Program-made: the position numbers and the translations under genes
Notes under the pieces: model-generated
What the model saw: only the letters and a program-made list of their open reading frames with translations
Told to the model about the DNA's origin: nothing
Database searches by the model: none
Shown here: one piece after another, positions 1 to 64,000 of the stretch
Layout: each line of letters begins with the position of its first letter
Position numbering within the stretch: position 1 is the stretch's first letter
DNA from: Neovahlkampfia damariscottae
Lineage: Eukaryota > Heterolobosea > Selenaionea > Neovahlkampfiida > Neovahlkampfiidae
DNA length: 64,000 nt
Assembly: GCA_016618085.1 (NCBI GenBank)
Contig: JABLTG010000066.1
Span: forward strand, 32,765 to 96,764
Direction: 5' to 3'

Positions 1-1012
1 CTTGATTTTGTTTTATATTTTTAATTTAACTTATAAAGGAGATGAACATGTTGAAGACTTTCAATTTTTAATTTTCAATTTTTTAAAATCAATTATTTTT
101 ATTCAACCAACAGAAGAAGAAAAATTGTCTAATTTCAAATTTTTAATTGAGTGGTCAATTTCAATTTTTAATGATTTTTTAATAACTTTTGAAAGAAATG
201 ATTATATTTTCATTTTGATTTTTCATCAAATTTTTAATTTTTTAAAAGAAAAGCAAAATGAATATTTTTTTTCAAAAGATTTATTATTCTCAATTGCAGA
301 ATATGCATTAAAGTTTAATTTAAATGAAATTGACTTTAAAAATTTCTTTTTGACTCCAAAAGAAAATAAGAATAACGAAGATAATTTATTGGATGAAAAA
401 TTAAAAAAAAATAAATCAATTTTGAGAAATGAAAAATTATATTTTATTTATTTTGATCAAAATAAAGAAGAAATAGAATTTAATGACAATTTAAAATTTT
501 TAATTAATGTTTTTTTTAAATTAAAAGAAGAACGAATTTGCAATGAAAGAACATTTATTGAAATTAATAAAATGAAGAACTCAAATTTAAACTTATCCAT
601 ATATTTTAAATACATGCATTATTTAGATGTAGATAAGGAAGAAAATTTAAATGATTTATTTAAATTTTATTTAAAACGAATTAATTCTGTTCAATCTATT
701 GAGAGTAATAAATTAATTGGTCAATTTTTAATTCTTTTGAAAGGAGGATTAATTTTATTTTTATTCAAATTGAAAAATTATAACTTTATTTATTCAATAG
801 AAAATTATAACTTGATGATTAATTGTTTTTATTATTTTTTAAATCAAAAATTATTTGAAGATGAACGTAAGAATCAATTTTATTAATTTTTAGATTCTAT
901 AATTAAAATTCAAAGATTATTATTCATTTCTATTGTGATATTTGTGAAATATCAAAAATTTAAAGTTCCTTCTTTTTTGTTTTCGTTTTTTGAACAACTT
1001 TCAGAATTTTGA
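1..1012 (+). CDS. Unknown protein, 3' part only
   Basis: The gene runs in from the left edge, so its start is missing; the reading frame is open from base 2. An intron at 867-893 (27 nt, GTAAGA...TTTTTAG) joins the long exon to a final exon at 894-1012 ending in TGA, and the frame is kept. About 327 residues are visible, rich in Phe, Ile, Leu, Asn and Lys, looking like an all-helical protein with a hydrophobic stretch near the C-terminal end of the long exon. No family is recognised. The coding call rests on the long open frame and the clean splice. Confidence 0.75.
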
Positions 1013-1190
1013 TCGGAAAAATAAAAATGTCACAAATTGACAGAACTAAACTTAAAATCAAATTAAAGGATGAATGATTGATTATGATAGAAAATGAATT
1101 TGAACTTTTTTTTTTTTATATTTAGTTGTCCAATCGGATTTTTTAGCTACTCCGAAATTTTTTGACAACACTTTCAACGAAAAAGAGAAG

Positions 1191-1606
1191 ATGAATAAAA
1201 ATGCAGCATTCAAAATATATACTATAACTAGAGATGTTATGACTTGTCTCATTTGTTTGACAATAGCCGCAGCTTGTTTCGCTGTTCCAGTCACATTTGT
1301 GATTTTAAATAGAAATCCACAAAGTAACAAAAAAATATCATGATTTAAATATTAATTTTTGAAGATTATACATGTAATGGAAAGAACGTAACCGATCCAA
1401 CAGTTTGTTTAGGAAGAGGAAATTGTACAGGAATTAATAGTTGCACCTGTTTTGGATATACAGGTTTAAATTGTCAAACTGTTGCTTGTAATGGAATTGC
1501 TTATACAGACGCAACAGTTTGTAATTCTCGAGGTAATTGCACAGCATCAGACACTTGTTCTTGTAAAACAGGATTTTCAGGACAATTTTGTCAGACAAAA
1601 AATTAA
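1191..1606 (+). CDS. Small membrane-anchored protein with two EGF-like repeats
   Basis: Exons 1191-1323 and 1365-1606 (intron 1324-1364, 41 nt) give 124 residues. Residues about 17-40 form one hydrophobic segment (signal anchor or uncleaved signal). The second exon encodes two successive cysteine-rich units of the tenascin/EGF type, each with the spacing C-N-G...V-C-...G-x-C...C-x-C-x-x-G-(Y/F)-x-G-x-x-C. Such units are extracellular, so the protein is probably a type II or secreted surface protein. A CCAAT element lies about 60 nt upstream (1130). The start is the first ATG after it. Partner and function are unknown; only the fold is inferred. Confidence 0.75.
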
Positions 1607-1760
1607 AAATTAAATGTTTGAAAAATTTATAAATTTTTGCATAAATTTTCATTATTCCATTGTTCAATTGACGGTTTGCTTCAACGATTACAAAACGTCA
1701 TTGGATAAAAGGTAACCAATCAGATAGTTCTTAGACAACAAAACTAAAAAAAAAACTACC

Positions 1761-2049
1761 ATGGTACTTGAAAATCTTGTAGGAGTTCCAAAAGTCGCGC
1801 CAGCAGCAGCTGTCATTTGTGCTATAATCAACACCATATTTATCCCAGGTCTTGGTACTTGAAATTCATATTTTTATTAATTTTCCGATATTAGGTACTA
1901 TTATTGCTGGAATCTTCAATGAAGGAGGTTTGAATCTTGCTGCTGTAATTATTGGTATTTGTCAAATACTTTTATTCCCATTTGGAATTGGAATTATTTG
2001 GGCATTCTTCTCATCAGTTTGTATTCTTGTCAGAGGTGGCAGTGATTAA
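1761..2049 (+). CDS. Small two-helix membrane protein, stum/SPEC3-like
   Basis: Exons 1761-1854 and 1895-2049 (intron 1855-1894, 40 nt) give 82 residues. There are two hydrophobic helices, residues about 13-40 and 50-77, and a short tail. The stretch I-I-N-T-I-F-I-P-G-L-G-T at the end of the first helix resembles the N-x-x-x-P-G-L-G-T motif of the Stum/SPEC3 family of small membrane proteins; Drosophila Stum is linked to proprioceptor mechanosensing. This is a motif-level resemblance only; other small two-helix families are possible. A CCAAT box (about 1714) precedes the ATG by about 48 nt. Confidence 0.6.
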
Positions 2050-2154
2050 AATAAATATTATTTTTATATCAAATAAAATTCACTTCTTCAAAAAAAATGA
2101 TAAAACTTGGAAAGTTGATTTTATTGGACCACGTCTTTTTTTTCAGCGACTTGA

Positions 2155-3156
2155 ATGAGCACAGTATATGAAGATAATCAAGTGGATCCTTCAAAAGTTG
2201 GAAGAGTGAAATCCATTCACGAAGAAGATGTTGAAGAAGTTACTGGTGCTCCAAAACAACCATCTTACAATCCTGGTATTTTTATTTTTTTTTTTTAAAT
2301 CCAAACCCAAACAGAAGTTGTTGACACAAATTTTTCATCCTCGACAATGAAACAAAGAAAACCAAATTCTTCACCAAGCTCAAATGATTTTTCTTCAGAA
2401 CCTCAACAAACGACTTCAAAAAATACAAATCAATCAACAAACACCAAAAAATATTTAATTATTGGAGTTTTAATCTTAATGTTGGCATCATTAGGAGGTT
2501 GGTATTATACACTTTCATCAGTAAAATCCGAAAGAGTGAAAATATTTGATACATTATGGGAAAGACAAGTTTACCCTCAAGAAAATAGATTAATCACCAG
2601 AGAAGATTGGATTTTGCCTCCAGGAGCAACTGTTTTAAGAACTAAAAGAGAAATTTATGGATATAATGAAATATATGAAAAAACAGGAAGAGAAATTTGC
2701 ACTGAAAAAATTGAAAAAGTTCCAAGCCATAAAGAATATTCTCATACCAATACAAAGATTAAAGATGATGGTACTGTGATTAAAAAAGATAATTATAAAA
2801 CAGTTTATAAGAATAATGTAAAAACATATTGTTATGATGAAAAAGTAACAAAAAAAGTACCTGAATTTAGAACGAAATATTATTATCAAATTCTTGTTTG
2901 GACAAATCTTGATCCTCTTGTTACAAAAGGAAATGGTAAAAATCAAAAACCTTATTTTGCAAAATATAAAAAAGATGCAACACATAGAATTGAAAAGAAA
3001 GTATCAATTTATCAAATTAGATTTGAAAAATTATCAGATGGAAAATTGGTAACTTATAAATCAAATGCACATTTATTCAAAATGGCAAATAAAAATATCA
3101 AAAGAGATTGTATGGTTCATTGGAATTATTTTGAGCTGAAAGAATTACATTGTTAA
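2155..3156 (+). CDS. Single-pass membrane protein of unknown function
   Basis: Exons 2155-2275 and 2315-3156 (intron 2276-2314, 39 nt) give 320 residues. Residues 1-100 are polar and Ser/Thr/Gln-rich, presumably cytosolic; a membrane helix follows (about residues 97-117, ending in G-G-W-Y-Y). The 200-residue distal part is Lys/Tyr-rich with three cysteines near conserved-looking positions (E-I-C-T, K-T-Y-C-Y, R-D-C, and a final C-terminal Cys). An acidic motif (E-E-D-V-E-E-V) is in the N-terminal arm. No family recognised. The start is the first ATG downstream of an ATTGG element at 2122. Confidence 0.8.
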
Positions 3157-3273
3157 TAAATATTTGTATTGACCAAATTATACATGTTCAAATAAAATGT
3201 CATGGTTTTTCAATCTTTAAATTCTTTCGGTTGGTACAAATAAAATACCCGATTGGTCTAAATTTCTTGACAG

Positions 3274-4789
3274 ATGAAGTTGAAGCTGTTTCTACTTGCT
3301 TTGATTATCAACTTCGCTTTTGCAAAGAAAAAATTCAAAGAACCAGACACAAAGGACTTTGAAAAGAAAGTAAATTGTAAGCCAAAGCCAAAAGGTGACG
3401 TTTATAATATTATTTCGTACACTGTAATATCAGAAGAACGTGATAACGTACAATTTGGAATAGTTAGGTAATATAAAATGGTTTAAAATATATTTTTTTC
3501 AAAAATAGGAGTATAATTTACGGAGGAAAAAAACCGTTGAAATTAGATTGCCCAAAAATAAAATTTGATGACAAAGCAGCTAAAAAAATGAAATCAAGGA
3601 ATGAAATATTAAAATCCGATTGCTTTCCTGTCAAAGTTTGCGAATTTGAAATCAACGAAAAACAAAGAAAATTACAAGTCATTACAGAAGATGGAAACAA
3701 ATTTTCAGTTCCTCATTTATCAAAGAAAAACAAAAAAATTGGAATATTAGGTGATTCTGGTTGTAGAAATACAAAAGAACAAAAATGTAATGATAAAATT
3801 GCTTGGCCTTTTCGTCACATTATCGAAAAGTCTTTAGAAGAAAAAATTAAAATAATGATACATTTGGGTGATTTAAGATACTCAAATGTCAAATGTGATG
3901 ATATTTCTTGTTCTGATAATTTTCAAAATTGGTTGATAGAATTTTTTCAACCAACTTTACCATTACTAAAAAAAGTACCATTTTTATTTGTAAGAGGAAA
4001 TCATGAAGATTGTAATTCCAAAGGTATTTTCAAATATATTTTTAAAAACAATTCAACTATTAAGGAGATGCATACTTTTTATTTTTTCATCATCTTCTTT
4101 TAAAAGAAACACCAACTTGTGATGAACCAAATCCAGATGATTTTAATTATTTAGATCCTTGGAAAATATCAATTGAAAAATTTAATTTTTATATTCTTGA
4201 TTCATCTTATGCAGATGATTATCCTTCAAGTAAGAAGAAAAAATAAATTTGACAATGAAAAAGTTGACAAAGAAAAATATAAAAAATCAATGAAATTTTT
4301 GAGAGATAAGAACTTAAAAAAGAAGAATAATGCAATTATAACTCACAGGTATTTTATTTGTTTATTCATTGAATTCACATTAGAGCAATCTTTGGTTCAA
4401 AAGGATCAAAATCAAAAGAATTATTAAATTGGACATTACAAGATGTTTTTAAAAAGAATGAAGATATTTTACAAAAATTTGAATTTATTTTATCTGGACA
4501 TATTCATACACATCAAATTATTAGATTTTCAAAAAAGAATTTTCCACCTCAAATTATAACTGGAAATTCAGGTGTTTCATTGAAGAATAAGTTTAAATTA
4601 CCTGAAAATCAAATTGTAACTTTTAAAAATGGTCAAATTGGACATGTTACAATTGAAAAATCATTTGGATTTGATGTTTGGTCTAGGAATGAAAATTCAA
4701 GATTTGGATGGAAATTTTATTCTCATTTTTTGAAATTAAAAAATGATAAACCTAAATGGAAAGTTGTAGAACATAAATTTGATGAATAA
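3274..4789 (+). CDS. Secreted calcineurin-like metallophosphoesterase
   Basis: Five exons (3274-3467, 3509-4023, 4065-4229, 4264-4348, 4384-4789) give 454 residues; the four introns are 41, 41, 34 and 35 nt. The protein starts with a classical signal peptide (M-K-L-K-L-F-L-L-A-L... A-F-A). The complete metal-binding set of the superfamily is present in order: G-D-S-G, H-L-G-D-L-R-Y, G-N-H-E-D-C, T-H-R and G-H-I-H-T-H, followed by G-N-S-G-V. These residues bind the two-metal centre that hydrolyses phosphoesters. A secreted or lysosomal acid-phosphatase-like role is likely; the substrate is not evident. The third intron is A-rich and its exact end (4263) is the least certain junction. Confidence 0.9.
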
Positions 4790-4879
4790 ATTTTTATTTA
4801 ATTTTTCCTTCAAGTAGAAGTTATTTGATTGGTTAATTTTACCTTCTGTTTCAATTTTTTTTGTACACCGTCAAGAACA

Positions 4880-7285
4880 ATGCCAAAAAAAACAAAATCA
4901 AAAGGTCCAGAGCGTTTAGATAAATACTATCATTTAGCTAAAGAATATGGTTATAGATCACGTGCTTCATTCAAAATCTTACAATTGAATAAGAAATACG
5001 ACTTTTTTTCCAACTGTTCCAGTTGTGTCGATCTTTGTGCTGCACCAGGTGGTTGGAGTCAAGTCGCTAGAAAATATATGCCAATGTCAGGTACTGTTAT
5101 TGGTATTGATTTGGCTTCCATTAAAAACGTAAGAAAAAGGTAACTAAAAACCTACTTTTAGATTCCAAATGTTACAACTATTGTAGGTGATATTACAACT
5201 AGAAAATCACAAAAAGCTATTCAACAAGAATTAGGAAATCAAAAGTGTGATTTAGTTTTACATGATGGTTCACCAAATGTGGGATCAAATTGGTTAAAAG
5301 ATGCTTATACCCAATCTGAACTTGTACTTCAATCATTAAAGATTTCAACTGAAATTTTAAAACCAAAAGGAACTTATGTAACAAAAGTATTTCGTTCAAA
5401 AGATTATACATCACTCATGTGGTTATTTAATCAATTTTTTGAAAAAGTTGAAGCAACAAAACCAAAAGCATCAAGACATACATCAGCTGAAATTTATGTT
5501 GTTTGTTTTGGTTATAAAGCACCAAAAGAAATTGATCCAAAATTATTTGAAGCTAATTTTGTATTTGAAGAAGTTACAGAAAAAAAGAAAGTAAAAATTG
5601 AATATCAAAAAAAAAGAAGACATAGAGATGGATATGAAGATGGAAATTATCTTTTATTTAAAACAATGTCAATTTCTAAATTCATTGATTCAGATAATCC
5701 AGTTAATACAATTGCTGAAAATGGTGAATTTACATGGGATTCAGAAGAAGATCAAAAATATTTAAATCATCCTTTAACAACCAATGAAATCAAATTATTA
5801 ACAAAAGATACACAATTAATGGGTAGATTTGATTTTAGAGTATTATTAAAATGGAGAACAAAAATGATTCAATTTAGAGATGAAATACCAGATGATGAAT
5901 TAATTGGTGATGATGATGATGATGATTCTGAAAAAGAAGGAGATGAACAAGAAGATGAAGATTTTAAAGAAAGAGAAGAAGAAGAAAGAGATAACAATCT
6001 AAATGAAGAAGAAATTGAAAGTGAATTAAATCAATTAAAAAAACAAACTTTAAAATTTAAAAAGAATTTAGAAAAAAGAAAAAAAATGAAAGATAAAAAA
6101 TCAATGCCAACTTCAATGGATTTATTTGAAAAAGGTTCAGATGCAATTGATAATTATACAGTTGATGATCAAATATTTTCAATTTCTGATATGAAATCAA
6201 AAAAAGAAATTGATAATATTTCAACAAATGAATATGATGAAGCATTTGAAGAAGAATTAGATGAACAAAATGAAGAAAAAAGAAAAGCAAAAGAATTTTC
6301 ATTTCAACAATCAGAAATGGATCTTGATCAACAATTAGATGATTTATATGATGAATATTTATCAAATAAAAAACAAAGAAAAAAAATTAAAATTGAATCT
6401 GATAGATCAAAAGAAATTAAATCAAAAGATGATTTATATCAATCAATGAATCAATTTGATTCAGATGATGATGATGAAGAAAAAGAAAAATTTGAAAATC
6501 CACTTTTAGTTAAAACCAAATTTAAAAATGAAACAATGAAAGAAAAACAATGGTTTGGTCAAAATATTTTTGATATTTTAAATGATGTTGATGATGATGA
6601 TCAACCAAAATCAAAAAAGAAAAAATATAATTCAGATGAAGAAGAAGAAGATGAAGGTGATTTTGAAGAATTAAAAAGTTTAAAAAAAAAGAAAATGGAT
6701 GAAAATGATTTTGAAGAAGTACCAAAAGAATTACATGATGAAAATACAAGAGCAACTACTTTAGCATTAGCAACTAAATTATTAGATAAAAAAGAAAGAC
6801 GTCAATTTATTGATAATGCATATAATAGATATTCTTTTAATGATGATGATTTACCATCATGGTTTGTTGATGATGAATCAAAACATAATAAACCAAAATT
6901 ACCAATTACAAGAGATGAAGTAAATAAAATGAAAGCAAAATTCATGGAAGCAAATGAAAGACCAATTAAAAGAGTATTGGAAGCTCAATTTAGAAATAAA
7001 AGAAGACTTAAAATGAAATTAGATAAAGTTAAAGAAAAAGCTTCAGACATTGCTGAAAATCAAGATTTATCAAATTCAGAAAAAGCAAGAGAATTACAAA
7101 AACTTTATAAAACAACTGGAAATAAAAATAGAAGAAAAATTTATGTTGTTGGTAATAAATTATCAAAAACAATGGCTCCAAAAAGAAAAGATGGTGCTAT
7201 TATTAAAGTTGTTGATAAAAGAATGAAAAAAGATTTAAGAGCTGAAAAAAAGAATGCTGCTGATAAAAAACGTAAAAGAAAATAA
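4880..7285 (+). CDS. SPB1: SPB1/FTSJ3 rRNA 2'-O-methyltransferase
   Basis: Exons 4880-5128 and 5162-7285 (intron 33 nt) give 790 residues. The N-terminal 230 residues are an FtsJ/RrmJ Rossmann methyltransferase: SAM motif D-L-C-A-A-P-G-G-W, and the K-D-K-E tetrad in [19 protein letters not shown] and S-A-E-I-Y. A DUF3381-type middle region, long Asp/Glu/Lys-rich spacers and a basic Spb1 C-terminal domain follow. Yeast Spb1 methylates the 25S A-loop during 60S assembly in the nucleolus. The acidic stretches are encoded by near-simple GAT/GAA runs. The ATG chosen is the first after the ATTGG element at 4827; a longer non-ATG frame upstream is not used. Confidence 0.97.
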
Positions 7286-7298
7286 AATTTAAAATTGT

Positions 7299-7557
7299 TT
7301 ATTCTTCATCTTGTTCAATGATTCCTCTTTCTTTATATTCAACAACCATATCTTCAAATAATTTCTTTCATTTTTTTTTTAATTTTTTTTTTTTTTTTTC
7401 TTACTCCTTTATTTTTTTTTGCCCACCAAGAGTCAACAGCAAAGTGTACACCTCTTTCCGCAGCGATAGAACCACTAAGAATGAAAATTATGTAAAGTGA
7501 AGTTCTTCTGAAAAATAAGTTGTAGCTCAACTTTTGTAAACCGTGTTTTAAGCCCAT
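7299..7557 (-). CDS. QCR9: Cytochrome bc1 complex subunit 9 (QCR9/UQCR10)
   Basis: Exons 7557-7405 and 7364-7299 on the minus strand (intron 7365-7404, 40 nt, almost pure A/T) give 72 residues, the usual size. The signature is an N-terminal Y-N-L-F-F-R-R-T-S, a single membrane helix, E-R-G-V-H-F-A-V-D and, across the splice, N-K-G-K-L-F-E-D. QCR9 is a one-helix subunit of mitochondrial complex III next to the Rieske protein. Its presence indicates an aerobic respiratory chain. Only after splicing does the conserved G-K-L-F appear, which confirms the intron. The ATTGG element lies only about 5 nt upstream of the ATG. Confidence 0.92.
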
Positions 7558-7667
7558 TTCTGATTGGTTGAAAAAAAAAACTTTGAATTTTTTATTTATC
7601 GAGTAGTTTTAGAGTTTTCAAAGAATTAAAGTCATCATTTTGTGTCAAAAACAATCATCAACAAATT

Positions 7668-9599
7668 TTATTTTTTCTTTTTTTTTCCTGCAGGATTATC
7701 ATTACCTTCAAATTGAATAAATTGTAATTCATATCTTGGTATTCTAAAATGCATGAAGGGTAAATTTTCAATTTTTTTTTTCTTTTTTGGATTTTGATCA
7801 TTTGAATGAAATTCTTCAGAAATAAAAGTTAATTGAGCTTGTTGTTGTTGTGTCATTGGTTGTTGTATCATTTGAGGTATCATTGATTGTTGTGATGTTT
7901 GTGATGGAATATTTGGTTGAATTGAATTTTGTATTTGATCTGTATATTGTTGTTGATCCATTTGAAAAGGATCATTTTTTGTTACAGGTTGTAAATAATC
8001 TGGTTGTTCAACAAATTGTCTTTTTTGAGTAAAATTCTTTTTTTGTTGTTGAATTGCACCTATTACACCAACACCACCACCACCAACACCAACACTACCA
8101 ACACCACTACTATTTCCACTAGTTAATTGTTGTTGAGGTTGTTGTTGAGATTGTGAATCAGATGGTTCACCAAATTGATAATTATGTAATTCTGAATTTC
8201 TTCTTTCAATTGAATAACTTCTTAATAAATTTTGAAAAGATGTATCCATATTTTCTTCATTTGGTAATTTAAAATCTGATGAATTTCTACTTTCTAATAT
8301 TTCTGAAATATTAAAATCTTCTTCTGATAAGAAATTTAAATCAAATAAACTTCTTTTTCTTTGTGCTTTTAATGAACTTGTTGAACCTCCTGAACCTGAT
8401 CGACCTGGTAATTCTTCTTCTTCATATTCTTTTCCTTCTTTTTCTCTTTCTTCAAAAACAATACTAAATAAAGCACTGTATGAAAAATGATGTTATGATA
8501 AATAAATGATATACCTTATTGTTCTTAAATGAGTTTCATTTTCAATTGTAAATTCTTTTGTTGAAGAATGTAATATCTCAATAACACCTATAATTTTATT
8601 TTCTTTATCTAAAATTGGTGAACAAATTACATTTCTTGATCTTTCATCTTTTAAAGCAATATCATTGGAATATTTTCTGTCTCCATTTGCTACTTGTGAA
8701 ACTAGTTCATCTGAAACTTTGTCAAACATAAATAAAGAAGTTCTTTCGCATGATAATAATTTTGTTGTACAAGAAACTAAAATTTGAAGAAATACACCTG
8801 TGATGTGATTGGTTGATTTTTTTTTTTTACCTGCTGCAGATGGATCTGAAACAATAGATAATCTTCTATGAAGTGATGATTTTTTAACTTCTAATGGATT
8901 TTGTTGATCATTCTTTTGTTTAAAAAAAGAAGGAAAAGCGGATATTGATTCTGGTGCTGGAAAAGCAGTTGGTGGTAAACCTGTTGAATTCCATGGTTGA
9001 ATAGTTTGTGTTTGTTCTGATAAAGTATTTTCAAAATAATTTGTTTTTGTATTCTTGTGTTGATTTTTGTATTCTATAATTTTTTTTTCAACTTCATTTA
9101 AATCTCCAATCTTTTTTAAATCAATAGTTTTTATATTCTTTTCAATATATTCATAACAACTATTTGCAATATTTTGATTTTCAATAATTTGACTATTCTT
9201 TAAAATGTCAGCAACTGTGTCAACTGAAATCTTTTGATTGATAAAATCTTGACAACATAATACTAAATCAAAAAGTTCATAAAATTTTGCAGCTTTATAT
9301 GTTTCCCATACAGTTTGAAGAGATAGTCTTATTTCGTCTGTGTACATGTATTCAAGAATACCTAGGAATATTTTTGGTGCACTATCTTCAATTTCAATTT
9401 CTAATGTTGAGTTATCTTTACAATTAGCTAATATCAAGTTTGAAAAGTATGGTGATCTTGAAGAAAGTATAATTTTATGAGCAAAAATCTGTTGGTTTTC
9501 TATTATAAAACATACATCAGCAAATTGTTTAAAATTTAAGTAATTTCTTAAACTGTTTCCAAGGCCTTTGTTGCCTTTGACAGAGATGACTTCTTCCAT
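7668..9599 (-). CDS. BTB domain plus GAF domain protein
   Basis: The gene reads leftwards. Residues 1-150 are a BTB/POZ domain (F-A-D-V-C-F-I-I-E, F-A-H-K-I-I-L-S-S-R-S-P-Y-F, Y-M-Y-T-D-E-I) with a BACK-like extension; residues about 260-370 form a GAF fold (C-E-R-T-S-L-F-M-F-D, I-C-S-P-I-L-D, I-G-V-I-E-I-L). The C-terminal part is low complexity, with Gln-, Gly/Val- and Lys-rich tracts. Introns: 8476-8514 (39 nt) and a probable 8798-8830 (33 nt). The second is a multiple of three without a stop, so retention would add 11 residues (619 or 630 aa). BTB suggests cullin-3 adaptor work and GAF ligand sensing; the pairing is unusual. Confidence 0.85.
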
Positions 9600-9792
9600 T
9601 TTTTTTTTTTTTGTAACGACAAGTTAACTTTTTTTGAGGGGTCGTTTTAATTGGTCAACCGCTAAAAGTATCCAACAACTTATCCACAAGAATGTTGGGC
9701 AATTTTCATAAAAACAAAAACTATATTAAAATATAAAACTCTTCATTTTAAAATTTATTTTTTATTGTTTTTTTTTTAACAAAAAAATCAAA

Positions 9793-9885
9793 ATGAACGG
9801 ATTGACAGGTAACCAAAAAAACCACACCAAAAGTCAAAATAAAAATACAATTGAAAAATACAGTAGTACCTATTTAAAAAAATAG
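9793..9885 (+). CDS. Possible 30-residue microprotein
   Basis: The 290-bp gap between two minus-strand genes holds a 30-codon plus-strand frame, ATG at 9793 to TAG at 9883, starting M-N-G-L-T-G-N and rich in Asn and Lys. A TATA-like run (AAAATATAAAAC, about 9734) lies about 55 nt upstream and an ATTGG element at 9648. The frame could equally be a short first exon followed by an intron (GTAACC...TACAG) that would end after four more codons. No homologue is recognised. The rest of the gap shows only A/T tracts. Confidence 0.2.
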   Translation: MNGLTGNQKNHTKSQNKNTIEKYSSTYLKK

Positions 9886-9892
9886 GTTGTAT

Positions 9893-10824
9893 TCAATTTT
9901 TGACAACCAATTCTTCCTCATTTGGAACCAGTGCCTCAATTTTTTTTGAATTCCATGCTTCTTTTAATTCTTGTGATAATCTTAACATTTTTCTGAAATC
10001 ATCAATTGCACCTTCCGCAGATATAATACCCTTTTAAAATTGAAAAATTAATAATAAATATTTACGATAACTGAAATCTTAATTGTTTTTCCAATTGATT
10101 TTCCCATTTTTCTAATGTTCAAAGCAAATACTACACCAACTCTATTTTCATATGCTAAATTCAATAAATCTATTACAACTTCATCTAATCCACCAGGAGA
10201 AACTATTTTATCAATATTTGGAGCAATAATTATTGATCTTATTCTTTTTGATTTTATTGCTCTTTCAACTTCTCTCAGACCAATAACATATCTCTTTTTT
10301 GATTTATATTTCAATGGTTGTGTATTCTTTAATTTAGTTTGAAATTTTGTCAATTTCTTTAATAGTTCAATTACAGTTTCATCTAATTCAGGTGATAACA
10401 GTTGATTGACATATCTGTAAAAGTTATTTAATTTTTTGTTAGTTTTTTACTCTCTCACTATTTTCTTGACTCCAGATATATTCTTTTTTTCTTCTAAAAG
10501 TAATGATTCTTCTTGTTGATTAATAAAATTATTTAGTTCAATTTCTAATTGTCTTTCATTCATTGTTTCAACTCTTTCTTTTTCTTCTTCTTTCTCTCCT
10601 TCTTCTTCTTCCTTGATTACTTCATCAGGTTCTAATTTCCCTTTTTCAATTAAAATCACTTTTTTCAATTTTGTTAATTTCTTTTTCTTTTTTCTTGATT
10701 CTAAAATATTATCATTTTCAACTTTTTTTTCTTCTTGTTTTTTTTCAATTTTATTATTTTCATTTTTTGTCATCACTTTTTTAACTAAATATCTTTTTTT
10801 TTTTGAAGAAATTAATGGGAACAT
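9893..10824 (-). CDS. SECISBP2: SECIS-binding protein 2-like (L7Ae RNA-binding domain)
   Basis: Exons 10824-10451, 10414-10066 and 10030-9893 (introns 36 and 35 nt) give 286 residues. The N-terminal third is a Lys/Glu-rich basic arm. Residues about 125-270 match the SBP2 core: L-D-E-T-V-I-E-L-L just before the L7Ae fold, then V-I-G-L-R-E-V, I-I-I-A-P-N-I-D-K-I, G-G-L-D-E, V-V-F-A-L-N, and after the last splice S-V-I-G-I-I-S-A-E-G-A. SBP2 binds SECIS stem-loops and recruits the Sec-tRNA elongation factor, so this organism may make selenoproteins. A plain L7Ae/L30e paralogue is the alternative, but the L-D-E...L-L region favours SBP2. It follows the next gene upstream on the same strand by only 41 bp. 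Confidence 0.85.
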
Positions 10825-10865
10825 TAAATGGTTCTTACTTTTCTCTATTTTTATTAGAAATGTAA

Positions 10866-11484
10866 TTAATTTGCAAACTTCCAGATGATAGCTTTTTCAA
10901 TTTCTGTTTCTGGTATATTTTGAACAAATTCATTGACATTTTCATTTGAATCACTTTTTATATAAAATTTAATGAATTGTTGAATTTACGAATATTCAGG
11001 TGGTACCATTTTACCATTTTGAATACAAGAAATGATTTTTGGAAAATTTTTAAAGTAATCTTTGAACAAGGCTCTATTTAAACAATTTTAGAAAAAAAAA
11101 AAATTACAGAGCATGATTACTATTGAATTAAGTATTAAAATACATTTATACCTGAATTTCCATATTAAAGCATAAGATATTTTATTTGATAGTGGTAATT
11201 GTAGTGCGTACCTATTAAGAAAAAATAAAAATATAAAATTAAAAACCTTGAATCTCCTTTGATATTCAAACCGATATTTATGTTATAAGGCATAGCAAAT
11301 AATGTTCCTGCCAAAGAAACTTTCAAAAAAAAATTAAAAAAAATGACGACAAAGAGTTACTCAAAGGATTTCTGTCGGAAAAGTCAGGAACTGGATGATT
11401 CAATATTCTATAAATCTCTGAAGAAGTATACCTACATCCAGTTAATATTATTAAAAAAACCAACCAAGTCAATTCTTCGTTCAT
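10866..11484 (-). CDS. Unknown small secreted or membrane protein with a 12-nt exon
   Basis: Minus-strand exons 11484-11361, 11319-11247, 11211-11152, 11119-11108 (12 nt), 11073-10990 and 10953-10866 give 146 residues. Introns are 41, 35, 32, 34 and 36 nt. Without the 12-nt exon the gap would be one 78-nt intron, twice the local maximum; both readings keep frame. The N-terminus (M-N-E-E-L-T-W-L-V-F-L-I-I-L-T-G-C) looks like a signal peptide or anchor. The remainder contains L-F-A-M-P-Y-N-I-N-I-G-L and an acidic C-terminal part. No family recognised. It shares a 49-bp divergent promoter with the ERGIC3 gene. Confidence 0.6.
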
Positions 11485-11533
11485 TATCCCACAAAACAAA
11501 CTCAAAATTTTTCCACCAATTATTTTTGGACAC
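11485..11533. promoter_or_regulatory. Divergent promoter with one CCAAT element
   Basis: The 49 bp between the start codons of the minus-strand small protein (11484) and the plus-strand ERGIC3 gene (11534) contain ACCAATTA at about 11515. Both start codons lie within 20-31 nt of it. No TATA box is visible. Confidence 0.4.
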
Positions 11534-12930
11534 ATGCAAAATTCCAACTTCAACCCATTCAGCAACACCAGCACTTTAAGGAATCGAGTAAAAAATACAA
11601 ATGAAGGAGAAATAAAATTTGAAAGTAGTAGTATTGCAAAAGGTTTAAAAAAAATGGATTTGTATCCAAAAACTAAAGAACATGTTCAAACAAAAACAAG
11701 ACTTGGTGGAATTGGTAAGAAAAAAAAAAAAAAAGAGTTAAAATAACTATAAAAGTATCCATTATCACAGGAATTGTGGTTTTCATTTTATTTTTGACAG
11801 AATTTAATTTATATTTGACTCATGAAAGAACAGGTTTTTTTTTTTTTTTTATTTTTCTGATTTAAAAAAAGATCGTTTGGGTGTTGATCTTCAACCTCAT
11901 GGTTATGTTGATATTTTATTTAATATTACATTTCCTCATATTCCTTGTCATGATCTTCATGTTGATGTTATAGACATGGTCGGAAAAAAAAAAATTAAAT
12001 TTTTTCTTTTAGGCAGGGGCACAACAGATAAATATAGGTCATAGAATACATAAAACACCCGTTGATGAAAATTTTAATTTAATAATGCCTCATAGTCATC
12101 GTCAAATAGATTTAGGAGCAACTTTACATGAAAGTTATACTCCTTTTTCAGACAGACGTTCACCATTTTTTTGTGGATCTTGTTATGATGCAAATGTATT
12201 CCTACTTTCCAATTTTTAATTTTTTAGGTTCCAAGAGGTACTTGCTGTAACAGTTGTTCAGATGTCTTAGAAGCATATAAAAAAAGTGGGTATAAAGAAC
12301 CTGATATGTCAGATATTGAACAATGTGGTGAAGTTTTATCACATAAATATGTTGGTTGTAATATGTATGGTGATTTGAAGTTTTGAAGTTTTTTTTTTTT
12401 TACATCTACTTTTTTTTAGAGTTAACAAAGTTGCAGGTAATTTTCATTTTGCACCAGGAAGAAGTTTTCAAAGTGAACAACATACTAGTGTCGCTCATGT
12501 TCATGAATTCAATCCTTGGTTAGTTGCACAATTCAATTCATCACATATCATTCATCATATGAGTTTTGGTGTTGATATTCCATATGTTAAATATCCATTA
12601 GATGGAAAAATAAAAATAATGGATAGTTTAGCAATTCACAAATATTTTATAAAAGTGGTTCCAACAATCGTTGAAAGATTTTTTTATTCAATTACAAGTG
12701 CTCAATATTCTTACACAGAATTTGTTCAAAAGATTGATTTGACAAAAAGAATTGCTTTACCTGGTATTTTCTTTGTTTATGATTTGTCTCCAATTACTAT
12801 CACTTATCAAGAAGGTGGTAGAGGTTTTTTACATTTTCTTGTTAAATTATGTGCCATTATTGGTGGTGTTTTTGCAATTTCGAAGTTTATTGATAATTTT
12901 ATACATAAAATCTCAAAAAAAATTGAATAA
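11534..12930 (+). CDS. ERGIC3: ERGIC3/Erv46-type COPII cargo receptor
   Basis: Six exons (11534-11714, 11756-11833, 11872-11978, 12013-12195, 12228-12379, 12420-12930) give 403 residues; introns 41, 38, 34, 32 and 40 nt. Family features in order: M-D-L-Y-P-K-T, first membrane helix, F-P-H-I-P-C lumenal start, a C-x-x-C cluster (F-F-C-G-S-C and T-C-C-N-S-C), V-N-K-V-A-G-N-F-H-F-A-P-G-R, and a second helix next to L-C-A-I-I-G-G-V-F-A. Erv46/ERGIC3 cycles between ER and Golgi with Erv41 and retrieves ER residents. The third intron starts GTCGGA, an uncommon donor here. The length is close to the family norm (about 390). Confidence 0.95.
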
Positions 12931-13084
12931 ATTTATTATGACCAATCGCTATTTTTTTTGATGCGTTTTTTATTTATTGAATTAAAAAAATGAAAACAAA
13001 TTGAGATAGAACAGTAATAGTAATAATTTCTGCTGAATATCTCAAAAAAATTGAAAAAACAACTAGAAATAATAGAAATATTGG

Positions 13085-13267
13085 TTATTTGGAATTTGCT
13101 ATTTTTGTTGCTATCATTTCCCAAAGGAAAGCAACTTCTTCTTCTTTTTGAATATTTGTTTCTTTATTTACAGTATTTTTTGGTTTTTTATCTTCTTTGT
13201 CTCCATTGTTCTTTTTCTTATTTTCTTTCTCACCTTTTTTTGAAATGATCTTTTTTTTTTCTTTCAT
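13085..13267 (-). CDS. Small Lys/Glu-rich hypothetical protein
   Basis: A 60-codon minus-strand frame, M-K-E-K-K-K to a TAA, with a polar Lys/Glu/Asn body and a more hydrophobic end (V-A-F-L-W-E-M-I-A-T). It lies between the 3' end of ERGIC3 and the RasGEF promoter, and shares that CCAAT element (about 13350). An upstream acceptor-like site (GGCAATAG at about 13297) keeps the frame open a little further, so an upstream exon is possible but no ATG was found. A downstream acceptor (TTTCTAG, about 13072) followed by a hydrophobic frame could add a tail. Weak call. Confidence 0.35.
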   Translation of the reverse strand: MKEKKKIISKKGEKENKKKNNGDKEDKKPKNTVNKETNIQKEEEVAFLWEMIATKIANSK

Positions 13268-13339
13268 GTGTTCAATTGTCTGATTAATTTGTGTTACCTA
13301 TTGCCAAAAAGAATTAATTAACGAATTTATTTTTAGATT

Positions 13340-13390
13340 TTTTTTTCAACCAATCAGTCACTTTTACTTGAACCAATTCTCTTCAACAAA
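13340..13390. promoter_or_regulatory. CCAAT promoter of the RasGEF gene
   Basis: CAACCAATCAGTCAC at about 13348 lies 41 nt before the RasGEF ATG and is in position to serve the small minus-strand frame too. It is one of the cleanest copies of the element in the window. Confidence 0.45.
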
Positions 13391-15557
13391 ATGTCAACAA
13401 TAAACCAGAAACGAAGAAGGTCAACAAATGGTAGAAGTTCAATTTTAAAAGTAAATCAAAGAGGTACAATTTTAGGAGGAAATCCAACTTTAAAAATTGA
13501 TATTCCATTTGTACGAAAAGAAGGAGGTGAAAAATTACTAACTATTACAAAACATATTCCAATTCCACCTGGATCAAAATTATCACAAGATCCAAGAGTT
13601 GTACAATTTGATAAAAGAATAGAAGACGAAGAAAGAAAAGAAAATAAAAAAAGACTTCAAGACTTTTTAGAAGATAATTCATTAGATGGAGTCGATAAAA
13701 AACAATGGGTTGCAAGAGCAATGAAAAGAAATCCAGATGTATTAAATTTAATGGAAAGATTAAGACCACTTTCAAAAAAAGAAAGTTTTTCACGTCTAAA
13801 TAAATTTGATGACAAATCACCGTAAGAAAAAAAAAAAAAGAAAACAAAATTAACTTTTAAAAGTAATCACTTGATGCCAAAACAAACATCAACAACAGAA
13901 TGTCGTGGTGAATTAACACGTGAAAATGTAGTTCAAATGATTTATCAACATTATTATAGTAAAGGAGAATATTCTTATCAAGAAACCATAAAAAAATTAA
14001 AAGAAGAAACAGGTATATCATATAATGGAATGTATAAAGAAAGTCCAAGTATTTTAAAAAGTTGTCTAAGTATGGGTATAACTGATGCCGAAAATGTAAA
14101 AGAGTTACAAGATACAGGAATGGAAGATTTAACTCATGATATTGAAGTTCAAACATCATCTATTTATACACATTTAGATAGAGAATACGATCCAAATGAT
14201 TTAAGAAAAAATATTTGGGAAGAATTATTATCTACAGATGAAAATAAAGATAATTTTGAAATTAAAGATAAAGAATTAAAATTAGCAACTTTAAACAAAT
14301 TAATTCAATACTTAACTTCAGATGATGCTGAAAATAATTTTTTAGATACATTTTTAATTACATATCGTTCATTTACAACACCTGAAGTTTTATTAAATAG
14401 ATTAATTGAAAGATATAAAGTACCTGATTTAGAACAAATGAATGATCCGAATATGACTGATGACCAATGGAATCAAAGAAAAAAAATTATTCGTTTAAGA
14501 ACTGGAAATGTTTTACAAAAATGGATTCCAAATTATTTTTATGATTGGAGTCAAGCTATGATTTTAATGACAACAGATTTTATTGATGATTATTTATTAA
14601 AAAAAAGCGAAACTATAAATTTAGGAAAATCACTAAAAACTAAATTAAATAGAGAATTAAAAAATCAAAGAAAGAAAGGATTTAAAACTGTATTTTCAAA
14701 TTCAGATGTTCAATTACCAATTGTACCAAGAAATATTTTTTCAAATTCTCTCCAATTAAATGATATTGATGAAACAGAATTAGCAAGACAAATTACATTA
14801 ATGGAACATGATACTTTTTCTAAAATTAAACCAGTTGAATTATTAAATTGTGCTTGGAGTAAAGAAAATTTAAAACATCGTTCAGTAAATGTTTTGAGAT
14901 CAACTGCTCTTTTTAATCAATTTTCAAAAGAGATTACAAATTCAATTTTACAACCAAAAACTTTAAAAGAAAGAAAAATTAATATGCAAAGAGCATATGG
15001 TGTAGCTAGAGCTTTATTTAAATTAAAAAATTTTAATGACTTTCTTTCAGTCACATCAGGTCTTTCAAATGCTGGTGTTCATAGATTAAAATGGACAAAA
15101 TTAGAAATTGATCAAAGATTACATTCAGAATTTGAAGAAAATATCAAGGTCATGTCTTCTGATAACTCATTTAAAGTTTATCGTGCACACATTTTAGGTT
15201 TAGATCCTCCTTTAGTTCCTTATCTGTAAGTCAAATTTTGAAAGTTAAAATTGTATTTTTAGTGGAATTTATTTAACTGATTTAACATTTATTGAAGATG
15301 GAAATGCTGATGTTATTAATCATTCAGTTACAGGAAGAGAATTAATTAATTGGAAAAAAAGAAAATTAGTTTATGCTGTAATTCAACAAATTCAACAATA
15401 TCAAGATAAACCATTTGATATTCTTCCAGTTTATCAAATTCAACAATGTATTGAACGTTTATTAGATAAATCTTTTCCAGATGAAAAAGAATTCTTCAAA
15501 ATGTCTTTAGAAAGGGAACCAAGAAGTGCTCAAAGTAAAGAAGATCTCCCACAATAA
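13391..15557 (+). CDS. Ras guanine-nucleotide exchange factor with LisH-like motif
   Basis: Exons 13391-13821, 13864-15225 and 15263-15557 (introns 42 and 37 nt) give 695 residues. Order: basic N-terminus; a LisH-like helix pair at about residues 165-195 (V-V-Q-M-I-Y-Q-H-Y-Y-S-K-G-E-Y-S); RasGEF_N (F-L-I-T-Y-R-S-F-T-T-P-E-V-L-L) at about 295-400; and a Cdc25-type catalytic domain from about residue 440 (L-A-R-Q-I-T-L-M-E, N-L-K-H-R-S-V-N-V, G-V-H-R-L-K-W-T, P-P-L-V-P-Y-L-G-I-Y-L-T-D-L-T). It would load GTP on a Ras-family GTPase at membranes. LisH plus RasGEF is known from amoebae such as Dictyostelium. The last splice restores P-Y-L-G-I-Y. Confidence 0.95.
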
Positions 15558-15825
15558 AAAAATAAATATTATTTGTCCAAATCAGAACTTTTTTCATTTC
15601 GGTTTGTCTTTTCAAAATCAGTTTGAATAATTACTTTTTTTAGTTTTTTTTTCACCCAATTTAGAAAATTGAAAGAATTCTCCGACACCAAATTGAGATT
15701 TTTAGTTCACCAAATTGGACTAGCGAATGGGAATTGTTTTTGAAAAGGAATTGACCAATCAGATAATTTTTCGTTCGAATTAAAATCCATTTCCAGAGAG
15801 TCTGTGAAGTTACGTGTGGATAAAA

Positions 15826-16932
15826 ATGAATCAAGAAAGCAGTAATCAAGAACATTTTGAAGCGTTTCAATTCGATAAAGAACCTGAAGATTTATGGAAT
15901 AACTTTCTTCAAGAGAGTTACAACAAAACATCCTTAAGAAAATTATTACCTCAAACATCATCAAGTAAATCAATGATATTACAAAGACAACCAACAGAAA
16001 CATTCAAAAACGATAGAAAGTGGAAAGTATTATTATCTGGCTCAAAAGTGTTATTTGACATGGATCAACAACCTTTCAGCGCTTCTATTGAAGTTAGAAC
16101 TAGAAATGAAACTAGTCCATATTCAGTACCTGAAAAATTATATAGCTCTTTAAAATATGAATTAACTCAAGAATTACCTGCACATTGCTTAGGAACAAAC
16201 ATTTCAGTTCTTATGTCAAAAATTCAAGCTGTAAATCCTTATAATACAAACGAAGAAATCTTAAAACCAAATTCAAAACCAATTCTTATGGGAACACAAG
16301 ATTTTATTCCATTAACTCTTTCACAAGGATCATTTTATAGCAAAAATAAGATACAATTCACTGATGTAAGTTATCATCATGAAAAGAAATATTTCGCATT
16401 CAAAGTTTCATATTTTGAACCAACAAATTTGGAAGAACCACTTTTAGTTCAATTGTCATCACCATTTCAAGTTTTTGCAAGAAGACCAAGAAAAAATATA
16501 AAAAGAAGAAATTCACTTTCAGTTTCAAAACCACAAACAAAAAGAATAAAAAAAGAACAAATTATAAAAAAAGAAGAAGAAGTTATATTGAAACAAGAAC
16601 AACAAGATCAACATCAACAAGAGCAAGAACAAATTGAACAATTTGAAGAACATGAACAATTATTTATTCCAAGTTTAGATGAGACCATTTTAGAATCATC
16701 TACTTCAAATTTAAATCTTATACATCATCATAATTCAACTTATCAACAAGAAAATAGTAAATTAAATCAATTCCTTGAATATTTGGATGTTTTATCAAAA
16801 CTTAAAGAAGAATTAAATGAAGAAGAAAAAAAGATTGCAAAAGAAACTGTCGAAAAGAAACTTTTAGATAGAGAATTTTCATCTTTCGAAAATTTATCGG
16901 AATTTGATCTTTGTTCAATGGATTCATTTTGA
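15826..16932 (+). CDS. Putative nuclear factor with a beta-sandwich-like domain
   Basis: One exon, 368 residues; the first ATG lies 75 nt after a GACCAATCA element (15746). Residues about 65-220 form a beta-rich block ending in I-Q-F-T-D-V-S-Y-H-H, A-F-K-V-S-Y-F-E-P, L-S-S-P-F-Q-V-F-A-R-R-P, followed directly by a strong nuclear-localisation patch (R-R-P-R-K-N-I-K-R-R) and Glu/Gln-rich tails. The alternating strands ending in a conserved-looking F-x-V-x-A-R-R recall DNA-binding immunoglobulin-like folds (Rel, Runt, p53 class), but that is inference, not a recognised match. The preceding 268 bp hold only the promoter. Confidence 0.8.
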   Translation: MNQESSNQEHFEAFQFDKEPEDLWNNFLQESYNKTSLRKLLPQTSSSKSMILQRQPTETFKNDRKWKVLLSGSKVLFDMDQQPFSASIEVRTRNETSPYSVPEKLYSSLKYELTQELPAHCLGTNISVLMSKIQAVNPYNTNEEILKPNSKPILMGTQDFIPLTLSQGSFYSKNKIQFTDVSYHHEKKYFAFKVSYFEPTNLEEPLLVQLSSPFQVFARRPRKNIKRRNSLSVSKPQTKRIKKEQIIKKEEEVILKQEQQDQHQQEQEQIEQFEEHEQLFIPSLDETILESSTSNLNLIHHHNSTYQQENSKLNQFLEYLDVLSKLKEELNEEEKKIAKETVEKKLLDREFSSFENLSEFDLCSMDSF

Positions 16933-17025
16933 ATAAAAAAAAATTTTTAAAAACTAGAGAAAAAAACTTGACTTTTTCTTTTTCCATCAAAACCCAAACC
17001 TCTCTCATTCCTTCATAAAAAAAGT

Positions 17026-17469
17026 TCATTTTAATTTTCTTAAAAATCTTTCCAAAATGACTTTTGCAGAGTATGAATCAATATTAAAAGTAGTATCATT
17101 TTCATTTTCCATTTGATATAAACGACTTTCTTTTGTTGAATTCTTTTCATCTTGAAGTACAATTGGAATATTTTGCAAGTTCATAATTTTGAAATCTCTT
17201 TGAATAAAATTTATAATTTTTTTTGTATTTGGAATATTACATGATGGCACACCGACAACCATTAATTGAATGGGTTCAAACTCTTTGATTACTTTTGGAA
17301 ACTTTTTAACAAATTCTTTTCTTTCAAAAGTTATTAACGGAATAGCTTCTTTTTTTTTTTTTGGATTTGATATTGATATTCCAATATAAATGGCACCAAC
17401 ATCCATTCCTAATATATATTCATTTGGTTTGTAAATAGTTTTAAACGTTTTTAAATTTAAAAAATTCAT
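17026..17469 (-). CDS. YqgF/RuvX-type RNase H-fold nuclease
   Basis: A single-exon frame of 147 residues. It has the YqgF (RuvX) layout: G-M-D-V-G-A-I-Y-I-G near the start, I-T-F-E-R-K-E, V-V-G-V-P, V-L-Q-D-E-K and N-I-D-S-Y-S-A-K-V-I-L near the end, so the expected acidic residues are present. Bacterial relatives act in 16S rRNA maturation and Holliday-junction processing; nuclear-encoded eukaryotic copies are usually organellar, and the basic, hydrophobic N-terminus here would fit mitochondrial import. The start codon is 10 bp after the stop of the LYRM2-like gene on the same strand and overlaps GGTCCAATG, so promoter and start may coincide. Confidence 0.85.
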   Translation of the reverse strand: MNFLNLKTFKTIYKPNEYILGMDVGAIYIGISISNPKKKKEAIPLITFERKEFVKKFPKVIKEFEPIQLMVVGVPSCNIPNTKKIINFIQRDFKIMNLQNIPIVLQDEKNSTKESRLYQMENENDTTFNIDSYSAKVILERFLRKLK

Positions 17470-17479
17470 TGGACCTCCT

Positions 17480-17785
17480 TTATTCTGTAAATGAAATGAT
17501 TTCTGTCAACTTTTTAAATTTTTCTTCTCCTTCTCTTAAAAAATATTTTCCTCTTTCAATATCTTCGTTTTTTAAATTTCTTTTGTATTCTGTAAAAAAT
17601 GATAAATTTTTTTTAATTCCATTACCTATTCTTATTTCTTCCTTTCTTTTTTTTATTTAGATAATTTTTGTTTCTTACAATGATTCTTTTAAACTTTGGT
17701 CTTTAACAGTTCTGAGTTTCTTCAAAAATTTTTTGTACTGTTCAAGTGTTTGTCTTCTTAAAATGAAATAAGGAAGCGTTTTCAT
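17480..17785 (-). CDS. LYRM2: LYR-motif protein, LYRM2-like
   Basis: Exons 17785-17679, 17645-17626 (20 nt) and 17589-17480, introns 33 and 36 nt, give 78 residues. The N-terminus T-L-P-Y-F-I-L-R-R-Q-T-L-E-Q-Y-K-K-F-L matches the F-V-R-R-Q...L-Y-R region of LYRM2 (here L-E-Q-Y-K in place of L-L-Y-R), followed by K-E-E-I-R-I-E-Y-K-R-N and an amphipathic end. LYRM2 is a mitochondrial matrix protein linked to complex I. The small middle exon is needed to keep this alignment. Upstream GACCAATC at 17804 is 20 nt from the ATG. The stop is 10 bp before the YqgF start. Confidence 0.8.
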
Positions 17786-17906
17786 TGAACAAAAAAAATA
17801 ATAGACCAATCAATATGAAATTATTTTATTTTGACGAAAAATTATGAAAAATTAAAACAGAATTTACAAATAAACAATGAATAGTTACACCTTAAAAAGT
17901 TCTAAA

Positions 17907-18511
17907 TTATTCAATTTTGCTTGGAAGAGGTAAATAATATCCAATAATTGATCCAAAGAATCCTAGCCAAATTTTGATATAATTTTCTTTATCTTTTTTC
18001 TCCAAAACTTCATTCATAAAATCGATTGTTTTACAAGGGTGTAGATAATAATAAATTGTTGATAAATGTGGATGATTTCCTTGTGTTAAAAATGCAAATT
18101 TATTTTCCACATCAAATAAACATTCTTCTAAAATTTCATCATGTTTCAATAACTTCTTATCCATGGTATAAACATTGAAATATAATATTGGCACTTGATA
18201 AGATTGACTATAACAAATGTGAAATTCAAATTCCAAGAACTCTTCAAAATTAGTTTTATTTGAAATTAAATCTTCATCTTCTCCTTCCAAGAAAAATGAT
18301 GATCAGTTTTTTTTTCCTTTACTATTTCTTCATGTTCTATTTCTTCATGAGCTACCTTTTGAATTTCAGTTTGTATTTTTCCTAATCTTTTTCGGAAATA
18401 ATTCTTTTTGACACAATAAGTTTCTTGAACGATTTTCCAACCTTCTTTCTGAATTGAATTGTCAGAACAAAATTTGTTGCAACTCAAAATAAATTCATCT
18501 TGATTAATCAT
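17907..18511 (-). CDS. ATG10: ATG10, E2-like enzyme of the ATG12 conjugation system
   Basis: The C-terminal exon (18239-17907) carries the ATG10 core: Y-Q-V-P-I-L-Y-F-N, T-Q-G-N-H-P-H-L, catalytic Cys in L-H-P-C-K-T, N-Y-I-K-I-W-L and G-Y-Y-L-P-L-P. The N-terminal exon has D-E-F...C-N-K-F-C and G-W-K-I-V. ATG10 attaches ATG12 to ATG5 during autophagy. I start at 18511 (M-I-N-Q-D-E-F) because the first ATG (18553) lies inside a CCAATG element. The two exons are in different frames; the only canonical join found is an 83-nt intron (18240-18322), twice the usual size, giving 173 residues. A 39-nt intron ending at GGAAG would break the frame. Confidence 0.85.
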
Positions 18512-18553
18512 TTTTATTGGTTGTAAATTCTCCGAAGTATAAATTAATCCCAT

Positions 18554-18600
18554 TGGTTATAAATGAGAAATAGTCGTTCTGTATTTTTGATCCAATCACC
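18554..18600. promoter_or_regulatory. Divergent promoter between ATG10 and the oxysterol-binding gene
   Basis: Two copies of the element face outward: ATTGG at 18554 (read as CCAAT towards ATG10) and CCAATC at 18591 (40 nt before the ATG at 18630). A third ATTGG is at 18517. Confidence 0.45.
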
Positions 18601-18629
18601 AACCTTCCACGGGTAAAATCAACAGACTA

Positions 18630-19860
18630 ATGACTACAAATGACTACACACAAGAAGATGTCGAGCTTTATTACAAAAATGACATTGATAAAATGCAAAA
18701 AGACATGGCAAAAGAATCAAATTCAAGTTTACTCATGTCTTTGTTGTCAAAATTATCCAAAGGAACTGAAGTCATTAAAATTCAAGTTCCAATTTTCATG
18801 ATTAAACCAATATCTTTTCTTGAAGCATGTGGTGATTATGGACACCCTTTTAATTTTGCTTTAAAGTATTTTTTCTAAAGAAAAGTTTTTAACTATATAT
18901 TTTTAGTTGTTCACAACAAAAAGATCCAGCTGATAGAATGCTTGGTATAATTAAACAATTATTAGCAGTTTCAATGTTGAGTCCTCAAACTTCATTCAGT
19001 TGGTGTAAACCATATAACCCAGTTTTAGGAGAAGTTTTTAAATGTAAATTTGATCATAATGATTCAACAACTCATTTTATTGCTGAACAGATTAGTCATC
19101 ATCCTCCAATCACAGCTATTCATATGAAAAATGATAAACATAATTATTTATATACAGGTTCTATTTTACTTGGTGGAAAATTTTATGGAAACTCTGCTGA
19201 TAATATTTTCTCAGGAGAACATATTATTCAATTACTTGATATCAAAGGTAAGAAAGTTTCTTTTTGACCTTGTTTTCAGAATCTTATAAATTTACATTCC
19301 CAAATGTCACAGCTTGTGGTATTGTTGTTGGAAAAGGTCGTTTAGAAACATCAGGAGAATTAACAGTTAAATGTCCAGAAACAGGATATTCAGCACAAAT
19401 TAAATTTTCCGGTTCAAATTATGGTGAAGGTCGTGTTTTAAATCCAAAAGGAGAAAAAATTTATAAAATTTATGGAAATTTAGATAAAAAAATGATTCTA
19501 AAAGATTATTCAACAAAGAAAGAAACTATATTTCTTGAATATTCAATTTTAAAAACAAGAAGTCCAAAAATTATGATTCCACTTGATAAACAAGAATCAA
19601 ATGAAAGTAGAAGAGTTTGGCATTCAGTCACAAAAAATTTAATCAATAAACAAATTGATAAAGCAGATAAAGAGAAAAAAGCTATTGAACAAAGTCAAAG
19701 AGATTTAGTTAAAAAAAGAGATCAAGAAAAAGAAAAACATGTACCAAAATATTTCAAACCTGCAGGTTATGAAGTTAATGGAGCTCCAGTTTATGAATAC
19801 ATTGGTGTCCAAGAAGAAATAGAAACGGAAGAAAATGTAATTGATATTGATTTGGATTAA
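18630..19860 (+). CDS. Oxysterol-binding protein-related protein (ORD only)
   Basis: Exons 18630-18865, 18907-19247 and 19280-19860 (introns 41 and 32 nt) give 385 residues. It is a lone OSBP-related lipid-transfer domain: P-I-S-F-L-E-A-C-G-D-Y in the lid region, K-P-Y-N-P-V-L-G-E-V-F, and the family signature E-Q-I-S-H-H-P-P. The C-terminal helices (W-H-S-V-T-K-N-L, K-Y-F) are present. No PH domain or FFAT motif is seen, as in yeast Osh4-type proteins, which exchange sterol and PI4P between membranes. Length is typical for a short ORP. Confidence 0.97.
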
Positions 19861-20023
19861 GATCAAAAAGTATTTATCATTCCAAAGAGTAAATTTAAAA
19901 ACAAAATAAAAATTTTCAAAATTGAATAAATCACTTTCCGGTTATGGATATGTCTCAACTACAAATCGTAATTTAGCCAATCAAACACATTTTTCTTCTT
20001 CTCTTGTTGATGTTTTGTTTGTC

Positions 20024-23000
20024 ATGAAGAAAAATATTCTCTCTGGAAAATCAAAGAAATATATTATGTATGGTATTGGTGCAGCTTCTGCGTCTTTACT
20101 GATGTATAGTAATTTAAAAAAAGACGAAAATAAAAAAGAGGAAAATTCAACCGAAGAAGAAAAAATTGAACCCATGAAAATAAAAGTAGATCCTTTGGAA
20201 GTAATAAATGAAACAGAGGAACTGATAGATTCTATTCAACGAGAAGAAGAGAACGAACAGGAGGATGATGTTTCCAATGACGAAAATGACGAAAATAGAA
20301 GAGAAGATTTCATACAGGAAGAAGATGAGGATCAAGAAATAGATGAACAAGTTGATTTGTATAAGTTTAAAAGAGGAATTTTAACTCCAAAGAAATTTAA
20401 TATGAATCATTTTCTTGAATTTTATAATGAAAAATATCAAACTATAATACAAGAAACCAAGAATTCCTTTCAAAAAATATTAAAAGAAAAAGAGGAGAAT
20501 TTGAACAATTTGATTCAAGAAATTCAAAATTTAAAAAATGAAAAGAGTTATGATGTAAAACTGATTTTAAAATTAAAAAAAGAAATTCAAATCATAAAAG
20601 AGAATTTAAATTTCTTAAAAGAAGATGTTAAAAAGTTTACAGAATTCCAAAATGTTTCAAATTCAATTGAAGTTTTAATTGAAAAATTAAAAGAAAGAGA
20701 AAATGGATTTTTAATGGAAATAGATAATTTTGAAAAACATGAAGAAAAATTGAAAAAGAAGATATCAACTCTTGAAGAGAAATCAAAAAATGATCAAGAG
20801 GTTTTTGAAAAAAGTGAACAAGAAATGATAATGGAAATCAAAAGTTTGAAAAATCAACAAATCAATTTAGAGGATGAAATAAAAAATTTAAAAAAAAATG
20901 AAAGAGATTTAAAATTAGAAAATGAAATATTTTTGAATCAAATTTCAGACAATGAAATGAAAATTAAAGAATTAGAAAATTTGATTGAAGAAAGTGAATT
21001 TAAAAATGAATTAAAAGATAAAACTATTTTATTGAATATTGAACAAGATCATAATGATTTCTTAAAAGAATTGAATTTGAATCATGAAATGGAAATTCAA
21101 AATTTTAAACAAAAACTACATGAAATTCAAGTTCAATTGACAGTTAAGATTTTTGAATTAGAATCATCCATGAAACAAAAAGAAGAAGAAGAAAATTTAA
21201 ACCAAAATTTGAATCAACAATTGAAAGAAAAAGAAGAGAAATTATTAAAAAAAGAAGAAATATTTAAAGAAAAATTGAAAGAAAATGAAAAGAAATTTAT
21301 AAATTTGGAGAAACAAATTGAATCAATAAAAAAACAAAAAGAGAATATGAATGAAGAGATTGAACAATTTAAAAAGTTACAAGAAGTATTCAAAGAAGAA
21401 AATTCAAAATTAAAAGAAGATATTGAAGTGTTAAAAAAACAAGAAGAAACATTTTCTTTAATCAAAGAGAAAAATATTGAAAATGAGGAGAATTTAATCA
21501 CACTAGAAAAACAAAATGAATTTTTGAAGAAAGTTAATGAAGAAAATGATAAAAAAATGTTTAAATTTCAAAAAGAAATTGGTGATTTAGAAATTGAAAA
21601 TGCTAGTTTAAACGAAAATCATTCTTCAGTTGAAGCTCAATTGAAACAAGTTTCTTCAGATTTTGAAAAACAAAAATTCATTGAAACTGTTTTAACTGAA
21701 AAAATTGAAAATATGGAGAATGAAAAAAAGAAATTAGAATTAGAAAAGATTGAAAATGAAAAGAAATTCAAAATTAATATTTATGATTTGAAGGAAGGTT
21801 TAAAAGAAAAAGAAAAAGAATTTGATGGAAAATTGAAACAAAAGGAAGATGAATTTCAGATGAAATTGAAAGAGAAACAAATGGAGTTTCAAGAAGTTTT
21901 GGATAAAAAGGATAAAGAATTTGATGGAATATTGAAAGAAAAACAAAATGAATTTGAAACAAAGATGAATGAAAAAGAAGAAAAAATAGAAATCTTAAAT
22001 CATAAAATTGAAAAAGAAAAACATTCAAAAAAAGAATTAGTTTCTTCAATCTTTCAATTATCACAAGAAAAAGAAGAATCTGATAAACAAAAAGAACAAT
22101 CTTTGTCAAAGGAACTTGAGTTAAATGATGAAATTAAAAAATTAAATGAAAAGGTAATTGTACTAACAAAGAACTTTAGAGATTTGAATGAAAATAAAAA
22201 TATAGAAATTGAAAATTTGAATAAAGAAAAAGATATTTTGAAAGTTGATTTAGAAAATACAAAGATGGAAATGCGAACATTGAAGTCAAATTATGAAAAC
22301 AGATTGAATGAAGAAAAAGAAGAAATATTAAAGTTTAATGAAGAAATTAAAAAGTATCAAGAAGAAGTGACTGAATTGAGTCAAGAAAAAGATGAACAAG
22401 TTGAACAAAGAGAATCTCAATTGACTCGTTTACAAAATGAATTATTAGAATTAAAAGAATCAAGGATTGAAGTGATTAATTTGAATTCAGAAAATGAAAA
22501 GAAATTTGAAGAAATTTTAAACAAAAAAGAACAAGTAATCTTAAAACTGAACTTGGAAAATGAAAAGGAAAAAAATTTGTTGAAGAATGAAATTCAAATT
22601 TTATCAATGAAAGTTAAAGAAATGAATTCAGAAGTATTATCTTTGAATGATGAAAATTTGAACAAAATTCAATCTTTAAAGAAAGAAATTGAACAATTAA
22701 ATCAACAAAAAGAACAAGAAATTAAATTATTGAATAAAGAAGCAGAGAAATTGAAATCTCTACAAGAGGATTATGATTCTTTAACTAAACAATTTTCTGA
22801 TCTCAAAACAGATATCAATATGAAAGAAGTTGAAAATGCTACTTTGAAAGAAAATGAAAAAAGTTTGAACGAGAAAATTGAATCAATAACTTTGGAACAT
22901 GATGAAAAAGAGAAACATTCAATTTTATTAATTCAGCAAAAAGAAGTTGAAGTTCAATCTTTGAAAGAAGAAATTGATCAAAAAATAAAACAACATGATG

Positions 23001-26000
23001 AAACTGAACTGTTAAAAGTGAAAAATGAAAAAAAAGTGAAAGAATATGAGAAATTGATTGAATCATTAAATCAAAAATTGATTGATGTGAGTTCAGAAGT
23101 ATATTCTTTAAATGATGAAAATTTAAAATCATTGAACAAAGAAATTGAAATCTTGAAAGAAACTCATGAAAAAGAACAAAAAAATTCAAAACTAGAATTT
23201 GACAATCAAATTCAGCAATTAAACAGATCACACAAATCTGTCATTGATCAATTGAAAAAAGATCAAAATAATGAAATCAATTTGTTACAAACTAAAAATG
23301 AAGCTGAAAAACTTGTTATGATTTCAGAACACAATCAAAAAATTGATCTTTTACAACAAGAGAAAGATACTTTAAAACAACAACAAATTGTTGAAATTTC
23401 ATTGTTGACTGCTTCAAAATTATCAGAAACAAAATCGTTCAATGAAGAAATAACCAAATTGAAAAATCAGCAACTGAATGAAATGAAATCAAAAGAACTT
23501 CAAAATGAAAAGGAAATGAATTTATTGAATCAAAAACATCAAGATGATTTAATTTCTCTCAAAGAAACGAAAGAAAAAGCTATTGTTCGAATCAATATGG
23601 AGAACGATAAGAAAATCAATTCTTTGAAGAAAGAACTTGAACAAATTTTGGAAGAAAAAAATGTAGAAATTGCAAAATTAAATGTAGAAAATGAAAAGAG
23701 GACCAAATCGTTGAATGATCAAATCATACAATTGTCAACACAATTAAAAGAATTGAATTCAGAAGTGTCTTCTTTGAATGATGAAAATTTAAACAAAATT
23801 CAATCTTTGAAGAAAGAAATTGAAAAATTGAAACATGAAAAAGAAGAAATTAGTTCCACCAGGAAGGAGTTGGAAGAAACTATTCAACAACTCGAAGAGA
23901 ATCACAAGACCAATATTTCTTCATTGAAAAATGAAATGAACTCTTTAACTCAAAACTATCAAGATGAATTAACTTCACTTAAAATATCAAATGAAAATGA
24001 AGTTAACCAGTTGAATGAACAAAACAATTCTGAGCTATATAAATTAAAAAAAGAAAAAGATCAAGAAATTTCTAAATTGATTTTAGAAAATGAGACTAAA
24101 ATGAATGAATATCAACAAGAAATTCATAGAATAATTGAAGATAATAAGATTCAAGTGGATTCTTTAGAGAAAGAAAAGACTCACAAGATTTCCACTTTAG
24201 TTTTAGAAAATGAGAAAAAAATTATTTCTTTAGAAGATTCAAATAATGAAAAAATATTAAAATTGAAACATGAAAACCTCCAAATGAATATGATGAAAAA
24301 AGAAAAAGATGAAGAGATTTTAAATTTAAATTTAGAGAATGAAAAGAAAATTAATTTATTAAATGAAGAAATTGAATCATTAAATCAAAAATTAAAAGAA
24401 ATGAATTCAGAAGTATCATCTTTGAATGATGAAAATTTGAACAAAATTCAATCTTTAAAGAAAGAAATTGAACAATTAAATCAACAAAAAGAACAAGAAA
24501 TTAAATTATTGAAAGAAAGTCATGAGATAACTATTTCTTCATTAAAAGATGAGCATGAAAAGGAATTAAATGATATAGGTGAAAAAAATAAGAGAAAAAT
24601 TGATGATCTAAAGAACGAAAAAGATGAAGAAATATCGAAATTGAATTTTGAACATGAAAAGAAGGCCAGTTTGATGAAAGAAGAGAATTCAAAATTGGTT
24701 CAAGAGCATAAAGAAAAAATGATATCAACAAAATTAGAAAATTCAAAATTGATTGAAGAAAAAAAACAACAAATTATTTCAATGAAAGAAGACTTTGAAA
24801 AGAAAATATTAAAATCTATGGAAGATAAAAATAATGAAGTTTCAAAATTGAGTGATGGATTTAAAGAAAAAATAAATCAATTAGAGTTATCAATTCAAAG
24901 TTTAAATGAAGAAATCAAATCATTAGAGAAAGAATCAGAAATTGGATTGTCTGATTTCAAAGAAAAAAAAGAAAAAGAAGTTACTACATTGATCAAAAAC
25001 AATGAAATTGAAATGAAAAAATTAAAAGAATTGAAAAAAGAAGAAATACAATCAATACAAGATAATCACCTCAATGAAATGAGTAAATTGAAGAATGAAA
25101 AGGAATTGAATGAGATAAGGTTGAATGACAAAATAATCTCTTTAATGAAAGAACAAGAGAATCAAATTAATCAATTGAATGATAAAAACAGTATGAAAAT
25201 CAAAGAATTACAAGATGATCAGTCAATAGAGATTTCAAAAATCAAAGAGAAGAATAAAACTCAAATTCAAAAAATAACTTCCGAGAATGAAAAGAAGATC
25301 AAATCTTTGGATCAAGAAATCATTAATCTGAATCAAGAAATCAAAGAACTCAATAATGAAATTAGATCTTTGAATGATGAAAATTTGAATAATATTCAAA
25401 CTTTGAAGGGAGAAAATGAAAATTTAAAACATCAAAATGAAGTAGAAGTTAATAGATTTAAGGAAGAAAATGAAAAAGAAATACAAAATTTGAAAGATAA
25501 ACAAGAACAAGAAATGAGATTATTCGAAGAAGCAAAACAATCTGAATTCCAAAAATTGTCATTAGAAAATGAACAAGCCATCAATTCCTTGGTTGAACAG
25601 AACAAATTAGTTCTTTCTGCATTCAAAGAAGAATCTCAAGCTCAACTGAATTCAAATCAACAACAAAATGATCAATTGATCGAAGAATTGAAAAGAAATC
25701 ATGAAGTTGAAAAAAATTTATTGAAATCAGAAAACGAGCAAGAAATTGTAAAACTGAAAGGAAAACTTGAAGACACAATGGAGTTGAAAGAAAAAAATGA
25801 AATTGAAAAACAAGATGAAATTCAAAAATTAAAAGATGAATTGTTATCATTTAAGAATCAAATTGTTAAAGTAAATGAAGAAAATAACAAGAAAAATAAT
25901 GAAATGAAAATTGAGAAAGAAAAATCCATTTCAGTTTTAGAAAAAGAAATAGTATCTGTTCAAGAAAAATTGAAGATGGAAATGGAATCTTTAAATCAAG

Positions 26001-29000
26001 AAAAAGAAAAAGAAATTTCAAATTTGAACAATGAATTCAAAAACAAGTTAATTTCATTGAAAGATCAAAATCAAAAGGAAATGTTCAATTTGAATCAAAT
26101 GAATCAGAAAACAGTTGATGACTTATCAATGGAAATTCAAAAATTGAATGCTACAATCATCAATCAATCTTCTGAATCCAAAGAGGAAATTGAATCATTA
26201 AAGAAACAAAAGGAGATTGAAATAGATTCATTGAATGAAGAAAAAGAAAATAAACTGAAATCTATCACTGAAAATCATGAAAAAGAAATTAAATTATTGA
26301 ACAAAGAAAATGAAAGTAAAATCACAAAGATAAAAACAGATTTCCAAAAAGATACCAATTCTTGGAAGGATCAAATTCAATCATTAACAAAAAGTATCCA
26401 AAGTATCAAAAATGACAAGAAACAAGAAATGGATTCAATGAAATATCAAAATGAAGAAAAAATGAATGAAATGAAATCAAATCATGAAAAAGTGTTAATT
26501 TCATTAAAAATCCAACAAGATAAAGAGATTGAATCATTTAAAGAAGATAAAGAAAAAGAAATTCGTGATATTAAAGAAAATTATGATTCACAAATTGTTT
26601 CATTAAAACATGCTCAAACAAAAGAATTGAATGAAAAAAATGATCAAATTGAAAAACTAAAACATGAAATTGATCAATTATCAAATCAATTGGTGTCATT
26701 AAAACAAGACCATTCAAACAAAATTGAAACTTCAATTACAGAAAAACAAAATGAAATTAAAGCATTGACTGAAGTACATAATGTTGAATTAAATTCTTTA
26801 ACGAAAGAAATTCAAAAATTGAAACAAGAAAATGTAAAATCAACAAAAGAGTATTCAAACAAAATCAATGAATTGGAGTTGAATTTAGAGAAGACAAACA
26901 CTTCACTCAATAGTGAAATTGAAAAACTACAGAAGGAAATTGAAAGTCAAAATACTTTAATCAAATCATTGGAAAAAGAAAGAGACACAAAGATTGAAAT
27001 ATTCAATCAAGAAAAGGATCAATTGAACATTCAACTTCAATCATTGAAAGAAGTTCATTCAAAATCAAAAAATGAGTTAACTGAATTGATGTTATTGAAA
27101 GAAACAAAAGAAAAAGAAATTGAAACTTTGAATCAAAAAATCAATCAACAAACAGAAAGATTTAAGAACCAATTAGATTTATCGACCAATGAAATTTCTT
27201 CATTAAATAATCAAATTCATCAAATGAAAAATGAAAATGATTTAAAAATAGAAAGTATTAAAAAAGAAAAAGAAGAAGATATTGAACATTTATCAAAAGA
27301 AAAAGATGAAAAACATAAAATGGAATTGAACAAAATTAATAAAAATCTTGATGATTTAAAAATAGAATTAACAAAAAATGAAGAAGAATTTGAAAAACAA
27401 AAAGAAATATTAACTAAAGAAATTGAAAGAAATGAAGAAAATGTTTCAAAATTACATTCAGAAATAGAATTATTAAAAAAAGAAAAAATAAATTCAACTG
27501 ATGATTTTGATAAAGAATTGAATGTATTCAAAGAAAAATTGATTAAAGAAGAAGAAGAAATAAAAAAAAAAGAAGATGAAATTTTTGAATTAACTCAAAA
27601 TTTCGAAAAGAAACAAATTGAAAATGAATTAAAATTTACAAAAATGAATCAAGAATTTGAGTTCAAATTGAGAGAATTAGAAAAATTAAAAGAAGATGAA
27701 ATTAAATTAATTGAAGAAAAATTGAAAAAAGAAAAAGAAAAAATAGAATTTAACCATCAAGAAACTGTTAAAAAGATGACAAAAGAAATTGAAAAATTTA
27801 AAATTGAAATTCAAAAATTTGAAAAGAAATGTAAAGATATTTCGGAAAAAGTATTAAAAATTGAAATTGAAAAACAAGATTTATTGAATGAAATTAAGAA
27901 ATTAAAAGAAACAATCAATGAAAAAGAATTAAAAAATGAAAAACAAAAATTAGAAATTATTGAAATATCTGAACAATTAATACATTTAAAAGAACATAAT
28001 TCATTTTTAGAAGATGAAATGGATAAATTATCAAATATTGATTTTAATGAAGATGATTCATCAAATTTAAAATCATCAGAATCAATGGAAAATATTATTC
28101 AAAATGAAAAAGATCAAGATCGTCAAAAATTAGTTTCTGCACAAAAGAAATTATTTTCACATACAATTCAATTAAAAAAAATGAAACAAAAATTAGAAAT
28201 AAGTGAATTTGAAATTGAAAATTTGAAAAAAGAATTATCATTAAAAACAGAAGAATTAAAACAAAAAGAGATATCATTAGATGATAAATCAAATTTATTA
28301 AGAAAATTAACAGAAGAACAAACAAATTTAGAAAAGAAAAAAAAAAGATTTTCATTACTTAAAACATCAAATAAAGAATCATCAAATTCAAATCAATTAA
28401 ATATTACTCTTCAACAAGATAATGAAAAATTAAAATATGAAAATTCATTATTAGAAAAGAAATTTACAGATTTTAAAAAATCATCAGAGAATTTACAAAT
28501 GTTATTTGATAAAGAAAGACAAAATGAAAAATTAAGATCAAAAGAAATGATAGATAAATTGAATAAAAAAATAAGTGGATATGAAAAGGATTTATTGAAT
28601 ACAAAAAATGAAATTGATTCATTAAAAATTGATAAATTAGCAGCAGAATTTAAAGCATCAAAATTTGAAGAATTGTATAATAATTTAGTTGATGAATTTG
28701 AAAATATGACTGATCTTCAAAGTCAAATATTATCTGAAATGGATGATACAACAAAAGAAAAAGATTATTTTTCAACAAGAATTTCAGAATTAGAAGAATC
28801 ATTTGATTTAGAAAGAAGTCAAATTGAATCATTAGAAAAAGAATTAATCAAATCTAGAAGACAATCAAAAAATGATTCTTCAAATGATTTACAAAGAGAA
28901 TTATTAGAAGAATTGGAATTATTAAGAGAAGATTTAGAAATTAAAGAATCACAATTGGATTTTGTTTTGGATATTAAGAAAGCGACAAATAGCAGAAGAA

Positions 29001-29581
29001 ATTCAAATTCTGATGTTGATTCTCAATTATCAAATAGAACAGACTATTCAAATGATTCAAGTGTTAGAACTCCAAAAGGAAATAAAACTCCAAAGAGTGG
29101 TGGAAGAGCAAGAGCTAATTCTGGTATTGCACCAATTGTAAATAAAATTACTAATGCAAATCCTCAACTTGAACAAGCAACAAAAAAGGTGAAAGCATAT
29201 TTTTCAAATATTGCAAAGAAATTCAAAAAGAAATCAAATGAAGTTGAACATGACAAAGAAATCATGAAGAATGCATTAAGAGAAAAAAATGATGAAATTT
29301 ATGTATTAGAACAGAAAGTAAAAGAATTGGAAAATGAAATTGACATTTTAAAACAAACAATGTCATTAGCAAATACTTCAAGCAGAAAAAGTTCAAGAGG
29401 TTCAATTGTACTGTCTAATATATTCAAAAGAGGATCATCTCAAAATACACCTTCAAAATCAGAACCAAAAACTCCAATTTCTGAACCATCAGCTCATTTT
29501 GCTTTGATAGAATCACTCAGTCCGATAGACAAACCACCTGAGGAAGATATTTCTGTTGATGCTGTAAAATTTGATGAATAA
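20024..29581 (+). CDS. Giant intronless coiled-coil protein with N-terminal membrane anchor
   Basis: A single open frame of 3185 residues from the ATG at 20024, which lies 47 nt after AGCCAATCAAAC. Residues about 13-28 form one hydrophobic segment (I-M-Y-G-I-G-A-A-S-A-S-L-L-M-Y) preceded by Lys, then an acidic linker, then about 2800 residues of nearly uninterrupted Glu/Lys/Gln/Asn/Leu coiled coil. The end contains a Ser/Arg-rich phospho-site-like region (R-T-P-K-G-N-K-T-P-K) and a short basic helix. Segments sharing S-L-N-D-E-N-L recur five times. The layout suggests a membrane-attached tether or scaffold, as in golgins or EEA1-like proteins, but no specific homologue is claimed. It is striking that no intron interrupts 9.5 kb in an intron-rich window. 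Confidence 0.95.
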   Translation: MKKNILSGKSKKYIMYGIGAASASLLMYSNLKKDENKKEENSTEEEKIEPMKIKVDPLEVINETEELIDSIQREEENEQEDDVSNDENDENRREDFIQEEDEDQEIDEQVDLYKFKRGILTPKKFNMNHFLEFYNEKYQTIIQETKNSFQKILKEKEENLNNLIQEIQNLKNEKSYDVKLILKLKKEIQIIKENLNFLKEDVKKFTEFQNVSNSIEVLIEKLKERENGFLMEIDNFEKHEEKLKKKISTLEEKSKNDQEVFEKSEQEMIMEIKSLKNQQINLEDEIKNLKKNERDLKLENEIFLNQISDNEMKIKELENLIEESEFKNELKDKTILLNIEQDHNDFLKELNLNHEMEIQNFKQKLHEIQVQLTVKIFELESSMKQKEEEENLNQNLNQQLKEKEEKLLKKEEIFKEKLKENEKKFINLEKQIESIKKQKENMNEEIEQFKKLQEVFKEENSKLKEDIEVLKKQEETFSLIKEKNIENEENLITLEKQNEFLKKVNEENDKKMFKFQKEIGDLEIENASLNENHSSVEAQLKQVSSDFEKQKFIETVLTEKIENMENEKKKLELEKIENEKKFKINIYDLKEGLKEKEKEFDGKLKQKEDEFQMKLKEKQMEFQEVLDKKDKEFDGILKEKQNEFETKMNEKEEKIEILNHKIEKEKHSKKELVSSIFQLSQEKEESDKQKEQSLSKELELNDEIKKLNEKVIVLTKNFRDLNENKNIEIENLNKEKDILKVDLENTKMEMRTLKSNYENRLNEEKEEILKFNEEIKKYQEEVTELSQEKDEQVEQRESQLTRLQNELLELKESRIEVINLNSENEKKFEEILNKKEQVILKLNLENEKEKNLLKNEIQILSMKVKEMNSEVLSLNDENLNKIQSLKKEIEQLNQQKEQEIKLLNKEAEKLKSLQEDYDSLTKQFSDLKTDINMKEVENATLKENEKSLNEKIESITLEHDEKEKHSILLIQQKEVEVQSLKEEIDQKIKQHDETELLKVKNEKKVKEYEKLIESLNQKLIDVSSEVYSLNDENLKSLNKEIEILKETHEKEQKNSKLEFDNQIQQLNRSHKSVIDQLKKDQNNEINLLQTKNEAEKLVMISEHNQKIDLLQQEKDTLKQQQIVEISLLTASKLSETKSFNEEITKLKNQQLNEMKSKELQNEKEMNLLNQKHQDDLISLKETKEKAIVRINMENDKKINSLKKELEQILEEKNVEIAKLNVENEKRTKSLNDQIIQLSTQLKELNSEVSSLNDENLNKIQSLKKEIEKLKHEKEEISSTRKELEETIQQLEENHKTNISSLKNEMNSLTQNYQDELTSLKISNENEVNQLNEQNNSELYKLKKEKDQEISKLILENETKMNEYQQEIHRIIEDNKIQVDSLEKEKTHKISTLVLENEKKIISLEDSNNEKILKLKHENLQMNMMKKEKDEEILNLNLENEKKINLLNEEIESLNQKLKEMNSEVSSLNDENLNKIQSLKKEIEQLNQQKEQEIKLLKESHEITISSLKDEHEKELNDIGEKNKRKIDDLKNEKDEEISKLNFEHEKKASLMKEENSKLVQEHKEKMISTKLENSKLIEEKKQQIISMKEDFEKKILKSMEDKNNEVSKLSDGFKEKINQLELSIQSLNEEIKSLEKESEIGLSDFKEKKEKEVTTLIKNNEIEMKKLKELKKEEIQSIQDNHLNEMSKLKNEKELNEIRLNDKIISLMKEQENQINQLNDKNSMKIKELQDDQSIEISKIKEKNKTQIQKITSENEKKIKSLDQEIINLNQEIKELNNEIRSLNDENLNNIQTLKGENENLKHQNEVEVNRFKEENEKEIQNLKDKQEQEMRLFEEAKQSEFQKLSLENEQAINSLVEQNKLVLSAFKEESQAQLNSNQQQNDQLIEELKRNHEVEKNLLKSENEQEIVKLKGKLEDTMELKEKNEIEKQDEIQKLKDELLSFKNQIVKVNEENNKKNNEMKIEKEKSISVLEKEIVSVQEKLKMEMESLNQEKEKEISNLNNEFKNKLISLKDQNQKEMFNLNQMNQKTVDDLSMEIQKLNATIINQSSESKEEIESLKKQKEIEIDSLNEEKENKLKSITENHEKEIKLLNKENESKITKIKTDFQKDTNSWKDQIQSLTKSIQSIKNDKKQEMDSMKYQNEEKMNEMKSNHEKVLISLKIQQDKEIESFKEDKEKEIRDIKENYDSQIVSLKHAQTKELNEKNDQIEKLKHEIDQLSNQLVSLKQDHSNKIETSITEKQNEIKALTEVHNVELNSLTKEIQKLKQENVKSTKEYSNKINELELNLEKTNTSLNSEIEKLQKEIESQNTLIKSLEKERDTKIEIFNQEKDQLNIQLQSLKEVHSKSKNELTELMLLKETKEKEIETLNQKINQQTERFKNQLDLSTNEISSLNNQIHQMKNENDLKIESIKKEKEEDIEHLSKEKDEKHKMELNKINKNLDDLKIELTKNEEEFEKQKEILTKEIERNEENVSKLHSEIELLKKEKINSTDDFDKELNVFKEKLIKEEEEIKKKEDEIFELTQNFEKKQIENELKFTKMNQEFEFKLRELEKLKEDEIKLIEEKLKKEKEKIEFNHQETVKKMTKEIEKFKIEIQKFEKKCKDISEKVLKIEIEKQDLLNEIKKLKETINEKELKNEKQKLEIIEISEQLIHLKEHNSFLEDEMDKLSNIDFNEDDSSNLKSSESMENIIQNEKDQDRQKLVSAQKKLFSHTIQLKKMKQKLEISEFEIENLKKELSLKTEELKQKEISLDDKSNLLRKLTEEQTNLEKKKKRFSLLKTSNKESSNSNQLNITLQQDNEKLKYENSLLEKKFTDFKKSSENLQMLFDKERQNEKLRSKEMIDKLNKKISGYEKDLLNTKNEIDSLKIDKLAAEFKASKFEELYNNLVDEFENMTDLQSQILSEMDDTTKEKDYFSTRISELEESFDLERSQIESLEKELIKSRRQSKNDSSNDLQRELLEELELLREDLEIKESQLDFVLDIKKATNSRRNSNSDVDSQLSNRTDYSNDSSVRTPKGNKTPKSGGRARANSGIAPIVNKITNANPQLEQATKKVKAYFSNIAKKFKKKSNEVEHDKEIMKNALREKNDEIYVLEQKVKELENEIDILKQTMSLANTSSRKSSRGSIVLSNIFKRGSSQNTPSKSEPKTPISEPSAHFALIESLSPIDKPPEEDISVDAVKFDE
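22622..24512 (+). repeat. Internal repeat copies within the giant coiled-coil gene
   Basis: Bases 22622-22733 and 24401-24512 are identical except for one position over 112 nt, 1779 bp (593 codons) apart. Weaker copies of the same block lie at about 23086-23140, 23752-23830 and 25350-25408. All are in the same frame and encode the S-L-N-D-E-N-L...I-Q-S-L-K-K-E-I segment. Such near-identity at silent sites points to recent duplication or gene conversion. Confidence 0.85.
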
Positions 29582-29627
29582 AAATTAATTTAATGAATCT
29601 TTATTTATTCAAATTCTCCGAGGTATT

Positions 29628-32171
29628 CTATTTAAAATTATCTAAAAATTTCTTTCTGTTCAAAAGAGGATTGTACACTTCTCTTGTCAACCTTAATTTT
29701 TCAACTGGATCTTCTGTTTCACCGTAAATCTCATAAAAACCTTCAAACTCTTTTTGGAGACGCATTTTTTCAGAAAGAGGATTAATTGACGCATTCTTCT
29801 CTCCAGCATAAAGTAAATGATGACTTGATGAATTAAATATTTTTCATTCAACTTACTATTTCTCCCTTAAATATTCAATTTGTTTTTGATTGTAATCATC
29901 CAAGTCCTCTCTTTTGATTCTATGTACTTGATCATTTTTAAATTTCTAAACATTAGAATCATAATGTTAACTTACCCTAATTCTTTGTTGAACAGTTTCA
30001 TCATTTTGTTGTAAAATAATATTTGATATTGGTGGTAAATCTTTCAATAGTTCTTTTTCATTTTTCTTTCTTTTCATTTTTGGAATACTTTTCACATTTT
30101 CAATGAAGTTAAAATTATTCATTTCATCAATAATAATATTTTTTAATTTTGAAATTTGAAATAATTTAAAATCAAAATCATTAATCAATCTATTTCTTAG
30201 AGACAATTCAAAAAAATTAAAATTTAATTTAATTTTTTTATTATCCAATAAAATAGCAGAAAAATTATCAAATAAAAATTGATACATTTTACATTTGAAT
30301 TCTTTTGATTTATTCAATTTCTTTTGGAATTTCAATGGATCTTCCTTCAATAAATTAAGATATACTTTTAATTTTTTCATAATTTTTGAAGAAATCAAAA
30401 AAGATGAAATTGAAATATCTGAAAAATAATCTGATATTTTTTGTTTTAAAAACTTTTTCAATTTTTCATTTTTTTCATCTTTTTTAATAATTTTTGTTTC
30501 TTGTTCTTCTCTTTCAATAATATTTTTGATTTGTTTTGAAGACCAAAAATGAGATAAAAAAGAAGATGTCATTGATTTTTGTGAAGTAATTCCACATAAA
30601 TGAAAAATGTATAAATCAAATTTTCTTTTTAAAATATCAATGGATTCTTTTTCAAATATTGATTTTAATAAGATTTTTCTTGATTTATAAACTTTTAACC
30701 AGTCCAATGATGAACCAATCAAATTTCCAAAATTTTCATTGGCTTCTTTGTTTTTCGTTTTTTTGTAAATAAAAAATGAGTTTTGATTTTTCCAAAGGAT
30801 ATTTTGATTACCATCTTCAGTTAAAATTGAATTAAAATTCTCCATGAAAAAATTTTCATCAAAAAAATATGAGTCATGAATCTCATCATTTTTAATTGGA
30901 GGTTCAGTTCCAGAATAAAATCGATTCAAATCATGAAAATCCAAATTAAAATTTTGTTCAATTCCATTTAAATTTTCGATTTTACGAACTTTGGTGTAAA
31001 ACTTTTTTTTTAAAAATTTTACGTATTCATGAAATTGACGATTTTGATACCAAGAATTCCAAAAATTAAAATTTGAATAAAAATTCATAAAGTTATTTCT
31101 CATATTTAACTGAAATTGATTTTTGATGATCAAATTAGTCGGAAAATTTAATTTTTCAAAATGAATTAAAAATTTCTCTTTTTGTATTTCAGACATTTCT
31201 TTAAAGTCTAAATTATCAAACCAAGCAATTGGTTCAATAGATTTTAAATGATGATTTGATTGGTCTTCCTTAAATGTCGATATTCGATCATTTAAATAAT
31301 CAATCATCTCTTCATGTTCTCTTAAATTTGATTCCAATATTTTTAATTGAAATGAACTTTGTTTGAAATGATCAATTAATTTTGTAGTCTTTTTTGGAAC
31401 TGAAGATGATTGGTTTGATTTTGCCATTGTTTTCTTGATTTTTCTGGTGAAATATTTCCGATAAGATCTCTCCAATAATTTGTATCTTTTTTGAATTAAA
31501 GTCAATTTTTCTTTCAAAATCTTCAATTCTTTTTCATCTTTTTTTTCATATTTTTTCGTTTTTTTTTTCAAAATTTCAATAAAATTTTCGTTTTCAATTC
31601 CAGTTATTCGTTTTGTTATTTTATTCATTTCTATAATCCAATTATTTTCTCTTTCATTTTTTATAAATTTATTAAGGAAATTCTTCAATTCAAATCTTCG
31701 ATTTTTTTGTTCATTTTGTTTTAATGAAGGGTAAGGTTCTTGAATTCTATTGAAAAAATATTCATAAAACGCTTTTTCTGAATATTTTCTTTTAAAAATT
31801 TCTGTTTTTAATTTCTTCAATGTTTCATGATTTGAATCAATTTCTTTTTGTAAAATCTCTTGTTTTCTTTCATCTACTGAAATTAATTTTGATTGTTTTT
31901 CGAATTGTTGTATCTTTTTTATTACATTTGAGTATTCATTTTCTAAATTTTGTAAAGTCATTTCAAATATTTTTAAATTTAATTTATCATCTTTATCTTT
32001 TACATCATCATCATCATCATCTATTATAACTTTTACTTTTTTATTTTTTTCTTCTATTTTTATTTCATTTTTCATTTGACCTTTAAATTCAATATTTTTT
32101 ATCTCTTGTAAATCTCCTGCTACTTTTTGAATACCAATTATAATTTCATTCAAAAGTTCATCTTCTTCCAT
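29628..32171 (-). CDS. Large coiled-coil protein of unknown function
   Basis: Exons 32171-29976, 29945-29857 and 29823-29628 (introns 30 and 33 nt) give 826 residues. The N-terminal 330 residues are Lys/Glu-rich and partly coiled coil, with an acidic run (I-D-D-D-D-D-D-V). The middle has an aromatic stretch (W-F-D-N-L-D-F, F-W-N-S-W-Y-Q-N-R-Q-F). The C-terminal 90 residues, visible only after splicing, include N-P-L-S-E-K-M-R-L-Q-K-E-F and D-P-V-E-K-L-R-L-T-R-E. No known domain is recognised. An ATTGG element is 27 nt upstream of the ATG. Confidence 0.85.
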
Positions 32172-32250
32172 TTTCCTTCAAATACTCATTTGAAAAATGA
32201 TTGGATAAAAAAAACGAAAAAAAAAATATATTTTGAAAAAATTCCTTTAA

Positions 32251-34137
32251 TTAACATTTTGATAAAGCTTGACTGATGAAAAATTTAACATCTGTATCTT
32301 TTTCTTTTGAACTCATTTCAGTTAAAGTTGGTTTTATTTTATCTTTAATAACTGATGTTTTGACATGATCCATCATAATTTCTAAAGTTTTTACAGCATT
32401 AAAGCGAACATTTGGAACTGGATCATCTAACATTTTTATAACTAAATCTAAAATTGTTGAATTAACATCATGAGGAAGAACAACAACCAAACTATTTATA
32501 GCAAAGAGAGTAGTCATACGATAAAGATAATTTGAATGATCCATTTCAAGTATTTTTGGTAATAAATTCTTTTCACACCATTCTGCACCAAATACTTCTG
32601 TTAATTTTCTTAAATTAATTGTAGCTGCTTCTCTAATGCTATAAACAGAATCTATTAACCATTTCATACAAAGTGTGGATAATTTATCATCAAAAAATTC
32701 AACACCTAATTGTTTTGAAAGAAGTGGAATATATTCTATAATTGCTAAACGAACTCTCCATTGTTTATCTTCAGCTAATTCAACAATTGCAGGTAAAAGT
32801 GATTGTGATAAAAGTTCAACTCCGACAACTTTATTAACTGCATCAAGTTTGGAAATAATATTTAATCTAACTTCTGGAAAAGCATCTTTAAGTAATTGAA
32901 TAAATAAAGGTAGGAGATGTTTGATTGTTCCATCTTTTTCTAAAGTTGGTGCTAAACCCATAATGACTGAACCTAAAGCGGAACGTACATGTTCAGATTT
33001 ATCAGAAACAAGTTGTTTTATAGCAGGAATCATATCTTCAATTATTTTTTCTTTTGGTAAAAGTGAAGCTACATCAGCAACTTTGTTTGCAGCTGCTGTT
33101 CTAACTTCAGCTTCTGGGTCTTGACATAAAGCAATATATGCTTCAATAAGTTCTTTTCTAGTAATTTCAACACCCAAAGCAGAGCATAACTAAATTTATT
33201 AAAAAGTTGTTTTTTTTTTTTTACGTTTTTAAAGTGTTCAGCAACCATATACCTGACTCTCCATGATTTATCTTTGGCACATGATTTTACTGAAGGAAGA
33301 ATATATTTTTCAATTTCTTCAACCGTTAATTGTTTTGCGAATGCGATGCAATTTTCAACAGCTAAAAGTCGAACTGAGTCTTGTGTATCTTGAGCCAATG
33401 TTAAAAAGAGTGGTATTAAAACTGAAAGTACATGATCTTTTGAACTTTTTGAAGCCAAAGTACCAAGGTGAGTAAAAGCAGAACGACGAACCATAGGTGT
33501 ATCATCACTACATAATTTAGCGTAAATTCTAAAGAATAAGAATTATCGTTTTTTTTTTTTTACCCTCTTAATTGTGTTTTTTTTTCATCTGTAACAACTG
33601 GATAAACGACACCAAAAAGACCACAAGCAGAAGATTTCGAAGTGAACCATTTTTCACTTAATAATTCTTCTATTAATTTTGTAAAATATGTTTCAATCAT
33701 TTCTGGTTTCATTTGACTTGCGATTTTGTTTAAAGAAGCCACTGCTTTATCTCTGACAGTTGATTCTTCAACGTTACATAAAGTTTTCAAAGGTACAAGT
33801 AAATGGTGTGCTTTTTTAGGTCCACCAACAATTGAAACAAAATCACCAAGAATTTCAGCTAAAGCCAAAAGTACTTCGTCTTCGTCTTCGGTACAAGATT
33901 CTGTAGTGGTCAGATTTTAAAAATTAAACTATTTACCATCAATAAATGGAATTAACTCTGCAACAGTCCTTTCTGGTCCTAAAGCGAGTCCGATTGTATT
34001 GAGACGTTTAATTGAATTTAATCTTAATTGTACATCCTCATTTTTTAATTCATCAATTAAAACTGATATTGGGTATGAGTCATCTTTATATTTTAAAAAT
34101 TAAAATTGTTAATTTTTTGTTTACCAACTACACTCAT
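32251..34137 (-). CDS. PPP2R1A: PP2A scaffold subunit A (HEAT repeats)
   Basis: Five exons (34137-34125, 34083-33937, 33900-33564, 33528-33225, 33189-32251), introns 41, 36, 35 and 35 nt, give 579 residues; the family is about 590. About fifteen HEAT repeats are evident, with family hallmarks [37 protein letters not shown] and D-P-V-P-N-V-R-F-N. The horseshoe scaffold holds the catalytic and regulatory PP2A subunits. The first exon is only 13 nt. An ATTGG lies 20 nt before the ATG. Confidence 0.98.
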
Positions 34138-34331
34138 TATTCTCACTGACGTTCAAAGAATTTGATTGGTCTATTCACAAATTCTTTAGCAAATCAAATT
34201 GTTTATTCCCAAATCAAAAATTTTTTTTATTTTTTTCTTTGTTTTTTATAAAATGTTAATCTTTTTTTCCAATAGATTAAAAATTTTTTCTAACCGATTT
34301 TGATACGCCAAACATTCAAAATAAATGTATC
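34138..34331. promoter_or_regulatory. Divergent promoter region, PP2A-A and first Csm1-like gene
   Basis: TGATTGGTC at about 34156 lies next to the PP2A-A start; TTCCAATAG at about 34268 lies 63 nt before the ATG at 34332. Otherwise the region is T- and A-rich with no other motif recognised. Confidence 0.35.
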
Positions 34332-35144
34332 ATGGGCAGAGTAAATCAAATTTTCTTTTAATTTGAAGAAAAATAAAACAAGTCCAAACTTAAATGCAAA
34401 AAAAAACAAAAGACCAAAAATAGTCGAGGAACAAAACCAAAATCATAACAAAATTGATGTCAAAAGTTATTTAAAAAAGATGATATATACCATTTCAGGT
34501 TATTTAAATTATTTTTCCTTAATTTTTCAAAAAGTCTATGAAAAAACTCTTTTGGACAGATTGAATGAGACCAAAACAATAGAAGAAGAATCAATAAATA
34601 GTAAAGTAAAATCAAAAATAACATTGTTTAAATAGAAAATAGGAGGTTTAATGAAGAATTTGAAAGAATTCAATTGAAAAGTGACCAACTAAGGAAGGAA
34701 AATCATCAAATGAAACAAATACTGCAAATATATGATAAATTATCATTCTATGAGTCAATAACTCAATTGAAAATAGTTAATACTTTTAATGATGATACAA
34801 TTTATGAATGTGAAGGTGTCAATATACATTCAGGAAAAGTTTTTAATTTTACTCTTGAACCTGATTTTGAAACAGAAGAAAATCAAATTCACTGTAGCAG
34901 GAATTATGCAATCATTAATGAAAATGGAGAAAAAGAAGAACTTCAAAGACCATTTCATCCTCATTCTTTTTTGGAGACAAATTCTTTAAATTTTTTTAAA
35001 CATTATGTGAATGAACTGATAGAAAGAAAAGAGTCAAAGAAAGAAACAAAACTAAAAAAAAAGAAAAAAGAGAAACAATTTTCAAAAGTCAATTGGAAAA
35101 AGAAAAAAAAAGAGATTTCATCAAGTTTAGATTTTATGGTTTAG
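34332..35144 (+). CDS. Csm1/Pcs1-like (monopolin) protein, copy 1
   Basis: Exons 34332-34340 (9 nt), 34369-34498, 34535-34600 and 34636-35144, introns 28, 36 and 35 nt, give 237 residues. A basic head and a coiled coil (residues about 45-105) lead into a globular part: Y-E-S-I-T-Q-L-K-I, an E-C-E-G strand, F-N-F-T-L-E-P, then a long strand/helix end and a Lys-rich tail. This is the layout of the RWD-like C-terminal domain of Csm1 (yeast), Pcs1 (fission yeast) and TITAN9 (plants), kinetochore/rDNA clamp proteins. Copy 2 follows directly and matches better. Sequence identity to known members is low, so the call is by pattern. Confidence 0.65.
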
Positions 35145-35275
35145 TTGACAAAAAGGAGAGAAAAATAAATTTTGAAAAAAACGAAAAATTGTTTTCCTCA
35201 TTGATCCAATCAAAATTATTCCCACTTAATTTTACGTGGTTAACGACATCATCAAAACTCATAAATATACAGTTC

Positions 35276-36009
35276 ATGGATAAAGTATGACCATTTTTTA
35301 TCATAATTTTTCAAAAGAAAAATAAAAAACGACAAAAAGATTCACCTGAAATAACGAGAAAAAAATTAAAATTCGAAGACGAATTTAAGAATCTAAATCC
35401 AAAAGAATCAATAAATGATTCATCAATTAAAAAAATACTTGAAAATGTTGAAAAAATGAAAGAAGGTTTTTCATTGCCAACTCTAACTTTTTTGAAGCTT
35501 ATGAAAAAACACTGAACCAAATGGAGAAAAAATGTAATCAGTTAAATGAAAAGGATAAAGAAAAGGATCAAAAATTACAAAAATTACAATCAAATAAAAC
35601 TGAATTACAAAAAGAAAATGAATTACTAAAAAAAAAATTGAAAAAAGAATATGAAAAACAACAACAAAATAATGAATTAATTATGCAAGATTTTAGAGAT
35701 AGAATATCATTTTATGAAACTATAACTCATTTAAAAATAGAAAGTTCAACTTTAGAAGAACAAATTTATCAATGTAAACTTAGTGATGGAAATAGTTATT
35801 CACTAACTTTTACATTATCACCTCATACTGAAGAAGGTAAAATTCAATATAAACCAGGTGAATATAAAAAAAAGAATGAGAATGGTGAAATTTTGAATCA
35901 AGAACATCCTGAATTTTTAGGACATACAATTGCATTTGAAGAAATCAAAATACCATCATTTTTAATGAGAATTCATAAATATATTGAAGGTGATGTAACA
36001 AAGAAATAA
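35276..36009 (+). CDS. Csm1/Pcs1-like (monopolin) protein, copy 2
   Basis: Exons 35276-35284 (9 nt), 35318-35465 and 35498-36009, introns 33 and 32 nt, give 222 residues. Structure mirrors copy 1: a three-codon first exon, basic head, the shared Y-E-K-T-L start of the coiled coil, then F-Y-E-T-I-T-H-L-K-I-E, Y-S-L-T-F-T-L-S and the typical Csm1 ending L-G-H-T-I-A-F-E-E-I-K-I-P-S-F-L-M-R-I. In yeast and fission yeast this domain clamps kinetochore microtubule-binding units or anchors condensin/cohesin at rDNA. GATCCAATC lies 74 nt upstream. The pair is a tandem duplication: same exon pattern, same order, 131 bp apart. Confidence 0.75.
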
Positions 36010-36067
36010 AAAATTTTAGTTTTTTTTTTTCTCATGAAATTTCTTGACAGACATTTTTTTGAATTTT

Positions 36068-36683
36068 TCAACAACAAAAACTAAAACAAAATCGAATTTC
36101 TAGAACAAATAGAATTCCATTTTTGATTAAAAATGGAATATCTTTCCAAAAATACCAGTTGGGTATCACATCTGATCCTAATTTTCCAAAAATGAAACGA
36201 TTTAAAAAACAACCACCAAGACAATAGGAAAGGAATATTGAAAATGCAATCAATCCAGTGATTCCACCAATACCAAAAGTAAGGAGGTGAAAAAAATTTT
36301 CAAATGACAAAAAACCGCCGAGTTGAGGCTTGAGCTGGCATGAAAAAGGATCAGGGGATTTGGTCAAAAATGCTCTTTTTTAATTCCCTTGGGGGATGAA
36401 AATTAAAAAAAGTTAAATCGCCCTCCGGACCTTTCTCTACTACTAACACCTTTACATTTTTCACTTCAATCACCACATATACTGATTTTATATTGATCTT
36501 TTAATCCATCCGTTAAAGTGTATTGTGAACTATTTGAAAAAAAATTAATTTTGTTTTCTCACTTCTCCAGGAATAAAGATTTATTCTTCCATAAAAAGTG
36601 TCCAAATGACAATTGTCATATCTCCTTGAAAAAACCACCGAAATAACGAAAAATAAAAGGAGAAAGGACAATTTCTTTTTCAT
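36068..36683 (-). CDS. Mannose-6-phosphate receptor-like membrane protein, exon structure unresolved
   Basis: The 5' part encodes a signal peptide (M-K-K-K-L-S-F-L-L-L-F-F...) and R-Y-D-N-C-H-L-D. The 3' part (36367-36068) encodes P-F-S-C, one membrane helix, then C-L-G-G-C-F-L-N-R-F-I-F-G-K-L-G-S-D-V-I-P-N-W-Y-F-W-K-D-I-P, which is the juxtamembrane tail shared by cation-dependent M6P receptors, yeast Mrl1 and related proteins that sort lumenal cargo to endolysosomes. Between them lies Q-Y-K-I-S-I-C-G. Joining needs a phase that the obvious intron (GTGAGA...CAAATAG, about 36532-36564) does not give, and an in-frame TGA follows I-C-G-D unless a 24-nt intron is removed. It may be a decaying gene or an unusually spliced one. 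Confidence 0.6.
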
Positions 36684-36718
36684 TGTTTCCACCAATCAAA
36701 TTTTGTGTTAAAAACTGT

Positions 36719-37860
36719 TTATTCATCAACTTCAATATAATCATAATCTTTAACATAAGATTCTTGATTTCTCATTTTAGTTAAGTATTTTCTTCTTTTT
36801 GCCTTTTGTAATTCTCTAATTTCTTTTTCAACATCTCCTCTTGGAATAACTTCAACAACTTCAACATCATAGTAAACAGTTGTATTAGGTGGAACTTTAT
36901 CACCTAAACCAGTTTTACCAAATGCTAAATTTGATGGAATAACTAATTCTCTTTTTGAATTATTTGCCATTCCTGTTACACCAATTGAAATTCCTTTGAT
37001 AACTTTTTTTGAACCAACAATAAAAATATAAGGTTTACCAATTTTACTTCTATCAAATGATTTTCTAATTTCAGGATCAACTCTTCCTTTATAATTTATT
37101 GCAACTTTATCTCCTTTTTTTATTCTTCTTCCATGTCCAACTGTAATATTATGAACTTCAACACCATCTTGCATATATTGTGAATTTACTTCTTCTGGTT
37201 CTGGATCTTCTTCTTCTTCTTCACTAAAATCATTTTCTTTTTTTTTTGGTTGTTCTCTTTTTGGAAGTTCTTTTCTTTTAGAAATAATTTCAGTTTTGAT
37301 TTCTTCTGCTCTATTTTTTGAAAATTCTTTTGCAATATTAACCATTTCTTCATCTGTAATCTCTTTTACAAGCATATATCCAAACAATGAAACTTTACAA
37401 CTTGTTTTATTCAAATGAGGACGTCCTTTAGTTTCAAATGAAAGATTTGGAACTTGATCTTCATCAAAATGTAATTCTAATGGTGTAGATGCATTTAATT
37501 CAGATAAACATGCTAAAACAAATTTTTTTCTGTGAAGTGATGTTTCATCATAAATACAACATTGTAGTGCAACACCGTGTTGTTTTGAAATAACTTTTTT
37601 TCCTTTCACACGATCTTTTAAATGAATTGGCATATCTTCTTTATCTACTATTTCTTCTTTTGGAGTTTCTTGTTTTTCTTCATAATCCAAACTTGCCTGT
37701 GAAAAAGTTGAATTTTATTTTTTTATTTTTACAAATTGTAATGAGAGTGTGGCGTTTAAAGGTATTTTTCCAAATGAAAATGGTTCTTCTGGAGTTATGG
37801 TAATTGCTTAAATATTGTTAAAATGATGATTATTTTACACCAAGGAATTTTGTTTGACAT
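36719..37860 (-). CDS. Nucleoplasmin-like FKBP peptidyl-prolyl isomerase
   Basis: Exons 37860-37839 (22 nt), 37806-37733 and 37696-36719, introns 32 and 36 nt, give 357 residues. The first 125 residues match the nucleoplasmin-like domain of FKBP39/Fpr3/Fpr4 (I-P-W-S-I-T-I-T-P, A-S-L, G-V-A-L-Q-C-C-I-Y, V-S-L-F-G-Y-M). An acidic stretch separates it from an FKBP domain at about 205-310 (K-G-D-K-V-A-I-N-Y-K-G-R, I-K-G-I-S-I-G-V-T-G-M, Y-Y-D-V-E-V-V-E-V). These proteins are nuclear histone chaperones with proline isomerase activity. An unusual basic extension follows the FKBP domain, which is normally C-terminal. ATTGG is 43 nt upstream. Confidence 0.93.
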
Positions 37861-38006
37861 ATCTCTTTATGAAAACAAAAAAAAACTGAACAATCAACTC
37901 AAATGATTGGTTGGTAAAGTTGAAAGAAAAAAAAAATGTAAAATAAATTATTTGTTGAATAAATGAAAAATATTGGAGAATTTAACCATCCATTTTTTTT
38001 TGACCA

Positions 38007-38273
38007 ATGAAACCCATCATGAACATAACAACTTCTTTCACGGTTGACCAGAAGACAATTTACTCAAAAAATGAAACATTGTCAAAAGAATCAAAATTAA
38101 AAGATTTTTTAAAAATTATTGAACAAATCGGAGAAGAAAGTGTTCAAGCAATTCATGAAGAAATACCAAAAAAAAACGAAGATGAAACATCAAGTAATAA
38201 AAAATAATTCCAATAAATATGTTTTTCAGATATTCCAAAAAATGAACCAAATTCAAAAAAACGAAAAATTTAA
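38007..38273 (+). CDS. Small protein with basic C-terminal tail
   Basis: Exons 38007-38193 and 38230-38273 (intron 36 nt) give 76 residues, or 72 from the second ATG (38019). The first ATG is part of GACCAATGA, the promoter element, so 38019 is more likely the true start. One helix is predicted by eye (L-K-D-F-L-K-I-I-E-Q-I), then an acidic stretch and a nuclear-signal-like end S-K-K-R-K-I. Size and layout recall the KEOPS subunit GON7, but nothing firm supports that. Confidence 0.6.
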
Positions 38274-38395
38274 TCAAAAAAACCCACAATAAAATTTTTT
38301 TTCATTGATTGGATTAAATTGATTTAAGAAATTCCAAATTTCTTAAGAAATCACTTCAATTTTAAGATCTCTCCTAATAGAGGGTTTTAAAACAA

Positions 38396-38489
38396 ATGAT
38401 GAATGGGAAGCAAACCTTCATGGTTGCATGTGGCTACCTCTACCTTTACCTTGTACTTCAACATAGTGTCACAAAAATCCCTTTTCTGA
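38396..38489 (+). ncRNA. Candidate C/D-box snoRNA
   Basis: The 237-bp gap 38274-38510 contains an island much richer in G and C than its surroundings. It opens with ATGATGA (38396-38402, box C consensus) and ends with CTGA (38486-38489, box D consensus), 84-90 nt apart, the normal size for a C/D snoRNA. No convincing terminal stem or internal C'/D' boxes were found, and no target was identified. Offered as a candidate only. Confidence 0.25.
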
Positions 38490-38510
38490 AATCAAATTAA
38501 CAAAATTTTA

Positions 38511-39563
38511 TTAAAAACAAGCACAGATTTTAGTTGTGCCCATTTGATTTAAACCACAATCAAATCCGAATCTTGATCTCAATCGACATTCATCACCATG
38601 ATAAAATGGTTGATCTGTTCCTTCATCATGACTCAAACATCTTTCACATTTTTTTTCGTTTTTCATAAATTTGCAATCATTGATAAAAAGATACATTAAC
38701 GGATGACAACTCATTTTGTTACTGTTGCACATAAAAGTACAACTCATTCTTCCAGATCCAATATATATTTTGATACCATATGCTTTTGCAATTTCATTTC
38801 TAAACGAAACAGTAACTCCTAAATTTGCAGAAATTATTTGTTCATCTCTAAACTCGAAATATTTATCCAATTGTAATTTTTTTTCGCAAGGTGATAACAT
38901 TTGTAAGTCACATGTAAATGGATTAAACCCATAATTATTTTTGAATTCCGGTTCAATTCCTGCTATTTTATCTTTCATAATTAATTCATAACGAAAAGAG
39001 TATATTTTTTGACCTTTATAATTGAAATCTGATAAACAATTCTCAACTGAAATAACTTTTGATAAACAAACATCTCTTAAATATGAAATTAAAGGTTGAA
39101 AATTTTGACATTTAAGCAGTATTCCACTCATTTTATTTCCAAAATTAATTCCATAAATAGATTTTGGATGTTTTGACATAAAATGCTTTAAAGTCAGCAC
39201 ATGAATGAAACCATTCAAGATAAATGAATCATTTCCATCCATATAAATGAATATCTCTCCTTTTTTGCATGACTGTTGGTATAACTCCAAAATTGATGAA
39301 AATTCTGAAATTGAAGTGGCTATGTCGGTATCATATGTTCTTGAAGTGAATTTTATTACTTCTTTTGCTTCTGAATTTGAGTAGTAAATATTTTCATTTC
39401 TAAATTTAAACTCATCCATAAAACGTTTGAGGTTTTTGTTCAACTGGACCTTCAAAAGTTGTTTTTTCTTTTGATTTATCACTATAGTTAAAGATTTTTC
39501 GCATTGTATCAAGGAAACAAAAGAAAAAAATATAATAACTATCAGTGCAATGTTGAACTTCAT
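38511..39563 (-). CDS. Diverged glycosyltransferase-like secreted protein (array copy 3)
   Basis: One exon, 350 residues from the ATG at 39563; an apparent longer frame upstream lacks an ATG. It has a cleavable-looking signal peptide (N-I-A-L-I-V-I-I-F-F-S-F) and shares the order of the two genes upstream of it: E-I-F-I-Y-M-D-G-N-D at the place of their E-D-D motif, G-I-N-F-G...G-I-L-L-K-C, and a cysteine-rich end (C-T-F-M-C, I-N-D-C-K-F-M-K, C-R-L...F-D-C, I-C-A-C). The I-P-T-x-K-R segment is missing and the metal-binding E-D-D is replaced by D-G-N-D, so catalysis is doubtful. ATTGG is 8 nt upstream of the ATG. Confidence 0.8.
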   Translation of the reverse strand: MKFNIALIVIIFFSFVSLIQCEKSLTIVINQKKKQLLKVQLNKNLKRFMDEFKFRNENIYYSNSEAKEVIKFTSRTYDTDIATSISEFSSILELYQQSCKKGEIFIYMDGNDSFILNGFIHVLTLKHFMSKHPKSIYGINFGNKMSGILLKCQNFQPLISYLRDVCLSKVISVENCLSDFNYKGQKIYSFRYELIMKDKIAGIEPEFKNNYGFNPFTCDLQMLSPCEKKLQLDKYFEFRDEQIISANLGVTVSFRNEIAKAYGIKIYIGSGRMSCTFMCNSNKMSCHPLMYLFINDCKFMKNEKKCERCLSHDEGTDQPFYHGDECRLRSRFGFDCGLNQMGTTKICACF

Positions 39564-39621
39564 GTTGAAAAACAAAATGATTGGTGGAAAAAACAACAGT
39601 TCATTCAAAAAAAAAACTGAT

Positions 39622-40992
39622 TTATTGGCAAGGACATATTCTCAGAAATGAATCATTTTCAAAATTACAAGAAAATGGTTGATCTCGTTTAATGAAACAT
39701 TTCTTATTGTTGTAGTATGGAGCAGATAGATTTTCAGTGAATTCACATTTACAATCACCAAATGTTTTCTTCATCCATTCACAATTATTTATCAAAGGAA
39801 AACCACTCTCCAAACATTTCATATTTCTTGATTCACAAATTTCTTCACAAGAATTCATTCCAACTATATCTTTGAACTTTAATTGGTTGAGCATCACTCG
39901 TCTAAATTTAGAACTGAATGGATAATCGATTCTCACATCATGCTTATTTCTATAAGAATACTCATTCATTTTTGAACTATTCATTCCACATGGTGAAATC
40001 ATATTTTTTGGACAATCCCAAATCTCAAATTTCTCTTGCATGAAAACTGATTGGTGATACATAGGACCAAAACAATCTGCCTCTGCTCTTTCTTTTACAT
40101 CATCATTAGCCACTGATGACACTTTTCCGATATGTTCAAATAAATTGTATCTATAAGTATAGGAAATATTTCGATGATCACTATGCTTTGAATGATCCGA
40201 GTAAAAATCACCAACTGCCCAGTCAACAGGAAATGGTGGTTGGTTATGTACAAAACATGTTTTTTCAACAAATTTTGTCAATTTTTCAAGTTCATTGCAC
40301 CTAAGAATGATGCCATTCAATCCAAAACCAAATTTAACGGCGACCAAGTCTTTTCTCATTTTCATCGTGTGATAAAGTGAATAAAGGTGTACAGTGGCTT
40401 GTGGACAAATAATAAAATCATCTTCCATGTACAAAAAAATATCATCTTTTGGACATTTTTTCTTCCAAATTTTCATCATTTCTATCCAACTTGAAGTTTG
40501 TTTTTCAATTTTTGAATCTCTATCTGTTCGTATTTTTACTGTAATATTTCTTGAAATATCACTCATTTCAAATTGAAAATGGTTCCATTTGGGCATTTTA
40601 AAAGGTATATCTTTTGTAGTTGAAAAGGTATTTACTTTGAAATCAATATTGACCTCTTCAAATGATTTGGTTAAATTGGTTAATGTGTGTATCAGGTAAT
40701 TGTAATTAACTTTTCTTCTTTTTGTTGTTGGAATTACAATGTTTATTTTGTTCTGTACACTCGGAAAATTGCTATCAATCTTCAATTGTAATTTTTTGAA
40801 GAGTTCCAAATTTGAACATCTAATTAAGTTTTTTTCTGATAGAAATTGAGTATTTTCACAAGATACATCCATAAATCTGTTGAGCATTTGTGCGGCTCTG
40901 GACCTTATTTTGAAGTGAATTTGTGAGCGGAAGATTAGAACAAAAATGATTATCAGCAGAATCACCAGCAGTTGTTGTTTTTTTATTTTCAT
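39622..40992 (-). CDS. Golgi-type N-acetylglucosaminyltransferase, MGAT4-like (array copy 2)
   Basis: One exon, 456 residues. Type II topology: short basic tail and one membrane helix (L-L-V-I-L-L-I-I-I-F-V-L-I-F). The catalytic part has I-V-I-P-T-T-K-R, then F-L-Y-M-E-D-D-F-I-I-C (E-D-D metal site), F-G-L-N-G-I-I-L-R-C and P-V-D-W-A-V-G, the pattern of GT54 enzymes (MGAT4). The C-terminal 80 residues are cysteine-rich (S-C-E-E-I-C, F-P-L-I-N-N-C, F-S-C-N, R-I-C-P-C), resembling the end of MGAT5. It probably adds GlcNAc in the secretory pathway. Start at 40992, 55 nt after ATTGG; the longer frame has no ATG. Confidence 0.85.
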   Translation of the reverse strand: MKIKKQQLLVILLIIIFVLIFRSQIHFKIRSRAAQMLNRFMDVSCENTQFLSEKNLIRCSNLELFKKLQLKIDSNFPSVQNKINIVIPTTKRRKVNYNYLIHTLTNLTKSFEEVNIDFKVNTFSTTKDIPFKMPKWNHFQFEMSDISRNITVKIRTDRDSKIEKQTSSWIEMMKIWKKKCPKDDIFLYMEDDFIICPQATVHLYSLYHTMKMRKDLVAVKFGFGLNGIILRCNELEKLTKFVEKTCFVHNQPPFPVDWAVGDFYSDHSKHSDHRNISYTYRYNLFEHIGKVSSVANDDVKERAEADCFGPMYHQSVFMQEKFEIWDCPKNMISPCGMNSSKMNEYSYRNKHDVRIDYPFSSKFRRVMLNQLKFKDIVGMNSCEEICESRNMKCLESGFPLINNCEWMKKTFGDCKCEFTENLSAPYYNNKKCFIKRDQPFSCNFENDSFLRICPCQ

Positions 40993-41152
40993 TTTTCTAA
41001 AAAATGTGAAGTTTGAGTCTTCCAAAATAGAGTGCAAGTAAATATAATTGGTCCATTTTTCTCCAAATCAAACGTCTTTCAAAAAAAAATGGATTGAAAT
41101 CAATCACATCAAAACACCTTTTGGGAAAACAAATAGAAAAGTTAATGATGGT

Positions 41153-42535
41153 TTATTGACAAGGACATATCCTTAGAATGGAATTGTTTGAAACATCACA
41201 ATAGAAAGGTTGATTTCTTTTGATGTAACATTTCTTATTATAATAACAAGGAGCCATTGGATTCTCTGTGAATTCACACTCACAATCACCAAATTTTTTC
41301 TTCATCCATTCACAATTATTTATCAAAGGAAAACCACTTTCTGAACATTTCATCATTTTTATCATACAAATATCTTCACAAGAATCATTTCCAACATAAT
41401 CTTTCACTTCTAATTGATTCAATATTTCTTGTCTAAATTCAGAACTAAATGGATAATCAATTCTAACATCATGCTTATTTCGATATGAATATTCTTCTAT
41501 TTTAACTTTATTCTTAATTCCACAAGGAGAAAACATTTTATTTGGACAACTCCAAACATCAAATTTCTCTTGCATAAAAATTGCTTGATGATACATTGAA
41601 CCAAAACAATTGGCTTCTGATCTTTCATCATCATCATTTAAAACAGAAGAAACTTTTCCAATATGTTTGAACAAATTATATCTATAGCTGTATGAAATTC
41701 TTCGATGATCATTATTTTTAGAAAAATATGAATAAAAATCACCAACAGCCCAATCAACAGGAAATGGTGGTTCTCTATTTACAAAACAGTTATTTGTGGC
41801 ATATTCCATTAATTTTGATAAATCATTACATCTCATAATGATTCCATTCAATCCAAAACTAAATTTAACAGCAGTTAGATCTTTTCTCTTTTTCATCATG
41901 TGATAAAGTGAATAAAGATGTACAGTGGCCTGTGGACAAATAATAAAATCATCTTCCATGTACAAAAAAATATCATCTTTTGGACATTTTTTCTTCCAAA
42001 TTTTCATCATTGCCAACCATTCTAATGATTGTTTTTGGATTCTTGAATCTCTTTTTGAATGAATTATTGGAAAAATACCACTGGGTAATTCACCTTTTTT
42101 AAATTGAAAATGATTCCAATGTTTCATTTTAAATGGAATTTCTTTTGTTGTTGAAAAAGTATTAATCTCAAAGTCAATATTAGACTCTTGAAAAGATTTT
42201 GTTAAATTTGTTAATGTATATACTAAGTAGTTGAAATTAACTTTGGTTCTTTTGGTTGTTGGAATGACTATATTTATTTTATCTTGTGCTTTTGTTTTGA
42301 AAAAAATTTCAGTAAGGTAATTTGCTTTTTTTGTAATGTTCAAATCAATAATCTCTTTTCCTTGTGGTATGGGCTGTTCTGTTAATAACTCAGGATGAAT
42401 TCCTGAAGATGATATAAATTTGTGTATCATTGAGAGTGCTTTGATTTTTAATTTAAAATTCATTTGTAAACTAAAAAACAGAATGAAAAAAAGTATCACA
42501 AACAGTATTATTAACTGCTTCTTTCTCATTTTCAT
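41153..42535 (-). CDS. Golgi-type N-acetylglucosaminyltransferase, MGAT4-like (array copy 1)
   Basis: One exon, 460 residues, clearly a paralogue of copy 2 with long identical blocks (W-K-K-K-C-P-K-D-D-I-F-L-Y-M-E-D-D). It has the same membrane anchor, I-V-I-P-T-T-K-R, E-D-D, P-V-D-W-A-V-G and the C-terminal cysteine pattern ending R-I-C-P-C-Q. The N-terminal stem differs most. ATTGG is about 53 nt upstream. Order and direction of the three genes show head-to-tail duplication. Confidence 0.87.
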   Translation of the reverse strand: MKMRKKQLIILFVILFFILFFSLQMNFKLKIKALSMIHKFISSSGIHPELLTEQPIPQGKEIIDLNITKKANYLTEIFFKTKAQDKINIVIPTTKRTKVNFNYLVYTLTNLTKSFQESNIDFEINTFSTTKEIPFKMKHWNHFQFKKGELPSGIFPIIHSKRDSRIQKQSLEWLAMMKIWKKKCPKDDIFLYMEDDFIICPQATVHLYSLYHMMKKRKDLTAVKFSFGLNGIIMRCNDLSKLMEYATNNCFVNREPPFPVDWAVGDFYSYFSKNNDHRRISYSYRYNLFKHIGKVSSVLNDDDERSEANCFGSMYHQAIFMQEKFDVWSCPNKMFSPCGIKNKVKIEEYSYRNKHDVRIDYPFSSEFRQEILNQLEVKDYVGNDSCEDICMIKMMKCSESGFPLINNCEWMKKKFGDCECEFTENPMAPCYYNKKCYIKRNQPFYCDVSNNSILRICPCQ

Positions 42536-42602
42536 CTTGTTTTAAAACCAAAAAAATCGACGAAACAAAAAAAATTGAGGTGTTTTTATTGGACAATTTT
42601 TT

Positions 42603-44300
42603 TCACTTTTCAAAATAAATTTCCTTGATTGAATTAATGAACGAATTATCATCAATTTTTGATAATTCCTTCAAACATTGATTAAATTTAATATCAAATT
42701 CTGTAATCTTCGAAATTATAATCTCTTTTTTCATTTTTTCTTTGTTCATTACAATATTTTCAATGAGAGAAGAAAAAAAATCAATAGTTGTCATCATTTG
42801 AGATATGATCTATTCCAAAAAAAAAAAGTTAAAATAACTAAAAAAAATACATTAAACTGTTGATTATGTATAATCAATTTCAAACAATTTTGAAGATAAC
42901 TATTTTGTTCATTGAGTATTTCATTTAAAAAAGAAAAGTTTTTCAATTTTGAGTGAAATGAATTGAAGTGTTTATCAATAATTTCAGATTTAATATAAAA
43001 TTGATATTCTTGTAAAAATATCAACATTTTATGACGAATTGGTAGAACAATTGACAATAAATTCTTTTCTTGTTTATACTTTGTCCAAGATGATAAATTT
43101 CTTTCAATATATTTGCAATAGAATAAATGTTTGAAAATCATTTGATATTTTTCAATTATCTTTTCATTTAAAATGATTGAAATTGGCCATTTGATATTTA
43201 GATTAAATTGAAAAATTTGAAATCCATTTGAATTTGATTCTGATTTCTTATCAAATTCACATGTTAAAAATTTTTTATATTTATGTTCTGGAATTGATAA
43301 TTCTAATAATAACTTAATTTTTTTAATGTCAATATTTGATGATTTTTGGAGTAATTCTTTTTCAGCTAAATCAAAAAACAATACATCAAAATCACCTTCT
43401 AAAAAGAAATATCCTTTGATGTATTTTAAGAAATCAAATAATTCTTCTTTTTTAAAATACATTTCTAATAGTTTTGAATTTGATTTTAATTCTGCTTCAT
43501 TCAAAATTTTTAAATAATCATATGAATTTGATGAATAATTGAAATTTTCAAAATGATTTAATTTGATTTTTAAATCATTCAAGATATATAAATTCTTTCC
43601 TGTTGATAAGATTTTTTCTGAATGTTGATTTAAGAAATTTGGTGAATTTGAAATTTGAAATTTTTCGTCCCAAAATTTTGAATTTGATTTAATATTTTCG
43701 TTTGATTTGATCATAAATTCATCATATGGATCATTTAAAGTTCCTTTGAATATCCAGTTTTCAATCATTTTGAAATAAGGTGCGCATGATTTTTCGATAA
43801 TTTTTTCCATCATTGAATAGTTTTGAGTATCACCACGTGTTTTATATGATATTTCATAGATTTTAGAAAGTAAATGTCCACCTTTTAAATCTTTAGTTTC
43901 TTGTAAAAGTTGAGATAAGATTTCGAAACGACGAAGTGAAGGTTGAACGTAAAACCAAAGTTTTTGAAGAGTTAAGTTATTTTTCATGAATTGAGTTTCA
44001 ATTTCACCGACAAAAATTAAATGATTCTTCAAAAAGTTGATTTAAAAAATTCTTTGGACTTACTTGTAAAATTTCTTTTAAAGCTGCACAAAGTGCATGT
44101 TGACTATAACCATAAATACTTTGTGAATACACTTGAACATAATTCTCTATTTTTACGTAATTTTGGCATAAAGGTAAAATACGTTTTGTTATGTCTTCAA
44201 ATGTTTCATTTTCAAGAGAAAAATCATTTAGAGAAATATATTCACCTTCTACACCCATCATAAGACTTAATATTTCATCTATTAAAATTTCTTCATTCAT
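42603..44300 (-). CDS. TUBGCP2: Gamma-tubulin complex component 2 (GCP2/Spc97)
   Basis: Exons 44300-44064, 44026-42851 and 42809-42603, introns 37 and 41 nt, give 539 residues. Family motifs: I-L-S-L-M-M-G-V-E-G-E-Y-I, Q-K-L-W-F-Y-V-Q-P-S-L-R, G-G-H-L-L, C-A-P-Y-F-K-M-I-E-N-W-I-F-K-G, D-P-Y-D-E-F-M-I and, in the GRIP2 part, W-P-I-S-I-I-L...Y-Q-M-I-F-K-H-L-F-Y-C-K. GCP2 pairs with GCP3 in the small complex that nucleates microtubules. It lacks the long N-terminal region of animal GCP2 (about 900 residues) and begins close to GRIP1. ATTGG 38 nt upstream. Confidence 0.96.
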
Positions 44301-44351
44301 CCTGTTTGTTCAGTTGGAAAAAAAAACGAAACTTCAATGATTGGATAATTT

Positions 44352-45495
44352 TTATTTTGAATTTGTTCTGATAACACCACCCATTGATAAGTTAGCTCCT
44401 TGTCTATTTATTCCAGTCAAAACAGATCTAGTTAAATCTGTTCCTTTCAAATTTGCAAAACTGATATCACTATTGAGGAGAATTGAATTACTCATATTTG
44501 AATCAGTTAAATCACAAGAACGAAGACATGCTTCTGTTAAATTTGAATGACGAAAATCAGTTGATTGTAAATTTGCTCCAACCAAATTGGCTCTTTTTAA
44601 ATCAGCTTTTATAATTTTTGCTTTTCTCAAAGTAGCATTGCTTAAATCAGCATCTTCAAGTATACACTAGTCAAATAATTAAAATATCAATATATTTTAC
44701 ATCGGAGAAATCAGCTCCATCTAATGTACAATTACTCAAGTTGACACCTGTCAAATTTGAACGTTGAAAATTAATTCCAGAAAGATCAAGACCTGATAAA
44801 TCAAGACCTAATAAGTATATTTTAAAAAACAAATAAACTTGTTCTAACCAGTTAAATTTAAACCTTGAAATCTTAAATTTGCTGATCCACTTTGACAAGT
44901 AATTAAAGCCTTTACAATTAAATCTCTTGTTAATTCACTCTTATTCAATTCTAACTTTCTTAATCTTTCTTTTTGTTTTAAAATTTTTGAAACTTCTTTC
45001 ACCAAAGCTTTAATATTAAAATATTTTGCTTCAAGAAGAACTCCTAATAAATTTACATCATCATCAATAATAATATGACCAGTTCTAAAGTATGATAATA
45101 CAGGTTCAAAATATTTTGGATTTCTATCAAATAGAAATGGTTTTGAAGGATGACTTTCATCTACCTTTAAAGTAAAACGACTTAAAAGTTAAATGAAAAC
45201 TAAAGTCTTACGAATCTTTTTTGAACATAGTATATAACACTGATTCTTTATCTGAGCAAAGAGTGCATCTTGTAGTTGTAAAGATTTTTCCGTCCATTGA
45301 AAGACTAATCCACTCTTCTTCCATTGGTTTTTCTTCAAGATCCAAAGATATTTGTAATTCTTCCAAATTGGAAGTTGATTCATCATCTGAAAAACATTCA
45401 GCTGAGAAGGTTGATGTTGGTGAAGTACAGGTGTTTGTTTCTTTCTTCATGTCTGAAAGTAATTTTTGAAAGTTGTCGGTTTTATTTGTATTCAT
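44352..45495 (-). CDS. KCTD9-like protein: BTB (T1) domain plus pentapeptide repeats
   Basis: Exons 45495-45212, 45180-44849, 44807-44701 and 44666-44352, introns 31, 41 and 34 nt, give 345 residues. A BTB/T1 domain (W-I-S-L-S-M-D-G-K-I-F-T-T-T-R, F-L-F-D-R-N-P-K-Y-F-E-P-V-L-S-Y-F-R-T-G, L-L-G-V-L-L-E-A-K-Y-F) is followed by about 25 pentapeptide repeats of the A(D/N)Lxx type (L-D-L-S-G, A-D-L-S-N, A-N-L-K-G). KCTD9 uses this architecture as a cullin-3 adaptor. The stop follows G-G-V-I-R-T-N-S-K. CCAATT is 46 nt upstream. Confidence 0.93.
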
Positions 45496-45653
45496 TCTGT
45501 TTTTTAGGTTCTTAAAAGTTGTTTTTTTGCATAATTAAAATGACCAATTGAATTTTATAACGAAACCGATTTGAACTAAACTACCAATTATTTGTTGGTG
45601 ATGTGGCAAAGTATTTTGATTGGTTTAAAAATTAACGTTGAAAATTTAACACA
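45496..45653. promoter_or_regulatory. Divergent promoter with two outward CCAAT elements
   Basis: GACCAATTG at about 45540 serves the KCTD9-like gene (46 nt to its ATG) and TGATTGGTT at about 45617 lies 36 nt before the ATG of the plus-strand small membrane protein. Confidence 0.45.
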
Positions 45654-45932
45654 ATGCAAACAACAAAAAAACATTTTTTAAAAAAGATTTTATCATCTAC
45701 TAAAAGACAAATTACATTTACAAGAATGAAAAGAAGAGTTAGATATGGTTGTTTAACACTTAAACATACTTTTTTTCATGATTATCAAATTTGGATGCCC
45801 TTGAAAGGTGTAATCTCTATAACTTTTTTATATTACATTTTATTGATATTTCCACATCACTTTCGTCAAATTTATGTCAAGTACAAAAAAATTGAACAAA
45901 AAATCTTCAAAAAAAAAAATAACCAAAATTAG
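45654..45932 (+). CDS. Small basic single-pass membrane protein
   Basis: One exon, 92 residues. A strongly basic N-terminal 45 residues (Lys/Arg/Thr, possible mitochondrial presequence) precede one hydrophobic helix at about 52-70 (I-S-I-T-F-L-Y-Y-I-L-L-I-F) and a Lys-rich tail. No homologue recognised; a mitochondrial inner-membrane subunit would fit. Coding support comes from its own promoter element 36 nt upstream and the absence of any opposite gene. Confidence 0.55.
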   Translation: MQTTKKHFLKKILSSTKRQITFTRMKRRVRYGCLTLKHTFFHDYQIWMPLKGVISITFLYYILLIFPHHFRQIYVKYKKIEQKIFKKKNNQN

Positions 45933-46019
45933 AAAAAAACAAAAAAACTTTATTTGTAAAAGGTCCATCAAACATACATATTTATTGATCCTGAAATTCA
46001 AATATTCAAAAAAAAAAAA

Positions 46020-47081
46020 ATGAAAAAATTTTTGATGGTGTTGATGTTTATCTGTTTTATATTCATAATTAATGGACAACAAGCAACTACAAAAGAATCA
46101 CAATTTTTGAAAGATTTATATTTACAAGATTATTTTTCAAGAGGAAGTACCAGAGATAAAGAAACTATCACAAATGATGAAGCCATTAAAACAAGAGAAA
46201 ATCAAAATCGTAAAACCAATGCTAATTCAGAAGCAAATGATAATTTTTGGAATCAGTTAGAATTTGGTGATTACTTATCTGGTGATAAACAAATATTAGC
46301 TGGTCAAATTGATGAAGTTGATCATGGCAGAGATAGAACTCAATTAGGAGCAAGAAGAAACAAAGGAACTTCAGATAAAGGTAGAATACAATACCAAGAA
46401 AATGCATTCACAGATTCTGGAAATAATTATGAAGATGCAAATGAAAATGTTAAACAAAACAAAAAGAAATTTGCTGGAACTTTGGCAACTGCAGCCAATC
46501 TAAAAGGAGAATCAAGTAAAGATGTTTTATCAAAACAGCATGGAACAAAAAATTCATATGGTTCATCAAATGATAATAGTCCTTTATTACAAAGTTCTTT
46601 ATTATCTGATTATGGTTCAAGAGACAGATATGCATTTGATGATAATTTTGGAAGTCGTATTGATTTTGAAGATTCAAATGAAAGTTTCCAAGGTCAAAAG
46701 AGTGGAAAGAAAATATCAAATTATGATAAAACTGGAACAGGTAAAAAATTAGATCACATCTATGATAAAGAAACATGGGATAATTCTGAATTGATTTATG
46801 ACAATGATAAAGTTTATCAAAGATTAAAATCAACAAAATTACTTGGTTTATCAAATCAAGATGTTGCAAATAAGTATGGTAATAATAATCAAGGTGAAGA
46901 TCATTCAAGAAGTTCAAATTCAAATGATGTTGGTTCTTCAAATTCACAACAAGAAGGTTATAAAAATAGAAAACATGAAAAAGATTTCAATCAAAATTAT
47001 GAAAGTGGAAATAAAGTTGTTGGAAAAAAAGATGCTGGGTATTCTTCAAAATTAGAAGCAAAACCTTCTAATTATCAATAA
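46020..47081 (+). CDS. Secreted low-complexity Asn/Asp/Ser/Lys-rich protein 1
   Basis: One exon, 353 residues. A clear signal peptide (M-K-K-F-L-M-V-L-M-F-I-C-F-I-F-I-I-N-G) is followed by a polar, disordered-looking chain rich in Asn, Asp, Ser, Lys, Gly and Tyr with no cysteine. Degenerate units recur around D-x-(Y/F)-x-x-(R/K)-D. No CCAAT element is evident upstream, unlike most neighbours, and the ATG follows a run of 13 A. The composition resembles the secreted protein at 50852, suggesting a shared role in an extracellular coat, cyst wall or adhesive. No family assigned. Confidence 0.85.
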   Translation: MKKFLMVLMFICFIFIINGQQATTKESQFLKDLYLQDYFSRGSTRDKETITNDEAIKTRENQNRKTNANSEANDNFWNQLEFGDYLSGDKQILAGQIDEVDHGRDRTQLGARRNKGTSDKGRIQYQENAFTDSGNNYEDANENVKQNKKKFAGTLATAANLKGESSKDVLSKQHGTKNSYGSSNDNSPLLQSSLLSDYGSRDRYAFDDNFGSRIDFEDSNESFQGQKSGKKISNYDKTGTGKKLDHIYDKETWDNSELIYDNDKVYQRLKSTKLLGLSNQDVANKYGNNNQGEDHSRSSNSNDVGSSNSQQEGYKNRKHEKDFNQNYESGNKVVGKKDAGYSSKLEAKPSNYQ

Positions 47082-47136
47082 AAATAATTGTTTTCAAAAT
47101 TCTTGAACAATTCATCCTCAAAAAAAAACAATTTTT

Positions 47137-47701
47137 TTAATTTTCATTTCTGACTTTTTGGAATTGCTCCAATGACAATAAATGTTCATATTTGTAATCA
47201 ACCTTTGCTTGTGTATTATTTGTCAGTCTTGTGTCAACAATTGCAAAAAATCCATCAGTTTCAGTTTTTTCAAAAAGTAAAGTTGGATTCTGTTCTAACT
47301 TCATATTGAATTCAATTGCTTTTCCTTTAATACAACCAAATACATTAAATTTTAATGGTTCTTCATCTTCTTTTTGTTCTTCCGTTTTATAAAAAATTTC
47401 ACAAATTACAGAATTGGGTCTTACAGCAACAGAACCTTGTTTTTTTTTTCCTTTAACAATTACTTCTTGTTTAAATTTTAATGATGTTATTTTAATATTT
47501 TTCAATTTAAAAATTGCATGAGTCTTTGCGAGTCCAATTACAGTTAAACTTTCAATTTTTTTTTAAAATTTTAAAAGAAATTTTTTACCCATTTACATGT
47601 TTATGAATATATTGATCACTAAATGGTACATCTTTAATGTCTACCATAAAAAATTGTTCGTAGTTTCTTCTAATTACCTCATACTCATCAATTCTGCTCA
47701 T
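47137..47701 (-). CDS. ABITRAM: ABITRAM (FAM206A, simiate) homologue
   Basis: Exons 47701-47589 and 47548-47137 (intron 40 nt) give 174 residues, the usual size. Matches along the length: N-Y-E-Q-F-F...Y-I-H-K-H-V-N-G-L-T-V-I-G-L-A, V-F-G-C-I-K-G-K-A-I-E-F-N, N-P-T-L-L-F-E-K-T-E-T-D-G-F-F-A-I-V and L-S-L-E-Q-F-Q-K-V. ABITRAM is a small lipoyl-like-fold protein reported in nuclear speckles and as an actin-binding regulator in animals. It is convergent with the secreted gene at 46020, leaving 55 bp. CCAATC is 6 nt upstream of the ATG. Confidence 0.88.
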
Positions 47702-47832
47702 TTCATCCAATCAATTGGAAGAAACAAGAAAGTACAAATTATCAAACAGTATTCTGTTGAAACAAAATCATTTTCATTTCAAAACTGAAATTTTAATCAA
47801 GAGAGGCAACTAAAAAATTTTTGTAGATTTCT

Positions 47833-49278
47833 TTATTCATTTTTTGCTAAGACAACTGTATATTTCGATCCACAAGCTGCATGTATAACTTTACTTGGTA
47901 TTTCAACTTCATGAATATCTTGACTTTGGACAGTTGATCCAGAAACGCCCAATTGACCATTCCAATTTGATCCCATGGTAAAAAGTTTACCTTCCTCTGA
48001 AATGAAGCATAAATGATGAGAACCAGCAGCAACACATTTGAGATTACTTAATTTTTCTTTTTTTGTTGGTTGTAATAAAGTACCACCCCACATCCAACCA
48101 ATATTATCAATATCAACTGCGCAACATACAGATTCACCCATTGCAACATCTTTGAATTTAACCTCGATTTCTTTATCATCTTTCACTTCTAAAGGTGTAG
48201 GTTCACTAACTGCATCAAATTGTCCTCCACCAATTAAATTTCCTGTACTTTCAATACCCTATCAAAATTTGAAATTTTGTTGATGAATTTTCACTTACAA
48301 GTTGAAGTCTTTCATTTCTTCCAAACATTAAAACTGTTCCATTTTGACATAAAATTGAAGAAGAATTGTTTGCACAACTTGTTTTTATTGGTGTATCCAC
48401 AAAATATTCTGGTTTTATTTGATATGGTGTTTTTTGATTTGAATGACCTCCATTACCCAATCTTCCCTAATAATTGATAAATATCATCATAAAATATTAC
48501 CCTATATAATATTTAAAAAAAAGTACAAGATTAAATTACCATTCACCTAGAAATGTTGTGTTAATTTTTTTTGAATTTTCTCAGTTACCTTTTCCCCATG
48601 AATAGACATTTCCTGTTTCTGTTATTGCAACAGCATGTCTTTTTCCCATTGCAATACTTACTAATTTTTCATTATTCACGTCAATTTTTGTTGGTGTCAA
48701 AATATCAGTTGTTTGTCCATTTCCTAAACAACCCATGCCAAATGGAATTGATTTTTGATATCTACCACCCCATCCAAATGTTAACAATTCACCAGATTCT
48801 TTAAATATCAAATTAAAACAAATATCAATTCAAAACCTGTTATTAAAGCAGAATTGAATGCACCACAAGCAACAAATTTAATTTTCTCTTCTAATTCAAT
48901 CAATTTTGGTTCTGATCCCGTTTCAGCAGATCCATGACCAAGTTGTCCAGATGTTCCTAACTTGATTTAATTATTCATTTTTTATTACCTGAACCCCACG
49001 AATAAACTTCTCCAGTTTCTTGAAAATTAATTTTTTTTTTTTTTCAAACCTGTTAATGCCAAAGCATGTTCATCTCCACAAGCAAGTTGTTTAATATTTT
49101 TATCTTCAAAAATTTTCATGAGATTAGGTTTAACTTCTCCTTTAAGTTTGTATCTTTCTCCTAAAGAACCAAAATGATAAACAGATGTACTATAAACTAA
49201 TTTCACTTTAGATTAGAATATAAGTTTACATTTTAAATTCCTTATTGTTTTTGTTTGTGAAAGTAATTTTTTAAACAT
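47833..49278 (-). CDS. RCC1-repeat protein, RCC1L-like, with 7-nt and 1-nt exons
   Basis: Nine exons read leftwards: 49278-49230, 49205-49050, 49018-48989, 48956-48837, 48798-48589, 48546-48540 (7 nt), 48501 (1 nt), 48466-48299, 48258-47833. Introns: 24, 31, 32, 38, 42, 38, 34 and 40 nt. The sum, 1167 nt, gives 388 residues in frame. RCC1 repeats are clear: V-Y-S-W-G-S-G-T-S-G-Q-L-G-H-G, V-Y-S-W-G-K-G-E-W-G-R-L-G-N-G-G, W-N-G-Q-L-G. The basic, Ser/Thr-rich N-terminus suggests mitochondrial import, as in RCC1L. The two tiny exons supply G-E-W in the second repeat; other canonical splice choices I tried break the frame. The exact junctions need cDNA. Confidence 0.9.
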
Positions 49279-49374
49279 TTTATTGGTTGGTTCAAAAAAT
49301 TTGGTGAAGATTGAAGAAGAAAAAAAAAAAAATACAATTTTATCAGTGTTCTTTTTTTTATTCAACAAATAATT

Positions 49375-50150
49375 TTATTCAAGATTTTTACATCTGACGC
49401 ATGAAGAAGGACAATCTAATCCTAAATCTTCAATATCATCTTCTTTATCACCATATTTTTCAATTGCTGTTTTAAATGCAATTTCACCAATTTTATCTTC
49501 AACACCAGCTAAATGTACAGCTGAATGTGCATGTAAACATTTGATACTTGATTCCACACCAACACCTGTATTTCCAAATCTTTTTGGTTTTATTTTTTCC
49601 TCTTTTTCATCAAAATATTCAGGTTTTCTATTGCCTGAAATCCATTTAGTGAACTGTTCTTTTGAAATATATCCTGAATTTTGTAACCATTCTTTATAGT
49701 TATCGTTACTTTCTAAAATGTATTTTTTATAGTCTCCTTCTTCTTCATCTATTTTTTTTTGTAATTCTTGAGTTAATTTAGCTTCTTCTAATTTTGAAAT
49801 TAATTCTCTATATCTTGGACAAGTTAACCAAACCATAGTTCCTGAAACAACGTCTTCTTTGTCGTTATTTTTTTGTTTTTTTGGTCTTGTATCAGAAAGA
49901 AATGTAACTGTTGGAAAACCCCATCGACCTTTAAAAAGATTTAATCATCAAATTTTCTTACCTTTTTTGAAAATTTAAATTTTTTTTTTTCGTTACATCT
50001 TGCTAAGACTTTTTCAGCTTCATTATATTGTCGAACACGTTGCATTTGAAATTTTAAAGTCTTTATATCCGTTTCTGATAAATCTGAGGATAATTTTCGT
50101 TTTATTGAAGTCATTGTGTTTTGTAACAATTTTTTTGTTCGACCAATCAT
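49375..50150 (-). CDS. DUF501 family protein
   Basis: Exons 50150-49997 and 49928-49375 give 235 residues (223 if the second ATG, 50114, is used; the first overlaps the promoter element GACCAATCAT). The DUF501 pattern is present: L-A-R-C, F-P-T-V-T-F-L, V-W-L-T-C-P-R-Y...I-S-K-L-E, V-K-like K-C-L-H-A-H-S-A-V-H-L-A-G and a C-terminal C-P-S-S-C-V-R-C. This family is common in bacteria and rare in eukaryotes; its function is unknown. The gap between exons, 68 nt, is exactly two normal introns (49962-49996, 35 nt; 49929-49961, 33 nt) touching at AAG|GTAAG. Confidence 0.85.
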
Positions 50151-50229
50151 CGAGCTTTCAATTCTAAAAAAGAACAATTTGAAAAAATCAGAATAAAATA
50201 ATTTTTAAAAAGAAAATTTCTGAAAATCA

Positions 50230-50800
50230 GTCTGATTGGACAATTATTCAGTGACATCTTCAACATGTCAATGAACGTTAGTTTTTCAATTAAAAATAAC
50301 ATGATTTCTTGATGAATATAAATTCTGTGCTAATACTGAAAAAGATAAAAATATTATCAATCAGAAAGCATACAATTTTCTTCTTTTGAAAATATATTTG
50401 ATTTATTTCCTGGCTATTATCTTTTTCCTGTAGAATTATGTCAAATGAAAGAAAATATTTTGGGTCAAGGGGCACTTTGGAATTTATTCTTTTTCAAAGA
50501 AACTTAATTTTATGAAAAACCAAGAATTTTGAAATTGATAAAAAATTAGAATTTAAACAGTTCATAGATTCCTTTGAATCCAAGAGACAATACTGAAGTT
50601 TTGATTGAAGATATTTTCAATTCAATATTTCAACATCAAAAATATCTTTAAATCTGAACGTTATCAGATCACATTTCAGTATCATCAATTTTGTTTGGTG
50701 AAGAAGTATTTTTGGAGATTCGAAAGAAAACTCCGAAAAAAAAATTACTAAAAAAGTAAAGTTATTTGAAATCAAAATTACTAAAAAAGTAGATTATGAA
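50230..50800 (+). pseudogene. Possible decayed gene
   Basis: The 700 bp between the DUF501 gene and the next secreted gene begin with ATTGG (50235) and, 30 nt on, ATG-TCA-ATG. Downstream are frame pieces with coding look, for example F-E-N-I-F-D-L-F-P-G-Y-Y-L and, in other frames, E-R-Y-Q-I-T-F-Q-Y-H-Q-F and V-E-L-C-Q-M-K-E-N, but stops intervene and no set of GT-AG introns restores one frame. A short direct repeat (AAAATTACTAAAAAAGTA) occurs at about 50740 and 50777. Either a relic or an unusual multi-exon gene. Confidence 0.3.
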
Positions 50801-50851
50801 TTCAATAAATTCAAATGGATTTTCAAATTTTTAATCACCAACAAAATCAAC

Positions 50852-51958
50852 ATGAAGTTCAGTTCAATTGTTTGTTTCACTTTGCTCTCACTCTTATTCA
50901 TTCAAATTTCAGCTTTGAGATATGCTGGTGATGATTGGAATTCATATGGTGGTGGTGGTGGTTATGATTATGGAAAACAAAAATCATACGCTGATGATAA
51001 TCTTTATAATGTCGCAACAGGTGCAAATAAAAAACAATCTGATTCAATTTCAAACTATCAAAATCTCTATACTGATAAAAATGCTCAAGAACAAGAATCA
51101 AATACAAACAAAAAATCATCAAATTTATATGAAGATGATAACTTTTCTGAAAGTTCAAAATTCAAAGATGATTTACTTAACAAAAGAAACACAAAAGCTA
51201 ATGAAAGAGATGATTTAGATCAAAACTCAAATGCTTTGAAATTTGCTAAAAACAACAGAAATGCAAAAGATTCAGTCAACAAAGTTAGCTATAACAACGC
51301 TCAAGATGATCTTGATCAAACTTCATTGGATAAACTCAATCAAAATAATTTGAGAAAGAACAAAAATGCTAAATCACAAAGTTCATCATCTGCGTCACAT
51401 GCAGAAGCTACAGATAATGTTATGAATAATGTTGGATTAGGATATTCAGGTGGATATGGTCATGAATCAAAAGGAGGTGCTCCTTCACATCAATCAAGAA
51501 TGCAACATCAACAACAACATGATTTTTACAATGATGATTCTAATGCTTCAGATTCTGAATTAGAACAAGCAGATCTTAATAAAGTTGCTCAAGCTACACT
51601 CAAAAAACGTCAATCACTCATTAACTTTGACAAAGATGACAGATTGAATCTTTATAATGAAGATAATGTTGATTTTGCTAATAAGAATGATAACTTGAAA
51701 CAAAGAAGAAACAAAGATTATGTTGACTCAACAGTTGAATCAAGAAACATTTACAAAGATAATGATGTTGATAAATCATCAACAAAGAAATCAAATCAAG
51801 ATTTATTTGATCAATATGAAAGATCACAAAATCTTAGAGATATCAATAGTCAAAATTCAAATTATGCTCAAAATCATGGTTATGCTGAAGGTGATACAAG
51901 AGCTAAAAAAATCACAAGAGATCAAGGATCCGGATATGGATGGGATTATGGATATTAA
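50852..51958 (+). CDS. Secreted low-complexity Asn/Asp/Ser-rich protein 2
   Basis: One exon, 368 residues with a signal peptide (M-K-F-S-S-I-V-C-F-T-L-L-S-L-L-F-I-Q-I-S-A). The mature chain starts and ends with Gly/Tyr-rich patches (G-G-G-G-G-Y-D-Y-G and G-S-G-Y-G-W-D-Y-G-Y). In between, a degenerate unit recurs: acidic D-D-L-D-Q, then a (N/A)-L-K-x-x-K-x-x-x-(N/A)-K block (about residues 110-165 and 240-290). No cysteines in the mature part. The Gly/Tyr ends recall self-assembling structural proteins. Composition is like the protein at 46020. No CCAAT element is seen close upstream. Confidence 0.87.
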   Translation: MKFSSIVCFTLLSLLFIQISALRYAGDDWNSYGGGGGYDYGKQKSYADDNLYNVATGANKKQSDSISNYQNLYTDKNAQEQESNTNKKSSNLYEDDNFSESSKFKDDLLNKRNTKANERDDLDQNSNALKFAKNNRNAKDSVNKVSYNNAQDDLDQTSLDKLNQNNLRKNKNAKSQSSSSASHAEATDNVMNNVGLGYSGGYGHESKGGAPSHQSRMQHQQQHDFYNDDSNASDSELEQADLNKVAQATLKKRQSLINFDKDDRLNLYNEDNVDFANKNDNLKQRRNKDYVDSTVESRNIYKDNDVDKSSTKKSNQDLFDQYERSQNLRDINSQNSNYAQNHGYAEGDTRAKKITRDQGSGYGWDYGY

Positions 51959-51993
51959 ACTCTTAAAATAAAAGTTTTGTTTAACAACAAACA

Positions 51994-52422
51994 TTAATGT
52001 TTTTTTATTGTTGGTTTCATGGAATGTTTGTGATGATGTTTATGAAATCCATAAATCTTTGGTTTGCAAACTTTTCTTTTGGAGTATCCTCTTTCACCTC
52101 TTGGTCCTCTTTTACCTGTTTTTCCTCTTGGACCAGAATTTCCTTTTGGTCCTCTGTCACCTCTAGGTCCTCTTTTACCTCTTTTTCCTTTTGGTCCAGT
52201 TCTTCCACGTTTTCCTGGAAATCCTTTCAAACCTCTTGGTCCACGCTTTCCACGACATCCTTTTTTCCCTTGAGGACCTTTGAAAATTTGAAGCAATTTT
52301 TTGAAGGACATTCCTCTGAATTGAGAGAAATCTACTAAATCATCTTCATTGTATTTTTTCGAATAAGCAAAAGAAGAAATAAATAAACTGAAAATCAACG
52401 TTACAACTAAGAAATATTTCAT
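51994..52422 (-). CDS. Secreted collagen-like protein
   Basis: One exon, 142 residues: signal peptide ([14 protein letters not shown]), a 30-residue acidic/aromatic linker, then about 21 uninterrupted Gly-x-y triplets (residues about 49-111) with many G-P-R, G-K-R and G-P-K units, and a His/Lys-rich tail with one cysteine. A further cysteine is in triplet 3. It should form a short, highly basic collagen triple helix outside the cell. A TATA box (TATAAATT on the minus strand, 52457-52462) is 35 nt upstream of the ATG, and GATTGG at about 52493. It is convergent with the secreted protein ending at 51958. Confidence 0.93.
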
Positions 52423-52541
52423 TTGAAAATGAGATTTTCTCTAAATTGTTCAGAAATTTATAGACCTCAGAATCATTCCAAAATTAGTCAAAGGATTGGG
52501 TGAATTTTCTAAATTTGGATTTTAGGATAAAGATGATTTTT

Positions 52542-54707
52542 TTATTCATTCAATTCACTATCATCCATTTGACTTACTGGATTATATTCTCTACCATCTA
52601 TTTGATTCATTTCTCTATCATACTTCTTGAAGAATGTATATTTGAAAGGTAATTTATCGTAAAAAAAGTATCCCCAAATCAAAACTTCAACAAGGATAAT
52701 AATTAGAACAAGAGCTTCAACACTCACAAGTATAGCAACTTTATCCCATTTTACAAATTCTCCTTTTGTCTGAACCATCAAATCAAATGTTAAAACGTAA
52801 TCATTTGTATTATGAACAACAATCAACATTTTAAGAGGAATTGATTTCTCAACTGGAATGTAATCACCTTGAATTCTGATATTTGGTTCTTCACTTGTAT
52901 TTGTAAATTTAAAACCAAAATCTGTAAAAGTTCCGTATTTGTTGTTTGTTATTTTCTGAGCTATCTGTGATTTGATTGTTTCAATTTGTGGAGTTTGAGA
53001 ATAGAATTCTACAAATACATAAGGACCTCCAACATGTGAAGTTCTTTTCAAAAGAATATTCAAATTCATATAATTAGCATCATAAGGTGGAAAATCAATC
53101 AAAAAAGTATTGAACCCTCTTCCTACTATTAAACCTTTAAAATCCATATTTGAATCAAATTTCAAAGGATCATATTTTCCATCTGCACAATCTGGACCTG
53201 AATATCCTTGATCACAAATACACATTTCAGCTTTTTTATTACAATATCCTGAAATTGTACAATTATTTGGACATGGAGGATCTTCACTGCAAATCATACA
53301 ATACTCTTCATTTTTGATGAATTTGTTCATCATAATTTGTGTAACAGGACCCTGCGTTTGTGAAACTAAATGACCTGATTGATAAATAACCATTCTTGTT
53401 AAGTTTTTATAAGTGTTATAATTTCCATAAACATCATTGGCTGTTGAAAATAACTTTGGTTGATAACTGTTCATATAAAAAGAACCAGGCCATTGCAACT
53501 TTCTAATATATTCATTCATTCCTAGAAATCCTGATTTCAAGTCAAATTGACCAGTATATCTTTGAAATGTTAAAAAAAAAAAAAATAGTTACAATAGAAC
53601 TTTCATGTTTGAAACTAAATCTGTGAATAAATTAGGTGGAAGTGGTTTATAAAATTCTTCCTCGAAAAGATTGAAAACAGTTGAATCACAATTATGATAA
53701 ACAGATGATGAATCAATTGCCAAAGCTGTTTTCACATCAGTTCTCGTCAAATAATTAATTAATAGACTAATTTCATTTAAATCAGAAATATCTTTTCTTG
53801 AATCATAAGGCTTTTGAAAAATTTTGAGTTTTATTTTCAACTCTTACTGAAAGTCCTGTGTGTTGTACTAATTTTTCAGCAAACAAAGGAGAACAAGTGG
53901 ACTTTTTTGCGTTGGCCCAATTTTGCTTGTCAAGGTCAGCAGCACATTTTTCATACATTTCATTTGATTCAACATGATCTCTGTAATTTGTTATACCCAT
54001 ATAGTAACCAAGGTCTGGATAAACTGAATGTTGAATTTTTGGGTCAAAATTTGCACTCTCTATCAGAGCTCCTTTTATGTTTAATTTCATTATATTTTGT
54101 TGTTTAATCTCTTGGTAAAGGTATGGTATCCATTTTGCTGCATATGATTCTCCAGCGAAATAAAAATCATTGGTTTGTTGTGTTGGAAATAAAATGAAAA
54201 ATTGTTGTAAAGCAATGTGTAAATCTTTTGCTGATTCTTTTGATGAAGTTACTTTATCACCATTTGTCCAGCTGAATCCAGTGCCAATTGGTTGATCTAT
54301 AAATAATAAATTAGCATTTTTGCTCCAAGTGAAAGGATTTGAAGCAATTGTTGTTTTCTCAAATCTTAAAGGACCATTTCCAAAGAATAAACCGATCATT
54401 GAAGAACAACCTGGACCACCTTTTTTTGTTTGAATTTATAGAAAAAAATTACCTTGAAGCCAAATTATCAATGGGTCTGTCGGTTTGGATTCACTTTTAA
54501 TTTTTAGAAATTTAAATTTTAAAACCTTTCAAAAAACCAATAAAACATTTTTCCAGTTGAAATATTTCTTGCTACATCTAAATATCCAGTGTGTGAAGTT
54601 GGAAGTACTGCTCCAAAAAGTGGTAATGTAGTAACTTTATGTTTTGTAGAAGCTGATGAAGTCAGATAAATTAATACCAGAAATGATATTGAAAAAATTA
54701 ATCTCAT
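52542..54707 (-). CDS. Membrane-tethered serine carboxypeptidase with EGF-like module
   Basis: Exons 54707-54526, 54493-54453, 54419-53848, 53810-53593 and 53559-52542, introns 32, 33, 37 and 33 nt, give 676 residues. Signal peptide, then S10 carboxypeptidase motifs: [21 protein letters not shown], nucleophile Ser in A-G-E-S-Y-A-A-K, Asp in Y-T-G-Q-F-D-L and His in S-G-H-L-V-S. After the catalytic domain come a cysteine-rich EGF-like unit ([19 protein letters not shown]), a beta-rich region, a membrane helix near residue 610-635 and an acidic cytoplasmic tail with N-P-V-S and Tyr-based signals. Most S10 enzymes are soluble, so the tethering is unusual. Confidence 0.93.
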
Positions 54708-54780
54708 GGAGGGGTTTGCAGTTTTTTTTTTTTAAATTGAGGTGATTGGTGGGAAATAATAGACCAATGATTTAAAACTT
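54708..54780. promoter_or_regulatory. Divergent promoter, carboxypeptidase and TMEM19
   Basis: Two elements face outward in 73 bp: TGATTGGTG at about 54748 (41 nt from the carboxypeptidase ATG) and GACCAATGA at about 54762 (17 nt from the TMEM19 ATG). Confidence 0.45.
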
Positions 54781-55701
54781 ATGAATTTGTCATCTGTTTT
54801 GGTTAGTGTGGTGATTTCAGCTCTCATTACTCTCCACTCCTATCTGAAAAAAAAGAGTTCTTTGAACTTGTCAGGTAAGAAGAAATTGTTTACTATTCTG
54901 ACAACATTTACAGGAGCGATAGCAGCTTTTTTTGTTGGTTGTATTACATTTCATGGAGGACTTTACTTCACCACTATTTTATTAGTTTTCTTTTTTTCTT
55001 CCTCTCGCTTGACTAAATACAAATCGGAAATCAAAAAACAAAGAGAAGATGGTTATGAAGAGAATCAAGGAAGAAATTACATTCAAGTTTTAGCAAATGG
55101 AGGGTAAGAAATTTTCAAATTCACTCATTTATTCAGTTTACCAACTTTAATTTGCTTCATTTATCAATTTTTTTTTTATCATGAAACTTTTGAATTGGAA
55201 ACAACAAATTTTTTAAAAAAGTTTTTACTAATATGCTATTTGGGAATATACTCATCAAACTGTGGTGATACTTGGTCAAGTGAAGTCGGAATTCTCAGTA
55301 AAAATAAGCCTTTTCATATTTTATATTGGAAAACAGTTCCATATGGTACAAATGGAGGTGTTTCGAAATTAGGATTACTTGCAAGTTTAGTCGCAGGAGT
55401 GTCTCTTGGTATTATCACCTCATTGGTCATGGTTTTTTCAAGAAGGATCCAAATTCAAAGTGTTTTATTGTTATTGGTGGTATGTTCATTTTCATCTGTT
55501 TTTGGTTCATTGTTGGACAGTGTTTTGGGAGGAATATTTGAATATAGTGGATATTGCAAAGAGAAAAAGAAAATTGTGAAGATTAAAACCTCAACTACAA
55601 AAGATATATCTGGATTTGATCTTCTTTCAGGTGATTCTATTAACTTTATTAGTGGTGGAATAACTGGAATAATTACGGGTATTGTCGCATGTTGGTTTTA
55701 A
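54781..55701 (+). CDS. TMEM19: TMEM19/DUF92 membrane protein
   Basis: Exons 54781-55103 and 55137-55701 (intron 33 nt) give 295 residues with about six membrane helices. Family motifs are clear: F-F-S-S-S-R-L-T-K-Y-K, N-Y-I-Q-V-L-A-N-G-G-L-P-T, N-C-G-D-T-W-S-S-E-V-G, V-P-Y-G-T-N-G-G-V-S, and D-S-V-L-G-G. DUF92 includes plant phytyl-phosphate kinase VTE6 and bacterial/animal proteins of unknown activity; an isoprenoid-phosphate kinase role is possible. The glycine-rich G-T-N-G-G loop is intact. Confidence 0.95.
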
Positions 55702-55902
55702 GAGTGATGATGATTTTATTCAAATTAGTCGAATTTTGTTTCCAAAAACGATTTTTGACAAATATTTGAAAGTGAATCATTTGTTTTTTTTTCATTTTCT
55801 ACAAAAAATTTTTTTTTCTGACTTATTTTAGACCAAATACATTAACCAATAAAATTTTGATTTCCAAAATTAGCATAATTAAAGAACAACGAAAAAAAAA
55901 CA

Positions 55903-56692
55903 ATGCCAGGAAGTGATAGCCCAAAAATACAAAGGTTATGCAAGAAAGCCACTGATTTTTTTCTGTTGAATAAAGAAAAAACAAATAACGGAGACGAAAA
56001 AGCAAAGCACTTGTTAAAAGAAAAATTTGATGATTTATTGGATGAACTCAAAGAGATGAAATTAGGTGATGTAGGAATAGACGATATAGAACCATATCAG
56101 TCACATCATATTTTTATACCTATTTTTGAATCGGAGTTGTTCGTCATTTCAGTTTTTGTTTTACCAAAAGATTCAACTGGACTTCCTCTTCACAATCATC
56201 CAAATATGACTATTCTTTCGAAATTTTTATATGGAAAAGCACTTATAACAACAGCAGATTTTGTTGATTCAGGTTTGTGTTTTATTTTTTTTTTTAATTT
56301 TCTTTTTCAATTTAGAAATCAACAACGAAACTGGAACTCCTCTGGAAGCGAAAATAAATTATGAAGGAAAAACAAAAAAACATGCCATTGAAATTATAGG
56401 CTCAAGTTATCCAACAAACAATTTTGATAGAGGCAATTTGCACTCTATATCACCATCTGGAGGTCCTCTAGTTTTTGTTGATATTCAATCACCGCCACCA
56501 CCAAAAGAAGGCTCACAAAACTGTAATGGTAAGTGTTATTTAAAAAAAAAAAAAAATTAATTTTTTTTAGGTTTCTATTTCGCTCATCAGAAACAAAACA
56601 ACGGACTTTTAAAATTAAAAGTACTCCAGGATAATCAATTACCATTTTATTCAACTGATTATACAGGACCTCCGATCAAAACAAACTTTTGA
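55903..56692 (+). CDS. ADO: Thiol dioxygenase, ADO/PCO type
   Basis: Exons 55903-56272, 56316-56528 and 56571-56692, introns 43 and 42 nt, give 234 residues. Cupin metal ligands are in place: P-L-H-N-H-P-N-M-T-I-L-S-K-F-L-Y-G (two His) and N-L-H-S-I-S (third His), followed by V-D-I-Q-S-P-P-P. ADO and plant cysteine oxidases oxidise cysteamine and N-terminal Cys with O2, an oxygen-sensing branch of the N-degron pathway. CCAATA lies 57 nt upstream. Confidence 0.93.
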
Positions 56693-56819
56693 AATGGAAA
56701 ATAATGATTTTTAAATAAATTATTTATTTTGTAATTATTTTGATATTTTTATTTCACGATCCTGAACTTAATCTGATTATACCATTTTCAACGTTTAAAA
56801 AAGTTACCGTTGTTCTTTG

Positions 56820-56860
56820 ACCTACCTACTGATTGGTCAATTCCCGCTATAAATAGCCAC
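56820..56860 (+). promoter_or_regulatory. CCAAT plus TATA promoter of the kelch gene
   Basis: ACTGATTGGTCAA (about 56829) is followed by CGCTATAAATAGCC (TATAAATA at 56848-56855). This is the clearest TATA box in the window, about 120 nt before the kelch ATG. Confidence 0.6.
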
Positions 56861-56970
56861 AACTTCAAAAATTTCTCCTCAGAAACAAACTTTGTAAGAG
56901 AAATAGAAAGAAAGTGTAAGAAAAAACAATGGATAACTCATCTGTTAGTAAATAGAAAAAGAAATTAGTA

Positions 56971-58098
56971 ATGACCATAGTTCTACAAACAAAAGAAAAA
57001 CGTAAAAAAAAAAACAATTAAAAACTGTGAAGGTTGGAAGGTCTATCATTCAAGAAACAAATCCCAGCAAAATCCATGCGGTCGTTATGGACATTCAACG
57101 ATCACTTATAAAGACAAATTAATTCTTCACGCTGGTTTTAATGGTCACAAAAGATTAAATGACACTTATGGATGTGATTTAAATGATCCACGTATGGTTA
57201 TTTTTTAAAATAATTTTAGAAAATCGACGTTGGGCATTAATCGAAACAAGAGGCAAAAAACCATCACCTAGAGATTGTCATTCTTCTATTTTATATGGTA
57301 ATAAAATGATAGTATTCGGAGGAGGTGATGGTTTCTCTTGGTTAAATGACATCTTTGAGTATAATGTGGATACATCAGAATGGAAGGAAATTGAAGCAAA
57401 AGGATTTCTTCCTACCAAAAGAGCAGGACATTCAGCAGTACAGTACAAAGATACAATGATTATTTTTGGTGGTTGGAATGGAAACAATACACTGAACGAT
57501 TGTTATGTCTTCAACTTTGGTTAGTTTTTTTTTTTTTTTAACACTTCTAGTTACAAATGAATGGAAAGATTTATGGTATTTTGGTGATATTCCTCAACCA
57601 AGAGATTCACATTCAGCAGTTATATTCAACAATAAAATGATTATTGCAGGTGGTGGTGATGGAAATAAAAGACTGAATGACGTCTATGAATTCAATTTAG
57701 ATCTTCAGTCATGGAAAGTACTCAATTGTATAGGTGATGTAAATTGTTTACGTGCTGGACATAAAGCTGTTGTATATGATTCAAAAATGGTGATCTTTGG
57801 AGGAGGTGATGGTTTCAAATGGCATGATGATTTATATGAACTTGATTTAGCGGCTTATCAATGGTCAAAAATTATTGCAAAAGGAAGTAAGGCACCAGGT
57901 AGTTATGGTGTTTCTGCATCTTTGTACAAAAATCAAATGGTATTATTTGGAGGTGGTGATGGTGAAAGATGGTATGATTCAATTTATGAATATAAAATTG
58001 GTGATGAATCAATCATCAGAAATATGAAATCAAAAATGTTACAATCTGTTAAAAATGAAAATTTTGTTGATTTAATCATCAACACTACAACTGATTGA
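56971..58098 (+). CDS. Kelch-repeat beta-propeller protein
   Basis: Exons 56971-57001, 57033-57191, 57220-57519 and 57551-58098, introns 31, 28 and 31 nt, give 345 residues. Six kelch repeats fill the chain, each with R-x-x-H-S/A...M-x-I-F-G-G-x-x-G...L-N-D-x-Y and an aromatic W; no other domain is seen. Similar stand-alone propellers are scaffolds or adaptors. An upstream ATG (56929) opens a short frame that could be joined by a 21-nt intron (56950-56970 region), but the later ATG needs no such intron and is preferred. The last residues are a short basic extension. Confidence 0.93.
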
Positions 58099-58295
58099 AA
58101 TGAAACCTGGTTTTTTTTGAATGTTGTGATTATATAAATTTTATAAAACACTTTGAAAAAAAAAAATTAAAAAAAAAAATTAAAAACCCCAAAATTATTA
58201 AAAAAAAATAAAAATTATATATTCTTCAAAATTACTTCCAATCAATTTCATTGGACCGTTTTGGTTGTGGAGGAGAAAAGAAATTTGGGCTTGAA
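58099..58295 (+). other. Gap with CCAAT pair before the GSAP-like gene
   Basis: After the kelch stop the sequence is long A/T tracts (several runs of A). Near its end TTCCAATCAATTTCATTGGACC (about 58237-58258) holds the element in both orientations, 40-55 nt before the ATG at 58296. Confidence 0.35.
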
Positions 58296-60750
58296 ATGTT
58301 GAAGTTGGATAAAATTGAAAGTTTGTATAATGGAGATCCAAAAAGGCTTGGAAATATCTACGTAGTTGGAAAAGAACCGAATAATGTCTATTTAATTGCT
58401 AGAGACGATTTAGTAGCCGGAAAAACTTGCATTGAAGCAAAATGCTATGATGAAAGAAAAATATTATTTAAAAATGAGGCACGTATGAAAGTTGTATCAG
58501 CTTCTGTCAATTATCATCAAAATATTTTGGCTTTTACATCTGTCAGAGTAAATGAAAAAAACAAGTAATTAAACGAAAAAAAAAAAACTAAAAAAAACAA
58601 GAACAGAGAAGATTTATGTAAGTGGATAGTTGTTAATCTTTTTTTAGGAATCTTATTTAGTTGAAATTAATAGTGGAACAAAATATTTATTATATATTGA
58701 AGGAAGCAAACACTTTCAAAATATACAATTTTTGAACAACTCAAGAAAGAATTTATCATATATTTTGTTTTTAAGAGATCAAGAAAAAATAGAAATGTAC
58801 TCCATTGGAATCGAAGAAAAAAACGGAAAAATATATCAACCAGAACTTCAAGGAACATTTATAAAACAACATGTATGGAGTAATTGGGATCCAGAAACAT
58901 CTATATTATCCTATATTTCCAAAAAATCAAGTTTTTTTGTTTTGACTTCATGCTCTTTTCAAGATATTTCAAAACCTGCAATTTTATATGAACAAGAGTT
59001 GTATTTGAATATACCAAGTGAAATATCATATAGTAAATTACCATGGCTCAATGGTCATCGCTCACCAAATACTTCAATTCATTTTACTTTGATTCATTTT
59101 CAAAATAATATTTTGTTATGTCAACAAGTCATCAAAGAAGATAATGCAGAAGAAATTGAAATTATTATTTTTGCTTTACATTTGAAATTGAAGTTTTCTT
59201 TTGTTATACCAATTCACACAGATGAAAAATTTAGAGTTTTATTTGCTAATATGAATGAACTTTTGATGATTTATATTCCAGGTTATTACATGAAATTTAT
59301 GGATTGTTCAAAATCAATTAATGATATTTTAACTTGGAAATTAGATGAAAAAAACACTTCAATTCCATTTTCAACAGATAATTTGAAATCATCACCTTCA
59401 CTTTTATTCTTTCCAAAATTGCATACTCTTTTTGATATTCGAAAAGGATTGGTTTATCAATTTGATATTAATTTGGAAGAATTTTTCAAATGGTTTCAAA
59501 AAGAAGAATCAAATAAGAATTTGACACATGCTTTATATTTTGTAATTAATTTTATTAAAAAGAGTGAATCAATGGTTAAAGACATGTTGAAAGATTTAAT
59601 CAAAAGAAATTTATTAACCAATGAAATCATCATTGAATATTTACTTGGTATGATTACCTTTTATTTTTTTAATTTTTTAGATATGACATTTATTCAATCC
59701 AAAGAGCATTTTGATGATGATTTTTTGAAATATATCCCAACTCGTTATTCAAATATGAAAGTACAAACAACTTCATTAGAAAATTCAATAAAATTCAAGA
59801 CACCTTTGAAAATGAACCCTATAAAAATAATATCACCCTGTAAATTCCCTTTTATTGATTTGATAAGAGATACCATTGTTTATAATTATCAATTGAAATC
59901 ACCAATTTTAAGAGAAGAAAAAAGATCATCAAGTTTTTTCAATTTCTTTACTCCCAATAAAAATGTTCAAATGGTCAAAATGTCAGATACAGAACTATTC
60001 CAAACAGTAACAAAAATACATAAAAAGTTAACTTTTTGAAAGGCTATTGAAGAGACTCTCATGAAAGATTTGAAAGATCAAAAAAATATCAAATTTTGTA
60101 ATGAATATGCAAGAATAGTTGTAGAAGTAACTAATACACTTTTTGATTTCATTTGTGATAAAAATGAATCCTCAATTGATTATTATCATATTCTTGAAAA
60201 TTTTTATTGTGCATTGGAAGAGACATCTTATCCACCACCTGAAGAATTTTTTGAACATTTTATATTAGTAGGATATAAAGTATTGAAACCAAATATCTTT
60301 ATACAGTACATTGAAAGAAGTAAGAAATTAGATCAATATTCATCACATTCAAATAGATATTTTTAAAGTTACTGAATCATTGATTGAAGCAATTTTTAAT
60401 GAGAATAAATTTGATTCACAAACTAAATTTTATGTCCTAAGAAGACTCTTTGTAAATTGTTTATTTTTTTAACTTTTTTATAGAGAGGTGAATATCATGA
60501 TCGATTATCACAGGATTTACCAATATTAATTCAGTTTTATCATGCAAAGATATCATCCCTTTCACCACAAGAATTATTAATATCATATAATAATGAAGTA
60601 GAAAAGAATGCAGAAGTAAATGACAAATTTATTCCATTTGTTTATTTCAAATTATCAATACAACAAAGTCTGAATAAAAATCAGAAAATTGAAATTAAAT
60701 TCATTCATGAAAATTTAAATGATTTTACTTATGATAAGAAATCAATTTGA
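58296..60750 (+). CDS. GSAP: Gamma-secretase-activating protein (GSAP) homologue
   Basis: Exons 58296-58564, 58602-58617 (16 nt), 58648-60006, 60043-60319, 60357-60451 and 60484-60750, introns 37, 30, 36, 37 and 32 nt, give 760 residues. Similarity to GSAP follows the whole chain: an N-terminal beta-propeller-like part with V-V-S-A-S-V-N-Y-H-Q-N-I-L-A-F, Y-L-V-E-I-N, Y-I-P-G-Y-Y-M-K-F-M-D and L-L-F-F-P-K-L, then helical repeats with P-P-P-E-E-F-F. Animal GSAP modulates gamma-secretase cleavage. Match is by scattered motifs, so moderately sure. The 16-nt exon is needed to reach S-Y-L-V-E-I. Confidence 0.65.
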
Positions 60751-60857
60751 TATAAAATTTTTTTTGATTGCGGAGTTTTGATTTTTCTGGAATTGGTGAT
60801 GGAGATTTCTATTATTAATTCACCAATTAGAAGGCTGTTTGAGAAATACAACATTCT

Positions 60858-61437
60858 ATGCCTCTGCAGACTGGTGACGAAAAAAAAAACGACGAAAATG
60901 AGTTGGTTACAGTGCATATTGAAGAACCAACTGTTGGGCCTGAACCAACTCGTGAAAGACGACCAACTGTTAGAGATTCAGTTGCCATCGGTTTATATGA
61001 TAAAAACAGAAGATATTCAATGAGAAGAAAGGTTGAAGAATTGAAATACAATGGAATGGACTATTACCAGGCAAAAGATTGTATTTCAATGTGGAAAGTG
61101 TATTTAGTAATCAACTGCTTTATTTATTGGTTTTTTACCTTGGCATTCATTCCAATGGTAATTTTTAATCAAATTTTTTAACATTTTTTTTCAGTTGGTT
61201 TTTTCTGCAATGTTTTATACTGACTCATTCAGCATAAAAAATTCGATAGTTGGAATTGTTATTGGATCCTTTTTGGCAGCACTGGCAATTATTTCAATAA
61301 TAGCATCCTTGATATCTTTGTTTACATTCTTTAGTGGTTTTAGAAGGTGCTATTCTTTGACAAAAGCCAAAAGGTGGATGTTAGCTGAATTGAAACAAGT
61401 TGTGAAAGAATACAAAGCCCAAAGAAATGCAGAATAA
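60858..61437 (+). CDS. Small two-helix membrane protein of unknown function
   Basis: Exons 60858-61157 and 61195-61437 (intron 37 nt) give 180 residues. The first 75 residues are polar and charged (R-E-R-R-P-T-V-R-D-S), then come two or three hydrophobic helices (W-K-V-Y-L-V-I-N-C-F-I-Y-W-F-F and I-V-G-I-V-I-G-S-F-L-A-A-L-A-I-I) and a basic tail. No family recognised. Its stop is 4 bp before the stop of the opposite F-box gene (61442), so the 3' UTRs overlap. Confidence 0.8.
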
Positions 61438-61441
61438 TCAA

Positions 61442-62836
61442 TTAAATATTTATTTCTTCTAAATCTTGTAATTCCATGTGTCCATCTTGAAAATAATGTT
61501 TCTGCAAATAATTTTTCAAAATTCCAAAAGTTCCACAACAAACCCAAAAAAATGAAATTACAATAAAAATAAGGATTGAAATACAAATACAAATGATAAT
61601 AATATATATAGGAATTGACAACTGTACAAATGAAAATCCAATTGATCTTGAAAATTTCATGACAAAACCAATGAAAAATTGAAAAAAGAAGATGGTCACA
61701 ATTGGAGTCATAATGCTGCAAATGCATAAAAATAATATTCCAGGGAAATATTTCTTAATAGAAGCATGTTCTATAGCTATAATTTTTACAATTGAAGATA
61801 AGAACAATGAAATAGAACAGCAAAATGTTCCACATAAAATCATCAAAAAAATCAAACTTGGAGGAGCAACTACAATTGTCCAGTTGATATTTAATACTCC
61901 ATCTAATTTCAAACAACCCAGTATCAAAATATACAAATATAATAATATTCCAGTGAAATAATGAAAAAAGTAAATTCCAGAAATTTCTTGGTGAGGAAAA
62001 AAATAAAGTGCATTTTCGTCTTCAATAAAATCAAAAGATGAATAATAATTTTGTTTCCAAAGGTACATCATTCTTATCAATTGATTAACAAAATCAAAGA
62101 ATATCAAAATTAAAGTCAAGATCATTACAACGAACCATAATTTTTGCTTTTCAAAAAAGTAAATTTTGAACATGGACAATGAAATAGAAATAGGTAACCA
62201 GTGACAATAAATTGATGAAATTAAATCGGAAAATGAGTTTCCAAAACCAAAACGATAACCAAAAAATATTCTAAAAATAAATGGAAATCCATTTGAAAGT
62301 AACAAATCAATGATCGAGAATAAAAAACAACAACAAGAAACTACTGAACCAAAAATAACCAAAATTATCATAAAAAAGTTCCTATTCCAATGTTGATCCA
62401 AAACTAAAGGAAATAAAATAACAAATGAACAAATAAATAAAATGAAAAGTGTGATAACAACAATGGAGAGTATAAGTTTAATAAAACCACCAAAACTCCA
62501 AAAATAATTGAAATTTCTTTGTATAATCTCTTCTGCTTTTCCCTTTGAATAATAATTTACAAATTCATTTTTATAAATCACGTTTGAGTTCATGTCTTCA
62601 ATTGGATCTATATACTCTGGTGGATTTCCAATAAATTCTCCATATTTAAAAAAAAATTCTTCTATTGGTTGTGAGAAAGTTGGTGTTTGAATTTTTTCAC
62701 TCCAAAATAAATTATGTGAAGTAATCAAGTTTAATCTTTTGTTGGTTTCTGAAAGACTTAAGTTTGTATTGTGATCCAAATATTGTATGATGCAAAATAA
62801 TTCATCATTACTCAAATCATCAAACTTTACTTCCAT
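61442..62836 (-). CDS. F-box protein with TMEM185-like membrane domain
   Basis: One exon, 464 residues from the ATG at 62836; the longer frame upstream has no ATG. Residues about 5-50 fit an F-box (L-S-N-D-E-L-F-C-I-I-Q-Y-L-D, L-S-L-S-E-T-N-K-R-L, W-S-E-K-I). Ten or so membrane helices follow, with L-K-L-D-G-V-L-N-I-N-W-T-I-V-V-A-P-P in the middle, the hallmark of the TMEM185/TMEM60 family. An F-box on a polytopic membrane protein would recruit SCF ubiquitin ligase to a membrane. ATTGG is 22 nt upstream. Confidence 0.85.
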   Translation of the reverse strand: MEVKFDDLSNDELFCIIQYLDHNTNLSLSETNKRLNLITSHNLFWSEKIQTPTFSQPIEEFFFKYGEFIGNPPEYIDPIEDMNSNVIYKNEFVNYYSKGKAEEIIQRNFNYFWSFGGFIKLILSIVVITLFILFICSFVILFPLVLDQHWNRNFFMIILVIFGSVVSCCCFLFSIIDLLLSNGFPFIFRIFFGYRFGFGNSFSDLISSIYCHWLPISISLSMFKIYFFEKQKLWFVVMILTLILIFFDFVNQLIRMMYLWKQNYYSSFDFIEDENALYFFPHQEISGIYFFHYFTGILLYLYILILGCLKLDGVLNINWTIVVAPPSLIFLMILCGTFCCSISLFLSSIVKIIAIEHASIKKYFPGILFLCICSIMTPIVTIFFFQFFIGFVMKFSRSIGFSFVQLSIPIYIIIICICISILIFIVISFFWVCCGTFGILKNYLQKHYFQDGHMELQDLEEINI

Positions 62837-63020
62837 TGACCATTTGGAATTGAATTCATTGGACGAGAAATGTTCTAACAATAAATGGTCGTTTAAAACT
62901 GAATCGAATTGGAAGATTCAATTTTTTCATGTTTGTCCGGATTAAGACAATAGAAGCTTCTAATTCCCAACTATAAAACTCGTTGACCAATAGAAACCAG
63001 TCCTACACTTTTGGAACAAA
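62837..63020. promoter_or_regulatory. Divergent promoter, F-box gene and M1 aminopeptidase
   Basis: Towards the aminopeptidase: CTATAAAAC (TATA at 62972-62977) and GACCAATAG at about 62985, 35 nt before the ATG. Towards the F-box gene: ATTGG at about 62858. One of few sites with both TATA and CCAAT. Confidence 0.5.
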
Positions 63021-64000
63021 ATGACCAAGATTTACGTTTTACTCATTGCTCTGATATTCACCATTAGTGCTGTTTCATCAAAATTCACACCACCAGATGA
63101 TTGTGTATTAAATGCAAACAAATACCGTCTTCCAAGATCAATCTTTCCAGCTGGATACGACATTGCTTTAAATCCAAGTTTAAAAACATTCGACTACACA
63201 GGAAAAACAAGCATTGGACTTCAAGTAACATCATATTTATTCATTTTTTTTCAAAGATTGCTCAAGAAACTTCATGTGTTGTAATTAACACAGAAGACTT
63301 AAAATTCAAAAAAGGTGACATTGAATTAAGATCACCTGAAGGAATATTTAAACCTGAAAAACTTCATGTATCAAAAGAAACATTACAAGCTATTATTGTA
63401 TTCAAAAGAAAATTGAAAAAAGGTTTTCGTTATGTTATTTCAATCAACTTCAAAGCTGATATCAGAACTGACCTTCGTGGATTTTACAAATCAAGTTATA
63501 ATGATAGAGGAACAACAAAATATTTAGCTGTCACTCAATTTGAAGCTTTATCAGCTAGAACAGCATTTCCATGTTTTGATGAACCATTATTCAGATCTAC
63601 TTTTAAAATGAAAATTGAAATTAACAATGATGAACCAAAAATTATGGCTTTATCAAATATGCCAACTAGAAGTGTCAAAACTATTGGAACTAAAAAAGTT
63701 TATGATTTTAAAGTTTCACCAAATATGTCTTCATACCTTGTTGCTTTTGCTATTGGTGAATTTGAACATATTGAAAAAAGAGGACCTTTTCAAACTAACT
63801 TTAGAGTTTTTACAACTGCTGGTTTTAAAGAAGAAGGTAAATTCGCTCTTGATGTAGCTATCAATTGTACAAGATGGTTCAATGAATTTTTCCAAATTCC
63901 ATATCATTTACCAAAATTTGATCAAATTGCTATTCCAGATTTCAGAGCTGGAGCTATGGAAAATTGGGGTTTAGTTACTTATAGAGTTGCTCTTCTTCTT
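63021..64000 (+). CDS. M1-family zinc aminopeptidase, 5' part
   Basis: Exon 63021-63224, intron 63225-63256 (32 nt), second exon running off the right edge. A signal peptide (M-T-K-I-Y-V-L-L-I-A-L-I-F-T-I-S-A-V-S-S) begins the protein. The visible 316 residues cover the N-terminal saddle domain (Y-D-I-A-L-N-P, A-R-T-A-F-P-C-F-D-E-P, F-A-I-G-E-F) and the substrate-binding G-A-M-E-N-W-G-L-V-T-Y-R; the H-E-x-x-H zinc site should lie just beyond the window. A secreted or lysosomal aminopeptidase. Confidence 0.96.

Follow-up and report, generated by a model that had tools for sequence, protein, structure and literature searches.

We predict that a single G on the minus strand, at position 48501 of the window (the whole stretch of 64,000 nt that was analysed), is a real and routinely used one-nucleotide exon that completes the tryptophan codon within the GEWGRLG motif of an RCC1-repeat protein. 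We hold this reading to be very probable. Directly observed are three GT-AG introns, the reading frame, the motif, and the lack of any other open GT-AG parse once the outer junctions are fixed. The gene structure, the homologous proteins, a set of alternative joins and the short exons elsewhere in the genome are described below.

Structure and homologs of the RCC1-repeat gene

The gene occupies positions 47833..49278 on the minus strand, with its ATG at 49278 and a stop codon that ends at 47833. Nine coding exons specify 385 amino acids, and the start region of this model is uncertain by 9 nt. Five stretches of the protein match the Pfam RCC1 profile (PF00415), and the full-length score is 175.5 bits, where the cut-off is 21.7. 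Our guess for its function is an RCC1-like propeller, possibly mitochondrial judging by the N-terminus. A DNA search of its own genome (20.44 Mb, 307 contigs) returned the gene as a single match. The coding sequence had been given as 1167 nt in the earlier note; the total in our re-derived model is 1158 nt including the stop codon, and the divisibility by three holds for both. This 9-nt difference is consistent with an intron 1 of 24 rather than 33 nt when read by hand, as two acceptors are possible there, and the gene finder described below picks the acceptor 9 nt upstream. Either acceptor keeps the frame and leaves the mini-exons unaffected.

Exon 5 (48589..48798, minus strand) has the 3′ end TAT TCA TGG GGA AAA G, in phase 1. 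Exon 8 (48299..48466, minus strand) begins with GGAAGATTGGGT, which after the join reads GGA AGA TTG GGT, i.e., G R L G. The 122 nt between the two exons comprise three introns, a 7-nt exon and the single G. In the direction of transcription, these are intron 5 (48547..48588, 42 nt), exon 6 (48540..48546, GTGAATG), intron 6 (48502..48539, 38 nt), exon 7 (48501..48501, the G) and intron 7 (48467..48500, 34 nt), all on the minus strand and all introns of the GT-AG type. Exon 6 is supported by the exon join, the gene finder and the enumeration of parses. The lone G of exon 7 lies directly between the AG of intron 6 and the GT of intron 7, in the five letters AG-G-GT at 48503-48499 of the minus strand, and supplies the last letter of TGG, the Trp codon. 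Compared with 294 trusted introns of 26–46 nt, donor and acceptor rank at the 73rd and 46th percentiles for intron 5, at the 67th and 97th for intron 6, and at the 81st and 88th for intron 7.

The predicted mRNA would thus run from GGAAAAG of exon 5 through GTGAATGG of the mini-exons into GGAAGATT of exon 8. The spliced reading is TAT TCA TGG GGA AAA GGT GAA TGG GGA AGA TTG GGT, translated as Y S W G K G E W G R L G. The earlier note had proposed this arrangement, and its coordinates, the intron lengths of 42, 38 and 34 nt, the GT-AG ends, the GTGAATG at 48546-48540 and G48501 were each reproduced from the sequence. The three introns had also been called normal in local size, and they indeed fall between 26 and 46 nt, as do 294 of the 310 introns counted in the genome (mean of these 294, 35.1 nt; SD 3.8).

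The best of 160 homologues, the JGI record P0001 of 370 amino acids (contig of up to 4571 bases), shares 49% identity over 97% of the gene. Its segment YFWGRGDWGRLG aligns without gaps with YSWGKGEWGRLG of the RCC1 gene. The GEWGRLG found here corresponds to GDWGRLG in P0001, so that the Trp completed by the lone G is matched. The proposed G-E-W reading, which completes the repeat motif, was re-derived and holds. Among 144 genomic matches to P0001, the last exon of the RCC1 gene ranked at the top with 162 bits, the next place reaching 72. Two counts were made among the 120 listed homologues. In an alignment-free count that allowed spacings of 0–5, the gap from WGxG to G[RQKS][LIV]G was two residues in 88 of 92 motif matches. 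All 112 homologues spanning the place align without a gap (112/112), a count that leans towards our gene model because the alignments were made to this very model; the 88/92 count is free of that bias. Scans for DNA of a sister species, two in viral contigs and two in prokaryote genome contigs, each with a single protein as query, gave no relative.

Several observations were made on the surroundings. The 20-Mb genome (G000) contains at least 150 RCC1-repeat matches, a large expansion of this repeat. An Spb1 homologue in the window has its best named matches in Acrasis, Naegleria and Willaertia, with 41% identity, the top matches overall being 57% and less or partial. For the neighbouring DUF501 gene, the only named match among seven has a truncated name that starts with Percolo. 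Together, the Spb1 and DUF501 homologues make it likely that the source is a heterolobosean or a near relative of this group. For one member of this neighborhood, Acrasis kona, the accessible part of the report gives introns of 9–95 bp (PMC11589745). Public data include a close relative: P0241, from ENA and on a contig of up to 3893 bases, shows 91% identity across 65% of the DUF501 protein. Two adjoining minus-strand open reading frames (window positions 39622-42535) both match glycosyltransferase family 18 at their C-terminal ends and may have arisen by tandem duplication. Searches of the window with Rfam at the gathering threshold and with ARAGORN yielded 0 matches each.

Alternative joins and rival explanations

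Joins were scored with a gene finder that uses codon usage, splice-site matrices and intron lengths and works without homology. Its training sequence was 254 kb of this genome, with the window among it, and gave 180 genes; 310 introns had exons of 20 nt or more on both sides. Introns 5–7 were left out of its splice-site and length model because their flanking exons are shorter than 20 nt; the finder scores single codons only, and its codon table includes the genes of the window. It parsed the locus as introns of 42, 38 and 34 nt with exons of 7 and 1 nt. It also joined the RCC1 gene to the upstream DUF501 gene via a false intron of 186 nt, so its gene borders are not trustworthy. Fourteen predicted introns longer than 46 nt persisted when zero-length joins were allowed, and several of these resemble false joins. 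A search for branch points in the introns gave weak 5-mer enrichment.

With the outer junctions fixed, we enumerated, without pruning, all parses that contain no more than four introns, each 10 nt or longer, and exons of 1 nt or longer. Among the seven GT-AG parses obtained, the sole in-frame and stop-free one consisted of the 42-, 38- and 34-nt introns with exons of 7 and 1 nt. The requirement of both mini-exons for the frame, claimed previously, was re-derived here from the single open parse and from the premature stops of the skips. Skipping either or both mini-exons, or any of five tested retentions of introns 5–7, led to a stop at 187–204 amino acids and was rejected. Omission of the lone G would take a 73-nt intron, upon which the translated protein ends at residue 204. 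Removal of the 122 nt as a single intron is out of frame and leads to a stop after 189 amino acids. A recursive (zero-length) splice site at G48501 was discarded as well, as one base separates AG from GT.

A wider enumeration left the sites free between the start of exon 5 and the end of exon 8, allowed up to four introns of 18–200 nt and pruned low-scoring branches. It returned 1536 open parses, 774 of which use the 1-nt exon. The top parse was again the one with introns of 42, 38 and 34 nt, with a score of 38.2 compared to 23.5 for the top parse lacking a 1-nt exon. The latter contains a 141-nt intron (48607-48467); it loses VYSWGKGEW, scores 14.7 log units lower and was rejected. Among the 1536 parses, 25 retain YSWGKG..GRLGNGG, and the 1-nt exon is present in all 25.

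The rival that survives best is an error in the assembly, to which we assign only a slim chance. A base may be missing in the GGG run at 48467-48465 or nearby, and the true structure would then be the 7-nt exon followed by a 73-nt intron. With GGGG at that place, one GT-AG intron would suffice for an identical mRNA. Other genes of this genome lose stretches of 66 and 68 nt, and the DNA search gave no second copy of the RCC1 gene. Against this stands that 73 nt is far beyond the range into which 294 of the 310 introns fall, and that the error would require an accidental AG-G-GT dividing the stretch into two introns of typical size, with all four splice sites of the two scoring above the median. 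We simulated 200,000 introns of 73 nt and scored in them the two internal sites and the lengths, leaving the outer sites aside. An AG-N-GT cutting the intron into two parts of 28–45 nt, the geometry alone, occurred in 688 of 200,000, and a frame-fixing exon of 1, 4, 7, 10 or 13 nt was so placed in 1295 of 200,000; under either design, none (0/200,000) matched the observed scores of internal sites and lengths. The finder was further challenged with artificial one-base insertions and deletions near trusted introns of 26–46 nt in genes with a finder score of at least 15. In 742 trials it invented a 1-nt exon six times, out of 74 new exons of 1–16 nt in all. At none of these six exons did both introns reach the 10.4/10.4 of the real locus, the nearest scoring 9.0/10.1, which speaks against an assembly error here. 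Since the finder is able to invent micro-exons, those that lack support by homology may be false.

Even less probable, in our judgement, is one 73-nt intron with a non-canonical end, either GT...TA, in which case the acceptor side contributes the G, or TA...AG, in which case the donor side does. Its product would be identical letter by letter, so that RNA-seq mappers could report the locus in this form. It would combine an unusual border with an unusual length, where two typical introns account for an identical sequence. For 73 nt the log length term is −9.7, versus −2.8 for 38 nt and −2.5 for 34 nt, and splice-site scores cover canonical borders only. A decaying pseudogene, or a different protein at this place with G-E-W in no transcript, is the least credible explanation of all, given that all other exons are open, that P0001 is 49% identical with 97% of the gene covered, motif included, and that the RCC1 profile score lies well above the cut-off.

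Short exons and abutting introns elsewhere in the genome

In 312,882 bases with 211 genes, the finder predicted 16 internal exons of 1–15 nt. Two of them belong to the RCC1 gene, three are supported by solved homologues, and for the remaining eleven the finder is the sole source. The three supported exons all align gap-free with a solved homologue. A 3-nt exon (ATG) in locus L016 (contig C98, 37707-37705, minus strand) lies within ILADEMGLGKT of an ISWI-like ATPase. A 6-nt exon in L034 (C76, from 17802, plus strand) falls within GIYGYGFEKPS of eIF4A. An 11-nt exon in L012 (C270, 21535-21525, minus strand) codes for ANYA in GQANYAMAK of an SDR enzyme; it is preceded by a 25-nt exon (C270, 21592-21568, minus strand), and the pair covers GIYGNFGQANYA. 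The Tyr in the NYxxxK motif of this enzyme is presumably catalytic.

Two further places can be read with an exon of length zero, once the finder is allowed such exons. In the DUF501 gene, which adjoins the RCC1 gene, an intervening sequence of 68 nt (49929..49996, minus strand) can be divided into abutting GT-AG introns of 35 and 33 nt, with AG directly before GT at 49962/49961, i.e., a zero-length exon. One 68-nt intron would give the identical mRNA. The joined RC-RWG is gap-free by eye in all six homologues that reach it, of seven found. In L015 (G000 contig C98, 28588-28523, minus strand), a 66-nt intron consists of two abutting 33-nt GT-AG introns, both starting with GTATTTA. By geometry alone, such an abutting split arose in 181 of 60,000 simulated introns of 66 nt and in 233 of 60,000 of 68 nt. 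As stretches of 66–68 nt are removed somehow, a single 73-nt excision at the RCC1 locus has some small probability as well.

We compared the sizes of 285 internal exons with an exponential distribution fitted to 60–600 nt. Exons of 0–9 nt numbered 12, compared to 14.7 expected. The bins 0–19, 20–39 and 40–59 nt held 19, 14 and 17 exons, with 28.7, 26.1 and 23.7 expected. For 0–59 nt as a whole, 50 were observed versus 78.5 expected, about a third fewer, and the very shortest were not singled out. This deficit means that exon length may not be wholly ignored. Stronger splice sites beside micro-exons were considered and dismissed (mean score 8.57 in the 37 introns that flank exons of up to 16 nt versus 8.17 in 388 others, p = 0.25). 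The earlier note had called one-nucleotide exons extremely rare; in this genome, the RCC1 case looks like the short end of a size range that reaches zero and not like an isolated freak. As the 1-nt exon was the starting point of the analysis, the window gives no basis for extrapolating its frequency.

A broader reading would be that splicing in this lineage is blind to exon length. The introns of about 35 nt would be the sole recognised unit, exon sizes would continue down to one and zero, and many exons of one or zero nucleotides would be hidden from standard annotation. We regard the chances of this reading as evenly balanced.

Proposed splicing route and comparison with known one-base exons

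In the route that we propose, splicing would take out two ordinary short introns, of 38 and 34 nt, in succession, and the G left between them would complete the Trp codon. The spliceosome would recognise each short intron as a unit, by intron definition within a narrow length window, and exon length would barely matter. The same length window would disfavour a skip of 73 nt. The sequence AG/G/GTAATA appears to leave no room for the 3′-site factors of intron 6 together with U1 on intron 7, which suggests sequential removal; the AG of intron 6 lies within what we take to be the usual U1 footprint of the intron 7 donor. This donor scores 5.8 while intron 6 is still present and 5.0 once it is gone, so that either order looks workable, and either would end in the same mRNA.

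The predicted exon would set a lower limit to what can be recognised as an exon in a eukaryote that is distant from both plants and fungi. In its genome, independence from exon size can be measured, where until now isolated oddities had to carry the argument. Should the exon-blind reading be true, intron definition alone would be enough for accurate splicing. One- and zero-base exons would then be a normal consequence of densely packed short introns, and gene predictors that impose a minimum exon length would misread such genomes. With 122 nt, the locus is compact and would make a convenient minigene for studying the order in which neighbouring introns are removed.

As precedent, the earlier note had named the Arabidopsis APC11 gene. 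This is a valid 1-nt exon, and further nuclear cases are in print, plant VPS55 and Fusarium CYP621A. The APC11 exon is described, in the accessible part of the report, as a constitutive exon of one base between AG and GT that is needed for the frame, as demonstrated by a base change in a minigene (PMC4674806). Its base is an A within 422 nt that the annotation treats as one intron, 333 nt from the start of this interval, and it is a lone micro-exon (PMC4674806). The RCC1 exon resembles it in the one base between AG and GT that the frame requires; it differs in the base, a G, in its introns of 34–42 nt, in the adjoining 7-nt exon and in being predicted from genome sequence. For VPS55, the available text reports a spliceosomal micro-exon of 1 nt with RT-PCR support, kept in many land plants, and isoforms that retain introns in some lineages (PMC8831610). 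The RCC1 case is likewise a one-base spliceosomal exon, here a predicted one.

Closest in its letters is the Fusarium CYP621A exon. According to the accessible portion of that report, a 1-nt exon is found in 24 genes from several genomes, has SRA reads behind it for two of the species, and was inferred against an intronless relative (PMC12940212). Both cases share the same five letters AG-G-GT and a phase mismatch inside a conserved motif; ours concerns one gene in one genome, read from the genomic DNA alone. A single-base exon has also been described, as far as the available text extends, in placozoan mitochondrial cox1, where it is flanked by group I introns (PMC5436844). The one-base exon is what is shared with it, whereas the RCC1 case is nuclear and of the spliceosomal type.

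The locus also recalls stwintrons (spliceosomal twin introns) in that two neighbouring introns need successive removal. In stwintrons, as described in the sources available in part, a splice signal of the outer intron is interrupted by the inner one. At the RCC1 locus, introns 6 and 7 each have a complete GT and AG of their own, donors and acceptors are uninterrupted, and one base lies between them, so that we rejected this assignment. A literature search over titles and abstract openings, with subscription papers mostly outside its scope, found no nuclear 1-nt exon from a protist. The predicted RCC1 exon would thus add a further nuclear 1-nt exon to the plant and Fusarium cases, in an unusually compact form, with exons of 7 nt and 1 nt in a row within 122 nt.
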